From an uncultured Lachnospiraceae bacterium (GTDB lineage: Bacteria > Bacillota > Clostridia > Lachnospirales > Lachnospiraceae): a DNA stretch of 64,000 bases. The stretch is taken from the NCBI GenBank assembly GCA_902781505.1, contig CACZJL010000008.1, forward strand, positions 1 through 64,000, read 5' to 3'. Under the pieces are notes generated by a model that saw only the letters and a program-made list of their open reading frames with translations, had not been told where the DNA came from and did not search any database. Positions within the stretch are counted from its first letter, which is position 1, and every line of letters begins with the position of its first letter. This document shows, one piece after another, positions 1 through 64,000 of the stretch. Both the position numbers and the translations under genes were made by a program.

Positions 1-189
1 AAAGAGAAAAATAGTAGAATGATTTCAAATCTAATTTTAATCACAAAACCACAGGGATAGTCTTTTCTGTGATTTCCGAGTACAAATTTACGCTGCCTAG
101 GGGGAAAATCACATTTGCCGAAAAAGGAAATATGTAGTATTATAACAACGTCTATGCTAAAAATAGTAAAGAAATAAAGGAGTTTTGAA
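1..189. other. Intergenic leader region with no gene seen
   Basis: I see no convincing open reading frame here. An imperfect inverted repeat pairs AATCACA (39-45) with TGTGATT (68-74). It competes with a CACAG/CTGTG pairing (50-54 with 67-71) and has no U-run, so I do not call it a terminator. The right half carries the ABC-F promoter. Confidence 0.5.
115..143 (+). promoter_or_regulatory. Sigma-A type promoter of the ABC-F gene
   Basis: TTGCCG (115-120) and TATTAT (138-143) are separated by 17 bp. Transcription would start near 150, leaving a leader of about 40 nt before the ribosome binding site AAAGGAG that precedes the ATG at 190. Confidence 0.6.
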
Positions 190-1830
190 ATGATCAGTGC
201 GAATAATGTGACACTTCGTCTTGGTAAAAAGACCCTGTTCGAAGATGTTAATATCAAATTCACAGAAGGAAATTGCTACGGTTTAATCGGTGCAAATGGT
301 GCGGGTAAGTCTACATTCCTAAAGATTCTTACCGGTCAGATCGAGCCAAGTAAGGGCGATGTTTCCATCACTCCGGGACAGAGACTCTCTTTCCTTGAGC
401 AGGACCATTTCAAATACGATGAATATACCGTATTAAATACAGTTATCATGGGTAACCAGAGACTGTACGAAATCATGCAGGAAAAGGATGCCCTTTACGC
501 TAAGGATCCATTTACCGAAGAGGATGGCGTTCGTGCGTCTGAACTCGAGGCTGAATTCGCTGATATGAACGGCTGGGAAGCAGAAACAGATGCTGAGCAG
601 CTCTTAAACGGCCTTGGAATCGAGACAGAGCTTCATTACAAGCTGATGAGCGAGTTAAACGGTTCTGAGAAGGTCAAGGTTCTCTTAGCAAAGGCGCTCT
701 TTGGTAACCCAGACATCCTCTTACTCGATGAGCCTACAAACCATCTGGATTTAGATGCGATTGCATGGCTTGAAGAGTTCTTAATCAACTTTGATAACAC
801 TGTAATCTGCGTATCCCATGACCGTTACTTCTTAAATAAGGTCTGCACACAGATTGCTGATATCGACTACGCAAAGATCACTCTTTACGCTGGTAACTAC
901 GATTTCTGGTATGAGTCTTCTCAGCTCTTAATCAAGCAGATGAAGGAAGCAAACAAGAAGAAGGAAGAGAAGATTAAGGAGTTAAAGGACTTTATCTCCC
1001 GTTTCTCGGCAAATGCCTCCAAGTCCAAGCAGGCTACATCAAGAAAGCGTGCACTTGAAAAGATTGAGTTAGATGACATTCGCCCATCTTCCAGAAAGTA
1101 CCCATACATTGACTTCCGTCCGGAGAGAGAAATCGGTAACGATGTACTCGTTGTTGAGAATCTCTCTAAGACAATCAATGGCGAGAAGGTTCTTGATAAC
1201 ATTTCCTTCATCGTGGGACATGATGATAAGATTGCGTTCGTTGGTGCAAATGAACTTGCTACAACAACTCTCTTTAAGATTCTTGCCGGTGAATTAGAGC
1301 CGGATGAAGGTTCTTACAAGTGGGGCGTTACAACAAAGCAGGCTTACTTTCCTAAGGACAATACAGAAATCTTCGATTGTGATGATACAATCGTTGAGTG
1401 GCTGACACAGTTCTCCCCGGATCCGGATCCTACTTATGTTCGTGGATTCTTAGGAAGAATGCTCTTTGCCGGTGATGACGGTGTTAAGAAGGTTAAGGTT
1501 CTCTCCGGTGGTGAGAAAGTTCGAGTCCTCATCTCCAAGATGATGATCATGGGTGCTAACACCCTGATTTTTGATGATCCTACAAACCATCTTGACATGG
1601 AATCCATCACTGCATTAAACAACGGACTGATCAAGTTCCCGGGTGTGGCTCTGTTCACATCTCACGATCACCAGTTCATCCAGACTACAGCAAACCGTAT
1701 CATGGAAATCATGCCAAACGGCCAGCTCATCGATAAGATTACTACATACGATGAGTACCTTGAATCTGATGAAATGGCAAGAAAGCGTCAGGGCTATTCT
1801 CAGAATGAAGACGACGAGGATGAGGATTAA
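190..1830 (+). CDS. ABC-F family ATPase (YkpA/YbiT-like)
   Basis: This is a soluble tandem-ATPase of the ABC-F class, which acts on the ribosome rather than in transport; there are no membrane segments. The first nucleotide-binding domain has an intact Walker A (GANGAGKST, residues 34-42) and Walker B (LLLDEPTNHLD, with D180-E181), but its signature is LNGSE (156-160) instead of LSGGE. The second domain has a degenerate Walker A (GANELATTT from residue 352, with Thr358 where the lysine should be), an intact signature LSGGE (438-442), and Asp463 in the place of the catalytic glutamate. One composite ATP site therefore looks complete and the other looks impaired. A lysine-rich linker with a helical arm lies around residues 245-300, and the C-terminus is acidic. 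The 546-aa length suits the family. It has its own promoter and terminator. Subfamily placement is from memory of the family; the role (translation factor or antibiotic resistance) cannot be told from sequence alone. Confidence 0.9.
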   Translation: MISANNVTLRLGKKTLFEDVNIKFTEGNCYGLIGANGAGKSTFLKILTGQIEPSKGDVSITPGQRLSFLEQDHFKYDEYTVLNTVIMGNQRLYEIMQEKDALYAKDPFTEEDGVRASELEAEFADMNGWEAETDAEQLLNGLGIETELHYKLMSELNGSEKVKVLLAKALFGNPDILLLDEPTNHLDLDAIAWLEEFLINFDNTVICVSHDRYFLNKVCTQIADIDYAKITLYAGNYDFWYESSQLLIKQMKEANKKKEEKIKELKDFISRFSANASKSKQATSRKRALEKIELDDIRPSSRKYPYIDFRPEREIGNDVLVVENLSKTINGEKVLDNISFIVGHDDKIAFVGANELATTTLFKILAGELEPDEGSYKWGVTTKQAYFPKDNTEIFDCDDTIVEWLTQFSPDPDPTYVRGFLGRMLFAGDDGVKKVKVLSGGEKVRVLISKMMIMGANTLIFDDPTNHLDMESITALNNGLIKFPGVALFTSHDHQFIQTTANRIMEIMPNGQLIDKITTYDEYLESDEMARKRQGYSQNEDDEDED

Positions 1831-1865
1831 TTCCGCATCGTTCTTGATAACTTTAATACCAACCC

Positions 1866-1902
1866 GGCACCCGTGTGGATAATCTGCACGGGTGCTTTTC
1901 TT
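1866..1902 (+). terminator. Intrinsic terminator after the ABC-F gene
   Basis: GCACCCGTG (1867-1875) pairs perfectly with CACGGGTGC (1887-1895) and is followed by TTTTCTTTG. It lies 36 bp past the stop codon and directly before the ftsK promoter. Confidence 0.85.
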
Positions 1903-1930
1903 TGCTTTAAATAGAAGGAAATGGTATAAT
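1902..1930 (+). promoter_or_regulatory. Promoter of the ftsK/spoIIIE gene
   Basis: TTGCTT (1902-1907), a 17-bp spacer, then TATAAT (1925-1930) with TGG before it (extended -10). Its -10 box overlaps the upstream in-frame ATG at 1929, so that ATG would not be in the transcript. This supports the start at 1965. Confidence 0.7.
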
Positions 1931-1964
1931 GTATGTCCGTAAAATTGTAATCAGGGAGGATTTT

Positions 1965-4781
1965 ATGGCTGGTGCCGTAAAGAAAAATATAACTAAAAAT
2001 ACAGCTGGTAAAACAGCCAAAGCGCGGGCTAATTCATCAATGCGTGGCAGTGCTGGTGCAAAGCGCAGTGGCGGTAGTTCGTCGCGTGCAGGCAGTTCGT
2101 CGAAGGCGAAGGCAGCGGGCAAGGGTCCGAAGGTTGTGACAGCTGAAGATATGGAAGCAAGAAGGAAACTAACCACAGAGATTTTAGGCTGGTGTGGTGT
2201 GATTTCCTTTGTGATTCTCTGTTTAAGCAACCTGAACCTGGCCGGAAAGTTTGGAGAAGTGCTGAAGTCAGTGATGCAGGGAATGTTCGGTGTGTTATGT
2301 TATGTATTTCCATTTGCCCTTGCAGTGGCATTGATTTATGTCGCGGTCAATAATTTTGAAAAGACCATTGTGAAGATTCGCGTATTCTCCGGAATGGCGA
2401 TGTTCGTGTTCCTGGATGCCTTTATTCAGTGTATTTACAATGTGCCGGAAGTGACGAATGCCGGAATTACAGACTTTTATAAAGTTTCGGCAGAGAGTGG
2501 ATTTGGCGGCGGTTTCGTCGGTGGCCTCATCTGCAAGGCGTTATCGCCACTTGGAATGGTAGGCTCTATCGTATTATTGCTGATTCTAATGATCGCGTCG
2601 ATCGCCCTCTTTTTAGGAAAGCGATTCATTAAGGAAAATATTCTCGGACGCTTATCGGATGTGTCGGAAGACTATGATGATGATGAGGCTGAGGATGAAC
2701 GCCTGACTGAGCTTCAGCGCGAACGCGCAAGAGCCAGAAGAGAGTATAAGAAGCAGCAGGCACTGACCCGTGAAGCAAAGCAGAAGGAAAAGGCTGAGCT
2801 TAAGGCAAAGCGTGAGTTTGAAAAGAGAAAGAGAATTCGCGCACGTCAGTTGAATCAGAAGTTTGTCGGTATTGGAGATACGACACTGATTCCGCCACCG
2901 GTTCCGGTTGATCAGAATCTGCATGAATTGCAGCCGGTTGAAGATGTGTCCGCAGCCGGCTTTGGAGAAGCAGGCGGCTTTGGAGAAGCAGGAGGCGATT
3001 CAGATAGTGCGTTTGATCTGGTTTCGGATTACTCTGAGAGCGAACATTCTGACGGAGCTTTCGATTTTGAGGGAGCTGATTCTGGAGATGCTCTTCCAAA
3101 TGCTTATGAAGCTCCGATTGAAGACGGTGAGCCGGAGATTCCATTCGCGGAAGAGCCGGGAACCGGCGCAAATGCAGAAGAGGCAGAGCCGGCGCGCGTT
3201 GGAGCATTTGCCGCGGGAAGTCCGGTTAAGGCGAGTGTAGATGCGAACGGAACAGCGGGAGAAGGCGGCGCAGCGCCGATGAAGCCGGTTAAGAAGCCGA
3301 AGCCATATCAGTTCCCGCCTGTCAGTCTTCTGAATCATGTGAAGAGCAATGGCGGAAGCTCAAATAATGAGAAGGCCGCAACGGCAAACCGCCTTCAGAA
3401 GACGCTTGGAACGTTTGGTGTCAAGGTTGAGATTAAGAACATTTCGAGTGGACCGGCCGTTACAAGATATGAGCTGAAGCCGGAATTAGGCGTTAAGGTT
3501 TCAAAGATTGTCTCTCTTTCAGATGACATCAAGATGAGCCTTGCGGCGACCGATATTCGAATTGAAGCACCGGTACCGGGTAAAGATGTAATCGGTATCG
3601 AGGTTCCAAACAAGGAGCCATCGGCTGTTTCCATGAGAGAGCTTGTAGATACGGAGGCCTTCCGCAAGGCCAAGTCGCCGATTTCCTTTACAGTTGGTAA
3701 GGATATCGCAGGCGAACCGGTTGTGGCAGACATCGCAAAGATGCCGCATTTGCTGATCGCCGGTGCAACAGGTTCCGGTAAGTCGGTATGCATTAACACC
3801 ATGATTATGTCGATTCTTTACCATGCTTCTCCGGAAGCGGTGAAGATGATTATGATTGACCCTAAGGTCGTTGAATTAAGTGTTTATAACGGAATTCCAC
3901 ATCTTCTGTGTCCGGTGGTTACGGACCCGAAGAAAGCAGCTGGCACGTTGAACTGGGCCGTTGCTGAGATGGATTCCCGCTATAAAAAATTTGCCAAAGC
4001 TGGCGCGAAAAACCTTGCAGACTATAATGCGAAGGTGAAGACAATGGAAGTTCCGGAAAGCGAAGAAAGGCCTGAGGCAATGCCACAGATGCTGATTATT
4101 ATCGATGAGTTAGCTGACCTTATGATGGTTGCTTCAAACGAAGTCGAAACAGCAATCTGCCGACTTGCTCAGCTGGCCCGTGCCGCTGGAATTCACCTTG
4201 TCATCGCAACCCAGCGTCCTTCGGTAAATGTTATTACAGGCCTGATTAAGGCCAATGTACCTAGCCGTATCGCTTTTGCGGTATCCTCGGGTGTGGACTC
4301 CCGTACCATCATTGACATGAATGGTGCAGAGAAGTTGTTAGGAAAGGGAGATATGCTCTTCTTCCCTGCAGGATTCCCGAAACCAAAACGTGTGCAGGGT
4401 GCATTTGTTTCTGATGATGAAGTAAGCAAGGTAGTAGACTTCATTCGAAAGAACAATGAAGCCGCTTCTGAAGAAGAAGTGCAGGCCGTGGAGACCGGTA
4501 TTGCAAACTCAGTTTCAAGTGGAGCACCTGGCAGTGCAGGGGGAGCTGAGGATGAGGCAAGAGATTCCTATTTCGCTGAGGCAGGAAAATTTATCATTCA
4601 GAAGGAGCGTGCATCAATTGGTATGCTCCAGAGAAATTTCCGTATCGGATTCAACCGTGCGGGAAGAATTATGGATCAGCTTGGGGAAGCTGGCGTAGTT
4701 GGTCCGGAAGTAGGCACAAAGCCTAGAAAAGTTCTTATGAACGAAGAGGAATTTGATGAGTACTTACGCAATAACAGCTAA
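1965..4781 (+). CDS. ftsK: FtsK/SpoIIIE-family DNA translocase
   Basis: A septum-anchored, ATP-driven double-stranded DNA pump that moves chromosome ends across the closing division site (or into the forespore in spore formers). The order is a basic Ala/Ser/Lys-rich N-terminus, about four membrane helices (roughly residues 60-215), a long charged linker with an acidic low-complexity part, then the motor domain with P-loop GATGSGKS (600-607) and the Walker B stretch MLIIIDELADLM. The C-terminal gamma winged helix ends in the FNRAGRIMDQLGEAGVVG segment. An in-frame ATG at 1929 lies inside the promoter; the ATG at 1965 has GGGAGG 6 bp upstream and was chosen, giving 938 aa. The linker holds an 18-bp tandem duplication. 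The window does not tell FtsK from SpoIIIE. Confidence 0.95.
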   Translation: MAGAVKKNITKNTAGKTAKARANSSMRGSAGAKRSGGSSSRAGSSSKAKAAGKGPKVVTAEDMEARRKLTTEILGWCGVISFVILCLSNLNLAGKFGEVLKSVMQGMFGVLCYVFPFALAVALIYVAVNNFEKTIVKIRVFSGMAMFVFLDAFIQCIYNVPEVTNAGITDFYKVSAESGFGGGFVGGLICKALSPLGMVGSIVLLLILMIASIALFLGKRFIKENILGRLSDVSEDYDDDEAEDERLTELQRERARARREYKKQQALTREAKQKEKAELKAKREFEKRKRIRARQLNQKFVGIGDTTLIPPPVPVDQNLHELQPVEDVSAAGFGEAGGFGEAGGDSDSAFDLVSDYSESEHSDGAFDFEGADSGDALPNAYEAPIEDGEPEIPFAEEPGTGANAEEAEPARVGAFAAGSPVKASVDANGTAGEGGAAPMKPVKKPKPYQFPPVSLLNHVKSNGGSSNNEKAATANRLQKTLGTFGVKVEIKNISSGPAVTRYELKPELGVKVSKIVSLSDDIKMSLAATDIRIEAPVPGKDVIGIEVPNKEPSAVSMRELVDTEAFRKAKSPISFTVGKDIAGEPVVADIAKMPHLLIAGATGSGKSVCINTMIMSILYHASPEAVKMIMIDPKVVELSVYNGIPHLLCPVVTDPKKAAGTLNWAVAEMDSRYKKFAKAGAKNLADYNAKVKTMEVPESEERPEAMPQMLIIIDELADLMMVASNEVETAICRLAQLARAAGIHLVIATQRPSVNVITGLIKANVPSRIAFAVSSGVDSRTIIDMNGAEKLLGKGDMLFFPAGFPKPKRVQGAFVSDDEVSKVVDFIRKNNEAASEEEVQAVETGIANSVSSGAPGSAGGAEDEARDSYFAEAGKFIIQKERASIGMLQRNFRIGFNRAGRIMDQLGEAGVVGPEVGTKPRKVLMNEEEFDEYLRNNS
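2958..2993 (+). repeat. 18-bp tandem duplication inside the FtsK linker
   Basis: Two copies of an 18-bp unit (2958-2975 and 2976-2993; 17 of 18 bases identical) encode GFGEAG twice in the disordered linker. The frame is kept. Confidence 0.8.
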
Positions 4782-4804
4782 TTTAACTCACGGAGGAATG
4801 AACA

Positions 4805-6484
4805 ATGACAGTAAAGAGTGATATTGAAATCGCACAGGAAGCAAAGATGCTTCCAATCAAAGAAGTGGCAGCAAAAGTGGGGGTACATGAAGACGAGCTT
4901 GATTTCTACGGAAAGTATATGGCGAAGATTTCAGATGAACTGGAAGAGCGTTTACAGTCTGAGCCGGATGGCAAGTTGATCCTTGTAACAGCAATCAATC
5001 CGACACCTGCAGGTGAAGGAAAGACAACCATTTCCATCGGTCTTACTGAAGGTTTAAACAAGATGGGCAAGAATGCCATTGCAGCACTTCGTGAGCCATC
5101 CTTAGGACCATGCTTTGGTATTAAGGGCGGTGCAGCTGGCGGCGGTTATGCGCAGGTTGTGCCAATGGAGAATTTAAATCTTCATTTCACAGGTGATTTC
5201 CATGCAATTACATCCGCAAATAACCTGCTTGCAGCTTTACTTGACAATCATATCTGTCATGGAAACAAGTTAAATATCGATACTAACCGTGTCGTATGGA
5301 AGAGATGTCTTGATATGAATGACAGAGCGCTTCGCGATATCGTTATCGGCCTCGGACCTAAGACAAACGGTGTAGTAAGAGAAGATCACTTCATCATCAC
5401 AGTTGCATCTGAAATCATGGCAATCCTGTGCCTTGCAACTGATATGAAGGATTTAAAGGAAAGACTTGGCAGAATCATTGTGGCTTACAATATGGACGGT
5501 GAGCCGGTTACAGCAGAAGATTTACATGCAACCGGTTCTATGGCTGTCCTCTTAAAGGATGCAATGAAGCCGAACATGATTCAGACCCTGGAAAATACTC
5601 CAGTCCTTGTACACGGAGGACCATTTGCCAATATCGCGCACGGCTGTAACTCTGTAAGAGCTACAAAGATGGCTTTGAAGCTTGGTGATTACGCAATCAC
5701 AGAAGCAGGCTTCGGTGCGGATCTTGGTGCTGAAAAATTCATGGATATCAAGTGCAGACTTTCAGGTCTCAAGCCGGATGCCGTTGTTTTAGTGGCAACG
5801 GTTAAGGCGTTAAAGTACAACGGCGGCGTTCCTAAAACAGAACTCGGAAAGCCTAATATGGAGGCATTAAAGGCCGGTATTGTCAATCTCGACAAGCATA
5901 TCGAGAACATGCAGAAGTTTGGCGTTCCAATTGTTGTTACATTAAACTCCTTCATTACAGATACAGAGGAAGAATACGAATTCATTCGCAGACATTGTGA
6001 AGAGAAGGGCTGTGAATTCGCCCTGTCTGAGGTTTGGGCCAAGGGCGGTGAAGGCGGTCTTGCCTTAGCCGAAAAGGTTATTGAAACCCTTGAGAACAAG
6101 AAGGCACATTTTAAGCCAATTTATGAAGATGACCTGTCCTTAACGGAAAAGGTTAAGAAGATTGCCAGAGAAATCTACGGCGCAGATGATGTTGAATTTG
6201 AAACAGCAGCTGCTAAGGAACTGGCACATATCGAAGAGATGGGCTTTGGTCACCTTCCAATCTGCGTTGCAAAGACACAGTATTCTTTATCAGATGATCA
6301 GACGAAGCTTGGAAGACCGGAAGGTTTCAACATGCATGTACGTGAAGCATATGTTTCCGCAGGTGCAGGTTTTGTTGTTGTAATCACAGGTAAGATTCTT
6401 ACAATGCCGGGACTTCCAACAGTTCCTGCAGCGGATGGAATTGATTATGATGTAGAGAACGACCGTATTACAGGCCTGTTCTAA
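4805..6484 (+). CDS. fhs: Formate--tetrahydrofolate ligase
   Basis: Catalyses ATP-dependent formation of 10-formyltetrahydrofolate from formate and tetrahydrofolate in the cytoplasm, the entry step of the methyl branch of one-carbon metabolism. The P-loop-like [11 protein letters not shown] lies near residue 70, followed by the conserved [19 protein letters not shown] segment, and the length (559 aa) is normal. GGAGG at 4791-4795 supports the ATG at 4805. It lies 23 bp after ftsK with no terminator seen, so it may be cotranscribed. The product also feeds Fmt, encoded 4 kb downstream. The gene does not by itself show acetogenesis, since many fermenters use it for purine and formyl-Met synthesis. 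Confidence 0.97.
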
Positions 6485-6544
6485 ATGTAAATCCGGTTCT
6501 GGACGAATGTGCCCTTAACCTTAAGATTCGGATTTGGAGTAATT

Positions 6545-8767
6545 ATGTACGCAGATATCATTTTGGATATTACGCATGAAAAACTGGATAAATGCTTTCA
6601 GTACCGCGTGCCGTCTGAAATGGAAGCAGACATAAAGGTAGGTTCTATGGTTGAGATTCCATTCGGAAACGGAAATCGCGTCATGAATGGTTATGTTGTC
6701 GGTCTTTCAGAAGAACCAAAGTTTGATCCTAAAAAGACCAAGGCAATTCTCTCACTTCCGACAAATAAAGTCGGTACTGTAAGCGAGATGATTGAGCTTG
6801 CAGCCTGGCTAAAAAAGAACTACGGCGGCACCATGAGTCAGGCGCTTTCCACTGTCATCCCGGTTAAGGATAAGGTGCAGGTAAAGCAAAAAAAAATACT
6901 GACTCTGGAGCTGACTAAAGAAGAGGCGGAGGAAGTGCTCTCAGGCCTTGAAAGAAAACATGCGGTTCAGCAGATTCGGCTTCTGACAGAGCTGATGAAG
7001 CATGAAACCCTTGACTTTGACCTTGTAAAGGATAAGCTTCATATCACAGCAGCCACGGTAAATGCCCTTGCGAAGAAGGATATTCTTTCCATCGAATATA
7101 TGGACAATTACCGGAACCCGGTGAAGAAGCAAAATGTGCAGGGAAAGACCTTTGATTTGAATCCGAAACAGCAGGAGATTGTCGATGCATTTTCCACAGA
7201 CTGGAATGCAGGCATCAGACAGACCTATCTGATTCACGGAGTGACAGGAAGTGGTAAAACAGCCGTCTATTTGGATCTGATTGAAAAGGTTTTAGCAGAT
7301 GGAAAGGAATGCATCGTTCTGATTCCGGAAATTGCGCTTACCTATCAGACGGTACAGAGGTTTTATGCGCGGTTCGGAGATGAAGTTTCGATTATCAATT
7401 CAAGACTCAGCAGGGGAGAACGGTACGACCAGTTTCTTCGTGCCATGAAGGGTGAAATTAAGGTCATGATCGGACCGAGATCAGCACTCTTTACTCCATT
7501 CCGGAATCTGGGACTGATCGTCATCGATGAAGAACAGGAAGAGGCCTATAAATCAGAGCAGTCGCCTAAGTATCATGCAAGAGAGACGGCGATTCATATT
7601 GCCGAAATGAAGCAGGCCAGTGTCGTATTGGGAAGTGCAACTCCAAGTGTGACGGCGTATTACCACGCGTCACAGGGGGATTACCGGCTGTTTGAACTGC
7701 CAGACAGGGCATTGGCTTCGTCCCTTCCGACTGTCTATGTCGATGATATGAGAGAAGAGCTGAAAGCCGGTAACCGGCAGATTTTCTCAAGAAGGCTCTA
7801 TGAGCTGATGAAAGACAGGCTTGACAGAAAAGAACAGATTATGCTGTTTTTAAACAAGCGCGGATATGCCGGATATCTTTCCTGCCGTGCCTGCGGCCTG
7901 GTGTTTAAGTGCCCGCATTGCGATGTGTCCATGACGTATCACAGACAGGCGGGGATTTTAAAATGTCACTATTGCGGGCATGTGGAAAATGCCCCGAAAA
8001 CCTGTCCAAAATGTGGATCAGTTTACGTTGCCGGCTTCAGAGCCGGAACGGAACAGGTCGAAGAACAGGTTCGCCGGCTGTTTCCGGATGCAAGAACGCT
8101 TCGTATGGATTTAGACACGACCTCCGGGAAGGACGGTCATGAAAAAATCCTTGCAGCCTTTGCAAATCACGAGGCGGATATCCTTGTCGGTACGCAGATG
8201 ATTGTGAAGGGGCATGACTTCCCGGATGTAACTCTGGTAGGAATCATCGCAGCAGATATGTCCTTAAACGCCTCAAACTACCGTGCAGCGGAACGAACCT
8301 TTATTCTGCTGACACAGGCAGCAGGCCGTGCCGGCAGAGATGGAAAGAAGGGTGAGGTTGTAATTCAGACCTACAGCCCTGAGCATTACAGTATTGTTAC
8401 GTCTGCCAGTCAGGATTATAAGGCATTTTATAACGAAGAGATTATGTATCGGCAGATGCTTTCCTATCCGCCGGTTCAGAATATGATGACGATTTTTTAC
8501 GATTCGGAGAAGGAAGAAGCCCTTAAAAATGCCGGTAAGATTCTGAAAGGTTTCTTAAAAGAGGCGGAAGAAACGTGGCAGGGAATCCGGACACTGGGAC
8601 CGGTTGATGCGGATATTTACCGTATGAATGACAGATATCGGCAGGTCGCCTATGTGAAGTGCCCGGATTACGGGACACTGACTGAAATAAAAGATGCTTA
8701 CGAAAAGGTGATTGCTGAAAATAAAGCATTTGCCTACGTATATACACAGTTTGATTTTAATGCATAA
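6545..8767 (+). CDS. priA: Primosomal protein N' (replication restart helicase)
   Basis: A 3'-to-5' superfamily 2 helicase that recognises stalled forks and reloads the replisome. Visible are the 3'-DNA-binding N-terminus, Walker A GVTGSGKT, the Walker B motif DEEQEEAYKSEQ, and the zinc-binding insert with eight cysteines (CRAC, CPHC, CHYC and CPKC pairs). The open frame extends back to 6509, but TTGGAGT just before the ATG at 6545 and the usual MYADIILDI-type N-terminus favour the internal start (740 aa). It opens a block with def, fmt, rsmB and rlmN that is conserved in Bacillota. The 60-nt gap after fhs contains AAATCCG and CGGATTT arms but no U-run. Confidence 0.96.
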   Translation: MYADIILDITHEKLDKCFQYRVPSEMEADIKVGSMVEIPFGNGNRVMNGYVVGLSEEPKFDPKKTKAILSLPTNKVGTVSEMIELAAWLKKNYGGTMSQALSTVIPVKDKVQVKQKKILTLELTKEEAEEVLSGLERKHAVQQIRLLTELMKHETLDFDLVKDKLHITAATVNALAKKDILSIEYMDNYRNPVKKQNVQGKTFDLNPKQQEIVDAFSTDWNAGIRQTYLIHGVTGSGKTAVYLDLIEKVLADGKECIVLIPEIALTYQTVQRFYARFGDEVSIINSRLSRGERYDQFLRAMKGEIKVMIGPRSALFTPFRNLGLIVIDEEQEEAYKSEQSPKYHARETAIHIAEMKQASVVLGSATPSVTAYYHASQGDYRLFELPDRALASSLPTVYVDDMREELKAGNRQIFSRRLYELMKDRLDRKEQIMLFLNKRGYAGYLSCRACGLVFKCPHCDVSMTYHRQAGILKCHYCGHVENAPKTCPKCGSVYVAGFRAGTEQVEEQVRRLFPDARTLRMDLDTTSGKDGHEKILAAFANHEADILVGTQMIVKGHDFPDVTLVGIIAADMSLNASNYRAAERTFILLTQAAGRAGRDGKKGEVVIQTYSPEHYSIVTSASQDYKAFYNEEIMYRQMLSYPPVQNMMTIFYDSEKEEALKNAGKILKGFLKEAEETWQGIRTLGPVDADIYRMNDRYRQVAYVKCPDYGTLTEIKDAYEKVIAENKAFAYVYTQFDFNA

Positions 8768-8783
8768 AAAGGAGAAAAGAAAA

Positions 8784-9263
8784 ATGGCACTCAGAACAAT
8801 TCGTACACTTGGAGATGAGATTCTTACAAAGAAGGCGAAGGAAGTCAAGACAATGACTCCTCACTTAAGAGAGATGATTGGCGACATGTTTGAAACCATG
8901 TATGAGACAGATGGCGTAGGCCTTGCTGCTCCTCAGATTGGCGTGTTAAAGAGAATTGTTGTCATCGATTGCGGTGAACCTTACGTATTAATTAACCCGG
9001 TTATCTTAGAGAAGGATGGCGTTCAGACAGGATCTGAAGGCTGCCTTTCCGTACCCGGAAAGCTTGGCGTTGTAACCAGAGCAAAGCATTGTAAGGTTCG
9101 CGCTCTTAACGAAAACATGGAAGAGTACATCATTGATGGAGAAGATCTTCTCGCAAGATGCTTACAGCATGAAATTGATCACCTTGACGGTATTGTTTTC
9201 ACAGAGAAGGTGGAAGGTGAACTCATGGATGTACCAGCAGATTTGGAGGATGAGGAAGCGTGA
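8784..9263 (+). CDS. def: Peptide deformylase
   Basis: Metal-dependent removal of the N-terminal formyl group from nascent chains. All three family motifs are visible: GVGLAAPQIG, EGCLSVPG and HEIDH, supplying the cysteine and two histidine metal ligands. An in-frame extension to 8712 would overlap priA; the AAGGAG ribosome binding site at 8769-8774 fixes the ATG at 8784 (159 aa). Its stop overlaps the GTG start of fmt, so the enzyme that adds the formyl group and the one that removes it are translationally coupled. Confidence 0.97.
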   Translation: MALRTIRTLGDEILTKKAKEVKTMTPHLREMIGDMFETMYETDGVGLAAPQIGVLKRIVVIDCGEPYVLINPVILEKDGVQTGSEGCLSVPGKLGVVTRAKHCKVRALNENMEEYIIDGEDLLARCLQHEIDHLDGIVFTEKVEGELMDVPADLEDEEA

Positions 9264-10183
9264 GAACAGTATTTATGGGAACACCGGACTTTTCGGTGGA
9301 AACCTTAAAAGAACTGATTGCATCAGAGCATGAGGTGCTCGCTGTCGTTACACAGCCGGACAAGCCAAAGGGCAGAAGTGATAAATTGATTGCGTCGCCT
9401 GTTAAGGAATGTGCTGTTGAAAACGGAATTCCGGTACTTCAGCCGGAACGCGCAAGAGATGCGGAGTTTATCGAGGAAATCCGCAAACTCGCTCCGGATG
9501 TAATCGTTGTTGTAGCCTTTGGTCAGATTCTTTCAAAGGAGCTCTTAGAGCTTCCCAAATATGGTTGTGTCAATGTGCATGCATCTTTACTTCCAAAGTA
9601 TCGCGGTGCAGCGCCAATTCAGCAGGCTGTGATTGATGGTTGCGAATACACAGGTGTTACAACCATGCAGATGGGCGAGGGCTTAGACACAGGTGATATC
9701 CTGCTTGTCGATAAGGTGAAGTTAGAGGCTAAGGAAACAGGTGGTTCCCTTTTTGACCGCTTAAGTCCGGTTGGTGCAAAGCTCTTAATTAAGACTCTTG
9801 AAGGTCTTGAAAAAGGAGAAATCACACCGGTAAAGCAGGATGAATCCGAAGCAACTTATGTTCACATGATTAAGAAGTCTCAGGGACTGATTGATTTTAA
9901 AAAATCAGCTAAAGAGCTTGACTGTCTGATTCGCGGAATGAACCCATGGCCAAGTGCTTTCACGCATCTGGATGGGAAAATGCTTAAGATCTGGGATGCA
10001 GATGTTGTCTCAGCCTCCGGTACCCCGGGCACGGTTATTGATACTGATAAGAACAGCTTTACGGTAGCTTGCGGCGAGGGAGCATTAAAGGTTTCAGAGG
10101 TTCAGTTAGAAGGTAAAAAGAGAATGCAGTCATCTGTATTCATGAATGGAAATCCAATGGAAATTGGAAAGGTATTAGGTTAA
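9260..10183 (+). CDS. fmt: Methionyl-tRNA formyltransferase
   Basis: Transfers a formyl group from 10-formyltetrahydrofolate to initiator Met-tRNA. The N-terminal formyltransferase fold shows NVHASLLPKYRGAAPIQ (catalytic Asn and His) and GLDTGD; the C-terminal tRNA-binding domain follows with RGMNPWPSAFT. It starts with GTG, overlapping the TGA of def by 4 bp, with GGAGGATGAGG of the def 3' end as ribosome binding site. The length (307 aa) is normal. Confidence 0.97.
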   Translation: MRTVFMGTPDFSVETLKELIASEHEVLAVVTQPDKPKGRSDKLIASPVKECAVENGIPVLQPERARDAEFIEEIRKLAPDVIVVVAFGQILSKELLELPKYGCVNVHASLLPKYRGAAPIQQAVIDGCEYTGVTTMQMGEGLDTGDILLVDKVKLEAKETGGSLFDRLSPVGAKLLIKTLEGLEKGEITPVKQDESEATYVHMIKKSQGLIDFKKSAKELDCLIRGMNPWPSAFTHLDGKMLKIWDADVVSASGTPGTVIDTDKNSFTVACGEGALKVSEVQLEGKKRMQSSVFMNGNPMEIGKVLG

Positions 10184-10195
10184 AGGAGGCAGCTT

Positions 10196-10909
10196 ATGTA
10201 TTACGGTTATGGTTATTATGGCGGTTATGGAATCATGCTTCTGTGCCTGATTATTACAGGCATTGCGCAGCTTCGCATTTCAGGAGCATATAAGAAATAC
10301 TCCAATATCAGCTCAAAGCTTCATATGACGGGTGCCGAGGTTGCGGCAAGAGTTCTGCAGTCTCAGGGAATCACAGATGTCAGAATCGGTCGTGTTTCAG
10401 GTAAGCTTACAGATCACTACGATCCAAGAACAAAGGTTGTAAATCTTTCTGATTCTGTTTATGGAAGCACATCCTTAGCAGCAGCTGCTGTTGCTGCACA
10501 TGAGTGTGGTCATGCAGTTCAGCACGCGAAGGGATATGCTCCTTTATCTCTTCGTTCTGCAATGGTTCCTGTTGTAAACTTTTCATCTAAGTTCTCCTGG
10601 ATTCTGATTATGCTTGGTTTTGCTTTCTCTTCAAGAGCAGCAAGCCCACTGCTTAATATCGGTATCATCCTTTTTAGTGCGACTGTACTGTTCCAGATTG
10701 TGACACTTCCTGTTGAGTTTAATGCATCTCACAGAGCGCTTGTCATCTTAAAGGAACAGAATCTCTTATACGATGATGAAGTGAGCGGTGCAAGAAGCAT
10801 GCTTACAGCAGCAGCTCTTACCTATGTTGCAGCAGCTCTTACAGCAATCTTACAGCTGATTCGACTGATTCTCATTGCAAATAGTCGTGGAGGAAGAAGA
10901 CGTGATTGA
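10196..10909 (+). CDS. YugP-type membrane zinc metallopeptidase
   Basis: A short Tyr/Gly-rich N-terminus is followed by a membrane helix, a cytoplasmic-type zinc protease core with AAHECGHAVQH (HExxH-like motif, near residue 104) and a PVEFNAS segment that would supply the third ligand, and two or three further membrane helices. This matches the YugP/DUF zinc metallopeptidase family (237 aa), which is regularly found between fmt and rsmB in clostridia. The physiological substrate is not known. AAAGGAGG lies before the ATG, and the 3' end overlaps rsmB by 8 bp. Confidence 0.9.
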   Translation: MYYGYGYYGGYGIMLLCLIITGIAQLRISGAYKKYSNISSKLHMTGAEVAARVLQSQGITDVRIGRVSGKLTDHYDPRTKVVNLSDSVYGSTSLAAAAVAAHECGHAVQHAKGYAPLSLRSAMVPVVNFSSKFSWILIMLGFAFSSRAASPLLNIGIILFSATVLFQIVTLPVEFNASHRALVILKEQNLLYDDEVSGARSMLTAAALTYVAAALTAILQLIRLILIANSRGGRRRD

Positions 10910-12209
10910 TTCTGTGAATGAACGTGCAGTTGTTCTTGATTTACTGCTTCTTGTAAACAAGGATGGAGAACAGCTTCATAAGGTGTTAAATGGTGCTCTT
11001 GAACGATTTGAATATCTCGATAAAAGTGCCAGAAGCTTTATTTCAAGACTGACACGAGGCACGATTGAGAAGCAGATTACGTTAGATTATTATTTAAATC
11101 AGATTTCAAAGACACCGATGAAAGACTGTAAGCCGGTCATCAGAGAACTTCTTCGCATGTCGGCCTATCAGATTCTTTATATGGAGCAGGTTCCAAATCA
11201 CGCTGCCATCAATGAAGCTGTAAAGTTAGCAGCCGAAAAGAGCTTTGGTACATTAAAGGGCTTTGTTAACGGTGTTTTAAGAAACTTAGAGAGAAATCAG
11301 GATACCTTAGCTCTCCCAAAGAGAGAGAAGAGTGTGAAGAGATATCTGTCCGTCGTATATTCTGTTCCGGCCTGGATTGTGGGAGAATTTCTTGCACAGT
11401 TCGGGGAAGAAAAGACGGAGGATGTCTTAAAGGCATTTTCCATGGAAAATATGACGTACATCCGCGTCAATACGGCGAAGATTACGCCGGGCAGTCTGAA
11501 AACACGCCTTGAAGCGGAAGGGGTCACGGTCCGTCATAAAGAGGGATGGCCTGAATATACCTTTGCGCTTTCACAGTATGATTATTTGGCAGGAATTGAA
11601 TCCTTTCAGGATGGCCTGTTTTATGTGCAGGATTTAAGTTCGGCACTTGCCGGCGTTGAAAGTGGAATTAAGCCGGGCGACACGGTGCTTGATGTGTGCT
11701 CAGCCCCCGGTGGCAAGGCAATTAATGCGGCACTTCTTGCCGGCGAACACGGAACGGTGATTGCCCGTGATCTTTCAGAAGATAAGGTCATGATGATTGA
11801 GGATAATATGTTCCGTTTAGGACTTGATAATATCCGTACAGAAGTGCAGGATGCCTGCGTATTCTGTGACAGTGACTGCGAAAAGTATGATGTGGTTTTA
11901 GCGGACCTTCCGTGCTCCGGTCTTGGAGATCTTGGCAGAAAGCCGGATGTCAGATATCGTGTGACGAAGGAAGATGTTGAATCTCTGGCCGCACTTCAGG
12001 CAGAAATTTTAAAGAATGCCTGTCAGTATGTAAAATCAGGTGGAACGCTTGTGTACAGTACCTGTACGCTTACAAGACCGGAAAATACACTGAATACAGA
12101 AAACTTTCTTAACGAACACCCGGACTTTATAAAGGTTAAGGAACAGACATTGCTTCCGGGCGAAGCATCCGATGGATTCTATTACTGCCGGATGCAGCGA
12201 AAGGATTAA
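10902..12209 (+). CDS. rsmB: 16S rRNA (cytosine-967-C5)-methyltransferase
   Basis: An S-adenosylmethionine-dependent m5C methyltransferase for 16S rRNA. An N-terminal NusB-like RNA-binding domain (about residues 1-135) is followed by the Rossmann core with VCSAPGGKAINA, the LPCSGLGDLG motif and YSTCTLT, giving the two catalytic cysteines. The open frame runs back to 10875, but GGAGGA at 10889-10894 is correctly spaced for the GTG at 10902, giving 435 aa and an 8-bp overlap with the metallopeptidase gene. Confidence 0.94.
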   Translation: MIDSVNERAVVLDLLLLVNKDGEQLHKVLNGALERFEYLDKSARSFISRLTRGTIEKQITLDYYLNQISKTPMKDCKPVIRELLRMSAYQILYMEQVPNHAAINEAVKLAAEKSFGTLKGFVNGVLRNLERNQDTLALPKREKSVKRYLSVVYSVPAWIVGEFLAQFGEEKTEDVLKAFSMENMTYIRVNTAKITPGSLKTRLEAEGVTVRHKEGWPEYTFALSQYDYLAGIESFQDGLFYVQDLSSALAGVESGIKPGDTVLDVCSAPGGKAINAALLAGEHGTVIARDLSEDKVMMIEDNMFRLGLDNIRTEVQDACVFCDSDCEKYDVVLADLPCSGLGDLGRKPDVRYRVTKEDVESLAALQAEILKNACQYVKSGGTLVYSTCTLTRPENTLNTENFLNEHPDFIKVKEQTLLPGEASDGFYYCRMQRKD

Positions 12210-12210
12210 T

Positions 12211-13263
12211 ATGAGTGAAAAACTGGATATTAAGTCTCTGACTCTGCAGGAACTGACGGAGTATTTTCTCTCCATCGGGGAGAAGAAATTTCGTGCAGCG
12301 CAGACCTATCAGTGGCTGCATCAGAAGCTGGTAACAGATTTTGACAGCTGCACAAACCTGTCAGAGGGCTTGAGAAATAAATTAAAGGAACAATGTGAGC
12401 TGACAGCGCTGACACCGGTTCGCGTGCAGACCAGCCAGATTGATGGAACGCAGAAGTATCTGTTTGAGCTTGCTGACCACAATGTGATTGAGTCCGTTCG
12501 TATGATTTACCATCATGGTGATTCCGTGTGCATCTCTTCTCAGGTTGGTTGTAAGATGGGATGCCGTTTCTGTGCTTCTACACTGGATGGTTGTGTCAGA
12601 AGTCTGACACCATCAGAAATGCTTGATCAGATTTATCGTATTCAGACAATCTCCGGAAACCGTGTGTCAAACGTTGTAATCATGGGTTCCGGTGAACCGA
12701 TGGATAATTTCGATAATGTCTGCAAGTTCCTTGAGCTGATTTCATCAGAAAAGGGTCTGAACATCAGTGCAAGAAACATTACGGTATCAACCTGCGGACT
12801 GGTCCCAAAAATCCGTGAACTTGCGGATAAGAAGCTTCAGATTAACCTTGCAATCAGTCTTCATGCTCCAAATGATGAAATCAGAAAGAGTATGATGCCA
12901 ATTGCTAATACGTATTCGATTGAAGAAATTATGGATGCCTGCCGGTATTATTTTGATCAGACCGGAAGACGTCTTACATTTGAATACAGTCTGGTGCAGG
13001 GAGTCAATGATTCCGAAGAGTGCGCAGTGCAGTTATCCCATCTTTTAAAGGGAATGAACGCACTCGTTAATCTCATTCCGGTCAATCCGATTAAGGAAAG
13101 AGAATACAGACAATCCGAGCGTTCCGCTATTGTGGCGTTCAAAAATAAACTTGAAAAATATGGCATAAATGTTACTATTAGGAGAGAAATGGGCCGCGAT
13201 ATCGACGGGGCCTGTGGACAATTACGAAAGAGTTATATTGATTCAGAGGAAGGAAGAGAATAA
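12211..13263 (+). CDS. rlmN: Dual-specificity 23S rRNA/tRNA methyltransferase RlmN
   Basis: A radical SAM enzyme that makes 2-methyladenosine at A2503 of 23S rRNA and at A37 of some tRNAs. The cluster motif CKMGCRFC (CxxxCxxC) binds the 4Fe-4S cluster, and a second conserved cysteine lies in REMGRDIDGACGQLR. AAAGGA at 12200-12205 supports the ATG one base after the rsmB stop. The 350-aa length is normal. Its TAA overlaps the ATG of the phosphatase gene. Confidence 0.96.
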   Translation: MSEKLDIKSLTLQELTEYFLSIGEKKFRAAQTYQWLHQKLVTDFDSCTNLSEGLRNKLKEQCELTALTPVRVQTSQIDGTQKYLFELADHNVIESVRMIYHHGDSVCISSQVGCKMGCRFCASTLDGCVRSLTPSEMLDQIYRIQTISGNRVSNVVIMGSGEPMDNFDNVCKFLELISSEKGLNISARNITVSTCGLVPKIRELADKKLQINLAISLHAPNDEIRKSMMPIANTYSIEEIMDACRYYFDQTGRRLTFEYSLVQGVNDSEECAVQLSHLLKGMNALVNLIPVNPIKEREYRQSERSAIVAFKNKLEKYGINVTIRREMGRDIDGACGQLRKSYIDSEEGRE

Positions 13264-13982
13264 TGGAGGCTTATGCAGTAAGCGACGTCGGCCGCGAACG
13301 GAGCATAAACCAGGATTTCTTTTATTGTTCCAAAGATGCGGTTGGCAAGTTACCGAACCTTTTCATCATTGCTGATGGAATGGGTGGTCATAAGGCAGGA
13401 GATTTAGCCTCTCGCTTTACCGTCAATCACCTTGTGAATCTGATTGAAGAATCAGAATACCGGGATCCGGTCACAATCATCAGCCATGCAATTCGTCAGG
13501 TAAATACGATGCTTGTAGCAAAGGCAGCAGAATCGACAGATTACAATGGTATGGGAACAACACTGGTTGTTGCGACAATTGAAGATCATGTACTTAAGGT
13601 TGCCAATGTTGGAGATTCCAGACTTTACATGGTAAATGAAGAGATTAATCAGATTACGAGAGATCACTCTCTGGTTGAAGAGATGGTGAGCATTGGAGAG
13701 CTTAACCGGAACGAGGCCAGACATCATGCAAACAAGAATATTATCACACGTGCAATAGGTGGCAGTAATGAGGTAGAACCGGAAATATTTGCCATTGATT
13801 TGTTAGATGGGGATAAGATTTTAATGTGTACCGATGGACTCACCAATATGGTGGAAGATGGTGATATCTTAAAGGTTATCAACCACTCTGATTCCACACG
13901 TGAAGCCTGCGAAACGCTGATTGAGCAGGCCAATGCAAATGGTGGCAGAGATAATATTACAGCATTGTTGATTGAAGTATAA
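13263..13982 (+). CDS. prpC: PP2C-family protein phosphatase (Stp/PrpC)
   Basis: A metal-dependent Ser/Thr phosphatase that reverses the action of the neighbouring PASTA kinase. The conserved metal-binding motifs are present: SDVGRERSINQD at the N-terminus, IADGMGGHKAG, NVGDSRLY and the C-terminal GGRDNITALLI. The 239-aa length is typical of bacterial single-domain PP2C. It is coupled to rlmN by TAATG and lies 15 bp before the kinase gene. Confidence 0.95.
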   Translation: MEAYAVSDVGRERSINQDFFYCSKDAVGKLPNLFIIADGMGGHKAGDLASRFTVNHLVNLIEESEYRDPVTIISHAIRQVNTMLVAKAAESTDYNGMGTTLVVATIEDHVLKVANVGDSRLYMVNEEINQITRDHSLVEEMVSIGELNRNEARHHANKNIITRAIGGSNEVEPEIFAIDLLDGDKILMCTDGLTNMVEDGDILKVINHSDSTREACETLIEQANANGGRDNITALLIEV

Positions 13983-13997
13983 GGGAGAGTAACAGGT

Positions 13998-15683
13998 ATG
14001 TTAGGAAAAGGGATGTTTTTAGCCGACAGATACGAAATCGTCGAGCGTATCGGTAACGGCGGAATGTCTGATGTATATAAGGCGAAGGACCACAAGTTGA
14101 ATCGTAATGTTGCGGTGAAAGTCTTAAAATCAGAGTTCTCCGGAGACAAGGACTTTGTTTCGAAGTTTCGTGTTGAGGCCCAGTCTGCAGCAGGACTGGC
14201 TCATCCAAATATCGTCAACATCTATGATGTAGGAGAAGAAAGAGATATTCACTTCATCGTCATGGAGCTTGTTGAGGGTATTACTTTAAAGAAATATATT
14301 GAGAAGAAGGGCTATATTCCTTACAAGGAAGCAGTCAGCATTGCAATTCAGGTTGCAAAGGGCATCGAAGCGGCTCATTCTCATCATATTATTCACAGAG
14401 ATATCAAACCACAGAATATTATTATCTCCCGTGAGGGCAAGGTAAAGGTTACGGACTTTGGTATTGCGAAAGCTGCCTCATCCACAACCATCGGTTCTTC
14501 CGCTATGGGCTCTGTGCATTATATCTCTCCTGAACAGGCAAGAGGTGGATACACCGACGAAAGAAGTGATATTTACTCCTTTGGTGTGACATTCTTTGAA
14601 ATGTTAACAGGAACAGTTCCATTTGATGGGGATACTACAGTTGCAGTAGCGGTGCAGCATATTCAGCACAATATTCCGGCTCCAAGTACAAGAAGAGACG
14701 GAATTCCAAAGTGTGTGGATGACATCGTTTTAAAGTGTGCACAGAAATCTGTGGATGCAAGATATCAGAGTGCTTCCGAATTGATTACAGATTTAAAGAA
14801 GGCTCTTGTTATGCCGGAACAGGATTTTGTTGCAGCACCTCCGGTTCATGAATCGGTTACACCAGCGCCAGCACCAACTCCGGATGTTCCTCTGCCATAT
14901 AAGCAGGAAACCGTACAGGGTGTAGGAGAAGAAGCTGATATTGACGATGAAAGTAATGATAAGTTAGATGCTGTCATGAAGTGGATTGGAATTGGTATCG
15001 CAGCAGTTATTCTGATTGTTGTTCTTTTTGCAGTCGTTAAGCTTGCTGCAGACGGACATATCTTCAATAAGGGAGAAGTGACGACAACCACTGCAGCAAC
15101 AGGATCTGAAGCTGTGGAAGTTCCGGATGTAACAAATCATTACTACGATGAGGCATATCAGATTCTTTCCGGAATGGGCCTCACGGTTACAAAGATTGAG
15201 CGTTCTTCGGATACGGTGGAAGATAACTATGTTATCAGCCAGAGTTATCCGGTTGGAACCCGTTTAAAGAAGGGCACAACCATCACTCTTGTTGTCAGCA
15301 AGAAGTCTGCAACAACACAGGCAGCAACGCAGGCAGCTCAGATGCTTACAGTTCCGAACTTTGTTGGAATGACAGAGGCACAGGCTCAGGAAGCTGTTAA
15401 GAATTCCGGCGGTCTTTCCGGAGACTTTAATTTCGATTATTCTGATTCGGTCCCTGCAGGTACTGTAATCAGCCAGAGTGCGGCAGCCGGTTCATCCGTT
15501 GAAGCCGGTACAACTGTTAAGATTGTAATCAGCCGTGGTAAGGCAACAACAGCAGCTCCGGCTTCGTCAACAGCAGCTCCTGCTCAATCAACAGCAGCTC
15601 CAGTACAGCCTACTTCCGATAGTGGAAATAAGCCTGCTGCGGATGGCGGTGCTTCTGATGATTCAGGTAAGGCAGCGCGGTGA
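13998..15683 (+). CDS. prkC: PASTA-domain Ser/Thr protein kinase (PrkC/Stk)
   Basis: A membrane Hanks-type kinase that senses cell-wall fragments or lipid II and phosphorylates cytosolic targets controlling growth and envelope synthesis. The kinase domain (about 1-270) has the glycine loop IGNGGMSDVY, Lys41, HRDIKPQN and DFGIA, with a small residue-rich activation loop. A proline-rich linker leads to one membrane helix (about 330-350) and two extracellular PASTA domains (about 372-435 and 444-510), ending in an Ala/Pro/Ser/Thr-rich tail. Two PASTA repeats are fewer than in B. subtilis PrkC. IreB, a known target in enterococci, is encoded at 55107. Confidence 0.96.
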   Translation: MLGKGMFLADRYEIVERIGNGGMSDVYKAKDHKLNRNVAVKVLKSEFSGDKDFVSKFRVEAQSAAGLAHPNIVNIYDVGEERDIHFIVMELVEGITLKKYIEKKGYIPYKEAVSIAIQVAKGIEAAHSHHIIHRDIKPQNIIISREGKVKVTDFGIAKAASSTTIGSSAMGSVHYISPEQARGGYTDERSDIYSFGVTFFEMLTGTVPFDGDTTVAVAVQHIQHNIPAPSTRRDGIPKCVDDIVLKCAQKSVDARYQSASELITDLKKALVMPEQDFVAAPPVHESVTPAPAPTPDVPLPYKQETVQGVGEEADIDDESNDKLDAVMKWIGIGIAAVILIVVLFAVVKLAADGHIFNKGEVTTTTAATGSEAVEVPDVTNHYYDEAYQILSGMGLTVTKIERSSDTVEDNYVISQSYPVGTRLKKGTTITLVVSKKSATTQAATQAAQMLTVPNFVGMTEAQAQEAVKNSGGLSGDFNFDYSDSVPAGTVISQSAAAGSSVEAGTTVKIVISRGKATTAAPASSTAAPAQSTAAPVQPTSDSGNKPAADGGASDDSGKAAR

Positions 15684-16567
15684 TGACTGGTAGAATTATT
15701 AAGGGAATTGCCGGGTTTTATTATGTCTATGCAGAGGAAAAATCCTGTGTGTTTGAATGTAAGGCCAAGGGTGTGTTCCGAAATAAAAAGATTAAACCTC
15801 TCGTTGGTGACAGAGTAGAACTTTCTGTCGTCGATGAAGAGAACAGAAAAGGCAATATTGACAGAATCCTTGACCGTACGAATGAACTTGTCCGTCCGGC
15901 ATGTGCCAATATTGACCAGGCAATGATTATATTTGCCACGGTTCAGCCGGAACCAAATTTCAATGTGCTGGATAAGTTTCTGGTAACGATGGAAGTACAG
16001 CAGGTTCCTGCAATTGTCTGCTTCAACAAGATTGATCAGGCGGATGAGGAGCTCCTTGAGACTTACAGAAAGCGTTATGAGAAGGCTGATTGTCAACTGA
16101 TCTTCACCTGTGCAAAGCAGGAAAAAGGCCTTGCACAGGTGATGGAGCTTTTAAGAGGTAAGACGACGATTCTTGCCGGTCCATCCGGTGTCGGAAAGTC
16201 TACCATGACGAATGCAATTCTGCCTGGCGACACAGAGATTATGGAAACAGGCGGAATAAGTAAGATTGGCAGAGGTAAAAATACAACCCGCCATTCTCAG
16301 CTGTTTTACGTAGAAGAAGGCACATTCATTATGGATACGCCTGGATTTACGAGCTTTGATCTTCCTGAAATGGAAAAGGAAGATTTAAGGTTTTACTTCC
16401 CGGAGTTTGAGGAATATGAAGGTGGCTGTAAGTATCACGGCTGTGTTCATGTGCACGAACCCGGATGTGTCGTAAAAGCGGCGCTTGAAGAGGGCAAATT
16501 CAGTAAGGAACGTTACGACAGTTATCTTCAGCTCTATGGAGAACTGGCCGCACGAAGAAAGTATTAA
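15683..16567 (+). CDS. rsgA: Ribosome small-subunit-dependent GTPase A
   Basis: A circularly permuted GTPase that checks late assembly of the 30S subunit. An N-terminal OB fold is followed by NKID (G4), GPSGVGKST (G1), DTPGF (G3) and a zinc knuckle CKYHGCVHVHEPGC. The ATG at 15683 (294 aa) gives the usual MxGxIIKGxxGFYYV N-terminus; a GTG one codon earlier is an equal alternative. The start overlaps the kinase stop, so the two are translationally coupled. Confidence 0.95.
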   Translation: MTGRIIKGIAGFYYVYAEEKSCVFECKAKGVFRNKKIKPLVGDRVELSVVDEENRKGNIDRILDRTNELVRPACANIDQAMIIFATVQPEPNFNVLDKFLVTMEVQQVPAIVCFNKIDQADEELLETYRKRYEKADCQLIFTCAKQEKGLAQVMELLRGKTTILAGPSGVGKSTMTNAILPGDTEIMETGGISKIGRGKNTTRHSQLFYVEEGTFIMDTPGFTSFDLPEMEKEDLRFYFPEFEEYEGGCKYHGCVHVHEPGCVVKAALEEGKFSKERYDSYLQLYGELAARRKY

Positions 16568-16606
16568 CCGGTCGGGGTGAGGCTCGACAGCAATGAGGAG
16601 ATAAAA

Positions 16607-17263
16607 ATGAGATTATTGGCACCATCTATTCTTTCAGCTGATTTTTCAAAGCTTGGAAGTTCTGTTAAGGCGATTGATGAAGCCGGAGCAGATTGGGTAC
16701 ATATCGATGTAATGGACGGAGCGTTTGTTCCGAATATTTCTTTTGGAATGCCTGTCATTAAGGCAATTCGTCCGGTGACAGAGAAGTTCTTCGATGTTCA
16801 TCTTATGATTAACGAGCCTGTCAGATATCTTAAGGATTTTGTAGATGCAGGTGCAGATGGCATTACCATTCATGTGGAAGCCTGTGCAGATGTTGCTGAA
16901 ACCTTAAAGGCAATTAAGAAGCTTGGTGTAAAGACTGCAATTTCATTGAATCCTGAAACACCGGTTACAGCGATTAAAGAGTATTTAGATCTGGTTGATA
17001 TGGTTCTCGTTATGAGTGTTCATCCGGGATTTGGCGGACAGAAGTTTATCGTGGATTCCCTTGAGAAGGTTTCAACAATTAAGTCCTGGATTGATGAAAA
17101 GAATCTTGATGTAAAGATTGAGATTGATGGTGGTATCAATCTTGAAAATCTTCCAAGTGTATTAGAAGCAGGCACAGATATTATTGTTGCCGGTTCTTCC
17201 GTATATCGCGGAGATGTAGAGAAAAATGTAAATGACTTCAAGAATGTGCTTGGAGTATTCTAA
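16607..17263 (+). CDS. rpe: Ribulose-phosphate 3-epimerase
   Basis: A TIM-barrel enzyme interconverting ribulose-5-phosphate and xylulose-5-phosphate in the pentose phosphate pathway. Family motifs LAPSILSADF, HIDVMDG, VHPGFGGQ and the phosphate-binding IVAGSSVYRG are intact. GAGGAG before the ATG at 16607 selects this start (218 aa) over an in-frame ATG at 16577. thiN, which often follows rpe in this cluster, is absent; ychF on the other strand comes next. Confidence 0.97.
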   Translation: MRLLAPSILSADFSKLGSSVKAIDEAGADWVHIDVMDGAFVPNISFGMPVIKAIRPVTEKFFDVHLMINEPVRYLKDFVDAGADGITIHVEACADVAETLKAIKKLGVKTAISLNPETPVTAIKEYLDLVDMVLVMSVHPGFGGQKFIVDSLEKVSTIKSWIDEKNLDVKIEIDGGINLENLPSVLEAGTDIIVAGSSVYRGDVEKNVNDFKNVLGVF

Positions 17264-17274
17264 TGAATGAAAGT

Positions 17275-17316
17275 AAAGCTTCGAATCTGCAGAAAGTGCA
17301 GGTTCGAAGCTTTTAT
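17275..17316. terminator. Bidirectional terminator between rpe and ychF
   Basis: AAAGCTTCGAA, then CTGC/GCAG, then TTCGAAGCTTTT form a long near-perfect palindromic hairpin with A- and T-rich flanks on both sides. It can serve both rpe (plus) and ychF (minus). Confidence 0.85.
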
Positions 17317-17335
17317 TTTGTACTGCTTGTAACGG

Positions 17336-18433
17336 TTACACGTTGAATCTGAATTCTACCACGTCGCCGTCCTGCATGACGTATTCTTTTCCTTCGAGTC
17401 GTAAGAGACCTTTTTCACGGGCCTGACTGTAGCCGCCACATTCGATGAAGTCTTTGTAGTTGATGACTTCGGCACAGATGAAGCCACGTTCGAAATCGGA
17501 GTGAATCTTTCCGGCTGCCTGTGGAGCCTTGGTTCCCTTTGTGATGGTCCATGCTCTTGTTTCCTTCTCACCTGCTGTGAGGAAGGAGATGAGACCAAGT
17601 AATTCGTAAGAAGCTGCGATTAACTTATCAAGACCAGAGGAGGTTACTCCTAAATCTTCTAAGAAGGCAGCCTTTTCTTCTTCTTCAAGTTCGGACATTT
17701 CCTGCTCCATCTGAGCACATACAACGAAAACTTCTGAAGCAGTTTCTGATGCGTACTTACGAACCTTTGCAACGAATTCATTGCTCTGTCCGTCATCAGC
17801 CATATCGTCTTCAGCAACATTAGCAGCGTAGATTACAGGCTTTGATGTGAGGAGGTTGTATTCGTTCATGAATGCTTTTTCATCATCATCCCTGCACTCG
17901 TAGTTCTTAGCAAGATTTCCTTCTTCGAGGAAAGCCTTGAGCTTTTCAATGAAAGCAACTTCCTTAGCAGCTTCCTTGTTGTTGTTTGCAAGCTTCTTCT
18001 GCTTTGCGAAGCGTCTGTCAAGAACTTCGATATCAGAGAAAATCAGCTCGATATTGATTGTTTCGATATCACGAAGAGGATCAATAGAGCCATCTACGTG
18101 TACGATGTTTGAATCTTCAAAGCATCTTACAACATGTATGATTGCATCGGTCTCACGGATGTTTCCGAGGAACTGGTTTCCAAGTCCTTCACCCTTGGAT
18201 GCACCCTTAACGAGTCCGGCGATATCAACGAATTCGATGACAGCAGGTACAACCTTCTTTGAGTGATACATTTCAGCAAGCTTGTCGAGTCTTTCATCCG
18301 GCACAGCTACAACACCTACATTTGGGTCAATGGTACAGAATGGGTAGTTCGCAGATTCGGCACCAGCTTTAGTTAATGAATTAAATAATGTACTCTTACC
18401 GACATTTGGTAATCCAACGATTCCTAATTTCAC
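17336..18433 (-). CDS. ychF: Redox-regulated ATPase YchF (Obg-like ATPase)
   Basis: A translation-associated P-loop protein of the OLA1 group that prefers ATP over GTP. It shows GLPNVGKSTLFN (G1), DIAGLVKGASKGEGLGNQFL, and a NVAEDD segment in place of the NKxD base-specificity motif, with a TGS-like C-terminal domain. The length (365 aa) is normal. It is the only gene on the minus strand here. It starts with GTG behind GGAGG-AAAGGAAC; the first half of that ribosome binding site lies in a hairpin (see 18447-18467). Confidence 0.96.
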   Translation of the reverse strand: MKLGIVGLPNVGKSTLFNSLTKAGAESANYPFCTIDPNVGVVAVPDERLDKLAEMYHSKKVVPAVIEFVDIAGLVKGASKGEGLGNQFLGNIRETDAIIHVVRCFEDSNIVHVDGSIDPLRDIETINIELIFSDIEVLDRRFAKQKKLANNNKEAAKEVAFIEKLKAFLEEGNLAKNYECRDDDEKAFMNEYNLLTSKPVIYAANVAEDDMADDGQSNEFVAKVRKYASETASEVFVVCAQMEQEMSELEEEEKAAFLEDLGVTSSGLDKLIAASYELLGLISFLTAGEKETRAWTITKGTKAPQAAGKIHSDFERGFICAEVINYKDFIECGGYSQAREKGLLRLEGKEYVMQDGDVVEFRFNV

Positions 18434-18446
18434 AATAGTTCCTTTC

Positions 18447-18467
18447 CTCCACTTAAGTCAGGTGGAG
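18447..18467 (-). promoter_or_regulatory. Hairpin over the ychF ribosome binding site
   Basis: On the minus strand CTCCAC pairs with GTGGAG; the second arm is part of the GTGGAGG purine block just before the ychF GTG start. Read on the plus strand the same hairpin is followed by CTTTTCTTTTT and could be a weak terminator for antisense transcription. Which role is real is not decided by sequence. Confidence 0.4.
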
Positions 18468-18552
18468 CTTTTCTTTTTATCAGCCTGAACAAAATTCAAA
18501 ACAAGGGCAGGGCGCGCTCATTTCAGGATTTGCAAGCTGAATCAGCCTTCTT

Positions 18553-18580
18553 ATTTTACCACATGAGTGTTTGAAAGAAA
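18553..18580 (-). promoter_or_regulatory. Candidate ychF promoter (extended -10)
   Basis: Minus-strand TGG-TAAAAT with a weak TTTCTT 16 bp upstream. It would give a leader of about 110 nt before the GTG start. Confidence 0.35.
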
Positions 18581-18741
18581 TAGAAAATAATGAATATACT
18601 AAAATAATTATTAGCGATTTAAATAGAATAGAAATCAATATATGGTGGTGCGGGTAACAAGTGAGCACAAGATATGGTCCACACCGGGAAACTATTCAGT
18701 CAGAATCTGGGTTCATACCACTTAAAAGAACGGATGTTCGC

Positions 18742-18770
18742 TTGTATTCTAGCCGTACGGGGTATATTAT
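18742..18770 (+). promoter_or_regulatory. Promoter of the mraZ division cluster
   Basis: TTGTAT (18742-18747), 17 bp, TATTAT (18765-18770). The predicted start site near 18776 sits at the first MraZ box, as expected for autorepression. Confidence 0.65.
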
Positions 18771-18777
18771 GTAACAA

Positions 18778-18817
18778 AAAGTGGTAGAAAGTGGTACATA
18801 AGGGTAGAAAGTGGTAG
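18778..18817 (+). promoter_or_regulatory. MraZ operator: four tandem 10-bp boxes
   Basis: Four head-to-tail 10-bp units follow without gaps: AAAGTGGTAG, AAAGTGGTAC, ATAAGGGTAG, AAAGTGGTAG. One unit per helical turn and the AAGTGG core match the known MraZ operator layout. They lie between the promoter and the mraZ ribosome binding site. The third unit is the weakest. Confidence 0.8.
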
Positions 18818-18833
18818 AAGGGAGGTGCGCATC

Positions 18834-19271
18834 ATGTTTATGGGAGAATACAGTCATACCGTAGACACTAAGGGACGTTTGATCATCCCTGCAAAGATGC
18901 GTGAAGCTCTCGGTTTTACCGCCGTTGTAACAAAAGGACTTGATGGCTGCCTCTTTGTCTATACAGAAGAAGACTGGAAGCAGTTCGAGGAAAAGTTACG
19001 TACCCTTCCTCTCACCAATAAGAATGCCAGACAATTTACCCGTTTCTTCCTTGCCGGAGCCGCTTCATGCGAATTCGACAAGCAGGGAAGAATCCTTCTT
19101 CCTCAGGTTTTACGTGATTTTGCAGGCCTCACAAAGGACGTTGTCCTTGCAGGAGTTGGCAGTCGCATTGAAATCTGGAGCAAAGAACGCTGGGAAGAGA
19201 ATCTTTCCAGCTATGATGAATCCATGGAAGACGTTGCTGAAAACATGGCAGACCTTGGTTTCAGTATTTGA
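18834..19271 (+). CDS. mraZ: Transcriptional regulator MraZ
   Basis: A ring-forming DNA-binding protein with two SpoVT/AbrB-like domains that represses its own division and cell-wall operon. The N-terminal [18 protein letters not shown] and central [13 protein letters not shown] motifs are the two DNA-contact repeats. GGGAGG at 18820-18825 fits the ATG at 18834 (145 aa); an in-frame GTG at 18825 overlaps that site and was rejected. Its operator lies just upstream. Confidence 0.96.
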
Positions 19272-19285
19272 TTTAGGAGAAATTT

Positions 19286-20230
19286 ATGGAGTTTAAGCAT
19301 TATTCAGTGCTTCTAAATGAATGCATTGACAATCTGAACATCAAACCGGACGGGATTTATGTAGATGGCACACTTGGCGGCGCAGGACATTCCTTTGAGA
19401 TTGCGAAAAGATTGACCGATGGCGGTCGTCTGATCGGAATCGATCAGGATAAAGATGCAATTGCAGCGGCTACAAAGAGGTTAGAACCATTTTCCGATCG
19501 CGTAGCAATTGTAAGAAATAATTACGAGAACTTTGATCTGGTGCTGAAACAGCTCGGAATCAGCAAAGTAGACGGAATTTTGCTGGATCTGGGCGTTTCA
19601 TCGTACCAGATTGATACGGCAGACCGCGGCTTTTCGTTCAGTGTTGATGCCCCTCTTGATATGAGAATGGATCAGAGACAGGACAAGACTGCCGCTACAA
19701 TTGTGAACACGTATTCTGAGGTTGAGCTGACGAGAATCATCCGTGATTACGGAGAGGATCGCTTTGCCAGACAGATTGCAAGAAAAATCTGTGAGGTAAG
19801 ACAGAATGCACCAATTCAGACTACCTTTGAACTTGACCGTATTATTGATACGGCCATCCCGGCTAAGTTCAGAAAGCCGGGAACACACCCTGCAAAGCGT
19901 ACGTTCCAGGCAATAAGAATTGAGCTGAACAGAGAACTTGAAGTATTGACGCAGTCGATTGACAGCATGATTGACCATTTAAACGATGGGGGACGGTTCT
20001 GTATTATCACGTTCCATTCCCTTGAAGACAGAATTGTAAAAACAAGATTTAAAACAAACGAGAATCCGTGCACGTGTCCGCCGGAATTCCCGGTTTGCGT
20101 ATGCGGGAACAAGTCAAAAGGAAAGGTAATTTCAAGGAAACCAATCCTTCCTTCAGACAGGGAACTGGAAGAGAATTCAAGATCGAGAAGTGCCAAACTT
20201 CGCGTTTTTGAAAGAAGAGATGGAGTATAA
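19286..20230 (+). CDS. rsmH: 16S rRNA (cytosine-1402-N4)-methyltransferase
   Basis: Methylates C1402 in the decoding centre of 16S rRNA. Visible are [13 protein letters not shown], the SAM-binding [20 protein letters not shown] and the C-terminal HSLEDRIVK. The length (314 aa) is normal, 14 bp after mraZ, as in most dcw clusters. Confidence 0.97.
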
Positions 20231-20232
20231 AG

Positions 20233-20685
20233 ATGACAGAGTATCAGAGACAAATGTATGTCAGTGGAAGTGCGGCACCACAGGAAGTGCCTCAGTTCCA
20301 TCCGGTAGGGAAAAATAAGGCAGCAGCGAGAATTGAAAAAAGAAGAAAACTTCGCCGTGCAAATAAAGCTAATTTAGTTTATACTCTTACTGCAATCGGT
20401 ATTGTCGGAGTCATTCTTGGGTTCTGTGTATCCTACCTTTCGCTCAGAACGAGCGTACAGGCTGGTGCAGCAGAGGTGGCTTCTCTTCAGAGAAAGTTAG
20501 ATACCATGAAATTGGAGAATAACGAAGAGGAAGCAAGAATTGCGGCAAATGTTGATTATGACCAGGTTTATGAGACTGCTGTGAAGGACCTTGGAATGGT
20601 ATATCCTGGAATGGGCCAGATTGAGACTTATGAAGCGGGAGACAGTGAGTATGTAATGCAGTACTCCGATGTTCCGAAGCAGTAA
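20233..20685 (+). CDS. ftsL: FtsL-like septum protein
   Basis: A small bitopic protein (150 aa) with a basic cytoplasmic N-terminus, one membrane helix (about residues 50-70) and an extracytoplasmic coiled-coil stretch (about 75-110). This is the layout of FtsL, which joins FtsQ/DivIB and FtsB/DivIC to activate septal synthase. Sequence conservation in the family is weak, so the call rests on position between rsmH and the PBP and on architecture. It lies 2 bp after rsmH. Confidence 0.8.
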   Translation: MTEYQRQMYVSGSAAPQEVPQFHPVGKNKAAARIEKRRKLRRANKANLVYTLTAIGIVGVILGFCVSYLSLRTSVQAGAAEVASLQRKLDTMKLENNEEEARIAANVDYDQVYETAVKDLGMVYPGMGQIETYEAGDSEYVMQYSDVPKQ

Positions 20686-20697
20686 CAAGGTGTATTT

Positions 20698-22686
20698 ATG
20701 AGAAAAAATAATGAAACTTTGTCTCCGGAAGTAAAGAAGAGACGTAAAAAAAAGGCAATGCTGAGAAGGATTCGAAAGAAGTCAGCCATTGCCTTTTCTG
20801 TTGCTTTTGTGGCACTTCTGGTGCTTGTTGTTCGGATTGGAATGATTAATTACACGAAGGGCAATGAGTATTCCAAAATCGTTCTGAATCACCAGTCCTA
20901 TACATCCAGAACAATTGCCAGCAGAAGAGGTGATATTCTGGATCGAAACGGAACGGTGCTTGCCTACAGTGAGCGTGTTTACAATCTGATTTTAGATCCG
21001 AAAGTTGTTTTAAGTGATTCGGATTTTAAGGATCCGACATTAAATGCGCTGACAACCTATTTCGATCTGAAGCGTTCTGACCTTGAAGAAATCCTTTCGA
21101 CAAGAAGTGATTCGAGTTATGTCAGATTGCTGACACAACTTTCAAAGGATGAGATTGCCGGAATGAAGTCGGTTCTTGCCGACACGAAGAATAATCCAAA
21201 TGTAAAGGGCGTCTGGTTCGAGGATTCTTATCTCAGACAGTATCCATTCGGAACATTTGCCGCGGACACCATTGGATTTGCATCTGCTGCCAATGGCGGT
21301 GAAATTGGACTTGAGAAGCAGTATAACAATGAGTTAACAGGAACCGATGGTGTTTCCTATAATTATATCGATGAAAACCTCGATTCGGAGACTACAACAC
21401 AGGATGCAGTTGATGGAAAGAATATTGTAACAACAATTGATTATGGTCTTCAGAGTATTATCGAACGCAAGATTGAAGAGTATAATGCAAAGCTTCCTTC
21501 TAAAAATACGGCAGTACTTGCAATGGATCCAAACACGGGAGAAATCCTTGCAATGGCAAGTTATCCGCAGTTCGATCTGAATAATCCGCGTGACCTTTCG
21601 AGAGAGTATACCGAAGAGCAGTTAAATGCCATGACGGATGAAGAAAAAGTGACGGCGATGTATGAGGTCTGGAAGAACTACGCGGTTTCGCAGGTTTATG
21701 AGCCGGGTTCGACATTTAAGTCCATCACGGTTGCTTCCGCTTTGGAAGAGAACCTGGTAAATGATAATTCTACATTCTTCTGTGCCGGTTCTACCTCAAT
21801 TGGCGGCTACACGATTCGTTGCTGGGACAGAGACGGTCACGGAGAGTTAAAGTTAGGCTCCGCTCTTGGTCAGTCCTGTAACATGGCACTCGTTAACATT
21901 GGCCAGCTTCTTGGGGCAGACAAGATGCGCAAGCATCAGAATGACTTTGGCTTTGGCTCCAAGACCGGTATTGATCTTCCGGGTGAGGAACGCGGACTTG
22001 TAAAAGATGCTTTAAAGATGGATATTACCGATATTGCAACGAATTCGTTCGGTCAGAACATTTCGGTCAATATGGTTCAGATGGCAGCAGCGTATTCTTC
22101 TTTAATTAACGGTGGTTATTATTACAAACCACATATGGTACGCGCCATCCAGAACGCAAATGGCAGTATTGCTCAGACGATTGAGCCAACACTGGTCAGA
22201 CAGACCGTAACAAAGGAAACCTCTGATAAGATGAGAGAATACCTTTACAATGCGGTAGAGCATGAAGCAGTTAATGCAATTCAGCTTCCGGGCTATGCAA
22301 TCGGTGGTAAGACCGGTACAGCTCAGAAGATTCCGCGTTCAGAAATGAAGTGGGTTGTCTCCTGCTTCAGTTTTGCACCGGTTGATAATCCGGAAGTTTT
22401 GTTCTATGTGGTTATTGACGAACCGGACAAGACAGAGGGCACAACGGCAACGTCCATCGATGCTCAGGATTTACTTGTTGAAATAATGAAAGAAGCTTTT
22501 CCTTACCTTGGCATCTACAAGGACCCGGAACTGATCAAACAGTACGAAGAGCAGTGGGGCGTTCAGATTCTCGATACAGAAGATGAGAAGAAAGCAACGG
22601 AGAAGCAGACTGTGACCGAAACTTCAGTAGAGGCACCGGACAGTGATACAGAGGATGTAACAAATGCCGAGAATGAGGCAGAGTAA
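20698..22686 (+). CDS. ftsI: Class B penicillin-binding protein (FtsI/SpoVD type)
   Basis: A septal peptidoglycan transpeptidase with an N-terminal membrane anchor (about residues 34-55), a dimerisation domain, and a transpeptidase domain carrying EPGSTFKSIT (active-site serine), QSCNMA (SxN) and GKTGTAQK. The C-terminal tail is acidic and has no PASTA repeat, although SpoVD and several FtsI homologues do. In other clostridia mraY follows; here murD follows 14 bp later. 662 aa. Confidence 0.93.
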   Translation: MRKNNETLSPEVKKRRKKKAMLRRIRKKSAIAFSVAFVALLVLVVRIGMINYTKGNEYSKIVLNHQSYTSRTIASRRGDILDRNGTVLAYSERVYNLILDPKVVLSDSDFKDPTLNALTTYFDLKRSDLEEILSTRSDSSYVRLLTQLSKDEIAGMKSVLADTKNNPNVKGVWFEDSYLRQYPFGTFAADTIGFASAANGGEIGLEKQYNNELTGTDGVSYNYIDENLDSETTTQDAVDGKNIVTTIDYGLQSIIERKIEEYNAKLPSKNTAVLAMDPNTGEILAMASYPQFDLNNPRDLSREYTEEQLNAMTDEEKVTAMYEVWKNYAVSQVYEPGSTFKSITVASALEENLVNDNSTFFCAGSTSIGGYTIRCWDRDGHGELKLGSALGQSCNMALVNIGQLLGADKMRKHQNDFGFGSKTGIDLPGEERGLVKDALKMDITDIATNSFGQNISVNMVQMAAAYSSLINGGYYYKPHMVRAIQNANGSIAQTIEPTLVRQTVTKETSDKMREYLYNAVEHEAVNAIQLPGYAIGGKTGTAQKIPRSEMKWVVSCFSFAPVDNPEVLFYVVIDEPDKTEGTTATSIDAQDLLVEIMKEAFPYLGIYKDPELIKQYEEQWGVQILDTEDEKKATEKQTVTETSVEAPDSDTEDVTNAENEAE

Positions 22687-22700
22687 TTTTAGGAGGATGT

Positions 22701-24059
22701 ATGGAACTTCAGGGTAAGAGGGTAGTTGTAGTAGGAACAGGTATCAGCGGTTGTGGAGCAGTTAAGCTTCTCAATGCAGAATCTGCAGATGTCATTCTTT
22801 ATGACAGTAATGAAAAGGCAGATGAAGGCAAAATCAGAGAACGCTTAAACGGAGAAAATGCAAAGATTGTTCTTGGTGAGTTTACAGAAGAAATGAAGAC
22901 TCAGACGGAGCTTCTTGTAATCAGCCCGGGTGTTCCGATTGATTCCGAGCTTGTTCTTGATATGAAGAAGAGAAATGTTCCTGTATGGGGCGAGATTGAA
23001 CTTGCTTTCCATTTTGAAAAGGGCAGAGTTATTGCTATCACGGGTACAAATGGTAAAACAACAACAACTGCACTTACAGGACAGATCATGAGAGCGGCCA
23101 ATCCAAAGACCTTTGTCGTTGGTAACATCGGCCTTTCCTATACAGGTGAGGTGCTTAAGACAAGCGAAGATTCCAATACAGTAGCGGAGATTTCAAGCTT
23201 TCAGTTAGAGTCCATTGAGAACTTTCATCCGGTTGTTTCCGCAATTCTCAACATCACTCCGGATCATCTGAATCGCCATCATACAATGGAATGCTACGAG
23301 CAGACAAAGGAAAGAATCTGTGAAAATCAGACTTCCGATGAAGTGGTTGTTTTAAACTACGATGATGAAAGACTTCGCGCATTTGGTGAGAAGACACAGG
23401 CTAAGGTTGTGTGGTTTGCAAGAGTGAACCGTCCGACAACAGGCACCTTTGCTTTCCTTGACGGAGAAACAATCAAGTATTCTGAAGATGGTAAGGTGAC
23501 AGATCTCATGAATGTACATGAGATGAATCTGATTGGTGCACATAACTATGAAAATGTCATGGCTGCAATCTGCATTGCCAAGGCAGCAGGAGTTCCAGAT
23601 TCGGTTATTTTAGAGCAGGTTCGCATCTTTAAGGCGGTTGAACATCGTATTGAATATGTTGCAACTAAAAATGACGTCATGTATTATAACGATTCCAAGG
23701 GTACAAATCCTGAGGCTGCCGTCAAAGCAATTGAGGCAATGTCTCGTCCAACCATCCTGATTGGTGGCGGATATGACAAGGGTTCTGAATATGATTTATA
23801 CATCAAGGCCTTTGAAGGTCATGTAAAAGAACTGGTGCTCATTGGACAGACAGCAGATAAGATTGAAGCGTGTGCAAGAAAGTACGGATTTACCAACATC
23901 GTTCGCTGCGATTCCTTAAAGGAAGTCGTTGAAGTATGTGTAAGGGATTCTAATCCCGGAGATGCTGTTTTACTTTCTCCAGCATGTGCAAGCTGGGGCA
24001 TGTTTGACAACTATGAACAGCGTGGAGACATGTTCAAGGATTATGTAAATGCGCTTTGA
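22701..24059 (+). CDS. murD: UDP-N-acetylmuramoyl-L-alanine--D-glutamate ligase
   Basis: Adds D-glutamate to the muropeptide precursor in the cytoplasm. The N-terminal Rossmann-like VVVVGTGISGCGAVKLL, the ATP-binding TGTNGKTTTT (about residue 115) and the conserved HRIEYV and NDSKGTNPEA segments are visible. The length (452 aa) is normal. AGGAGG lies before the ATG at 22701. Confidence 0.96.
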   Translation: MELQGKRVVVVGTGISGCGAVKLLNAESADVILYDSNEKADEGKIRERLNGENAKIVLGEFTEEMKTQTELLVISPGVPIDSELVLDMKKRNVPVWGEIELAFHFEKGRVIAITGTNGKTTTTALTGQIMRAANPKTFVVGNIGLSYTGEVLKTSEDSNTVAEISSFQLESIENFHPVVSAILNITPDHLNRHHTMECYEQTKERICENQTSDEVVVLNYDDERLRAFGEKTQAKVVWFARVNRPTTGTFAFLDGETIKYSEDGKVTDLMNVHEMNLIGAHNYENVMAAICIAKAAGVPDSVILEQVRIFKAVEHRIEYVATKNDVMYYNDSKGTNPEAAVKAIEAMSRPTILIGGGYDKGSEYDLYIKAFEGHVKELVLIGQTADKIEACARKYGFTNIVRCDSLKEVVEVCVRDSNPGDAVLLSPACASWGMFDNYEQRGDMFKDYVNAL

Positions 24060-24080
24060 CATTGAATTGAGGTGATGAAA

Positions 24081-25271
24081 GTGGCATCGAAAAAAAGAAA
24101 AAGAAAAAAGAAGCAAATCAGAAAAAGCGGCTCCTTTGACTATACGATGCTGTTTATCACGGCGGTTTTAATTGGTATCGGTCTGGTTATGATTTACTCG
24201 ACCTCCGGCTATGCGTCGGAAATGAAGGGTGGAGATTCCATGGCTTACTTTAAGAAGCAGGCATCGTGGGTGGCAGTAGGATTCGGTCTTATGATTGCGG
24301 CATACAACCTTCCGTACCATTTCTGGGAGAACAGACTGGTTACGGTGGGCATTTTTGGGATTTCGCTTGCCTTGATCCTTTCTCTTCCGGTTATCGGTAC
24401 TACGGTTAAGGGTGCTACAAGATGGATTCGAATCGGTGGCTTCTCATTTCAGCCTGCAGAGCTTGTAAAGATTGGCGTTATTTTAGTAACAGCCTGGATT
24501 GTTGTAAAAGCGCAGCAGGGGGAGATAAAAAAATTCACTCACTGGCTTCTGATTATTGCTCTGACGGCTGGGCTTCCGTTCTTTCTGGTTTATACGGTAT
24601 CAGATAACTTAAGCTCCGCTATCATCGTGGCAATGATTCCTCTTGTCATGACGTTTGTAGCGTACAGAGGAAAACGTCTGTACCTTGCTTTGTCAGGAGT
24701 TTTAGTTGCAGCAGTAGCAATCATTGTTAAGATTGCTTCAAATGCACAGGCAACAGGTGGATCCTTCCGTACTCAGCGAATTGTCGTATGGCTGAATCCT
24801 GAAGCGTATGCGACAGGAAAAGGCTTTCAGACAATCCAGTCATTATATGCAATTGGTTCCGGCGGACTCTTTGGTAAGGGACTTGGAAAGTCTCTGCAGA
24901 AGCTTGGCTACATTCCAGAGTCACAGAATGATATGATTTTCTCTGTTATCTGTGAGGAACTTGGATTTTTTGGAGCGAGTCTGATCATCATTCTCTTCGG
25001 ATTTCTTCTGTGGAGAATCATGGTGACAAGTCAGGAAGCTCCGGATGTGTACGGTATGTACCTTGCAATCGGTATCTTTGCCCAGATTGCGACACAGGTT
25101 GTATTAAACATTGCGGTTGTTACTAACCTGATTCCAAATACAGGTATTTCTCTTCCATTTATCAGTTACGGCGGTACGTCAGTAGCACTTTTGATGGCAG
25201 AGATGGGCGTTGTGCTGAATATATCGGCGTGCGCAGATCCGGGAAGGCAGGCGATGAGTCGTGGCAGATGA
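24081..25271 (+). CDS. ftsW: FtsW-type peptidoglycan glycosyltransferase (SEDS)
   Basis: A polytopic SEDS protein with about ten membrane helices that polymerises lipid II at the septum together with the class B PBP. A very basic Lys/Arg-rich N-terminus precedes helix 1. Signature parts include IGLVMIYSTSGY, the conserved RIVVWLNPEAY/GKGFQ region and NTGISLPFISYGGTS. GAGGTGAT (24069-24076) is well spaced for the GTG at 24081 and too close for the ATG at 24075, so the GTG start (396 aa) is preferred. The 3' end overlaps ftsQ by 11 bp. Confidence 0.93.
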   Translation: MASKKRKRKKKQIRKSGSFDYTMLFITAVLIGIGLVMIYSTSGYASEMKGGDSMAYFKKQASWVAVGFGLMIAAYNLPYHFWENRLVTVGIFGISLALILSLPVIGTTVKGATRWIRIGGFSFQPAELVKIGVILVTAWIVVKAQQGEIKKFTHWLLIIALTAGLPFFLVYTVSDNLSSAIIVAMIPLVMTFVAYRGKRLYLALSGVLVAAVAIIVKIASNAQATGGSFRTQRIVVWLNPEAYATGKGFQTIQSLYAIGSGGLFGKGLGKSLQKLGYIPESQNDMIFSVICEELGFFGASLIIILFGFLLWRIMVTSQEAPDVYGMYLAIGIFAQIATQVVLNIAVVTNLIPNTGISLPFISYGGTSVALLMAEMGVVLNISACADPGRQAMSRGR

Positions 25272-26157
25272 ACTTGATGTGCTGAACTTAAAAGAGCCGG
25301 CAGATAAGGTGAAGTTAAAAGAACCGGAGGATGAGAGATTTGAACTTCCTTCGGATCTGACAGAGGGACTTGATGATAAGGAAAGTCAGGTTTCTTCCCG
25401 TAAACCAAAGAAAAACAAGTCTAAGAAAAGAAAGAGAAAGAAGAAGCATCCAGTTCGGAATTTCTTTCTGATTTTGATTTTGCTTCTTGCGGCGTCAGGT
25501 GTTTTCTCCTGGTATTTCTTTGAGATTAAGAACGTAACGTATCTTAATAATACAAGAAATGAGGAAGAAGCCTTAACGAAAGCTATCTTTGGTGATTATC
25601 CAAATTTCATCTTTTATAAGCTGATTGGAAGAAAGAATGCAAAGATTCCGTTTGTACAGAGCTATTCAGTGAAGTACAAATCAAGGGACTCCGTTGAGGT
25701 ACAGATTTATGAGAAGCCTGTCATCGGCTATTTGAAATATATGGGAACGAACATGTATTTTGACAAAGATGGCATTGTTGTGGAAAATAGCACAGATGAT
25801 GAGAAGTACGGTGTGCCTGAAGTTACGGGCCTTGAGTACGCGTCCGTTATTGTCGGGAAGCAGATTGACGTTGGCAACCCGGAACTTTTTGAGAAAATTT
25901 TAAACTTTACACAGGCATTTGCCAGATACAGCATTCCGGTTACAAATGTAGACTTTGATGAGGATGGTAATGCAACGGTGTTAGTTGGAGACGTTCAGGT
26001 ACGTCTTGGTAATTCCGGCAACATGACGGATAAGATGTATCAGCTGTCGAAGTTATACCCGAATTTGGAAGGAAAGAAGGGTATTCTTTACATGGAGGAT
26101 TACGATTCGACGAAGAGTAATATTATTTTCAAGTCGACCGAACCAAAAAACAGTTGA
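25261..26157 (+). CDS. ftsQ: FtsQ/DivIB cell division protein
   Basis: A bitopic septal protein. A charged cytoplasmic N-terminus with a long Lys/Arg run (about residues 50-65) is followed by a membrane helix (about 68-88), a POTRA-type domain (KNVTYLNNTRNEEEALTK onwards) and a beta domain. It starts with GTG overlapping ftsW; no strong ribosome binding site is visible, so translational coupling is likely and the exact start is uncertain. 298 aa. Confidence 0.85.
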   Translation: MADELDVLNLKEPADKVKLKEPEDERFELPSDLTEGLDDKESQVSSRKPKKNKSKKRKRKKKHPVRNFFLILILLLAASGVFSWYFFEIKNVTYLNNTRNEEEALTKAIFGDYPNFIFYKLIGRKNAKIPFVQSYSVKYKSRDSVEVQIYEKPVIGYLKYMGTNMYFDKDGIVVENSTDDEKYGVPEVTGLEYASVIVGKQIDVGNPELFEKILNFTQAFARYSIPVTNVDFDEDGNATVLVGDVQVRLGNSGNMTDKMYQLSKLYPNLEGKKGILYMEDYDSTKSNIIFKSTEPKNS

Positions 26158-26212
26158 TATTTTAGTGGTAAAATTATAAAATTATAGGGTATAAAAATGC
26201 CCGTAGTGGACA

Positions 26213-26218
26213 AGGAGG
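26213..26218 (+). promoter_or_regulatory. Ribosome binding site that sets the ftsZ start
   Basis: AGGAGG lies 8 bp before the TTG at 26227. The in-frame ATG at 26197 lies upstream of this site and has only a weak ribosome binding site of its own. Confidence 0.65.
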
Positions 26219-26226
26219 GCCAAATC

Positions 26227-27432
26227 TTGGTAGAGTTACAGTCGAACGAAACTGAATCTTCAGCAAAAATTATTGTTGTCGGTGTCGGGGGTGCCGGTAA
26301 TAACGCAGTTAATCGTATGATTGACGAAAATATAAACGGCGTAGAAATGATCGGAATTAATACAGATGCACAGGCATTAACTACATGTCGTGCAGCTACT
26401 ACAATTCAGATTGGCGAAAAGCTTACAAAGGGTCTTGGCGCAGGCGCTAACCCTGAAATTGGCGAGAAAGCCGCAGAGGAAAATGTAGAAGAAATTACAA
26501 ATTTGCTTAAGAATGCAGATATGGTATTTGTTACTTGCGGAATGGGTGGTGGTACCGGTACCGGTGCAGCTCCAATCGTAGCTAAGATTTCCAAGGAACT
26601 TGGAATCCTTACAGTTGGTGTTGTTACAAAGCCTTTCTCTTTCGAAGGAAGAGAGCGTTCTAAGAATGCAACTTCCGGTATTGAGAAGTTAAAGGAAAAC
26701 GTTGACACATTAATCGTAATTCCAAATGATAAGCTTCTTTCCATTACTGACAGAAGAACATCCATGCCGGATGCACTTGCTAAGGCTGATGAAGTTCTTC
26801 AGCAGTCCGTACAGGGTATTACTGATCTGATTAACAAGCCGGGTCTTATCAACCTTGACTTTGCTGATGTTAAGACAGTTATGGAGAACAAGGGCGTTGC
26901 TCATATTGGTATCGGTGTTGCGTCCGGTGACGATAAGGCAATGGAGGCTGTTAAGGCTGCTGTTGAGAGCCCGCTTCTTGAAACTAAGATTGATGGCGCT
27001 ACTCACTGCATCATCAATGTTTCCGGTGATATTTCTCTGTTTGAGGTTAATGAAGCTACAAGCTATATTCAGGAACTTGCTGGTCCTGACGCAAATATCA
27101 TCTTCGGTGCTGTACCGGATGAAAATACACAGGATAGCTGCACAGTAACTGTTATTGCTACTGGTCTTCAGGATCCATCAACAGATGTTAAGAATGCAAT
27201 GAAGGGATTAAGAAGTTCTGTTGCAAGAACAATGCCTGCTGCTACAGCGCCAAAGGCAACTCCAGCTGCAACTTCTAATTTCTCCTCTGCTGCAAAGGCT
27301 GCTGTAAATCCAAGCGTTGCACCACAGGCTTCTGAGCAGATTCATACATTCAGAAATTCATCCGCATCTTCTCTGAACAGCTCAAAGCAGGGAATTGAAA
27401 TTCCTTCCTTCCTTCAGAGAGGCAAGAAGTAA
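26227..27432 (+). CDS. ftsZ: Cell division GTPase FtsZ
   Basis: The tubulin homologue that forms the division ring. The GTPase core shows [14 protein letters not shown], the tubulin signature [10 protein letters not shown] and [13 protein letters not shown]; a variable Ala/Ser/Pro-rich linker leads to a short conserved C-terminal peptide ([12 protein letters not shown]). The TTG at 26227 behind AGGAGG gives an N-terminus that aligns with the usual MLEIKxNE-type start and was preferred over the ATG at 26197 (401 versus 411 aa). A strong terminator follows, closing the division cluster. Confidence 0.95.
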
Positions 27433-27460
27433 TTTTAAGCGGAATTAAATGAAGATTATT

Positions 27461-27502
27461 AAGCCGCCGCTAATCCGTTATGGATTACAGGCGGCTTTTT
27501 TA
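27461..27502 (+). terminator. Intrinsic terminator after ftsZ
   Basis: AGCCGCC and CTAATCC pair with GGATTA and GGCGGCT (one small bulge), followed by TTTTTT. Only about 25 bp separate it from the lepA start. Confidence 0.85.
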
Positions 27503-27527
27503 AGAAACGATTTTAAGGAGTGGAAAA

Positions 27528-29342
27528 ATGGCAGATGTAAAGCAGGAACAGATCAGAAACTTCTGCATTATTGCGCATATTGATCACGGTAAATCAACAC
27601 TTGCTGACCGTATTATTGAGCAGACCGGCACTCTCACCAAGCGTGAGATGCAGGAGCAGGTATTAGATAATATGGAGCTTGAGCGTGAAAGAGGTATCAC
27701 AATCAAGGCGCAGACCGTACGTGTTATTTATAATGCGAAGGACGGCAAGGAGTATGTATTTAACTTGATTGATACGCCGGGACATGTCGACTTTAACTAT
27801 GAGGTTTCAAGAGCACTCGCAGCCTGTGATGGTGCGGTATTAATCGTTGATGCGGCACAGGGCGTGGAAGCGCAGACTCTTGGTAATGTCTACCTTGCAC
27901 TCGACCATGATTTGGAGGTAATTCCGGTAATTAATAAAATCGATCTGCCAAGTGCTGAACCCGACAGAGTAAAGGCTGAGATTGAAGATGTCATTGGCCT
28001 TGACTGCGAGGACGCACCGTTGATTTCTGCCAAGAATGGTCTGAACATCGACCAGGTGTTAGAGGCAATTGTTAATAAGCTTCCGGCTCCTCATGGAGAT
28101 GAGAAGGCACCGTTAAAGGCTCTGATTTTTGACTCTCTGTACGATTCATATCGTGGTGTCATCGTATTCTGCCGTATTATGGATGGCACTATAAGAAAGG
28201 GCACAAAGGTGCGTATGATGGCGACCGGTGCTGTGGAAGAAGTTGTTGAAGTTGGCTACTTCGGTGCAGGCCAGTTCATTCCTTGTGATGAACTCTCTGC
28301 AGGAATGGTAGGCTACTTTACCGCGAGCATTAAGAATGTGCGTGAAACCATGGTTGGTGATACTGTTACTGATGAAGAGAATCCATGTGCAGAACCGCTT
28401 CCGGGTTATAAGAAGGTACAGTCCATGGTTTATTGCGGTGTGTATCCGGCTGATGGCGCAAAGTACGGTGATTTAAGAGATGCACTTGAAAAGCTTCAGT
28501 TAAATGATGCTTCCTTAAACTATGAACCTGAGACTTCGGTTGCGTTAGGCTTCGGCTTCCGCTGCGGTTTCTTAGGACTTCTTCATTTAGATGTTATTCA
28601 GGAAAGACTCGAGCGTGAGTATAATCTTGATCTGATTACAACAGCACCTGGTGTAGTTTATAAGGTTCATAAGACAGACGGAACTGTATTTGATGTGACC
28701 AACCCAAGTAATCTTCCTGATCCGACGGAAATCGAATATATGGAAGAACCGATTGTATCTGCTGAAATCATGGTGACGACCGAGTTCGTAGGTTCCATCA
28801 TGAAGCTGTGTCAGGAAAGACGTGGTGTATATCTTGGAATGGAATACATTGAGCAATCAAGAGCACTGTTAAAGTACGAGCTCCCGTTAAATGAAATTAT
28901 CTACGATTTCTTCGATGCCTTAAAGTCAAGATCCCGCGGTTATGCGTCCTTTGACTATGAGATGAAGGGCTATGAGAGAAGTGAACTTGTAAAGCTTGAT
29001 ATTCTTGTAAACAAGGAAAATGTCGATGCCCTGTCCTTTATTGTCTGGGCCGGCAATGCCGAAGAGCGAGGACGTAAGATGATTCAGAAGTTAAAGGAAG
29101 AGATTCCAAGACAGATGTTTGAAATTCCGATTCAGGCAGCAATCGGAAGCAGAATTATTGCGCGTGAAACAGTGAAGGCGTTAAGGAAGGACGTTCTTGC
29201 CAAGTGTTACGGTGGTGATATCTCCCGTAAGAAGAAACTTCTTGAGAAACAGAAGGAAGGTAAGAAGCGTATGCGCCAGATTGGTAACGTAGAAATTCCG
29301 CAGAAAGCCTTTATGAGCGTATTAAAGTTAGATGAAGAATAA
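27528..29342 (+). CDS. lepA: Elongation factor 4 (LepA)
   Basis: A ribosome-bound translational GTPase. It shows [13 protein letters not shown] (G1), [15 protein letters not shown] (G3), NKIDLPSA (G4), EF2-like domains and the unique LepA C-terminal domain ending in the basic [19 protein letters not shown] segment. The length (604 aa) is normal. AAGGAG precedes the ATG. Because it starts 25 bp after the ftsZ terminator, it needs read-through or a promoter hidden in the terminator region. Confidence 0.97.
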
Positions 29343-30486
29343 GAACACGAGAGGGATATATTTACATATCCCTTTTTGTGTGCGCAAATGTCACTATTGT
29401 GACTTTCTGTCTGCCCCTGCAGATGAGCACACGAAAGGACAGTATGTAAATGCCTTAATCAGAGAAATTAAAGAAGCACCTGCGTGGCTTAAGGAACAGG
29501 GGAGTCAGACATTTGCCTTTTCAACTGCGTTTTTTGGCGGTGGAACGCCGTCTATCTTAAAGGCGGAGGAGATTGTAAGGATTCTGACGGCGATAAGGGA
29601 AAACTTCGGGTTTACGGCTGACGCTGAGATTACGATGGAAGTGAATCCCGGCACGCTGACTGAGGAGAAGGCGAGAATCTGGCACGAGGCAGGGGTGAAT
29701 CGTATCAGCTTCGGCCTGCAGTCGGCGGATGATGAAGAACTGAAAAGAATAGGCCGAATCCATACATTTGCCAAGTTCCAGGAAAGCTTTCGGATTGCAA
29801 GAGAGGCCGGGTTTGATAATATCAATGTCGATCTGATGTCGGCGCTTCCCGGACAGAGCATGGAGTCGTACGAAGAGACGGTAAGAAAGGTGCTTGAAAT
29901 GAAACCGGAGCACATTTCGTCGTACAGTCTGATTCTTGAAGAGGGGACGTATCTTTACGACCACTTAAAGGAATTCCCAGAGCTGCCGGATGAGGACATG
30001 GAAAGAGCGATGTATCACAGAACCTGCGAGATGCTTAAACAGGCGGGTTTCATTCATTATGAGATTTCCAATTTCTCTCTGCCTGGAAGAGAGTGCAGGC
30101 ATAATCAGTCGTATTGGGACCGCACGGAATACTTAGGGGTGGGCCTTGGCAGTGCTACCCTGATTGGAAACAAAAGATTCACAGGAATCAGCAGTTTAAA
30201 GGAGTACCTGAAAGCGGATAAAGATGACTTCAGGGAATGTCAGGAGACGCTTGATACGAAGGATGAGATGTCAGAATACATGTTTCTTGGGCTGCGCATG
30301 ATGAAGGGAGTTTCGTTACGCGCGTTTGAGGACTTGTTTGGAATGTCCGTGATGGAAGTTTTTAGCGAGTCAGTTGATAAACATATAAAAGACGGAACTT
30401 TGAAACTTTCAGAAGGCAGTTTAAGCCTGACTGAACGTGGAATTGATGTCGCTAATTTTGTGATGTCGGATTTTTTAGTGGATTGA
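29332..30486 (+). CDS. hemW: Heme chaperone HemW-like radical SAM protein
   Basis: Related to coproporphyrinogen dehydrogenase HemN but belonging to the shorter HemW group, which lacks coproporphyrinogen oxidase activity in characterised cases. The radical SAM motif is [11 protein letters not shown] (CxxxCxxC) near the N-terminus, followed by AFFGGGTPS and the C-terminal winged-helix part. The start overlaps lepA by 11 bp, the arrangement common in Bacillota. 384 aa. Confidence 0.93.
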
Positions 30487-30513
30487 ATTTTTAAATAAAT
30501 ATGTTAGTATAAT
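30484..30513 (+). promoter_or_regulatory. Promoter of the flavodiiron protein gene
   Basis: TTGAAT (30484-30489), 18 bp, TATAAT (30508-30513). The -35 box begins at the hemW stop codon. The start site near 30520 leaves an 80-nt structured leader. Confidence 0.7.
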
Positions 30514-30520
30514 AGCTAGT

Positions 30521-30590
30521 GGCGCCTGAAAGAAGGTGCGGTGATTTGGTTGTGCGACTGTCTTTACATTGCAGACAGGTTAGCACAGAA
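30521..30590 (+). promoter_or_regulatory. Structured 5' leader of the flavodiiron gene
   Basis: Two hairpins fill the leader. The first pairs GCGCC (30532-30536) with GGTGC (30544-30549 region). The second is longer: TGTGC pairs with GCACA across an internal loop to a perfect CTGTCT/AGACAG stem with a 9-nt loop (about 30550-30588). The second hairpin ends just before the AAAGGA ribosome binding site. It is not a terminator (no U-run). I could not match it to a known riboswitch class; a regulatory role is inferred. Confidence 0.45.
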
Positions 30591-30599
30591 AGGAATATT

Positions 30600-31775
30600 A
30601 TGGAATTAATCAGAGGCACACAGGACATTTACTATGTAGGAGTTCAGGATGAAACCATCGATCTTTTCGAGGATCAGTACATGGTTCCGCAGGGGATTTC
30701 TTACAATTCTTATGTCATCCGTGACAGCAAAATTGCAGTTATGGACACTGTGGACGAAAGAGGAACAGACGTCTGGTTTGATTCTCTTGAAGAAGCACTT
30801 GATGGAAAGGCTCCGGATTACCTTGTAATTCATCATATGGAACCTGACCATTCTGCGAATATTGTGGCATTTATGGCAAAATATCCGGAGACAAAGCTTG
30901 TAGGTAATGCAAAGACATTTACCTTTATGAAGCAGTTCTTTGGCGAGAACTTTGAAGCTAACCAGGTTGTTATCAAGGAAGGTGATACCTTAGAGCTTGG
31001 CGCACATACACTGAAGTTTGTGATGGCACCGATGGTACACTGGCCGGAGGTGTTTGTTTCTTACGATGAAGCATCAAAGACTTTATTCTCCGCCGATGCT
31101 TTTGGTAAATTTGGTGTGCCTGGAGTGAATCTGTACGATAATCAGTCTGACTGGAAGGATGAGGCAAGAAGATATTACATCAATATCGTTGGCAAATATG
31201 GTGCGATGACAACGGCTTTTCTTAAAAAAGCTTCTGCACTTGATATTGAGCGCATCTTACCTCTTCACGGACCGGTTCTTGATCAGAATCTTTCCTACTA
31301 TCTTGATCTTTATAAGACCTGGGGTTCTTATGTTCCTGAGAGAAAGGGTACTGTAATCCTTGCAGCATCCACACATGGAAATATGGTAAGGGCAGCAGAG
31401 AGATTTGCAGAGATCCTGAAGGGCAGAGGTGAAGAAGTTCTTGTGTTTGATGTTAACCGTGATGATCCGGCTGAGATGGTGGCAGAGATGTTTGCATACG
31501 ATAAGGCTGTGATTGCGACGATTACATATGATGGCGGACTGATGCCGGCCATGATGGATATGCTGTACAGATTAAAGCATAAGGGCTATCAGAACCGCAA
31601 GGTTGGAATTATTGAGAGCGGTACCTGGGGACCGGTTGCAGCCAGGATTGTTCGTGCTGAACTGGAAGGTTGCAAGAATCTAACGGTAGCGGAGAAGACA
31701 GTTACGATTCTTTCTGCAATGAATGAAAAGACAGAAGGCGACTTTATCGAGCTCGCAGATGAACTGTTAGGCTGA
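30600..31775 (+). CDS. Flavodiiron protein (FprA/ROO-type A flavoprotein)
   Basis: Reduces O2 (or NO) to water (or N2O) with electrons from rubredoxin or reduced flavin, protecting anaerobes from oxygen. The N-terminal metallo-beta-lactamase-like domain has a complete diiron set: H79, E81, D83 and H84 in HMEPDH, H147 in MVHWPE, D166 in SADAFG and H223 in LHGP. The C-terminal flavodoxin domain (about 255-391) has the FMN phosphate loop ASTHGNM. No rubredoxin domain is fused. The open frame reaches back to 30519, but AAAGGA precedes the ATG at 30600 (391 aa). It lies before the oxygen-sensitive PFOR gene. Confidence 0.94.
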   Translation: MELIRGTQDIYYVGVQDETIDLFEDQYMVPQGISYNSYVIRDSKIAVMDTVDERGTDVWFDSLEEALDGKAPDYLVIHHMEPDHSANIVAFMAKYPETKLVGNAKTFTFMKQFFGENFEANQVVIKEGDTLELGAHTLKFVMAPMVHWPEVFVSYDEASKTLFSADAFGKFGVPGVNLYDNQSDWKDEARRYYINIVGKYGAMTTAFLKKASALDIERILPLHGPVLDQNLSYYLDLYKTWGSYVPERKGTVILAASTHGNMVRAAERFAEILKGRGEEVLVFDVNRDDPAEMVAEMFAYDKAVIATITYDGGLMPAMMDMLYRLKHKGYQNRKVGIIESGTWGPVAARIVRAELEGCKNLTVAEKTVTILSAMNEKTEGDFIELADELLG

Positions 31776-31960
31776 TTTTCTGACTGGGTAATCAAATTCG
31801 TGCAATATTACCATAATTTTTATGAGACTGTCGGAGAGTACTTTTGTGCTTTATCACTCTGAACTGACAGAAATGCTAGAAAAATAGCGCAATTGGTTGA
31901 AAATTGCCCAAAAGTTCAAAAATTAAAGACATTCATCAACAATAAGTTAATGTGTGATTA

Positions 31961-31974
31961 CGAAAGCGCTTACA
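31961..31974 (+). promoter_or_regulatory. cre-like sequence (possible CcpA site)
   Basis: CGAAAGCGCTTACA matches the catabolite-responsive consensus TGWAARCGYTWNCW at 13 of 14 positions. It is also the left arm of a terminator, so the match may be accidental. It lies about 50 bp upstream of the PFOR -35 box. Confidence 0.3.
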
Positions 31975-32012
31975 TGCCAGTAATAACTGGTGTGCAAGCG
32001 CTTTTGTTTTTC
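31963..32012 (+). terminator. Intrinsic terminator upstream of PFOR
   Basis: AAAGCGCTT-CA-CCAGT pairs with ACTGG-TG-AAGCGCTTT around an AATA loop, followed by TGTTTTTC. It most likely ends the flavodiiron transcript, nearly 190 bp after its stop codon. Confidence 0.8.
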
Positions 32013-32025
32013 TTTTAATACAACC

Positions 32026-32054
32026 TTTACAATTACTTTGACAAAGACTAAAAT
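32026..32054 (+). promoter_or_regulatory. Promoter of the PFOR gene
   Basis: TTTACA (32026-32031), 17 bp, TAAAAT (32049-32054). A TTGACA at 32038 is stronger as a -35 but has no -10 at proper spacing. The leader is about 45 nt, with AGCGAGGT as ribosome binding site. Confidence 0.65.
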
Positions 32055-32106
32055 GATTATTAGCTGGGGCAGATCCCCCAAAAATTTTAAAGCGAGGTAA
32101 ACATTT

Positions 32107-35100
32107 ATGGCAAGAAAAATGCTGACCATGGATGGTAATACAGCTGCTGCACACGTATCTTATGCGTTTACAGAAGTAGCTACTATCTATCCTATCACTC
32201 CTTCTTCACCAATGGCTGACTATACAGATCAGTGGGCTACACAGGGAAGAAAGAACATTTTCGGCGACACAGTTAAACTCGTAGAACTTGAATCTGAAGG
32301 CGGTGCTTCAGGTGCGTTCCACGGTTCTCTGTCTGCTGGTGCATTAACAACAACTTACACAGCATCTCAGGGTCTTCTTCTTATGATCCCTAACATGTAC
32401 AAAGTAGCTGGTGAATTATTACCGGGTGTTATCGATGTTTCTGCAAGAGCTTTAGCATCTCATGCACTTTCTATCTTCGGTGATCACTCTGACGTTTATG
32501 CATGCCGCCAGACTGGTTTTGCAATGCTTTGCTCCAACTCCGTGCAGGAAGTTATGGACTTAGGCGCAGTTGCTCACTTAGCAGCTATCGAAGGTCGTGT
32601 TCCTTTCGTACATTTCTTCGATGGTTTCCGTACATCTCATGAAATCCAGAAGATCGCTGTCTGGGATTATGAAGACCTTAAGGAAATGACAGATATGGAT
32701 GCTGTTAAGGAATTCAAGAAGAGAGCTCTCAATCCTGAGCATCCGGTACTTCACGGTTCAGCTCAGAACCCTGATATCTTCTTCCAGGTAAGAGAAGCTG
32801 CCAACGGTTACTACGATGCAGTTCCTGGTATCGTTGAGAAGTACATGAACGCTGTTAACGCTAAGATTGGTACTGACTACAAGCCATTCAACTACTACGG
32901 TGCACCTGATGCTGAGAAGGTTATCGTAGCTATGGGTTCTGTATGCGATACAATCGAAGAGACAATTGATTACATGTTAGCTAAGGGTGAGAAGGTCGGA
33001 CTGGTTAAGGTTCATCTTTACAGACCTTTCTCTGCTAAGTATCTCACAGCAGTTATTCCTGAGACAGTTAAGACAATCTCTGTTATTGACCGTTCTAAGG
33101 AGCCAGGTTCTATCGGTGAGCCTTTATTCCTTGATGTAGTTGCTGCATTAAAGGATACTCAGTTCCAGAACGTAACAGTCCTTAACGGACGTTACGGCCT
33201 TGGTTCTAAGAACACAACTCCAGCTGACATCCTTGCTATCTTTGCTAACGAAACAAAGAAGGATTTCACAGTTGGTATCGTTGATGACGTTACACATAAG
33301 TCCCTTGACAGAATTGATGGAATTAACACAGCACCAGACGGAACAATCTCCTGCAAGTTCTGGGGACTTGGTTCTGATGGTACAGTAGGTGCTAACAAGA
33401 ACTCCATCAAGATCATTGGTGACCATACAGATATGTACGCTCAGGCTTACTTTGACTATGACTCCAAGAAGTCCGGTGGTGTAACATGTTCTCACCTTCG
33501 TTTTGGTAAGACACCAATTAAGTCTACATACCTCATTGACAAGGCTGATTTCGTAGCATGTCATTGTCCGGCATATGTAAATAAGTATGATATGGTTCAG
33601 GATATTAAGGATGGCGGTACATTCCTCCTTAACTGCGAATGGTCTGCTGACGAAGTTGGAGAGCACCTTCCAGGACAGGTTAAGAAGTACCTTGCTGATC
33701 ATAATATTAAGTTCTATATCATTGATGGTATCAAGATTGGTAAGGAAATCGGACTTGGAAGCCGTATCAACACAGTTCTCCAGTCTGCATTCTTCAAGCT
33801 TGCTAACATCATCCCTGAAGAAGACGCTATATCCTACATGAAGGAGAAGGCTAAGGCTTCTTACTCTAAGAAGGGTGATGATATCGTTAAGATGAACTAC
33901 GATGCGATTGATGCCGGTGCTCAGAACATCGTTGAAGTTAACGTTCCGGCTGAGTGGTCTAACTGCACACCGGTTGAACTTGAAACAAAGGCAACAGAGG
34001 GTACAGCAGATGTTCTTGACTTCGTTAACAACATCCAGAAGCCAATCAACGCTCAGAGAGGTGACTCACTTCCGGTTTCTACTTTCAAGAACGTTATTGA
34101 TGGTACATTCCCTCAGGGTACTGCAGCTTACGAGAAGCGTGGTATCGCTGTTGACGTTCCTGCATGGGATCCAGAACACTGCTTACAGTGTAACCAGTGC
34201 TCATATGTATGTCCTCACGCTGTAATCAGACCTGTAGTTCTGACAGAGGCCGAGAAGGCTGACGCTCCTGCAGAAATGAAGCTCGCTCCTATGACAGGTA
34301 TGCCTGGCTACTACTTCGGAATCACTGTATCTGCACTTGACTGTACAGGTTGTGGTTCTTGTACAAATGTTTGTCCGGGAAACAACAAGTTTGATGTTCT
34401 TAAGATGGCATCCCTTGAATCTCAGCTCGCTGAGCAGGCTAATTTTGACTTCGCTGTCAAGGTTGCCGATAAGCCAGAAGTTGTTGAAAAGTTCAAGAAG
34501 GGTACTGTTAAGGGATCTCAGTTCGTTCAGCCTTTACTTGAGTTCTCAGGTGCTTGTGCCGGATGTGGTGAAACACCTTACGCTAAGCTCGTTACACAGA
34601 TTTGCGGTGACAGAATGATCGTTGCTAACGCAACAGGTTGCTCATCTATCTGGGCAGGTTCTTCACCTTCTACTCCTTACACAGTTAACAAGGCAGGCAA
34701 GGGTCCGGCTTGGGGTAACTCACTGTTCGAGGATAACGCTGAGTTCGGTTTCGGTATGAAGCTTGCTCAGGAAGCAGAGAGAGCTTCTCTTCAGAATAAG
34801 CTCGTTGCTATTAACGAAGCTACAGCTGATGAGGCTCTTAAGGCTGCAATCGCTGAGTACAATGACACATTCGAAGATGCTGAGGCTAACTCCAAGGCTA
34901 CAGATAAGCTCGTTACAGCATTAGAAGCAGAAGGTTCTGATGCAGCTAAGGCTGTTCTTGAGCAGAAAGATTTCTTATCCAAGAAGTCACAGTGGATTTT
35001 CGGTGGTGACGGATGGGCTTACGATATCGGTTACGGCGGTCTCGACCACGTTCTTGCAGCTCACAGAGATGTAAACGTATTCGTATTCGATACAGAAGTT

Positions 35101-35631
35101 TACTCCAACACAGGTGGTCAGGCTTCTAAGTCTACAAACCTTGGTGCTATCGCTCAGTTCGCTGCAGCAGGTAAGGATGTAAAGAAGAAGGATCTTGCAG
35201 CTATCTGCATGTCTTATGGTTACATCTACGTAGCTCAGGTTGCTATGGGTGCTAACATGGCACAGTGCGTAAAGGCTATCCAGGAAGCTGAAAGCTACAA
35301 TGGACCTTCTATCGTTATTGGTTACGCTCCATGTATCAACCATGGTATCCGTAAGGGTATGAGCAAGGCTATGGAAGAAGAGAAGCTTGCTGTTGAGACA
35401 GGTTACTGGAATATCTTCAGATATGATCCACGTCTCACTGCAGAAGGCAAGAATCCATTCCAGCTCGATTCTAAGGCTCCTACTAAGGAATATGATGAGT
35501 TCATCATGGGTGAAACTCGTTACATCAACCTTAAGAAGAAGAACCCAGAAAGAGCAGAAAGACTCTTCAGTGAAGCTCGTGAAAACGCTAAGGCTAAGTT
35601 CGCAGCACTCCAGAAGAGAGCTGAAAACTAA
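32107..35631 (+). CDS. nifJ: Pyruvate:ferredoxin (flavodoxin) oxidoreductase
   Basis: The single-chain homodimeric PFOR that oxidises pyruvate to acetyl-CoA and CO2 and reduces ferredoxin, the central step of clostridial fermentation. The N-terminal domains carry the pyruvate-binding YPITPSSPM, and the ferredoxin-like insert carries two 4Fe-4S motifs (CLQCNQCSYVCPH and CTGCGSCTNVCPG). The C-terminal thiamine-diphosphate domain has CAGCGETPYAKL, GDGWAYDIGYGGLDH and the conserved SNTGGQASKST. The length (1174 aa) is normal. Codon use looks strongly optimised for high expression, which also explains the long spurious antisense frames in this gene. Confidence 0.98.
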   Translation: MARKMLTMDGNTAAAHVSYAFTEVATIYPITPSSPMADYTDQWATQGRKNIFGDTVKLVELESEGGASGAFHGSLSAGALTTTYTASQGLLLMIPNMYKVAGELLPGVIDVSARALASHALSIFGDHSDVYACRQTGFAMLCSNSVQEVMDLGAVAHLAAIEGRVPFVHFFDGFRTSHEIQKIAVWDYEDLKEMTDMDAVKEFKKRALNPEHPVLHGSAQNPDIFFQVREAANGYYDAVPGIVEKYMNAVNAKIGTDYKPFNYYGAPDAEKVIVAMGSVCDTIEETIDYMLAKGEKVGLVKVHLYRPFSAKYLTAVIPETVKTISVIDRSKEPGSIGEPLFLDVVAALKDTQFQNVTVLNGRYGLGSKNTTPADILAIFANETKKDFTVGIVDDVTHKSLDRIDGINTAPDGTISCKFWGLGSDGTVGANKNSIKIIGDHTDMYAQAYFDYDSKKSGGVTCSHLRFGKTPIKSTYLIDKADFVACHCPAYVNKYDMVQDIKDGGTFLLNCEWSADEVGEHLPGQVKKYLADHNIKFYIIDGIKIGKEIGLGSRINTVLQSAFFKLANIIPEEDAISYMKEKAKASYSKKGDDIVKMNYDAIDAGAQNIVEVNVPAEWSNCTPVELETKATEGTADVLDFVNNIQKPINAQRGDSLPVSTFKNVIDGTFPQGTAAYEKRGIAVDVPAWDPEHCLQCNQCSYVCPHAVIRPVVLTEAEKADAPAEMKLAPMTGMPGYYFGITVSALDCTGCGSCTNVCPGNNKFDVLKMASLESQLAEQANFDFAVKVADKPEVVEKFKKGTVKGSQFVQPLLEFSGACAGCGETPYAKLVTQICGDRMIVANATGCSSIWAGSSPSTPYTVNKAGKGPAWGNSLFEDNAEFGFGMKLAQEAERASLQNKLVAINEATADEALKAAIAEYNDTFEDAEANSKATDKLVTALEAEGSDAAKAVLEQKDFLSKKSQWIFGGDGWAYDIGYGGLDHVLAAHRDVNVFVFDTEVYSNTGGQASKSTNLGAIAQFAAAGKDVKKKDLAAICMSYGYIYVAQVAMGANMAQCVKAIQEAESYNGPSIVIGYAPCINHGIRKGMSKAMEEEKLAVETGYWNIFRYDPRLTAEGKNPFQLDSKAPTKEYDEFIMGETRYINLKKKNPERAERLFSEARENAKAKFAALQKRAEN

Positions 35632-35658
35632 TCTTAGTTTCAACTGAGTAAATTTACG

Positions 35659-35692
35659 GGGCGCCCCGGTCAGGAAACTGGCCGGGGCGCCT
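35659..35692 (+). terminator. Strong GC hairpin downstream of PFOR
   Basis: GGCGCCCCGG plus CAG pairs with CTG plus CCGGGGCGCC around a GAAA loop, with one mismatch. The next bases are TCTGCGCG, so there is no U-tail. Its placement 28 nt after the stop codon suggests a 3' end structure. Confidence 0.5.
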
Positions 35693-35713
35693 CTGCGCGT
35701 TCATGGACGCGGT

Positions 35714-35769
35714 GCGAATGTGCGCCGCGGGAGTAGAGGGAGTCATAGGCGGATGCGCACCGCAGGAGT
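35714..35769 (+). repeat. Imperfect 21-bp direct repeat pair
   Basis: Copies at 35714-35734 and 35749-35769 differ at four positions, all transitions. The upstream segment GCGGTGCG can pair with either copy, giving mutually exclusive hairpins. Confidence 0.6.
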
Positions 35770-35824
35770 TTTAGAAGAAATTTATCTTTTTTTATACTTA
35801 AATGATGGGATTTATGCGGGTTTC

Positions 35825-35833
35825 TGATACAAT
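35825..35833 (+). promoter_or_regulatory. Extended -10 promoter of the Hsp70-like gene
   Basis: TG-A-TACAAT (TGnTAnnnT type) without a recognisable -35 box. The start site lies about 30 nt before the TTG start codon. Confidence 0.5.
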
Positions 35834-35868
35834 TGGATTAGGGAATTTTGGAAAAGAGGATTGATACA

Positions 35869-37293
35869 TTGGCTCGTTCAATTGGTATTGATATCGGTAC
35901 ATCGAAGATTTGCGCCGCGGTAACAGAATCCGGCGTAACTACCATTTTAAAAAATAAAGACGGTTATACCTTTTATCCCGCGGTTCTTGCTAAGACTGAA
36001 GACGGATATCTGGTGGGCAATTCGGCGGTCAGACAGACACTTAGCAGAATTGATTCTACAGATTATTATCTGAAGAGAAAGCTTGGAGCGCTTGAGGTGA
36101 ATGATGTTTCTGAGAGAGTGGAAATTCAGGATAAGCTGACAGTTCTATTTAAAACGATTCGCTCTGACGCGGAAAATGCATTGCGTACGGTTGTACGTGA
36201 CTGCGTAGTTTCTGTGCCGGCCTGCTTTCGTATGCTTTCAAGAGATTGCATTCTGACTTCTGCCCGTGCGGCAGGATTTGAGTCTGTCAGACTTGTGAGT
36301 GAACAGGCGAGCGCAGCCCTTGTTTACAGCAGGGAAGTAAAGGGAACAGAACGCGTCATGATCGTAGATTTTGGAGGCGGAATGCTGACTGTGTCGCTGG
36401 CTGAAATCACGGGAAGTGGGGCAGATGAAGCTACGGTTACGATGCTTTCGAATGCTGAAAATCAGAATTTGGGTGGAATTGAGTTTACAAGATGCATTGT
36501 TTCAGATGTGCGAAACCGGCTGAAGGAAGAGTATCATCTGGATGTAAAGAAAGATAAGAAAACCATGTATCGACTCGAGCAGGAGGCGGGCCGTGTAAAA
36601 AAGGAACTGTCCTCCTCGCCGATTGCTACATTTTCCATAAATAATCTCGCAGTAGTGGATGGAGAAGAAATATCTTTTGAATATGATTATTCAAGAGTGC
36701 AGTTAGAGCGGCTTTCAAAGGATCTGATTGACGAGATGGAAATGGAAGTGCAGAAAGCACTGGTGGATGCGGATCTTGAGTGGGCAGATATTTCTGCCAT
36801 CATTCTGGTTGGCGGAACAACAAGAATTCCTGCCGTAGCAGATCGAATCCGGCGGATAAGTGAGCTTGAACCGTCGCATTATCTCGAACCACAGGAGTGC
36901 GTGGCGGCAGGTGCATCTATGCTCGCAGATACGCTGTTTCGAGGTGAGGATAAGGCTGTGGTGCGCGATGTCGCACCGATGAATGTTCTGGTGAAAGCGG
37001 GAGAAAACAGGACATTTGTGGCAGTGGAGAAAAATCAACCTTTGCCATGTGAATTAAAGAAAGAGTTGCATTCCGGACGCCTGTTTTCGCAGACAATCCA
37101 GATGAAAATCTATGAGGGTAATCACCTGAAAGCAGAGGACAATGTGCTGATCAGAAAAATCGGCGTCAGGGCAGAGAAGGAATCACTTTTAGAGAAGCCG
37201 GCGAGTACTCTGCTGTTTAAAATGGATGAAAGCGGGATGCTTCATATCGAAGCGAAGGGCTCGGACTTGAAAGACACGATTCATATATGCTAG
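35869..37293 (+). CDS. Short Hsp70-family protein without lid domain
   Basis: A DnaK-like ATPase. The nucleotide-binding domain is intact: IGIDIGTSK at the N-terminus, VDFGGGMLTVSLAE as phosphate 2, and ILVGGTTRIPAV near residue 320. A beta-type substrate-binding domain follows (about 370-474, starting VRDVAPMNVLV), but the protein ends where the helical lid of DnaK would begin, so it is 474 aa instead of about 610. There is no dnaJ or grpE nearby. AAAGAGGA is best spaced for the TTG at 35869; a TTG at 35848 would add seven residues. The client is unknown; it may be a specialised chaperone such as HscC-type proteins. Confidence 0.85.
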   Translation: MARSIGIDIGTSKICAAVTESGVTTILKNKDGYTFYPAVLAKTEDGYLVGNSAVRQTLSRIDSTDYYLKRKLGALEVNDVSERVEIQDKLTVLFKTIRSDAENALRTVVRDCVVSVPACFRMLSRDCILTSARAAGFESVRLVSEQASAALVYSREVKGTERVMIVDFGGGMLTVSLAEITGSGADEATVTMLSNAENQNLGGIEFTRCIVSDVRNRLKEEYHLDVKKDKKTMYRLEQEAGRVKKELSSSPIATFSINNLAVVDGEEISFEYDYSRVQLERLSKDLIDEMEMEVQKALVDADLEWADISAIILVGGTTRIPAVADRIRRISELEPSHYLEPQECVAAGASMLADTLFRGEDKAVVRDVAPMNVLVKAGENRTFVAVEKNQPLPCELKKELHSGRLFSQTIQMKIYEGNHLKAEDNVLIRKIGVRAEKESLLEKPASTLLFKMDESGMLHIEAKGSDLKDTIHIC

Positions 37294-37388
37294 ACTACAT
37301 CAGGTAACAAAACTGCGCTTTTTAGTCAGGATCTTGAGATGGCGCTTTTGATGATAAAAAGCTGCATGAGAGGAAAGAAGAGGGAACG

Positions 37389-38492
37389 ATGGCAGGATCA
37401 ACGTTTGGAAATATTTTCAGTATTACAACATTTGGTGAATCCCATGGAGAGGGACTTGGCGTCGTAGTTGACGGCTGCCCGGCAGGGGTTGAATTAACAG
37501 AAGAGGATGTTCAGGCCCTTCTTAACAGAAGAAAGCCGGGACAGAGCAAGTTTACAACTCCTCGTAAAGAGGCGGATGCGGTTAAGATCCTTTCCGGCGT
37601 TTTTGAAGGAAAGACAACCGGTACTCCAATTGGCATGGTTGTGATGAATACATCACAGAGATCTGCAGACTATTCTGAGATTGCAAAGTACTACAGACCG
37701 GGGCATGCAGATTACACCTTTGATCAGAAGTATGGCTTCAGAGATTATCGCGGTGGCGGCAGAAGTTCAGGAAGAGAAACAATTGGACGAGTTGCGGCTG
37801 GTGCGGTTGCAAAGAAGTTGTTAGAATCACTTGGAATCACTGTTACAGCGTACTCTAAGGAAATTGGCGGAATCGAAATCAGCACGGAGAGATTCGACTT
37901 AAGTCAGTGCGCGGAAAATCCATTTGCCATGCCGGATGCAGAGGCGGCTTCAAAAGTGCAGGTGATGGCAGAGGAAAAGATGAAGGAACTCGATTCCATC
38001 GGAGGAATCATTGAGTGCAGGATTAACGGGATGCCTGCGGGTGTTGGCGAACCTGTATTTGACAAGCTGGACGCACGTCTGGCACAGGCAATTATCTCCA
38101 TCGGTGCGGTAAAGGGCTTTGAAATCGGCGACGGTTTTGCAGCTGCGAAGAGCTTCGGAAGTGAGAACAACGACGCATTTGCCATGAAAGATGGCGAGGT
38201 TACGAAGGTCACAAATCACGCGGGTGGTGTGCTTGGCGGCATGAGTGACGGTTCAGAAATCGTGTTCCGTGCAGCAATCAAGCCGACTCCAAGTATCGCA
38301 AAGACACAGAATACGGTGAATAAAGACAGCGAAGATATTGAAATCAGCGTGAAGGGAAGACATGATCCGATGATCGTTCCAAGAGCGGTGGTTGTCGTTG
38401 AAGCAATGGCGGCAGTGACCATTGTGGACCTGCTTTTAAGCAATATGACTGCAAGGGTAGATTACCTGAAAAAAATTTACGACAGAAAGTAA
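37389..38492 (+). CDS. aroC: Chorismate synthase
   Basis: The last step of the shikimate pathway: conversion of EPSP to chorismate using reduced FMN. The family signatures GESHGEGLGVVVDGCPAG, the RPGHADYTFDQKYG segment and GGRSSGRETIGRVAAGA are visible, and the length (367 aa) is normal. A long purine-rich ribosome binding site (GAGGAAAGAAGAGGG) precedes the ATG. The 95-bp gap from the Hsp70-like gene has no clear terminator. Confidence 0.97.
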   Translation: MAGSTFGNIFSITTFGESHGEGLGVVVDGCPAGVELTEEDVQALLNRRKPGQSKFTTPRKEADAVKILSGVFEGKTTGTPIGMVVMNTSQRSADYSEIAKYYRPGHADYTFDQKYGFRDYRGGGRSSGRETIGRVAAGAVAKKLLESLGITVTAYSKEIGGIEISTERFDLSQCAENPFAMPDAEAASKVQVMAEEKMKELDSIGGIIECRINGMPAGVGEPVFDKLDARLAQAIISIGAVKGFEIGDGFAAAKSFGSENNDAFAMKDGEVTKVTNHAGGVLGGMSDGSEIVFRAAIKPTPSIAKTQNTVNKDSEDIEISVKGRHDPMIVPRAVVVVEAMAAVTIVDLLLSNMTARVDYLKKIYDRK

Positions 38493-38498
38493 GTAAGA

Positions 38499-39638
38499 AT
38501 GAAGTATACAATTGTAAACACAGACGGTCGTGCCAAGCACGCTACCGTTGAAACCGTTCATGGTACGATTCAGACTCCTGTATTCATGAACGTAGGTACG
38601 GTTGCAGCAATTAAGGGTGCTGTAAGTACTATGGATCTGCACAATATTGGAACTCAGGTGGAATTAAGTAATACCTATCACCTGCATGTTCGTACAGGCG
38701 ACAAGCTGATTAAACAGTTTGGCGGCCTTCACAAGTTTATGAACTGGGACAGACCAATCCTTACGGATTCCGGCGGCTTCCAGGTGTTCTCGCTTGCCGG
38801 CCTTCGCGCCATCAAGGAGGAGGGTGTTACCTTCCGTTCTCATATTGATGGACATAAGATTTTCATGGGTCCGGAAGAGAGCATGCAGATTCAGAGCAAT
38901 CTCGCGTCAACAATCGCGATGGCTTTTGATGAATGTCCGCCGGCACTTGCTGCCAGAGAGTATGTTCAGCCATCCGTTGACAGAACTTACCGCTGGCTTC
39001 TTCGCTGCAAAAAGGAGATGGATCGCTTAAATTCATTAGAAGACACCATCAATAAGGAACAGCTTCTCTTTGGTATCAACCAAGGTGCTGTATTTGATGA
39101 TATTCGTATCGATCATGCGAAGAGAATCTCCGAGCTTGATCTTGACGGATATGCACTGGGCGGTTTAGCTGTTGGTGAGAGCCATGAGCAGATGTATCAC
39201 ATACTCGATGTGACAGTGGAACATTTGCCGCAGAACAAACCAACCTATCTTATGGGTGTAGGTACCCCGGCAAATATTATCGAAGGCGTATATCGCGGTG
39301 TCGATTTCTTTGATTGTGTATATCCATCCAGAAACGGAAGACACGGTCATGTCTATACGAAGTTTGGCAAGATGAATATGTTTAATGCAAAGTATGACCT
39401 TGATGATGCGCCAATTGAAGAGGGCTGCCAGTGTGAGGCATGCAGGAATTATTCAAGAGCTTATGTGCATCATTTGATGAAAGCAAAGGAAATGCTTGGC
39501 ATGAGACTTTGTGTTATGCACAATCTGTACTTCTACAATCACCTGATGGAAGAAATCAGAGAGGCTATTGATTCTCATACCTTTGAGGCCTTCAGAAAAG
39601 AGCGTCTCGAACTGCTTCATACATATGACAAGAAATAA
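38499..39638 (+). CDS. tgt: tRNA-guanine transglycosylase
   Basis: Exchanges the wobble guanine of GUN-anticodon tRNAs for preQ1 or queuine. The catalytic LTDSGGFQVFSL, AFDECPPAL, the GGLAVGE substrate pocket and the zinc site CQCEACRNY with a downstream His are present. The usual GIVQGG is GINQGA here, and several other conserved segments differ from the Enterobacteria-type enzyme, so the base it accepts (preQ1 or salvaged queuine) cannot be taken for granted. It lies 6 bp after aroC and before yajC, the tgt-yajC order common in bacteria. 379 aa. Confidence 0.95.
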   Translation: MKYTIVNTDGRAKHATVETVHGTIQTPVFMNVGTVAAIKGAVSTMDLHNIGTQVELSNTYHLHVRTGDKLIKQFGGLHKFMNWDRPILTDSGGFQVFSLAGLRAIKEEGVTFRSHIDGHKIFMGPEESMQIQSNLASTIAMAFDECPPALAAREYVQPSVDRTYRWLLRCKKEMDRLNSLEDTINKEQLLFGINQGAVFDDIRIDHAKRISELDLDGYALGGLAVGESHEQMYHILDVTVEHLPQNKPTYLMGVGTPANIIEGVYRGVDFFDCVYPSRNGRHGHVYTKFGKMNMFNAKYDLDDAPIEEGCQCEACRNYSRAYVHHLMKAKEMLGMRLCVMHNLYFYNHLMEEIREAIDSHTFEAFRKERLELLHTYDKK

Positions 39639-39699
39639 GCTTTACGAAATCAAAGCTTTAGGGTAAGATAAGAAAAGTTAAATTTTGGAGGATTTTAAA

Positions 39700-39978
39700 A
39701 TGAATACAACTATTTTTACAATTATCTATATTGTAGTAATCATCGGTGCGTTCTATCTCATCGCAATCAAGCCGCAGCAGAAGCAGGACAAGTTAAAGAA
39801 GGAACTTCTTTCTACCATGCAGGTTGGTGACTTTGTTAAGACAACAAACGGATTCATCGGTCAGCTCATCGATATCTCTGAGGATACTGTTATTGTTGAG
39901 TTTGGTAACAACAAGAACTGCAGAATTCCTATGGAGAAGAGTGCAATCGCTCAGGTTGAAAAGGCTGACGAAACATAA
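39700..39978 (+). CDS. yajC: Preprotein translocase subunit YajC
   Basis: A small accessory of the Sec translocon: one N-terminal membrane helix (about residues 4-22) followed by the KPQQKQDKLKKELLSTMQVGD segment-type cytoplasmic domain. GGAGG at 39687-39691 fits the ATG at 39700 (92 aa) rather than the in-frame upstream ATG at 39685. secD and secF are not in the window. A terminator follows. Confidence 0.93.
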   Translation: MNTTIFTIIYIVVIIGAFYLIAIKPQQKQDKLKKELLSTMQVGDFVKTTNGFIGQLIDISEDTVIVEFGNNKNCRIPMEKSAIAQVEKADET

Positions 39979-39997
39979 TTATAGAAATGGTAAGGGT

Positions 39998-40029
39998 AAG
40001 GGTTTGTCTTTTATAGACAGGCCCTTTTT
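39998..40029 (+). terminator. Intrinsic terminator after yajC
   Basis: AAGGG-TGTCT pairs with AGACA-CCCTT around a TTTTAT loop with a two-base internal mismatch, followed by TTTTTC. Confidence 0.8.
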
Positions 40030-40075
40030 CATTAGGAAAATGACAGGCGCTTTTTCGCTTTAAGAGATTAAAGTG

Positions 40076-40104
40076 TTGAAAAACTTATACGAATAAGGTA
40101 TTAT
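40076..40104 (+). promoter_or_regulatory. Promoter of leuB-ilvD-ilvB
   Basis: TTGAAA (40076-40081), 17 bp, TATTAT (40099-40104). The start site lies near 40111; an inverted repeat (TTAA-CGTT-AA-AACG-TTAA type, about 40111-40130) lies at the start site and could be an operator. Confidence 0.7.
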
Positions 40105-40163
40105 AAGACTTAATCGTTAAAACGGTTAAACATCTGATGAATTTGTGGAGAAAGGTGATTGAT

Positions 40164-41246
40164 ATGGAGAAAAATATTACGTTAATTCCAGGCGATGGAA
40201 TTGGTCCCGAAATCGTGGCTGAAGCAGTCAAGGTTCTGGATAAAGTGGCAGATAAATTCGGTCACAAGTTTAATTATACAAAGATTTTAATGGGTGGTTG
40301 CTCTATTGATGCAACAGGTGTACCTCTTACTGATGAGGCTATTGAAACAGCTAAGGCATCTGACGCCGTACTTTTAGGCGCTGTAGGTGGTAAGGTCGGC
40401 AACTCAAAGTGGTATGATGTTGCTCCAAATCTTAGACCGGAAGCAGGTCTTTTAAAAATCAGAAAGTCCTTAGAGCTGTTCTGTAATGTGCGTCCGGCTT
40501 ACCTTTACAAGGAGCTGTCTGATGCATGTCCATTAAAGCAGTCTATTATCGGTGACGGCTTTGATATGGTTATCATGAGAGAATTAACAGGTGGTCTGTA
40601 CTTTGGCGCACGTCACACAGAAGTGGTAGACGGACTTGAGACAGCAACCGATACTCTTGTTTATAACGAAGAAGAAATCAGAAGAATCGCAATCAAGGCA
40701 TTTGAAGTAGCCCGGAAGAGAAGAAAAAAGCTCACTTCCGTTGACAAGGCAAATGTTCTTGATTCTTCCAGACTCTGGAGAAAGGTTGTGCACGAAGTAG
40801 CAAAGGACTATCCAGACGTAGAAGTAGAAGATATGCTCGTTGATAACTGCGCAATGCAGCTGGTTATGAATCCGGCTCAGTTCGACGTAGTATTAACAGA
40901 GAACATGTTCGGTGACATCCTTTCTGATGAAGCCAGCATGATTACCGGTTCCATCGGCATGCTTTCAAGCGCATCCTTAGGTGCTACAAAGCTTGGTCTT
41001 TACGAGCCTAGCCATGGTTCTGCTCCCGATATTGCAGGAAAGAATATCGCAAACCCAATCGCAACCATTCTTTCAGCGGCAATGCTCCTTCGCTATTCCT
41101 TCGATATGGAAGAGGAAGCAAAGGCAATTGAAAATGCAGTCGTAAAGGTTCTTGAAGAAGGCTTCAGAACTATCGATCTTGCAGAAGATAAGACAAAATA
41201 CAGCACAACAACAGAAATGGGCGATGCAATCGCTGCCCGTATCTGA
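40164..41246 (+). CDS. leuB: 3-isopropylmalate dehydrogenase
   Basis: NAD-dependent oxidative decarboxylation of 3-isopropylmalate in leucine synthesis. The N-terminal [25 protein letters not shown] and the C-terminal [19 protein letters not shown] are intact. The open frame reaches back to 40137, but AAAGGTG fits the ATG at 40164 (360 aa). leuA and leuCD are not next to it; instead ilvD and ilvB follow. Confidence 0.96.
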
Positions 41247-41268
41247 TGGATATTACGGAGGTATATTT

Positions 41269-42939
41269 ATGAAGAGTGATAACGTAAAAGCAGGAATGCA
41301 GCAGGCACCTCATCGTTCCCTGTTCAATGCATTAGGATTTACAGAAGAAGAAATGAGAAAGCCATTAGTAGGTATCGTAAGTTCCTACAATGAAATCGTA
41401 CCGGGACATATGAACCTGGATAAGATTGTAAATGCAGTTAAGTTAGGCGTTGCAGAAGCTGGCGGTATGCCTGTAATGGTACCGGCAATCGCTGTCTGTG
41501 ACGGTATTGCAATGGGACATGTAGGAATGAAGTACTCACTTGTAACAAGAGACTTAATCGCAGATTCCACAGAAGCTCTTGCTTTAGCTCATCAGTTTGA
41601 TGCGCTGGTTTGTGTACCAAACTGTGATAAGAACGTTCCGGGTCTTTTAATGGCAGCAGCAAGACTGAATATTCCAACTGTATTTGTTTCCGGTGGTCCT
41701 ATGCTTGCAGGTCATGTAGATGGCTGCAAGAGATCCCTTTCTTCCATGTTCGAAGCAGTAGGTACATACGCTGCAGGTAACATGACAGAAGAAAAGGTTC
41801 GTGAATATGAGCAGAAGGTATGCCCAACATGCGGCTCCTGCTCCGGCATGTACACAGCAAACTCCATGAACTCCCTTACAGAAGTTCTTGGTATGGGCCT
41901 TCGTGGTAACGGTACAATTCCAGCTGTTTACTCAGAGAGAATTCGTCTTGCAAAGCACGCCGGTATGGCTGTAATGTATGCACTTGAGAATGATATCCGC
42001 CCAAGAGATATCATCACAAAGGAAGCAATCATTAATGCATTAACTGTAGATATGGCACTTGGCTGCTCTACAAACACAATGCTTCACCTTCCGGCAATCG
42101 CTCATGAAATCGGATTTGATTTCGACATCAGGATGGCTAATGAAATCTCTGAAAAGGTTCCAAATCTTTGCCATTTAGCACCTGCAGGTCCAACATACAT
42201 GGAAGACTTAAACGAAGCCGGCGGTATCTATGCAGTTATGAAGGAACTTGCTGATATCGGCTTACTCAATACAGATTGTAAGACTGTAACAGGTCAGACA
42301 ATTGGCGAAGCAGTGGCAAATGCTCAGAATCTTAACCCTGAAGTTATCAGAACAGTTGATAACCCATACTCCAAGACAGGTGGTCTTGCAGTTCTTTCCG
42401 GCAACCTCGCTCCGGATGGTTCAGTTGTAAAGAGAAGTGCAGTTGTTCCTGAAATGATGGTACATGAAGGCCCTGCAAGAGTATTTGACTGTGAAGAAGA
42501 TGCAATCGCAGCAATCAAGGGCGGTAAGATTGTTCCCGGAGACGTTGTTGTCATCCGTTACGAAGGACCTAAGGGTGGCCCTGGTATGAGAGAAATGCTC
42601 AACCCAACATCTGCAATCGCAGGTATGGGACTTGGTTCTTCCGTAGCATTAATCACAGACGGACGTTTCTCAGGCGCAAGCCGTGGTGCCTCTATCGGAC
42701 ATGTTTCTCCTGAAGCTGCTGTTGGCGGCCCAATCGCATTCGTTGAAGAAGGCGATATCATCAGCATCAACATTCCTGAGTACAAGTTAGAGCTCAAGGT
42801 TTCTGATGAAGAGCTTGCTCGTCGTAAGGCAAACTGGACACCAAGAGAGCCTAAGGTTACAACAGGATACCTCAAGAGATATGCTCACATGGTAACAAGT
42901 GGTAACCGTGGTGCGGTTCTTGAAATCCCAAAGGATTGA
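41269..42939 (+). CDS. ilvD: Dihydroxy-acid dehydratase
   Basis: An iron-sulfur dehydratase that makes the 2-keto acids of valine and isoleucine. The cluster cysteines are visible in [12 protein letters not shown] and [17 protein letters not shown], with [12 protein letters not shown] and the C-terminal RFSGASRG segment. An in-frame extension to 41152 overlaps leuB and was rejected; GGAGG at 41257-41261 fixes the ATG at 41269 (556 aa). Confidence 0.97.
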
Positions 42940-42957
42940 TTTAAATTTTGATTTGTT

Positions 42958-42994
42958 AAGGGAATCTGTTTACAGGTTCCCTTTAAACTATAAT
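42958..42994 (+). terminator. Intercistronic hairpin between ilvD and ilvB
   Basis: AAGGGAATCTG (42958-42968) pairs with CAGGTTCCCTT (42973-42983) around TTTA with one G-U pair. The tail TTAAACTATAATT is weak, so it may be a partial terminator or processing site. Confidence 0.5.
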
Positions 42995-43011
42995 TACCGG
43001 GAGGTCTAAAG

Positions 43012-44700
43012 ATGAAATTAAATGGTTCAGAAATTATCATTGAGTGCCTGAAAGAACAGGGCGTTGATACCATTTTCGGTTATCCGGGCGGTACAATCTT
43101 AAATGTTTACGATGCACTCTATAAGCACAGAGATGAAATCAGCCATTATCTGGTGTCTCACGAGCAGGGTGCTGCTCATGCAGCAGATGGCTATGCCAGA
43201 TCGACAGGTAAGGTTGGTGTATGTTTCGCAACCTCTGGCCCAGGAGCTACAAACCTTGTAACAGGTATCGCTACAGCATACATGGATTCTATTCCGCTTG
43301 TAGCTGTGACATGTAACGTTGCCGTTCCAGCACTTGGTAGAGATTCCTTCCAGGAAATCGATATTACCGGTGTTACAATGCCTATTACAAAGCATAATTT
43401 CATCGTTAAGGATGTAAAAGACCTCGCAAAGACAATCCGCCGCGCATTTACCATCGCGAAGGAAGGTCGACCGGGCCCTGTACTTATCGATATCACTAAG
43501 GATGCCACGGCAAATGAATGTGATTACGTTAAAGAAACGCCTAAGAATATTGATCCGGTCACAGATTCCATCAATGAGAAGGATATCGACCGTGCCGTTG
43601 AATTAATCAATGCTTCAAAGAAGCCATTCGTATTCGTCGGTGGTGGCTGTATTGCTTCCGGTGCTGCAGAGGAGTTAAAAAGATTTGTTGAGAAGATTGA
43701 CGCTCCGGTCTGCGATACCTTAATGGGTAAGGGTGCGTTCCCGGGTGCGGATGAGCGTTACACAGGTATGCTTGGAATGCACGGAACAAAGACTTCAAAC
43801 TTTGGTGTATCCGAATGTGACCTTTTAATTGCAATCGGTGCACGTTTCTCTGACAGAGTTACAGGAAATGCAAAGAAATTTGCCAAGCATGCAAAGGTAC
43901 TTCATATCGATGTCGATGCGGCAGAAATCAATAAGAATGTAAAGACAACAGCATCTGTTTTGGGTGATGCAAATGAAATCTTAAAGAGAATTAACATGAA
44001 GCTCTCCCAGCTTGAACATAAGGAATGGATGGAGCAGATTGAGGAGTATAAGACAAAGTTCCCTATGCGCTACAGAAAGGACGTTTTAAACGGACCTCTT
44101 CTGATCAATGCGCTCTATGAAGAGACTAAGGGTGAGGCAATCATCACGACTGATGTGGGTCAGCATCAGATGTGGGCTGCTCAGCACTATCTGTTCAAGA
44201 GACCAAGACAGCTCTTAACTTCCGGTGGTGCAGGTACCATGGGATATGGCCTTGGTGCATGTATCGGTGCGAAGGTTGGTAATAAGGACAAGCTTGTCTT
44301 TAATATCACAGGTGACGGCTGTTTCCGTATGAATATGAACGAGCTTGCAACTGCATCCCGTTACAATATTCCAATCATTGATATCATTTTTGATAACCAG
44401 GTTCTTGGTATGGTTCGTCAGTGGCAGGATTTGTTCTACGGACAGAGATATTCCAACACAGTAATTGATGATTCCGTTGATTACTGCAAGGTTGCAGAAG
44501 GCTTAGGCTGCAAGGCATACCGCGTTGAGACTCTTGAGGAGTTTCGGGCTGCAGTGAAGGATGCAATCAGATTGAATATTCCTTGTGTAATTGATTGTAA
44601 GATCAATAAGGACGACAAGGTATTCCCAATGGTTAGTCCCGGAGCTCCAATTTCTGAGGCATTTGACCGTCAGGACCTGGATGCGAAACAGAATAACTAA
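43012..44700 (+). CDS. ilvB: Acetolactate synthase large subunit
   Basis: A thiamine-diphosphate enzyme that condenses pyruvate (with pyruvate or 2-ketobutyrate) in branched-chain amino-acid synthesis. The N-terminal FGYPGGTILNVYDAL with the catalytic Glu in VSHEQGAAHAADGYAR, the FAD-binding middle domain and the GDGCFRMNMNELATA cofactor motif are visible. The length (562 aa) is normal. No ilvN (regulatory subunit) or ilvC follows. GGGAGGT precedes the ATG. Confidence 0.96.
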   Translation: MKLNGSEIIIECLKEQGVDTIFGYPGGTILNVYDALYKHRDEISHYLVSHEQGAAHAADGYARSTGKVGVCFATSGPGATNLVTGIATAYMDSIPLVAVTCNVAVPALGRDSFQEIDITGVTMPITKHNFIVKDVKDLAKTIRRAFTIAKEGRPGPVLIDITKDATANECDYVKETPKNIDPVTDSINEKDIDRAVELINASKKPFVFVGGGCIASGAAEELKRFVEKIDAPVCDTLMGKGAFPGADERYTGMLGMHGTKTSNFGVSECDLLIAIGARFSDRVTGNAKKFAKHAKVLHIDVDAAEINKNVKTTASVLGDANEILKRINMKLSQLEHKEWMEQIEEYKTKFPMRYRKDVLNGPLLINALYEETKGEAIITTDVGQHQMWAAQHYLFKRPRQLLTSGGAGTMGYGLGACIGAKVGNKDKLVFNITGDGCFRMNMNELATASRYNIPIIDIIFDNQVLGMVRQWQDLFYGQRYSNTVIDDSVDYCKVAEGLGCKAYRVETLEEFRAAVKDAIRLNIPCVIDCKINKDDKVFPMVSPGAPISEAFDRQDLDAKQNN

Positions 44701-44741
44701 AGTTCGCAAAATAATATTTTGAATTTTGTAACATTTTAGAA

Positions 44742-44770
44742 TTGACGAATATTTAACAGAGTTCTAAAAT
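44742..44770 (+). promoter_or_regulatory. Promoter of serC-serA
   Basis: TTGACG (44742-44747), 17 bp, TAAAAT (44765-44770). Transcription would begin near 44777, about 100 nt before the serC start codon. Confidence 0.75.
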
Positions 44771-44776
44771 AGATAC

Positions 44777-44879
44777 AGCGCGGTACCTCGTTAAAGTGCC
44801 GTCGGAGGTAAGAAGGGTATTTAAGCATAAGCTTAAATATAGATTAAAAATTTTCTTTTAAAATTTGGAGGTAAGGAAG
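44777..44879 (+). promoter_or_regulatory. Structured serC leader with decoy Shine-Dalgarno
   Basis: The leader contains CGGTAC (44781-44786) that can pair with GTGCCG (44796-44801, one G-U), the anti-Shine-Dalgarno TACCTC (44784-44789), a decoy GGAGGTAAGAAG (44804-44815) with no start codon behind it, a 9-bp hairpin (TATTTAAGC-ATAA-GCTTAAATA, about 44819-44839), and the true ribosome binding site GGAGGTAAGGAAG (44867-44879). TACCTC can pair with GAGGTA of the decoy or of the real site, and both pairings compete with the first stem. It does not match a T-box or a riboswitch class I know. Regulation at translation is inferred. Confidence 0.45.
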
Positions 44880-45962
44880 ATGGCAAGAGTTTACAATTTC
44901 AGTGCCGGTCCGGCTATGTTACCGGAAGAAGTACTCAAAGAATGTGCAGCTGACATGCTGGACTACAAGGGATCAGGTCAGTCAGTAATGGAGATGAGCC
45001 ATCGATCTAAGGTATTTGATGATATCATTAAAGAGGCAGAAGCAGATATCAGAGATCTTATGAATATTCCTGACGACTATGCAGTACTTTTCCTTCAGGG
45101 TGGAGCTTGGACACAGTTCTCAGCTATTCCTATGAACCTGTTCAAGAATAAGAAGGCAGGTTATATCAACACAGGTAACTGGGCTAACAATGCACGTAAG
45201 GAAGCTTCCCGTTATGGTGAAGCTGTAGAACTTGCATCTTCAGCTGATAAGACATATTCATACATCCCTGATGTTTCCGATCTTCCTATCACAGATGATA
45301 TGGATTACGTTTACATCTGTCAGAACAACACAATCTACGGAACAAAGTATAAGGAACTCCCAAATACAAAGGGTAAGCTCTTAGTATCTGACGTTTCTTC
45401 CATGTTCCTTTCCGAGCCAATTGATGTTACAAAGTATGGCGTTGTTTACGGTGGTGTTCAGAAGAACGTTGGTCCTGCAGGTGTTACAATCGTAATCGTA
45501 CGCAAAGATCTCATCACTGACGACGTACTTGAAGGAACTCCTACAATGCTTAAGTGGAAGACACAGGCTGATAAGGATTCTCTCTTCAACACACCTCCAT
45601 GCTGGAATATCTATGTTTGCGGCCTTGTATTCAAGTGGTTAAAGAAGCAGGGCGGCCTTGAAGCAATCAAGAAGCACAACGAAGAGAAGGCTAAGATTCT
45701 CTACGATTTCCTTGATCAGAGCAAGTTATTCAAGGGTACAGTGGAACCTGAGTACCGTTCTCTTATGAACGTTCCTTTCGTAACAGGCGATAAGGATCTT
45801 GATGCTAAGTTTGTAGCTGAAGCTGCTGAAGCTGGTTTTGTTAACCTTAAGGGACACAGAAGCGTTGGCGGTATGCGTGCTTCTATCTACAATGCTATGC
45901 CAATCGAAGGTGTTCAGAAGCTTGTTGAATTCATGGATAAGTTCGAGAAGGAGAATGCATAA
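44880..45962 (+). CDS. serC: Phosphoserine aminotransferase
   Basis: A PLP-dependent class V aminotransferase that converts 3-phosphohydroxypyruvate to phosphoserine. The N-terminal YNFSAGPAMLPEEVL, LQGGAW, the pyridoxal lysine region YGGVQKNVGPAG and the C-terminal HRSVGGMRAS are visible. The ATG at 44880 lies behind GGAGG; an in-frame GTG-type upstream start at 44865 overlaps that site. 360 aa. The stop codon overlaps the serA start. Confidence 0.97.
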   Translation: MARVYNFSAGPAMLPEEVLKECAADMLDYKGSGQSVMEMSHRSKVFDDIIKEAEADIRDLMNIPDDYAVLFLQGGAWTQFSAIPMNLFKNKKAGYINTGNWANNARKEASRYGEAVELASSADKTYSYIPDVSDLPITDDMDYVYICQNNTIYGTKYKELPNTKGKLLVSDVSSMFLSEPIDVTKYGVVYGGVQKNVGPAGVTIVIVRKDLITDDVLEGTPTMLKWKTQADKDSLFNTPPCWNIYVCGLVFKWLKKQGGLEAIKKHNEEKAKILYDFLDQSKLFKGTVEPEYRSLMNVPFVTGDKDLDAKFVAEAAEAGFVNLKGHRSVGGMRASIYNAMPIEGVQKLVEFMDKFEKENA

Positions 45963-47131
45963 TGATTAACATTAATTGCCTTAATAATATTTCTGATAAG
46001 GGTCTTGCCCTTTTCACAAGTCAGTATAACAAGGATGCAAAGTTTGAAGAAGCTGATGCAGTTCTTGTAAGAAGTGCCAAGATGCATGATATGGAGCTTC
46101 CTGAAACTCTTCTTGCAATAGGAAGAGCCGGAGCTGGTGTTAACAATATTCCTCTTGATAAGTGCGCAGATCAGGGGATCGTTGTATTCAACACACCCGG
46201 TGCAAATGCAAATGCCGTTAAGGAAATGGTAATTGCTGCTATGTTACTTGGTTCAAGAGATTATATCGGTGGTTTCAACTGGGTTAAGGAGAACAAGACT
46301 GACCCTGATATCGCTAAGTCTGCCGAGAAGGCTAAGAAGGCATTTGCCGGTACAGAAATCAAGGGCAAGAAGCTCGGTGTTATCGGTCTTGGTGCAATCG
46401 GTCAGCTTGTAGCTAACGCTGCAATTTCTCTTGGCATGGAAGTAGCCGGATATGATCCATACCTTTCTGTAACAGCTGCATGGAACCTTTCAAGCAAGGT
46501 TGAGCATATCGAGAAGGTTGAAGATATCTTCAAGACTTGCGATATCATCACAATCCATGTTCCTGCATTAGATTCTACAAAGGGAATGGTTAACAAGGCT
46601 GCATTCGATTTAATGAAGGACGGCGTTATTTTAGTTAACTGTGCAAGAGATACTCTGGTTGAAGAAGCTGCTCTTCTTGACGCTGTTAAGACAGGCAAGG
46701 TTAAGAAGTACATCACTGACTTCGCTACACCAGGTGTTGCTAACGCTGATACAGATAAGATTATCATCCTTCCACACCTCGGCGCTTCTACAGAAGAAGC
46801 TGAAGAGAACTGTGCGAAGATGGCAGTTGAAGAAGTTCGCGACTTCATCGAGAATGGTAACATCACTCATTCTGTAAACTACCCTGCAGTAAACATGGGA
46901 ACATGCCAGACAGCAGGAAGAATTGCAGTATGCCACAAGAATGTTCCTTCTGTAATTTCTAAGATTACAGCTATCTTCGGAAATGTTAACTCTAACATCT
47001 CCAACATGGCTAATCAGTCCCGTAAGGACTATGCTTACACACTTATTGACATCGATGCTCCTGCAACTGACGATTTAATCGCTCAGATCGCAGCAGTTGA
47101 AGGTGTTCTTAAGGTAAGAGTTGTAAAGTAA
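45962..47131 (+). CDS. serA: D-3-phosphoglycerate dehydrogenase
   Basis: The first committed step of serine synthesis, NAD-dependent. The Rossmann motif GLGAIGQLVANAA, the catalytic NCARDTLVEE and LPHLGASTEEAEENC (His) are present. A C-terminal ACT domain (about 318-389, from RIAVCHKNVPSV) should bind serine for feedback control. The length (389 aa) puts it in the short, ACT-only group without the extra ASB domain. It is coupled to serC by TAATG. The order serC before serA is the common one in clostridia. Confidence 0.96.
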   Translation: MININCLNNISDKGLALFTSQYNKDAKFEEADAVLVRSAKMHDMELPETLLAIGRAGAGVNNIPLDKCADQGIVVFNTPGANANAVKEMVIAAMLLGSRDYIGGFNWVKENKTDPDIAKSAEKAKKAFAGTEIKGKKLGVIGLGAIGQLVANAAISLGMEVAGYDPYLSVTAAWNLSSKVEHIEKVEDIFKTCDIITIHVPALDSTKGMVNKAAFDLMKDGVILVNCARDTLVEEAALLDAVKTGKVKKYITDFATPGVANADTDKIIILPHLGASTEEAEENCAKMAVEEVRDFIENGNITHSVNYPAVNMGTCQTAGRIAVCHKNVPSVISKITAIFGNVNSNISNMANQSRKDYAYTLIDIDAPATDDLIAQIAAVEGVLKVRVVK

Positions 47132-47149
47132 TTTAATACTTGAATGAAG

Positions 47150-47185
47150 AAAGCTCCGGCAGTCGAAAGACTGTCGGAGCTTTTT
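47150..47185 (+). terminator. Intrinsic terminator after serA
   Basis: AAAGCTCCGGCAGTC pairs with GACTGTCGGAGCTTTTT around GAAA, with one G-U pair. Confidence 0.9.
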
Positions 47186-47262
47186 GAGTATGTATGTGCC
47201 GGCGGAGGCAGATACATTTGTAAGATTAAGTCCTAAATTTTCTAGAATTGCGAGATTTCTTA

Positions 47263-47281
47263 TGCTATACTTTAAAAGTAT
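47263..47281 (+). promoter_or_regulatory. marR promoter and overlapping operator
   Basis: An extended -10 (TG-C-TATACT, 47263-47271) overlaps a perfect inverted repeat ATACTTT-A-AAAGTAT (47267-47281). This layout suggests that the MarR protein represses its own operon. Confidence 0.55.
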
Positions 47282-47309
47282 GGATTAAACTATAACCAGA
47301 GGTGAAATG

Positions 47310-47792
47310 ATGAGTACAGAAAACAGATTTGCAGAAGTGTACACAAAATTTAAAATGCATTTTTATCGTGAAGTTTTCAGAAATTTTGGTGATCGAGAGG
47401 CGACACTGACAACCGTTGAGACTTTTTGCATGGAGGTCATTTATGCTATGAATAATCCGACCATCAATCAGTTCGCACAGTTTATTCAGATTTCTTCGCC
47501 AAATGCGGCCTATAAGGTGAATAATTTAATCCGTAAGGGCTATCTGAAGAAGGTGCAGGGTGAAAAGGATCACAGAGAGTACTATTTACACGTAACTCAG
47601 AAGTATCTTGATTACTACAATGTGAGCACAAACTATTTAGATACGGTTTGGAACCGTCTGAATGAGCGTCTGAATGAGGATGAAATGAAGACGTTAGATC
47701 ACATTCTGCAGATTATGTCAGATGAGCTGATGCCGGAAATTCCGGCGTTTAAAAACGTGGAGAAGAAAGGAAATAAACATGGCACAGATTAA
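47310..47792 (+). CDS. MarR-family transcriptional regulator
   Basis: A winged-helix dimer-type regulator of 160 aa. The recognition region TINQFAQFIQISSPNAAYKVNNLIRKGYL-type helix-turn-helix (about residues 50-80) is followed by a wing with EKDHREYYL. The ATG at 47310 is better spaced to AGAGGTG than the one at 47307. It overlaps the DUF1015 gene by 14 bp, and an inverted repeat covers its own promoter, so it probably controls the three-gene operon 47310-49874. The ligand is unknown. Confidence 0.85.
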   Translation: MSTENRFAEVYTKFKMHFYREVFRNFGDREATLTTVETFCMEVIYAMNNPTINQFAQFIQISSPNAAYKVNNLIRKGYLKKVQGEKDHREYYLHVTQKYLDYYNVSTNYLDTVWNRLNERLNEDEMKTLDHILQIMSDELMPEIPAFKNVEKKGNKHGTD

Positions 47793-49017
47793 ACCGTTTG
47801 AATGTGTAAGACCAGCACAGAACGCAGCAAGAGATTTTGCAGCACTTCCTTACGATGTGTACAACAGAAAGGAAGCTTGCGAGGTGGTAGCAAAGAATCC
47901 AAAGTCATTTCTTGCAATTGACAGAGCAGAAACTCAGTTTGACGACTCTGTTGACACATATGCTCCAGAAGTATATGCAAAGGCAAATGAGCTTTTAGAG
48001 AAGGCAATTGCTGATGGAACTTTAGTTACGGACACAGATAAGGCATATTACATCTATTCGCTTACAATGGATGGAAGAACTCAGACGGGTATTGTGGCAG
48101 TTTCTTCTATCGATGATTATCAGAACGGTGTAATCAAAAAGCATGAAAATACAAGAGCAGATAAGGAACAGGACCGTATCAATCACGTTGATACATTAAG
48201 TGCACAGACAGGTCCAATCTTCCTTGCTTACAGAGATAACAAGGTAATCGATGCAGAAGTTGCTAAGAAGATGGCAGAAGCACCTTTATATGATTTTGTT
48301 GCTGATGACGGAATTCGCCATGCAGTATGGAAGATTGCAGAGCCGGAAGCTGTTAAGGCAATCGAAGAAGCATTTGATGGAATTGATAACATCTATATTG
48401 CAGATGGCCATCACAGAGCAGCATCCGCTGTTAAGGTTGGCTTAAAGAGAAGAGCAGCACATCCTGATTACGATGGAACTGAAGAATTCAATTTCTTCCT
48501 TTCTGTATTATTCCCGGATGAGCAGCTGATGATTCTTCCTTACAACCGTGTCGTAAAGGACTTAAACGGACTTACCGAAGAAGAATTCAAGGCAGAAGTT
48601 GAGAAGAAGTTTGTAGTTGAGGCTGCATCAGAAGCAGTATCACCTGCTTCAAAGGCAACTTTTGGAATGTACCTTGGCAAGAAGTGGTATCTGTTAACTG
48701 CCAAGCCTGAAATCTTAAGCGAAGATCCTGTAGATGGTCTGGATGTTGCAGTATTACAGAATGAAGTATTAGATCCTATTCTTGGAATCAAGGATCCTAA
48801 GACGGATTCAAGAATTGACTTCATCGGCGGCATCCGTGGACTAAAGGAACTTGAGAAGAGATGTAATGAGGATTGTGTTTTAGCATTCTCCATGTATCCA
48901 ACCCAGATTTCAGAGCTGTTTGATGTTGCGGATGCAAACCGTCTCATGCCACCTAAGTCTACATGGTTTGAGCCAAAGCTCCGCTCCGGATTATTCATTC
49001 ATAAAATTGAAAGATAA
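47779..49017 (+). CDS. DUF1015-family protein (possible serine kinase relative)
   Basis: A soluble 412-aa protein of the DUF1015 family. The N-terminal VRPAQNAARDFAALPYDV is the usual family opening; a DGHHRAASA motif (209-217, with H211, H212 and R213) resembles the nucleotide/active-site motif of the ParB/sulfiredoxin fold. Free-serine kinases (SerK, SbnI) belong to that fold, and this gene lies one gene after serC-serA. That makes a role in serine or phosphoserine metabolism attractive, but it is inference from context. AAAGGAAAT precedes the ATG inside the marR 3' end. Confidence 0.8.
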   Translation: MAQIKPFECVRPAQNAARDFAALPYDVYNRKEACEVVAKNPKSFLAIDRAETQFDDSVDTYAPEVYAKANELLEKAIADGTLVTDTDKAYYIYSLTMDGRTQTGIVAVSSIDDYQNGVIKKHENTRADKEQDRINHVDTLSAQTGPIFLAYRDNKVIDAEVAKKMAEAPLYDFVADDGIRHAVWKIAEPEAVKAIEEAFDGIDNIYIADGHHRAASAVKVGLKRRAAHPDYDGTEEFNFFLSVLFPDEQLMILPYNRVVKDLNGLTEEEFKAEVEKKFVVEAASEAVSPASKATFGMYLGKKWYLLTAKPEILSEDPVDGLDVAVLQNEVLDPILGIKDPKTDSRIDFIGGIRGLKELEKRCNEDCVLAFSMYPTQISELFDVADANRLMPPKSTWFEPKLRSGLFIHKIER

Positions 49018-49025
49018 TAAGAATT

Positions 49026-49874
49026 ATGATTCATAAAAAAATAACGATTGAAATTGATTATGAAGCACTTGGTATTGAGCACAAGGGACCTGAAGCGTTC
49101 TTTGTGACTTATATCAGGGATCGTTTCGAAGATATGCAGAATCCGTTTCACAGACCGTTTGTGCTGATTGCACCGGGTGGCGGATTTGATCACTTAAGCC
49201 CAAGAGAGGGAGAGCCGGTTGCGTTAGAGCTGCTTAAGCGCGGATTTAACTGTGCGGTACTTCATTACAGCCTTGCACCGAATACTTTCCCATGTGCGCT
49301 CTATGAAGCAGCCTGGGCGATTGATTATGTGAAAGATCACGCAGCAGAATGGGATGTCAATCCGCATCGCGTGATTATGGCAGGCTTCTCAGCAGGAGGC
49401 CATGTGGCAGCAGGTCTTGCGACTCTTTATAACGAGCCGGAGCTTGCGGCATTTGAAAAAAATGTTTTAGACAGAAGTCCGGAAGATATCGTTCCGGATG
49501 GACTTCTTTTAGGTTATCCGGTTATTCTTTCCGGTAAGCATGCGCATGAAGGCTCTATTAAGAATCTTTGCGGCGATCGACTGGAAGAATTAAAGGATTC
49601 CATGTCTCTTGAAAAACGTGTTGATAAGTCAACACCTAAGACCTTCATCTGGCACACCTTTGAAGATAACTCCGTGCCACTTGAAAACAGTCTGGCCTTT
49701 GTATCTTCATTAAGAAAGCATGAAGTTCCGTTTGAATATCATGTGTTCCCACAGGGCTGTCACGGTCTTTCTCTTGGAACAGCAGATACAGACCTCAAGG
49801 ACGGCAGACACAACAATCCGCAGGTGACTGTATGGCCTGAGCTTTTTGAGAACTGGGTTAAAAACAATATCTGA
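49026..49874 (+). CDS. Alpha/beta hydrolase (BD-FAE/xylan-esterase-like)
   Basis: A cytoplasmic serine hydrolase of 282 aa without signal peptide. The oxyanion region is LIAPGGGFDHLSPREGE, the nucleophile elbow is GFSAGGH, a likely acid residue lies in EDNSVPLE, and the histidine is in GCHGLSLG. It resembles the esterases that remove acetyl or feruloyl groups from imported sugars. It lies 8 bp after the DUF1015 gene in the MarR operon and is followed by a terminator. The substrate cannot be told. Confidence 0.85.
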   Translation: MIHKKITIEIDYEALGIEHKGPEAFFVTYIRDRFEDMQNPFHRPFVLIAPGGGFDHLSPREGEPVALELLKRGFNCAVLHYSLAPNTFPCALYEAAWAIDYVKDHAAEWDVNPHRVIMAGFSAGGHVAAGLATLYNEPELAAFEKNVLDRSPEDIVPDGLLLGYPVILSGKHAHEGSIKNLCGDRLEELKDSMSLEKRVDKSTPKTFIWHTFEDNSVPLENSLAFVSSLRKHEVPFEYHVFPQGCHGLSLGTADTDLKDGRHNNPQVTVWPELFENWVKNNI

Positions 49875-49885
49875 TGAATCAGATT

Positions 49886-49931
49886 GCCTGCGTTAACCGC
49901 TTATTTTAGCGGCCTGACGCAGGCTTTTTTA
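49886..49931 (+). terminator. Intrinsic terminator after the hydrolase gene
   Basis: GCCTGCGT and CCGCT pair with AGCGG and ACGCAGGC (with a short internal loop), followed by TTTTTT. Confidence 0.85.
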
Positions 49932-49955
49932 AAAATAGTATCGGGGGTAACGAGT

Positions 49956-52304
49956 ATGAATAAAAAACTATATGCATTGATGAACTGGCCGGAAATCGAA
50001 GGCGTTGTCTACTCAGAAGAGGAGCATCCTTACTCTATCTTAGGAGGAAAGATGACAAAGGATGGATTCCTGATTCAGGTATTCCGTCCGGATGCGGTCA
50101 CTGTGACGGCAGTCTGGTCTGGTGGCAGAAAGAAAGTGGAGCTTGAAAAGGTAGATGAGGGAGGCTTCTTTGCGGGACTGATTCCATCTTCAAGAAAAGT
50201 AAAATATACACTGATCGTCGAGAATAAGAATGGACGTAAGTTTGATTTTACGGATCCATACTCGTTTGAAGTAAAACTTACAGATGCACAGAAACGTGCA
50301 TTTTGTTCCGGTTCCTTAAAGAAACCGTGGGAACTTTTAGGTGCTCACGGTATGAAGGTTGATGGTGTGGAAGGCGTTCGTTTTGTGACCTGGGCACCAG
50401 AGGCCGTGCGTGTGTCTGTTGTTGGGGAATTTTCCGGGGAACAAGGCAGAGTGCTTCCAATGGAAAAGGATGAGGAATCCGGCCTGTTTGTGCTGTTTGT
50501 TCCGGGCATATCAGAGACCTGCGAATATCAGTATGAAGTGAAGGCCAGAGGCGGAGCGGTTGTCAGAAAAGATGATCCGTATGCATGTGATTCGGAAGCT
50601 TTTGCGTTCCACGATGAAGAGTGGATGGCAGAGCGCGCAAATTCTGACGTGCAGGATGACGCAAGAAGTATTTTGACGGTTGAACCGGCGATTCAGTCTG
50701 GAAAGGTGTCCTTTTTTCAGAAGCTGAAGAAGGAAACGCTGCCGGCAGCGGTGGAATATGGATTCGATTCCATTTTCATCAGGTCGCCTCTTAAATACAG
50801 ATCGGATGCAGCCAAGGGGAATACTGCTTATTTATGTGATTCCAGATTTGGTACGGCTAAAGAACTGAAGGAGTTTGTGGATGCGGCGCATCAGTCCGGG
50901 GTTTCTGTTCTGATGGATTTGAATGTAGCCTTTATTACAGGTGATTCTGAAGGACTGGTGAACTTTGACGGAGCAAAAGCGTACGAGATGTTTGTTACAA
51001 GAACAGACAAGTATCCCGGCGAGCTTTTATTTACACCGGATTTCTCAAAGGCTCCGGTCCGCATGTACTATAAGGGGGCTGCGGCCTACTGGATGAGTCA
51101 TTTCCACATTGACGGATTCCGTCTGGCCGATGTGGCAACAACGCTGTATCTCGATTATGGAAAGAATCCCGGTGAGTGGATTCCGAATATCTATGGCGGA
51201 AATGAAAATCTCTATGCAATCAGCTTTTATCAGGAGTTTAACAGAGCGGTTCATAAGGTGCCCGGTGTAATTACAATCGCACAGGAAGAGAGTGCCTTCA
51301 GCTCATCTACAGGAACAACAGAGGAATCTCTTGGATTTGATTTCAAGTGCAATGAGGACTTTACGGATAACCTGCTGTCCTTTGAAATGCAGGATCCATT
51401 ATTCAGAAAAGGCGTTTATGACAAACTTTCTGAGTCTATGATTTATCATTACATGGAGGAGTTTATTCTTCCTATGAAGGCTTCAGATCTGAAGCGTAAC
51501 GGTGCTGACACGCTTGTCCTTGCAATGCCGGAGGAAGATGAGGCGTTAAAGGAACTTGACGCGAAGCTGGCTTTATCGTATCTTTACACAATGCCAGGCA
51601 AGAAGTTGGTGGAGCAGGGTGTGACCGGGCTCGCTGACGGAAGCGTTTTAAAGCGACTGAATCAGATGTACAAAGAAATTCCGGCATTTTCCGAACTCGA
51701 CAGCTATGAAGAAGGTTTTGCCTGGGTCTGCCAAAATGATGCAGAACGCACTGTGTTGGCTTACTTAAGAAATGATAGTAAGGACAACCACTATCTGGTG
51801 ATCTGCAATTTCACTCCGGTGGATAGAACAGGTTATCGCCTTGGCGTTCCTTATTCCGGTTCTTATAAGGTGATATTTGACAGTGCCAATGCAAAAGTTG
51901 AGCCTTCTTCTGAGTTTAAGTCTCATCTGTGCAAATGGAATCACTGTGAAGATTATATCGATGTAGATGTGAGCGGGCTTTCCTGTCTTGTTCTGTCTTA
52001 TCGCGCCTTTGATGAGTTTGAGAAGGAGGAAATCCGTATCAGACAGAAAGCAGAAGAGGCGAAGCGTGAGGCGTTAAAGGAGAAGGAAGAGGCGAGACTT
52101 CTTGAGGAAGAAGCTAAACGCAAGGCTGATGCAGCGCATGCTGCTGAAGAAAAGGCAAAGCAGGCTGCTTTGGAAGCGCAGAAAGCAGAGCAGGCAGCGA
52201 CCTTAAAAGCAAAGGAAGCAACAGCACTCAGCCGTACAATTGAAAGAGAAACAAAGAAGAAACTGGAGGCCCTGGCGAAAAAGTTCTCCGGTTCTGAAAG
52301 GTAA
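49956..52304 (+). CDS. Catalytically degenerate GlgB-like protein with coiled coil
   Basis: The architecture is that of glycogen branching enzyme: an N1 domain (HPYSILGG, about 20-110), a CBM48 domain (WAPEAVRVSVVGEF, about 130-225), a GH13 barrel (about 245-600) and a C-terminal beta domain (about 620-695). The catalytic set is gone. Region I is MDLNVAF (Asp321 kept, Phe326 for the usual His). Region II is DGFRLADVA with Ala391 where the Asp nucleophile should be. Region IV, normally LSHDE, is MKASD (507-511). A new highly charged Glu/Lys/Ala-rich tail of about 85 residues (697-782) is predicted as coiled coil. The start is ATG 49956 behind GGGGGTAA. It may be a glucan-binding scaffold or regulator; this is inference. 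mscS follows 5 bp later. Confidence 0.85.
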   Translation: MNKKLYALMNWPEIEGVVYSEEEHPYSILGGKMTKDGFLIQVFRPDAVTVTAVWSGGRKKVELEKVDEGGFFAGLIPSSRKVKYTLIVENKNGRKFDFTDPYSFEVKLTDAQKRAFCSGSLKKPWELLGAHGMKVDGVEGVRFVTWAPEAVRVSVVGEFSGEQGRVLPMEKDEESGLFVLFVPGISETCEYQYEVKARGGAVVRKDDPYACDSEAFAFHDEEWMAERANSDVQDDARSILTVEPAIQSGKVSFFQKLKKETLPAAVEYGFDSIFIRSPLKYRSDAAKGNTAYLCDSRFGTAKELKEFVDAAHQSGVSVLMDLNVAFITGDSEGLVNFDGAKAYEMFVTRTDKYPGELLFTPDFSKAPVRMYYKGAAAYWMSHFHIDGFRLADVATTLYLDYGKNPGEWIPNIYGGNENLYAISFYQEFNRAVHKVPGVITIAQEESAFSSSTGTTEESLGFDFKCNEDFTDNLLSFEMQDPLFRKGVYDKLSESMIYHYMEEFILPMKASDLKRNGADTLVLAMPEEDEALKELDAKLALSYLYTMPGKKLVEQGVTGLADGSVLKRLNQMYKEIPAFSELDSYEEGFAWVCQNDAERTVLAYLRNDSKDNHYLVICNFTPVDRTGYRLGVPYSGSYKVIFDSANAKVEPSSEFKSHLCKWNHCEDYIDVDVSGLSCLVLSYRAFDEFEKEEIRIRQKAEEAKREALKEKEEARLLEEEAKRKADAAHAAEEKAKQAALEAQKAEQAATLKAKEATALSRTIERETKKKLEALAKKFSGSER

Positions 52305-52309
52305 TTGAG

Positions 52310-53146
52310 ATGGATGCAGTAAGAGAGGAGTTACAACAGCTTATTGCTAAGATTACAGGACAGATTGGTCAGTTTGGTTTTCAGCTGATTGTTGCAGTTC
52401 TGGTCTGGGCTGTTGGACGAAGGATTATTAAGTGGCTTGTCAATAAGGTTTTAGCTACCTTTTTAGAGAAGACAAGTCTTGAAAAGGATGTTTATCATTT
52501 CATTCTGTCACTTGCTAGAATCGTACTTTATATTCTGTTGATTCTTGAAATTCTGACGGTTGTCGGAATTCAAACAACGAGTATGCTGACCATGCTTGGT
52601 ACTGCTGTTTTAGCTGTTGGTATGTCCCTGCAGGGGAGTTTGTCAAACTTTGCAGGCGGACTGATTCTTCTGATTTTTAAGCCGTTCCGTGTCGGAGATT
52701 ATGTTGAGTCTCAGACCTGCGAAGGTAACGTAGAGGCAATCGGAATTCTTTATACAAAGATTATAACGATTGATCAGAAGACCATTTTCATGCCAAATGG
52801 TGCCTTGATGAACAGTAATATTACGAACTACTCCGCAACCGGTATCAGAAGACTCGATATCGAGATTGGAGTACCTTACGACACAGATTTAAAGCTGGTT
52901 CGACGTATTATGCTGGATGTACTTGCGGAAGATGATCGGGTAATTAAAGATAAGGATCAGGAAGTTGTATTAAAGAAGCTTGGCGACAGTGCAATTGTGA
53001 TGGAGAGCCACGCCTATGTATACAGAAGCGATTTCCTTTCAAGCAAATTCAGTATTACAGAGAAGTATTTTGAAGCACTTAAGGAACATGGAATCAGTAT
53101 TCCATTCCCTCAGATGGATGTGCATATGGATCAGAATCAGGACTGA
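52310..53146 (+). CDS. mscS: Small-conductance mechanosensitive channel (MscS)
   Basis: A 278-aa channel protein that opens under membrane tension to release solutes at osmotic downshift. Three membrane helices (about residues 18-38, 60-85 and 88-118) include the pore-lining helix with the glycine/alanine-rich LGTAVLAVGMSLQGSLSNFAGG-type pattern; the cytoplasmic beta domain follows (FKPFRVGDYVE, FMPNGALMNSNITNYS). The length is normal for the minimal MscS. It lies 5 bp after the GlgB-like gene and is followed by a terminator. Confidence 0.94.
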   Translation: MDAVREELQQLIAKITGQIGQFGFQLIVAVLVWAVGRRIIKWLVNKVLATFLEKTSLEKDVYHFILSLARIVLYILLILEILTVVGIQTTSMLTMLGTAVLAVGMSLQGSLSNFAGGLILLIFKPFRVGDYVESQTCEGNVEAIGILYTKIITIDQKTIFMPNGALMNSNITNYSATGIRRLDIEIGVPYDTDLKLVRRIMLDVLAEDDRVIKDKDQEVVLKKLGDSAIVMESHAYVYRSDFLSSKFSITEKYFEALKEHGISIPFPQMDVHMDQNQD

Positions 53147-53183
53147 ATCCATGAGCTGATTACACACAGATTAATTTAAGGAG

Positions 53184-53217
53184 AGCCGTCAGGGTGAAGC
53201 CCTGGCGGCTTTTTTTA
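53184..53217 (+). terminator. Intrinsic terminator after mscS
   Basis: AGCCGTCAGGG pairs with CCCTGGCGGCT around TGAAG with one G-U pair, followed by seven T. Confidence 0.9.
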
Positions 53218-53262
53218 CACGCCTGCACCCTGAAACGGGAGTAGATTGGACTCATCTGTCAG

Positions 53263-53276
53263 GTGTAACGTTTCAC
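53263..53276. promoter_or_regulatory. LacI-operator-like palindrome
   Basis: GTGTAA-CG-TTTCAC is a 14-bp palindrome with central CG and one mismatched pair, the general form of LacI-family operators. No regulator of that family is encoded in the window. Confidence 0.25.
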
Positions 53277-53277
53277 A

Positions 53278-53305
53278 ATATGAACAAGAGATGTTCATAT
53301 TTTTC
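53278..53305 (+). terminator. Hairpin with U-rich tail upstream of the VTC gene
   Basis: ATATGAACA pairs with TGTTCATAT around AGAGA and is followed by TTTTTCCCCTC. It may be an attenuator or a weak second terminator for the mscS transcript. Confidence 0.4.
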
Positions 53306-53401
53306 CCCTCTTTTAAACACAAGTTGAACACAAAATCTCGGTATTCTAAGTCCTGTAAACAACAAGACCTCAACAAATATGAAAAGAATGGGGGTGTGGT
53401 T

Positions 53402-54247
53402 ATGGCAATTGAAGTGTTTAACCGATATGAAAAGAAATATCTGGTCCCTATCGAGAAGGCCGGGGCTCTGATTAAGGCGATGTCGTTTCGAATGGAACCG
53501 GATGCGTTCAATGTAGGTGGAGAAACCTACAAGATTACCAATATCTATTATGACACTGCCGACAGCGCACTGATTCGGACCTCAGTTGAAAAGCCGGTTT
53601 ACAAAGAGAAGTTCAGGCTTCGGGCTTATGGGGTACCAAATCTGACAGATCAGGTCTTTCTTGAAATCAAGAAAAAGTACAACGGAAATGTTAACAAGAG
53701 AAGGACGACAATGCCACTTATACAGGCGTATCAGTACCTGAATCAGGGGCTGAGGCCGGTGTCGGAACAGACGGAGAGTCTGGTGGGAGAACAGGCTGGA
53801 GGACAGGTGCTAAAGCAGGCGTCTGCTCGGAAGATTAACTGGCAGGTGCTTAAGGAAATTGATTATATGAAGTCACTGTATGGACTGGTTCCAAAGGCTT
53901 ATATCTCCTATGACAGAATGGCGTACTTCGACAGAGAAGATAAGAATTTCCGCGTGACGTTTGATACGAATATTCAGACAAGAAGAAATCATCTTCGTCT
54001 GGAAGACGGAGCGTACGGAGAACAGCTTTTAAATAAAGGTATGATGCTGATGGAGGTGAAAATCCCGGGTGCGATGCCACTTTGGTTTAATCATTATCTG
54101 ACAGAACTTGAAATCTATCCGACTTCATTTTCAAAATATGGAATGGAGTATAAACGTTTCCTGGCTAAAGAAGCGCAGGAACAGAAACGAAAGGGAGAAT
54201 TATTATGTTGGAATCCATCTTTACAAGTACAGGCTCACTTAGCATGA
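53402..54247 (+). CDS. VTC-domain (polyphosphate polymerase-like) protein
   Basis: A 281-aa tunnel-fold protein related to the catalytic domain of yeast Vtc4. Family-typical features are the opening NRYEKKYLV, NIYYDT, the KEKFRLRAYG basic strand, LEIKKKYNGNVNKRR and the late acidic strand MLMEVKIPG. The ligand is expected to be a phosphate polymer or nucleotide, but bacterial members paired with DUF4956 are mostly unproven. The open frame extends to 53246; the ATG at 53402 behind TGGGGG fits the family N-terminus. Its last 43 bp overlap the DUF4956 gene in another frame. A CotH kinase gene, often seen with this pair, is absent. Confidence 0.85.
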   Translation: MAIEVFNRYEKKYLVPIEKAGALIKAMSFRMEPDAFNVGGETYKITNIYYDTADSALIRTSVEKPVYKEKFRLRAYGVPNLTDQVFLEIKKKYNGNVNKRRTTMPLIQAYQYLNQGLRPVSEQTESLVGEQAGGQVLKQASARKINWQVLKEIDYMKSLYGLVPKAYISYDRMAYFDREDKNFRVTFDTNIQTRRNHLRLEDGAYGEQLLNKGMMLMEVKIPGAMPLWFNHYLTELEIYPTSFSKYGMEYKRFLAKEAQEQKRKGELLCWNPSLQVQAHLA

Positions 54248-54894
54248 GTGATGCGTTATTTTCAGTGATTGCGGCACTTATGTGCGGCTTTGTTATCGGG
54301 TTTGGCTATATGCTGGCCTGTAAAAAGAAGGGCTTTGGAAAGGATTTTATTATCGGACTTGTTCTGATTCCTAGCATTGTCGCAGTGATTATCATGCTGA
54401 TTAATACTAATGTAGCGGCTGCGCTTTCCTTAGGCGGTGCGTTTGCTTTAGTTCGTTTCCGCTCAGCACCTGGTAATGCAAAAGATATTGCTACAGTATT
54501 CTTTGCAATGACAACAGGCCTTGCTTGCGGACTTGGATATATCCTTTTTGCCTGTGTGTTCACAATTGTTATTCTTGCAGTTCTTCTTGCTCTTACAATG
54601 TCAGGTTTTGCAGAGAGAGATGAAGAACTCAGAATGCTTAAGATTACAATTCCCGAGAATCTTAACTACACAGATGTATTTAAGGAAGTTCTCGAGAATT
54701 ATACAACAGTGGCACAGCTTCGCAAAGTGAAGACAACGAATATGGGAAGCATGTTTGAGCTTACTTATACGGTGAAGCTTAAGGAGGCAGATGAAAAGGA
54801 AATGATCGATGATCTTCGTACAAGAAACGGTAATCTTCCAATCATCCTTTCTGAAATTATCGAGCGAGCTGATGCTTTAAATTCAGCGTATTAA
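54205..54894 (+). CDS. DUF4956 membrane protein
   Basis: A 229-aa membrane protein with about four helices in the first 135 residues, including the conserved GGAFALVRFRSAPGNAKDI loop, and a C-terminal cytoplasmic domain of about 95 residues with a ferredoxin-like pattern. DUF4956 proteins are regularly encoded beside VTC-domain proteins, as here, and are thought to form one membrane system; the function is unknown. AAAGGGAGAA precedes the ATG, which lies inside the VTC gene, so translation is coupled. A terminator follows. Confidence 0.88.
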   Translation: MLESIFTSTGSLSMSDALFSVIAALMCGFVIGFGYMLACKKKGFGKDFIIGLVLIPSIVAVIIMLINTNVAAALSLGGAFALVRFRSAPGNAKDIATVFFAMTTGLACGLGYILFACVFTIVILAVLLALTMSGFAERDEELRMLKITIPENLNYTDVFKEVLENYTTVAQLRKVKTTNMGSMFELTYTVKLKEADEKEMIDDLRTRNGNLPIILSEIIERADALNSAY

Positions 54895-54961
54895 TTTAAG
54901 CCTCCTTTAGTGTAAAGAGAGTTTATCGACAAAACGTTCTTAATCTGAATGAAAATATTAT

Positions 54962-55028
54962 AATCCCGGTTGTGTCAGATGATTGACTTCCCCAAAGTCA
55001 AGTGTACAACTGGGATTTCTTTTTGTTT
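54962..55028 (+). terminator. Two-tier terminator after the DUF4956 gene
   Basis: An outer stem (AATCCC-GTTGT with ACAAC-GGGATT) encloses an inner TTGACTT/AAGTCAA hairpin; CTTTTTGTTTTC follows. Confidence 0.75.
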
Positions 55029-55043
55029 TCAGATAAGAAAAAC

Positions 55044-55081
55044 TTGTAAAAGAGTTAAAAGTATTATAAACTAGTTATAAT
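55044..55081 (+). promoter_or_regulatory. Candidate ireB promoter
   Basis: TATAAT at 55076-55081 with only a weak -35 (AGTTAA) at 17 bp; TTGTAA (55044-55049) with TATAAA (55065-55070) at 15 bp is an alternative. The region between two clear boundaries must hold a promoter, but the exact one is unsure. Confidence 0.35.
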
Positions 55082-55106
55082 CAATGGGAAGAAGGGCGTG
55101 GATTTT

Positions 55107-55364
55107 ATGGCAGATAATAACACACAGTATTTTAAAAAACAGCCTGACAAGTCAATTTCCGTAGAAGGAATTTTAGAGCAGGTATATCTTGCATTAAAGG
55201 AAAAGGGATACAATCCTGTTAATCAGATTGTTGGATATATTATGTCCGGGGATCCAACATATATTACAAGCCACAATAATGCAAGAAGCCTTATTATGAA
55301 GGTTGAGCGCGATGAACTTGTAGAAGCAGTGATTCGTTACTTTATTGAGAATAAGGGTCTGTAA
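55107..55364 (+). CDS. ireB: IreB-family regulatory phosphoprotein (UPF0297)
   Basis: A small soluble protein (85 aa) of the IreB family, in enterococci phosphorylated by the PASTA kinase IreK and controlling cephalosporin resistance. The conserved NTQYFK N-terminus and YNPVNQIVGYIMSGDPTYITSH-type core are visible. The ATG at 55107 behind AAGGG is preferred over a GTG at 55098. The cognate kinase candidate is the PASTA kinase at 13998. The gene is coupled to ruvX by TAATG. Confidence 0.93.
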   Translation: MADNNTQYFKKQPDKSISVEGILEQVYLALKEKGYNPVNQIVGYIMSGDPTYITSHNNARSLIMKVERDELVEAVIRYFIENKGL

Positions 55365-55783
55365 TGAGACTGTTAGGTTTGGATTTTGGAAGTAAGACGG
55401 TTGGTGTTGCTGTAAGTGATGAGTTAGGACTTACTGCGCAGGCAATTGAGACAATCTTCCGTAAAGATGAGAATAAGCTTCGAAAGACCTATGCTAGAAT
55501 TGAGCAGCTGATTGAGGAATATCAGGTTGAACAGCTTGTCATTGGACTGCCAAGAAATATGGACGATTCAGAAGGCGAAAGAGCTGCGGCATGCAGAGCA
55601 TTTGCCAATGATCTTGAAAGAAGGACGGGGCTCCCATGTGTTATGTGGGATGAGAGACTGACGACCGTAGCGGCAGATGAAATCTTAGAAGAAGCGAATG
55701 TGAAAAAGGAAGACCGTAAGGCGGTCATTGATAAGATTGCGGCGGGGATTATTCTGCAGGATTATATGAATTCTTTAGGATAA
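55364..55783 (+). CDS. ruvX: Putative pre-16S rRNA nuclease / RuvX (YqgF)
   Basis: An RNase H-fold nuclease of 139 aa. The N-terminal LGLDFGSKTVGVAVSD and the conserved LVIGLPRNMDDSEGERA and MWDERLTT segments carry the acidic metal ligands. Members are assigned to 5' maturation of 16S rRNA and to Holliday junction resolution. The ireB-ruvX-DUF1292 order is conserved in Bacillota. Confidence 0.95.
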   Translation: MRLLGLDFGSKTVGVAVSDELGLTAQAIETIFRKDENKLRKTYARIEQLIEEYQVEQLVIGLPRNMDDSEGERAAACRAFANDLERRTGLPCVMWDERLTTVAADEILEEANVKKEDRKAVIDKIAAGIILQDYMNSLG

Positions 55784-55850
55784 TGCAATCACAAAAATAC
55801 CAGGACCCCTGTAAACGTGCGTGTACAAGTACATAAGACTGCATGGCAGA

Positions 55851-55888
55851 AAGGGCTTCTTTTGTATTCCTTAAAAGAAGCTCTTTTT
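55851..55888 (+). terminator. Intrinsic terminator after ruvX
   Basis: AGGGCTTCTTTT pairs with AAAAGAAGCTCT around GTATTCCTT, with one G-U pair, followed by TTTTATTG. DUF1292 starts only about 35 bp later, so it may depend on read-through. Confidence 0.8.
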
Positions 55889-55923
55889 ATTGTATTGACG
55901 GGGTACTTTAATTTTGGAGGATT

Positions 55924-56193
55924 ATGAAAAAACTCGATTTTTTTGATGAAGACGGTGAAAAGGCAGAATTTTACTGCCTTGAAGAGACAAGACTTGGTGG
56001 AAAGAATTATCTTCTTGTGACAGATTCAGAAGAGGATGAAGACGGTGAGTGCTACATCTTAGTGGATACTTCTGTTGACGGGGATGATGAGGCGAAATAC
56101 AGCTTTGTAGAAGACGATGAAGAATTAGAAGCGGTTGGCAAGGTGTTTGCTGCGCTTCTTGAAGATGATGATACAGAATTAGAGATGAGGTAA
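55924..56193 (+). CDS. DUF1292 family protein (YrzB-like)
   Basis: An 89-aa very acidic protein with the family pattern: FFDEDGEKAEFYCLEE, then YLLVTDSEED and a C-terminal DDEELEAVGKVF. GGAGG lies before the ATG. It is conserved next to ruvX in Bacillota but has no proven function. RNase J follows 4 bp later. Confidence 0.88.
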   Translation: MKKLDFFDEDGEKAEFYCLEETRLGGKNYLLVTDSEEDEDGECYILVDTSVDGDDEAKYSFVEDDEELEAVGKVFAALLEDDDTELEMR

Positions 56194-56197
56194 GAGA

Positions 56198-57877
56198 ATG
56201 AGAAAGAAAATAGATGAGTACGTGAGCCCTGTAAGAATCGTCCCACTTGGAGGACTTGACCAGATTGGTATGAATATCACAGCAATCGAGTATGATAACA
56301 GCATTGTAGTTATTGACTGTGGTGTATCTTTTCCGGAAGAGGATATGCTTGGTATCGACCTCGTAATTCCTGATATTTCATATCTTAAGGAGAATATTAA
56401 GAAGATTAAGGGATTTGTTATTACTCATGGACATGAGGATCATATCGGAGCAATCCCTTATGTATTAAAGGAAATCAATGCTCCTGTTTATGCAACAAAG
56501 CTGACAATGGGCTTAATTGAGTCCAAACTCACAGAGCATGACATGATGAGCATGGTGAAGCGTAAGGTTGTAAAGTACGGACAGGTTGTATCTCTTGGAG
56601 ATTTCAAGGTTGAATTCATCCGTACAAACCACTCCATCGCAGATGCGGCAGCACTTGCACTTACATGTCCTGCAGGTACTATTGTGCATACAGGTGACTT
56701 TAAGGTAGATTACACTCCTGTATGGGGGGATCCAATCGACCTTCAGAGATTGGGTGAGTTAGGCAAGAAGGGCGTTTTGGCTATGATGGCCGACTCTACT
56801 AATGCGTTAAGACCTGGTTTTACTATGTCTGAGCGTACTGTTGGTAAGAAGTTTGATGAGATTTTTGAAAACAACAAGGATTCTCGTCTGATTATTGCAA
56901 CATTCGCATCAAACGTAGACCGTGTTCAGCAGATTATCGACCGTGCTTACAAGTACGGTAGAAAGGTCTGTGTTGAAGGTCGTTCCATGGTAAATATCAT
57001 CAAGGTTGCCGAAGATATGGATTATTTAAAGGTGCCGGATGGTGTATTGATTGAAACGGATGAGATGAAGAAGTATCCATTAGAGCAGATTGTTCTGATT
57101 ACAACCGGCTCTCAGGGTGAGTCCATGGCTGCTCTTTCAAGAATTGCAGCAGATCTTCACCGCCGCGTTTCCATTCAGCCAGGCGATGTAGTTGTATTCT
57201 CATCCAGCCCGATTCCTGGTAATGAAAAGTCCGTTGCCAAGGTAATCAATGAGTTAGGTGAGAGAGGTGCCAAGGTCATTTTCCAGGATACACACGTATC
57301 AGGACATGCCTGTCAGGAGGAATTAAAGCTTCTCTATAGTCTTGTTAAGCCTAAGTTTGCGATTCCTGTTCACGGTGAGTACCGTCACTTAATGGCTCAG
57401 AAGAGTCTGTTAAAGGAACTTGGCTACGATAACGACCACATTGTTGTTGCTCATTCCGGTGATGTGATTGAAGTGTCTGACGAGAAGGCTGAAATCGTTG
57501 AAAAGGTTGAGGCTGGTAATGTTCTTGTCGATGGTCTTGGTGTCGGTGATGTCGGCAATATCGTTTTAAGAGATCGTCAGAATCTCGCGGAAAATGGTAT
57601 TGTTATCGTTGTTCTGACTCTTCAGAAGTATACGGGTCAGCTGATTGCAGGACCTGATATTGTAACCCGTGGTTTTGTCTATGTAAGAGAAGCAGAAGAT
57701 CTCTTAAATGAGGCAAGAGATGTGGTTGATAACTCTGTACAGGGCTGTATCGATAAGAGAATCTCTGACTGGAGCAAGATTAAGAACATTGTTAAGGATG
57801 ATTTAAGTGAATACTTCTGGAAGAAGATGAAGAGAAATCCTGTTATTCTTCCAATCATCATGGAAGCGCAGGTATAA
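56198..57877 (+). CDS. rnj: Ribonuclease J
   Basis: A metallo-beta-lactamase ribonuclease with 5'-to-3' exo- and endonuclease activity, a main mRNA decay enzyme of Bacillota. The zinc site is THGHEDHIGAIPY, with the beta-CASP region (DSTNALRPG, HVSGHACQEELK) and VHGEYRHL supplying further ligands. The length (559 aa) matches the family. The gene is 4 bp after DUF1292, so it is probably cotranscribed. Only one copy is in the window; a second paralogue may be elsewhere. Confidence 0.95.
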   Translation: MRKKIDEYVSPVRIVPLGGLDQIGMNITAIEYDNSIVVIDCGVSFPEEDMLGIDLVIPDISYLKENIKKIKGFVITHGHEDHIGAIPYVLKEINAPVYATKLTMGLIESKLTEHDMMSMVKRKVVKYGQVVSLGDFKVEFIRTNHSIADAAALALTCPAGTIVHTGDFKVDYTPVWGDPIDLQRLGELGKKGVLAMMADSTNALRPGFTMSERTVGKKFDEIFENNKDSRLIIATFASNVDRVQQIIDRAYKYGRKVCVEGRSMVNIIKVAEDMDYLKVPDGVLIETDEMKKYPLEQIVLITTGSQGESMAALSRIAADLHRRVSIQPGDVVVFSSSPIPGNEKSVAKVINELGERGAKVIFQDTHVSGHACQEELKLLYSLVKPKFAIPVHGEYRHLMAQKSLLKELGYDNDHIVVAHSGDVIEVSDEKAEIVEKVEAGNVLVDGLGVGDVGNIVLRDRQNLAENGIVIVVLTLQKYTGQLIAGPDIVTRGFVYVREAEDLLNEARDVVDNSVQGCIDKRISDWSKIKNIVKDDLSEYFWKKMKRNPVILPIIMEAQV

Positions 57878-57949
57878 TTTCGTACAGGAGTAGCCTGACT
57901 GAAATCAAAAGCTTTTATTTCATTTCGGACCAGTGTTAGGAGGCTCAAA

Positions 57950-58288
57950 ATGGAAATTGATGTTTGCGTTGAAGAATTAAAAAAGGCAATTTTAGCCAGT
58001 CCGGAATATGCCGAATACAGACGTCTGACTGCTGAAATTGATAAGAGACCGGAAGTTCGAAGAGCGATTGATTCACTGAGACGTGAGAATTTCGCCATGC
58101 AGAATTCCGAAGGGGATATCGACCCGAATACATTAGAAGATTATCGAAATCGATTTATTGAAATACGACAGCAGGATTATGTGGATCAGTATTTGCTTGC
58201 AGAAGTAACGCTGTGCCGCATGATTCGTGATATCAATCGTCGTCTGGTGGAAGGTCTTGAATTTGACACCAGCTTTTTGGAGAATTAA
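57950..58288 (+). CDS. YlbF-family regulator
   Basis: A short all-helical protein (112 aa) of the YlbF/YmcA family. In B. subtilis YlbF and YmcA join YaaT in a complex that steers RNase Y and cell development. The length and helical heptad-like pattern (DVCVEELKKAILASPEY, then EIDKRPEV) fit. AGGAGG precedes the ATG. Here it lies 72 bp after RNase J, which links the family to RNA decay again. No cysteine pair for an Fe-S cluster is obvious. Confidence 0.85.
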   Translation: MEIDVCVEELKKAILASPEYAEYRRLTAEIDKRPEVRRAIDSLRRENFAMQNSEGDIDPNTLEDYRNRFIEIRQQDYVDQYLLAEVTLCRMIRDINRRLVEGLEFDTSFLEN

Positions 58289-58291
58289 ATA

Positions 58292-58969
58292 ATGATCGTT
58301 AATGAACGAGTTGTTGCCTATATCAATTCACTTGATATGGGCAATTCCCATGTTTATGGGGAATTTACTGATAAACAAAGAGGTGAGGTACTGGATCTCA
58401 TCGAAAAGGAAGCCAGAGAAACCGGTGTTCCAATCATTCGTGAGGAGATGAAGAATTTCTTACGTGTGCTTCTTCGTATTGCGGCACCAAAGAGCATTCT
58501 TGAGATTGGAACGGCAGTTGGCTTTTCTTCAGTTCTGATGGCGGATTCTACGCCTTTGGACGTTAAAATTACCACAATTGAGAATTATGATGTGAGAATT
58601 CCGATTGCAAGAGAAAATTTCAGACGCGCAGGTGTCAGCAATCGAATCACCCTGCTTGAAGGTGATGCTGCAGAGGTGTTAAAGGGTCTTGAAGGTCCTT
58701 ATGACTTTGTCTTCTTAGACGCAGCGAAGGGACAGTATATGCAGTATCTTAAGGAGATTAAAAGGATGCTTCCTGCGGGTGGCATTTTGCTTACAGATAA
58801 TGTTATGCAGGAAGGCAGTATTATTGAATCCCGCTTTGCCGTGGAGAGAAGAGACCGCACAATTCATGAGAGAATGCGCGAGTTTAATTACGAACTGACG
58901 CACAGTGAAGAGTTTCAGACGAGTCTGATTCCGATTGGAGATGGCATTGCGCTGTCAGTAAAGCTGTAA
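58292..58969 (+). CDS. trmR: O-methyltransferase (TrmR-like)
   Basis: A class I SAM-dependent methyltransferase of 225 aa in the caffeoyl-CoA-type family. SAM-binding ILEIGTAVGFSSVLMA, LLEGDAAEVL and the metal-site VFLDAAKGQY are visible. B. subtilis TrmR, a member of this family, methylates 5-hydroxyuridine in tRNA; the same role is likely but not shown. It lies 3 bp after ylbF. Its 3' end is duplicated just downstream (see 58947-59032). Confidence 0.85.
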   Translation: MIVNERVVAYINSLDMGNSHVYGEFTDKQRGEVLDLIEKEARETGVPIIREEMKNFLRVLLRIAAPKSILEIGTAVGFSSVLMADSTPLDVKITTIENYDVRIPIARENFRRAGVSNRITLLEGDAAEVLKGLEGPYDFVFLDAAKGQYMQYLKEIKRMLPAGGILLTDNVMQEGSIIESRFAVERRDRTIHERMREFNYELTHSEEFQTSLIPIGDGIALSVKL

Positions 58970-59032
58970 GTTTTGAAATCGGCAGGACAGCGCATTTTGC
59001 GCTGTCAGTAAAGCCGTAAGTAAAGTTGTAAG
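58947..59032 (+). repeat. Duplicated 3' end and hairpin after the O-methyltransferase gene
   Basis: The last 24 bases around the stop (58947-58970) recur at 58997-59020 with one change. A third partial copy of the 13-mer GTAAAGYYGTAAG starts at 59020. Between them GACAGCGCA and TGCGCTGTC (58986-59006) form a 9-bp hairpin without a U-run. Confidence 0.8.
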
Positions 59033-59052
59033 ATATGGAAAGGGTGAGGAAG

Positions 59053-60921
59053 ATGCCAGCTATTACGGATTGTTCTGTAATCAGAGACAGAATCAGAAAA
59101 GTGCGTGAGCACATGAAAGAAGAAGGCGTAACGATTGTTGTTGTGACGAGCGATGATTATCATCAGTCCGAGTATTCCGGTGAATTCTTTGAACTTCGAA
59201 AGTATTTAAGCGGATTTACAGGATCTGCAGGTACTCTTGTTATTGGAGAAGAGAAGGCTGCGCTGTTCACAGATGGCAGATATTTCGTTCAGGCTGCATT
59301 ACAGCTTGAAGGTACCGGAATTGATCTGTGCCGTCAGGGGCAGGCAGGTGTTCCGACAGTCAGTGAATATCTGGCTGGTGAGATGGAAGCAATCCGTAGC
59401 GATGGCAGAGTGCCGGTCCTGGGATTTGATGGACGCACGGTCGCAGCCGGTGTCGGCAGGTACTGGGCGAAGATTGCGGTCGGTGGACGTGTTGTGGATG
59501 ACTTTGATGCGGCGGCTGGAATCTGGATGGATCGTCCGGAATTCCCACATTCTGAACTTTTTGTGCTTGATGAAAGGTATGCCGGAGAGTCAGCTGGCAG
59601 TAAGCTTTCAAGAATTCGCAAAGCGATGACAAAGGCAGGGGCTGATGTGCACTTAATTGCCTCTCTTGATGATATCGCGTGGGTTTTAAACTTACGAGGT
59701 GCAGATGTAGAATGCAACCCGGTCTTTATGGCATATTTGTTGATTTTTGAGGATCACGCAACACTTTTTGTTAATAACGAAGCTGTGAATCCTGCTGTTC
59801 GTGGATATCTTGAAGATGCACAGGTTGAGGTTGTGCCTTATGAAGAATTTGAAAACCGGCTGCAGCAGCTTGCGGTGGAAAATCATACGTTTTTCATTGA
59901 TGAGAAGCGTGTAAATTATAAGATTTTCAACATTCTGACGTCGGCGCAGGGCGAGCCTGGCAGCAGAGTTGTGACAGGTCAGAATCCGTCTGTTCTTTTG
60001 AAAGCCATTAAGAATGAAACAGAGATTAAGAATCTGCAGGAGGTTCATGTAGAAGACGGACTTGCTGTGTTTGATTTTATGTACTGGTTAAAAGAAAAGA
60101 TGAAGGCAGTTGCTTTAGGCCTTGAAGAGCCGATTACCGAGGTGGACGCATATGAATACCTCGACAGAAGGCGCAGTGAAATCAGCGATTTCATTGAGCT
60201 TAGTTTCCCGACGATTTCTGCGTCAGGAGCGAATGCCGCACAGCTTCATTATGCAGCAACTAAGGAGAACTGTTCGGTTCTTAAGCCCGAAGGCATGTTG
60301 TTAGTAGACTCCGGTGGCCAGTATTTGCGAGGCACAACAGACATTACAAGAACATTTGCCCTGGGAGAAGTAACGGATGAGATGAAGAAATTCTTCACGT
60401 TGACGTTGAAGGGCATGCTGAATCTTGGGTATGCGAAATTCTTAAAGGGCATCGATGGCTTCGGCCTTGATATTTTAGCGCGCGGACCTCTCTGGGAGGA
60501 AGGCGTGGATTACAGATGCGGAACCGGTCATGGAATCGGTTATCTGCTCAACGTTCATGAGTCACCGAATGCGTTCCGCTGGAAGAGGATTCCGGGGGTC
60601 AATGACTGTGCGGTGATGGAAGAAGGCATGGTGACTTCCGATGAACCGGGCGTTTATGTAGATGGTAAGTTTGGTATCCGAATTGAGAATGAAATCCTTT
60701 GTGAGAAGGATTTGGAAAATGAATATGGAACCTTCCTTAAGTTCTCCTGGCTGACTTTAGTTCCGATTGACCGCGAACTAATCGACGTGCAGTTCCTGTC
60801 AAAAGTTGACATTGACAGACTCAACCGATATCATGAACTTGTATTCAGGGCGTTAAGTCCGTTTGTTTCGGGCGAAAAGCTTGAGTACTTAAGTGAAGTG
60901 ACAGCGCCGTTAGAGGCGTGA
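59053..60921 (+). CDS. Xaa-Pro aminopeptidase (M24 family)
   Basis: A cytoplasmic dimetal aminopeptidase of the aminopeptidase P type that removes N-terminal residues before proline. It has two creatinase-like N-terminal domains and a C-terminal pita-bread catalytic domain. Metal ligands are visible in LLVDSGGQYLRGTTDITR (two Asp), the RCGTGHGIGYLLNVHE His, and GMVTSDEPGVY and IRIENE (Glu). The length (622 aa) is of the long eukaryote-like group. The ATG at 59053 follows AGGGTGAGG; an in-frame ATG at 59035 has no ribosome binding site. Confidence 0.92.
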   Translation: MPAITDCSVIRDRIRKVREHMKEEGVTIVVVTSDDYHQSEYSGEFFELRKYLSGFTGSAGTLVIGEEKAALFTDGRYFVQAALQLEGTGIDLCRQGQAGVPTVSEYLAGEMEAIRSDGRVPVLGFDGRTVAAGVGRYWAKIAVGGRVVDDFDAAAGIWMDRPEFPHSELFVLDERYAGESAGSKLSRIRKAMTKAGADVHLIASLDDIAWVLNLRGADVECNPVFMAYLLIFEDHATLFVNNEAVNPAVRGYLEDAQVEVVPYEEFENRLQQLAVENHTFFIDEKRVNYKIFNILTSAQGEPGSRVVTGQNPSVLLKAIKNETEIKNLQEVHVEDGLAVFDFMYWLKEKMKAVALGLEEPITEVDAYEYLDRRRSEISDFIELSFPTISASGANAAQLHYAATKENCSVLKPEGMLLVDSGGQYLRGTTDITRTFALGEVTDEMKKFFTLTLKGMLNLGYAKFLKGIDGFGLDILARGPLWEEGVDYRCGTGHGIGYLLNVHESPNAFRWKRIPGVNDCAVMEEGMVTSDEPGVYVDGKFGIRIENEILCEKDLENEYGTFLKFSWLTLVPIDRELIDVQFLSKVDIDRLNRYHELVFRALSPFVSGEKLEYLSEVTAPLEA

Positions 60922-60977
60922 AAGGCCGTTCGTTAGAAGGTCAGACAAATGGACGGTGGCACCCATTGGAGGTTATA

Positions 60978-62105
60978 ATGAGTGAAGAAACAAAAAGGGA
61001 ACCAGATTTAAAGCAGAAGATTATAATGGTTGCAGGTGCCTGCATTCTAGTGATTTTCTTTACTTTTCTTGCCGTTCGTTCTTTTAATACCATAAATTTA
61101 AAGCGTTACATTAAGCTTTCTTATTCCGGAGCCAGCGGATATGCGACACCGGTGTTTGAGGTGGATCAGGAAGCGCTCGTTTTAAGACTGGTCGGCACAA
61201 GACCGAGTGAAGAAGCTTTGAACGAAGCAAAAGCATTTGCCGCGAGCCTTACTGCAACGTCTGATGCAAAGGATATTGCAAATCGTGATTCATATCTTGT
61301 TACGCTGTCCTGGAATGAGGACATTGCCTCAAAGATGGGCAAGTCCCTGACCGGACAGAAGTTTCAGGTTAAGGCGAAGGGAATTGATACAGGTAAGCGA
61401 ATCAATGTATTTGAGAAGGTTATGGTGAACATGGCCGGTTTAAGCCCGGATGCAAGCCTGGTGCTTGAAAATCGGTGGGATGATGAGTATCTTTCTACTC
61501 TGACGTTTGTGGCTGATAAGTACAGTAACATTGCGAATGGCGATGCAATCCAGATTACCTGTCAGCAGGACAGGGCAGAGCTTGGCAGACGCGGTTTGAT
61601 AGCAGAGTCTATGACTACTTTGTATAAGGTTGAAAATTTAAGCTCGTATGCGAAGGCAAGTGATGTAAGCATGTCGCTTGTTGAGGAAATCAGTAAGGAG
61701 GCGCAGAGGACGATTGTTTCTGAGACCGCTGATTCCACATTCCGTATGCTTTACAAGGCAACCGGCAATACGAATTATCTTCGTGACAGAAATACAGAGA
61801 CGGCAGGTGAGATTGAAGAGCTCGGCGTTTATTATCTGGAGCGCAAGGAGGGCACGGAATACAGTTCACTTGCACAAAACCGTCTGGTTTTACTGTATTC
61901 TTCCGTGATTTCAAACGAAGAGCACGATGAAAAGATTTATTTTGCATTTACTTATCCAAATGCATATTTAGGTACAGATGGTGCATTTAATCTGAATCAT
62001 GAGAATCCGACTAAGAGTTACACCTGCGGAAATGATGAGGAAGCATTGGAGGCATCGGAGGTTTCAGGTCTTTCTGATTCCTACAGGATTACGAAATTGA
62101 AATAA
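60978..62105 (+). CDS. Membrane-anchored extracytoplasmic protein, unknown
   Basis: Not recognised by name. A short charged N-terminus is followed by one membrane helix (about residues 14-36, IIMVAGACILVIFFTFLAV) and an extracytoplasmic part of about 335 residues. It opens with YIKLSYSGASGYATPVFEVD, a pattern found in Gram-positive extracellular repeat domains of the GYxGYG type, and a later NGDAIQIT stretch (about 195) fits the partner half of such domains. No enzyme motif or LPXTG is seen. GGAGG at 60968-60972 fixes the ATG at 60978 (375 aa). It may be a cell-envelope sensor or assembly protein; this is a guess. Confidence 0.7.
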   Translation: MSEETKREPDLKQKIIMVAGACILVIFFTFLAVRSFNTINLKRYIKLSYSGASGYATPVFEVDQEALVLRLVGTRPSEEALNEAKAFAASLTATSDAKDIANRDSYLVTLSWNEDIASKMGKSLTGQKFQVKAKGIDTGKRINVFEKVMVNMAGLSPDASLVLENRWDDEYLSTLTFVADKYSNIANGDAIQITCQQDRAELGRRGLIAESMTTLYKVENLSSYAKASDVSMSLVEEISKEAQRTIVSETADSTFRMLYKATGNTNYLRDRNTETAGEIEELGVYYLERKEGTEYSSLAQNRLVLLYSSVISNEEHDEKIYFAFTYPNAYLGTDGAFNLNHENPTKSYTCGNDEEALEASEVSGLSDSYRITKLK

Positions 62106-62111
62106 TGAGGT

Positions 62112-63518
62112 ATGGATTTGAAAAAGGGACAGATTTACACTGGTAAGGCGCTTTCCGTAAGCTATCCGAACAAGACAGTGGTTGAGGTAATGGATTCGGA
62201 GCTTCCTGAAGATAATGGACAGAAGGTCATCGTGAAGAACGTGATTCCCGGCGAAACCATTAAGTTTCTTCTGCATAAGAATAAGAATGATCGCCGCGAA
62301 GGAATTTTAAGAGAGGTCGTTACGAAGGCCGAGACAGAAACCCGTGAGAGATGCGCATATTTTGGTACTTGCGGTGGATGTGTCTACCAGCCGGTTGATT
62401 ATGATGAGCAGCTTAAGATGAAGGAAGAGCAGATTCGTACGCTGTTTTCTCATGTCATTCACTATGACTATGAATTCCAGCCAATTACAGGCAGTCCTGA
62501 AATTGAAGGATACCGCAACAAGATGGAATTCACCTTCGGTGACGAAGTGAAGGATGGTGATATGCGTCTTGGTATGCATAAGTCCCACTCCATGTTTGAT
62601 ATTGTACCGGTGGACGGCTGTAAAATCTGTTCACCTGATTTCTCGACGGTCAGAAATGCAGTAGAAAAGTTTGTTTCCGAAAGTGGTATTCCGTTTTATC
62701 ACAAGAAGAACTGGCAGGGCTATTTCAGATTCCTGATTGTACGCCAGTCCCATATGGATGGCAGCATGCTGCTTGACCTGGTTACGACATCTCAGATTGA
62801 ACCGGAAGCAGAAGAAAAGCTGTTAGCAGATTTTGTCAGCATGCTTACCTCACTTTCCTTAAATGGCTCGATTGCCGGAATCCTGCATACTGTTACGGAT
62901 TCTACAGGTGATGCGGTTTCTGATGAGGGAACGACGGTACTGTACGGAAAGAATGAATTTACCGAAGAATTACTTGAACTTCAGTTTAAAGTAACGATTT
63001 TCTCCTTCTTCCAGACGAACACAGCAGGTGCAGAGCGCCTGTATTCGAAGGTTCGTGAATATGTTGGAGAGACGAAGGATAAGGTTATCTTTGACCTCTA
63101 TTCCGGAACCGGTACGATTGCACAGATTTTAGCGCCTGTTGCCAAAAAGGTAATCGGTGTTGAAATCGTAGAAGAGGCTGTAGAGGCAGCAAAGGAAAAT
63201 GCTAAGCTCAATGGCCTTACGAACTGCGAATTCATCGCGGGCGATGTATTAAAGAAGATTGATGAAATTGAAGATAAGCCTGATTTCATCGTACTTGATC
63301 CACCTCGTGACGGTGTGCATCCAAAGGCACTTTCAAAGATTATTGATTACGGAGTCGAGAATCTGGTTTATATTTCCTGTAAGTCCACTTCTTTAGTCCG
63401 TGATTTACCTGTCTTCCATGCGGCAGGCTACAGAGTTGTGAAGGCAGCGACAGTTGATCTCTTCCCCGGTACTGCGCATGTGGAGAGCCTTGTTCTCTTA
63501 AGTAAAAAAAATAAGTGA
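62112..63518 (+). CDS. rlmD: 23S rRNA (uracil-1939-C5)-methyltransferase (RlmD-type)
   Basis: A SAM-dependent m5U RNA methyltransferase. It shows an N-terminal TRAM-like domain, an iron-sulfur segment RCAYFGTCGGC with a later cysteine, the SAM-binding FDLYSGTGTIAQILA, VLDPPRDGVHPKAL and the catalytic cysteine in VYISCKSTSLVRDL. The 468-aa length is normal. The exact target uridine varies among paralogues, so U1939 is the default assignment. ATGAGGT precedes the ATG. Confidence 0.92.
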   Translation: MDLKKGQIYTGKALSVSYPNKTVVEVMDSELPEDNGQKVIVKNVIPGETIKFLLHKNKNDRREGILREVVTKAETETRERCAYFGTCGGCVYQPVDYDEQLKMKEEQIRTLFSHVIHYDYEFQPITGSPEIEGYRNKMEFTFGDEVKDGDMRLGMHKSHSMFDIVPVDGCKICSPDFSTVRNAVEKFVSESGIPFYHKKNWQGYFRFLIVRQSHMDGSMLLDLVTTSQIEPEAEEKLLADFVSMLTSLSLNGSIAGILHTVTDSTGDAVSDEGTTVLYGKNEFTEELLELQFKVTIFSFFQTNTAGAERLYSKVREYVGETKDKVIFDLYSGTGTIAQILAPVAKKVIGVEIVEEAVEAAKENAKLNGLTNCEFIAGDVLKKIDEIEDKPDFIVLDPPRDGVHPKALSKIIDYGVENLVYISCKSTSLVRDLPVFHAAGYRVVKAATVDLFPGTAHVESLVLLSKKNK

Positions 63519-63526
63519 TTAAACAG

Positions 63527-63560
63527 GCGTTCCGTAAGAATTTGCGGAACGCTGTTTGGC
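63527..63560 (+). terminator. Hairpin after rlmD
   Basis: GCGTTCCG (63527-63534) pairs with CGGAACGC (63545-63552), followed by a weak TGTTTGGC tail. Confidence 0.55.
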
Positions 63561-63575
63561 TATAAGGAGTAGTTC

Positions 63576-64000
63576 ATGTTTCTACCAATTTCAAAAAAGG
63601 ATATGAGAGAGAGGGGCTGGGAACAGGCTGATTTTGTCTACGTCATCGGCGATGCATATGTGGATCATTCTTCCTTTGGACCTGCAATCATCAGCAGAGT
63701 CCTCGAATCTCATGGATATAAAGTTGCAATCATTTCACAGCCGGATTTTAGGAATTCGGAATCGATTGCTTCTCTTGGTACGCCTCGTCTTGGCTTCCTG
63801 GTTGCTGCCGGAAATATGGACTGTATGGTGAATCATTATACGGTTAACAAGAAGCGTCGTCATTCGGATGCATATACTCCGGGTGGAGTTGCAGGCAAAC
63901 GTCCGGATAATGCAACGATTGTGTATTGTCAGATGATTCGCCGTATGTTTGGTAAGGAGATGCCGATTGTCATCGGAGGCATTGAGGCATCCTTAAGGCG
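63576..64000 (+). CDS. YgiQ-family radical SAM protein (5' part, cut by window end)
   Basis: The first 141 residues of a YgiQ-type protein: the ATG at 63576 behind AAGGAG, then [35 protein letters not shown] and IIGRVLE-type segments, with the long insert [14 protein letters not shown] and [11 protein letters not shown] at the window edge. The radical SAM CxxxCxxC cluster lies beyond the window, so only the N-terminal half of the cobalamin-binding-like domain is seen. The function of this family is unknown. No disruption is visible. Confidence 0.9.

Follow-up and report, generated by a model that had tools for sequence, protein, structure and literature searches.

The window analysed here is a stretch of 64,000 nucleotides (contig CACZJL010000008.1) from an uncultured Lachnospiraceae bacterium. 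Its forward strand, which also carries the neighbouring hydrolase and mscS genes described below, contains between positions 49956 and 52304 an open frame for a GlgB-like protein of 782 aa, beginning with ATG shortly downstream of an RBS-like GGGGG motif. The gene stands in the order serC-serA-MarR-DUF1015-hydrolase-glgB-mscS, which recurs with small variations across the Lachnospiraceae, beside intact as well as dead GlgB proteins, around the core serC-serA-DUF1015-glgB2-mscS. Because this order is common to both, we regard the protein, called pseudo-GlgB in the following, as orthologous by position to a second, active enzyme (GlgB2) and not as a stray paralogue.

A gene for an mscS-family channel (52310-53146) starts 5 nt past the pseudo-glgB stop codon. 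Of 59 loci compared, a set in which some species occur more than once, 54 have a same-strand mscS directly 3' of glgB2. An obligate functional tie between the two proteins is unsupported: MscS-like genes with 37-41% identity persist in four genomes of the same genus that have no GlgB2, and in genome G008, where GlgB2 is gone, an mscS-like gene is still found near ruvX and an RNase J gene. The channel, which remains where GlgB2 has been lost, is therefore not its obligate partner. Downstream of mscS follow two genes, one for a protein with a VTC domain (53396-54247) and one for a DUF4956 protein (54205-54894). Together with mscS they form a trio (52310-54894) that recurs in the group of GlgB2 loci described below as the remodelled clade, whereas most active GlgB2s were seen without it.

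On the upstream side, an alpha/beta hydrolase gene (BD-FAE/Abhydrolase_3; 49026-49874) tracks pseudo-GlgB within the genus, being present in all four genomes with it and in none of the seven without. Between the two genes lies a strong terminator-like hairpin with a T run (49886-49930), which was not seen in relatives; it could terminate the preceding transcription unit or act as an attenuator, and no clear promoter was found behind it. Rfam searches gave no RNA element near pseudo-glgB, no tRNA was found within the 64-kb window, and plasmid records yielded only GlgBs with less than 60% identity.

Domain architecture and active site

Pseudo-GlgB retains the domain order and fold of GH13_9 branching enzymes such as those of M. 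tuberculosis (3k1d) and E. coli (1m7x). N-terminal helices (LYALMNWPEIEGVVYSE) and the GlgB_N domain (49956-50261; Pfam match at residues 12-102), the most conserved part of the remodelled clade, are followed by a CBM48 domain (50337-50585; residues 128-210), a catalytically void GH13 barrel delimited by Pfam, alignment and AlphaFold2 (50661-51635), and a C-terminal beta domain of the Alpha-amylase_C type (51678-52007; Pfam and AlphaFold2). The Pfam match of the barrel is weak and barely significant (26.5 bits), and the protein stays below the curated cut-offs of the NCBIfam GlgB equivalog models (383.6 versus 741 bits and 357.3 versus 463.95 bits). The closest solved sequence is 3k1d, which was also the top Foldseek match (TM 0.77 by query) of a confident AlphaFold2 model (pLDDT 87.8, pTM 0.84; 53-row family alignment as input). 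The initial annotation, made from the letters of the DNA alone, had described an open frame with the N1, CBM48, GH13 and C-terminal folds of GlgB intact, and Pfam, AlphaFold2 and Foldseek bear this out.

Residues were matched to those of E. coli GlgB by L-INS-i alignment (E. coli numbering, Ec, given first). The entire catalytic triad is gone: the nucleophile D405 corresponds to A391 in region II (DGFRLADVA, 51111-51137; alignment and AlphaFold2), the acid/base E458 to Q443 in region III (IAQEES, 51273-51293; PDB sequence match and alignment), and D526 to S510 in region IV (PMKASD, 51471-51488), where H525 has also become A509. In region I (DLNVAF, 50916-50933), H340 is replaced by F326. Around the pocket, W298, Y300 (N289), W336 and M483 are missing, the W298/Y300 loop is lost, and a loop of approximately 24 residues around Ec570-600 is absent, its loss point lying after G555 and before the C-terminal domain (51618-51623). 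D335 (D321) and R403 (R389) are retained. The alignment thus confirms the alanine at the nucleophile position, the phenylalanine in place of the region I histidine and the altered region IV that had been noticed before, and adds the loss of the acid/base, which had been overlooked. A shifted alignment with E444 as the acid/base is excluded, because Ser446 at the T461 position (Ser in 16/16 clade members) and Phe448 at the W463 position fix the register of region III. Judged by its residues, pseudo-GlgB is near certain to be catalytically dead. Within the barrel, the segment LYLDYG, W408, N411 and parts of a GGNEN segment are invariant, while the pocket is scrambled.

The CBM48 domain has changed as well. 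The position of its conserved tryptophan (Ec W159) is E162 in the window, where 15 of the 16 clade members have an aromatic residue, and Ec K189 is lost throughout the clade (Q192 in the window). The two positions presumably match the Trp and Lys with which the CBM48 of AMPK beta contacts glucan. With these changes the domain may no longer bind glucan, and E162 in particular argues against simple glucan binding via the classical CBM site in the window species.

The protein ends in a tail of about 95 residues (687-782), and not of 85 as first estimated; its coiled-coil character held up. A heptad periodicity of the Ala type (power 0.097 at 102.5 degrees, compared with 0.044 for the 95% null from shuffles) coincides with an AlphaFold2 prediction of two helices joined by a turn, helix 1 at residues 687-729 (52014-52142) and its hairpin partner helix 2 at residues 737-778 (52164-52289). 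A hendecad (11-residue) repeat is excluded (power 0.006 at 98 degrees). Two distant clade members, pseudo-GlgB and L034 (the copy of Eubacterium AF22-9), are both predicted to form this hairpin with near-identical helix lengths (about 43 and 41-42 residues). Within the family, most GlgB2s end in a tail irrespective of their catalytic state, and tails are absent or short in the GlgBs of the order's other families. Because active relatives also possess it, the tail predates the catalytic loss rather than marking it. Active GlgB2 tails are mostly less regular, with low-complexity segments, and the regular hairpin with a conserved end is specific to the remodelled clade; the tail is thus of older origin and was regularised in this clade. 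Accordingly, when we asked whether homologues share both the losses and the tail, the tail proved to be widespread, active relatives included, whereas not even the four same-genus orthologues have a catalytic set in common.

Phylogeny and selection

The phylogenetic tree, calculated with active-site columns removed and the long-branch rows L020, L063 and L064 omitted, places pseudo-GlgB inside the tailed Lachnospiraceae GlgB2 clade, whose conserved locus and charged tail it shares. The window copy groups with three copies of the same genus (support 100/99) inside the 13-row remodelled clade (100/100), the sister of which, L040, has an intact active site (99/98). By parsimony, the catalytic state changed at least six times on the tree; if triads are never regained, we read at least seven losses in the tree set, in addition to the unplaced L020, L063 and L064. 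The remodelled clade is united by a change of H340 to Tyr or Phe, and as L033 and L034 carry H340Y with the triad kept, catalysis was lost stepwise. These two proteins (L033:8458-10941 and L034:10001-12379), with DWNGAY in region I, are possibly enzymes of altered specificity.

Lost catalytic residues were also seen in GlgB2s outside the clade of the window, in L051, L052 and L022, in L016, L009 and L011, and singly in L056, L020, L063 and L064, and these losses are apparently independent. At L057:9947-12519, a GlgB2 is spread over two frames of a MAG contig, by assembly error or by a genuine frameshift.

Sequence comparisons show that pseudo-glgB is under purifying selection and that N1 and CBM48 have replaced the barrel as the conserved parts of the protein. 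Same-genus pairs among L004, L005 and L006 gave a dN/dS (NG86) of approximately 0.10-0.13 for GlgB2, compared with approximately 0.06-0.07 for the canonical short GlgBs that these genomes also encode, and frames are intact in nearly all rows despite deep divergence. The ratio of barrel to CBM48 distances exceeds 1 in the remodelled clade (1.34) and in two further dead clades (1.41 and 1.84) and lies below 1 in active GlgB2s (0.78-0.81) and short GlgBs (0.52); the corresponding barrel/N1 ratio is 1.62 in the remodelled clade versus 0.35. Of 108 positions in N1 and the N-terminal helices, 29 are invariant in the remodelled clade, including the clade-specific residues R44, D46 and V48 (FRPDAV) and K65. 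At the same time, the window species shares only 39% identity with its genus mates in pseudo-GlgB versus 75% in canonical GlgB, a high divergence that also fits a partly relaxed constraint. The initial view of a dead enzyme, as opposed to a decaying gene, is strongly backed by the missing common catalytic set, the low dN/dS and the intact domains, and its reuse is supported by the conservation shift and the new clade-specific invariant residues.

A putative accessory role in glycogen synthesis

The canonical GlgB of the window genome, encoded on contig C11, has every catalytic residue, as have 20 of 20 further GlgBs of relatives that were checked beside it. Within the genus, glgA, glgC, glgD, glgB and pseudo-GlgB occur together in four genomes and are all missing in the other seven; the glycogen loci and pseudo-glgB lie on different contigs in the window genome. 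A single event of combined loss in reduced genomes, some of them incomplete, could account for this pattern, and its weight is further limited because glycogen genes are widespread across the family. Outside the genus, GlgA and GlgD were present in 22 of 22 examined genomes with a remodelled GlgB2, bringing the overall count to 26 of 26. All 26 also contain another GlgB-like gene, whose residues were read in nine and are intact there; in G020 this second gene appears split. Three of the 26 remodelled copies (L033, L034 and L061) keep the triad but not H340. Where a GlgB was the sole copy found in a genome and was read, it was always intact.

An active site that was lost, repeatedly in relatives, in a protein that is nevertheless under selection suggests a non-enzymatic helper of glycogen storage. 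Our preferred reading, to which we assign a probability of roughly 0.55, is that pseudo-GlgB is a GlgB2 copy turned into a non-catalytic accessory subunit of glycogen synthesis within a well-supported subclade. In this mechanism, N1, CBM48 and the retained barrel surface would anchor the protein to the glucan as it grows or to a partner enzyme, the Ala-rich hairpin would self-associate or dock to GlgB1 or GlgA, and the protein would organise branching or particle assembly instead of catalysing. The role of a glucan-binding scaffold or sensor that had been proposed initially is plausible in that it fits the linkage to glycogen genes, but the losses of the CBM48 Trp and of K189 count against it, and a protein-protein role via N1 and the tail is an equal possibility to glucan binding.

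Comparable precedents for such an accessory subunit, by analogy, are GlgD beside GlgC, ISA2 beside ISA1, and PTST1. GlgD (PMC10395257) is likewise a non-catalytic paralogue in the same pathway and genomes, but belongs to another enzyme family as the regulatory paralogue of GlgC, and its gene adjoins glgC. ISA2 (PMC12510319, PMC3787081) is a dead GH13 paralogue beside an active one, and pseudo-GlgB has such an active paralogue in the GlgB of contig C11; ISA2, however, is a member of a plant debranching family with a demonstrated ISA1 complex. PTST1 (At5g39790; PMC2653042) resembles pseudo-GlgB as a proposed scaffold that combines a glucan-binding module with a coiled coil, but it has no barrel, and its starch binding has been shown. 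Of these scaffold features, pseudo-GlgB has the coiled coil, but not a CBM48 with the conserved Trp.

The strongest competitor, which we consider unlikely, is a dead branching enzyme recruited outside glycogen metabolism. This happened to MKIP1, a class III branching enzyme of plants, which is no longer catalytic and now serves in the splicing of plastid introns (PMC13172542). Both proteins have a branching-enzyme fold, lost triad residues and retained constraint, and MKIP1, which is devoid of two triad residues and of branching activity, is nonetheless essential (PMC13172542); it differs in its plant lineage, its own insertion (MSR), its partner MatK and its splicing role. The neighbours of pseudo-glgB, with serine biosynthesis, DUF1015 and MscS and without glycogen genes, and the loss of the CBM48 contact residues would also suit such a recruitment, whereas the joint absence of pseudo-GlgB and the glycogen genes of other contigs in the genus, the presence of GlgA and GlgD in every genome with a remodelled copy, and the dispensability of GlgB2 for the persistence of MscS speak against it. 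A regulatory decoy, which would inhibit branching by binding to glucan ends or to GlgB1 or would serve a different pathway as a glycogen sensor, would explain the invariant surface segments of the barrel, and the frequent glgB2-mscS pairing could couple polymer state to osmotic control. This seems improbable to us, as pseudo-GlgB contains no signalling domain and MscS can persist on its own; inhibitor and activator are not separable computationally.

Slow decay under relaxed constraint, with the frame open only through recency or coupling to the downstream mscS, is in our view slightly less probable still. The very fast divergence relative to canonical GlgB of the same genomes and the short distance to the mscS start agree with decay, but a dN/dS of around 0.1, intact frames in nearly all rows, domain-specific conservation with new invariant residues, a confident fold and the survival of mscS without GlgB2 do not. 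The least probable reading is that some activity on alpha-glucans persists at a weak or altered site, for example with D392 as a shifted nucleophile acting with E444. Clade members without D405 do have Asp or Glu one position on, and L033 and L034 retain the triad beside H340Y. In pseudo-GlgB, however, all three acids are replaced (A/Q/S), the same-genus copies show G, E/D and L/F in this order, D392 directly precedes a helix predicted at residues 393-397 and looks like its N-cap, and W298, Y300, H340, H525 and the Ec570-600 loop are missing.

The accessory role in glycogen synthesis may extend beyond the window species. It is possible, though we propose it only tentatively, that Lachnospiraceae GlgB2 is a recurrent, selected pseudoenzyme family of mainly non-catalytic function, scaffolding glucan or enzymes through N1/CBM48 and the hairpin, and the first bacterial counterpart of starch assembly factors of the ISA2/PTST type; a mainly non-catalytic function would account for catalysis having disappeared on about six or more occasions from a gene that itself persisted, as did its locus. 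The long GlgB2s of Butyrivibrio and others share the locus, the N-terminal motif and usually the charged tail with pseudo-GlgB, although most retain all catalytic residues. In Butyrivibrio hungatei, an 824 aa glgB2, likened to pseudo-GlgB by length class only, is annotated as branching enzyme beside a short glgB1 (PMC5716241). Because gut and rumen genomes list such long GlgBs as branching enzymes, glgB copy numbers there may overstate branching capacity.

Dead GH13 paralogues as such are already known, and a survey in Chem Rev mentions that in a GlgA-GlgB fusion of chlamydiae the branching domain is inactive. Full-text searches of open-access papers turned up no account of a bacterial GlgB pseudoenzyme like the present one. 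New are the Lachnospiraceae lineage, the repeated origin and the hairpin tail. The role of non-catalytic paralogues in storage glucan is now mainly a plant topic (ISA2, PTST). If confirmed, our findings would make it possible to study in bacteria, among them cultured strains of Lachnospira multipara (such as ATCC 19207 and LB2003), how such paralogues shape storage glucan.
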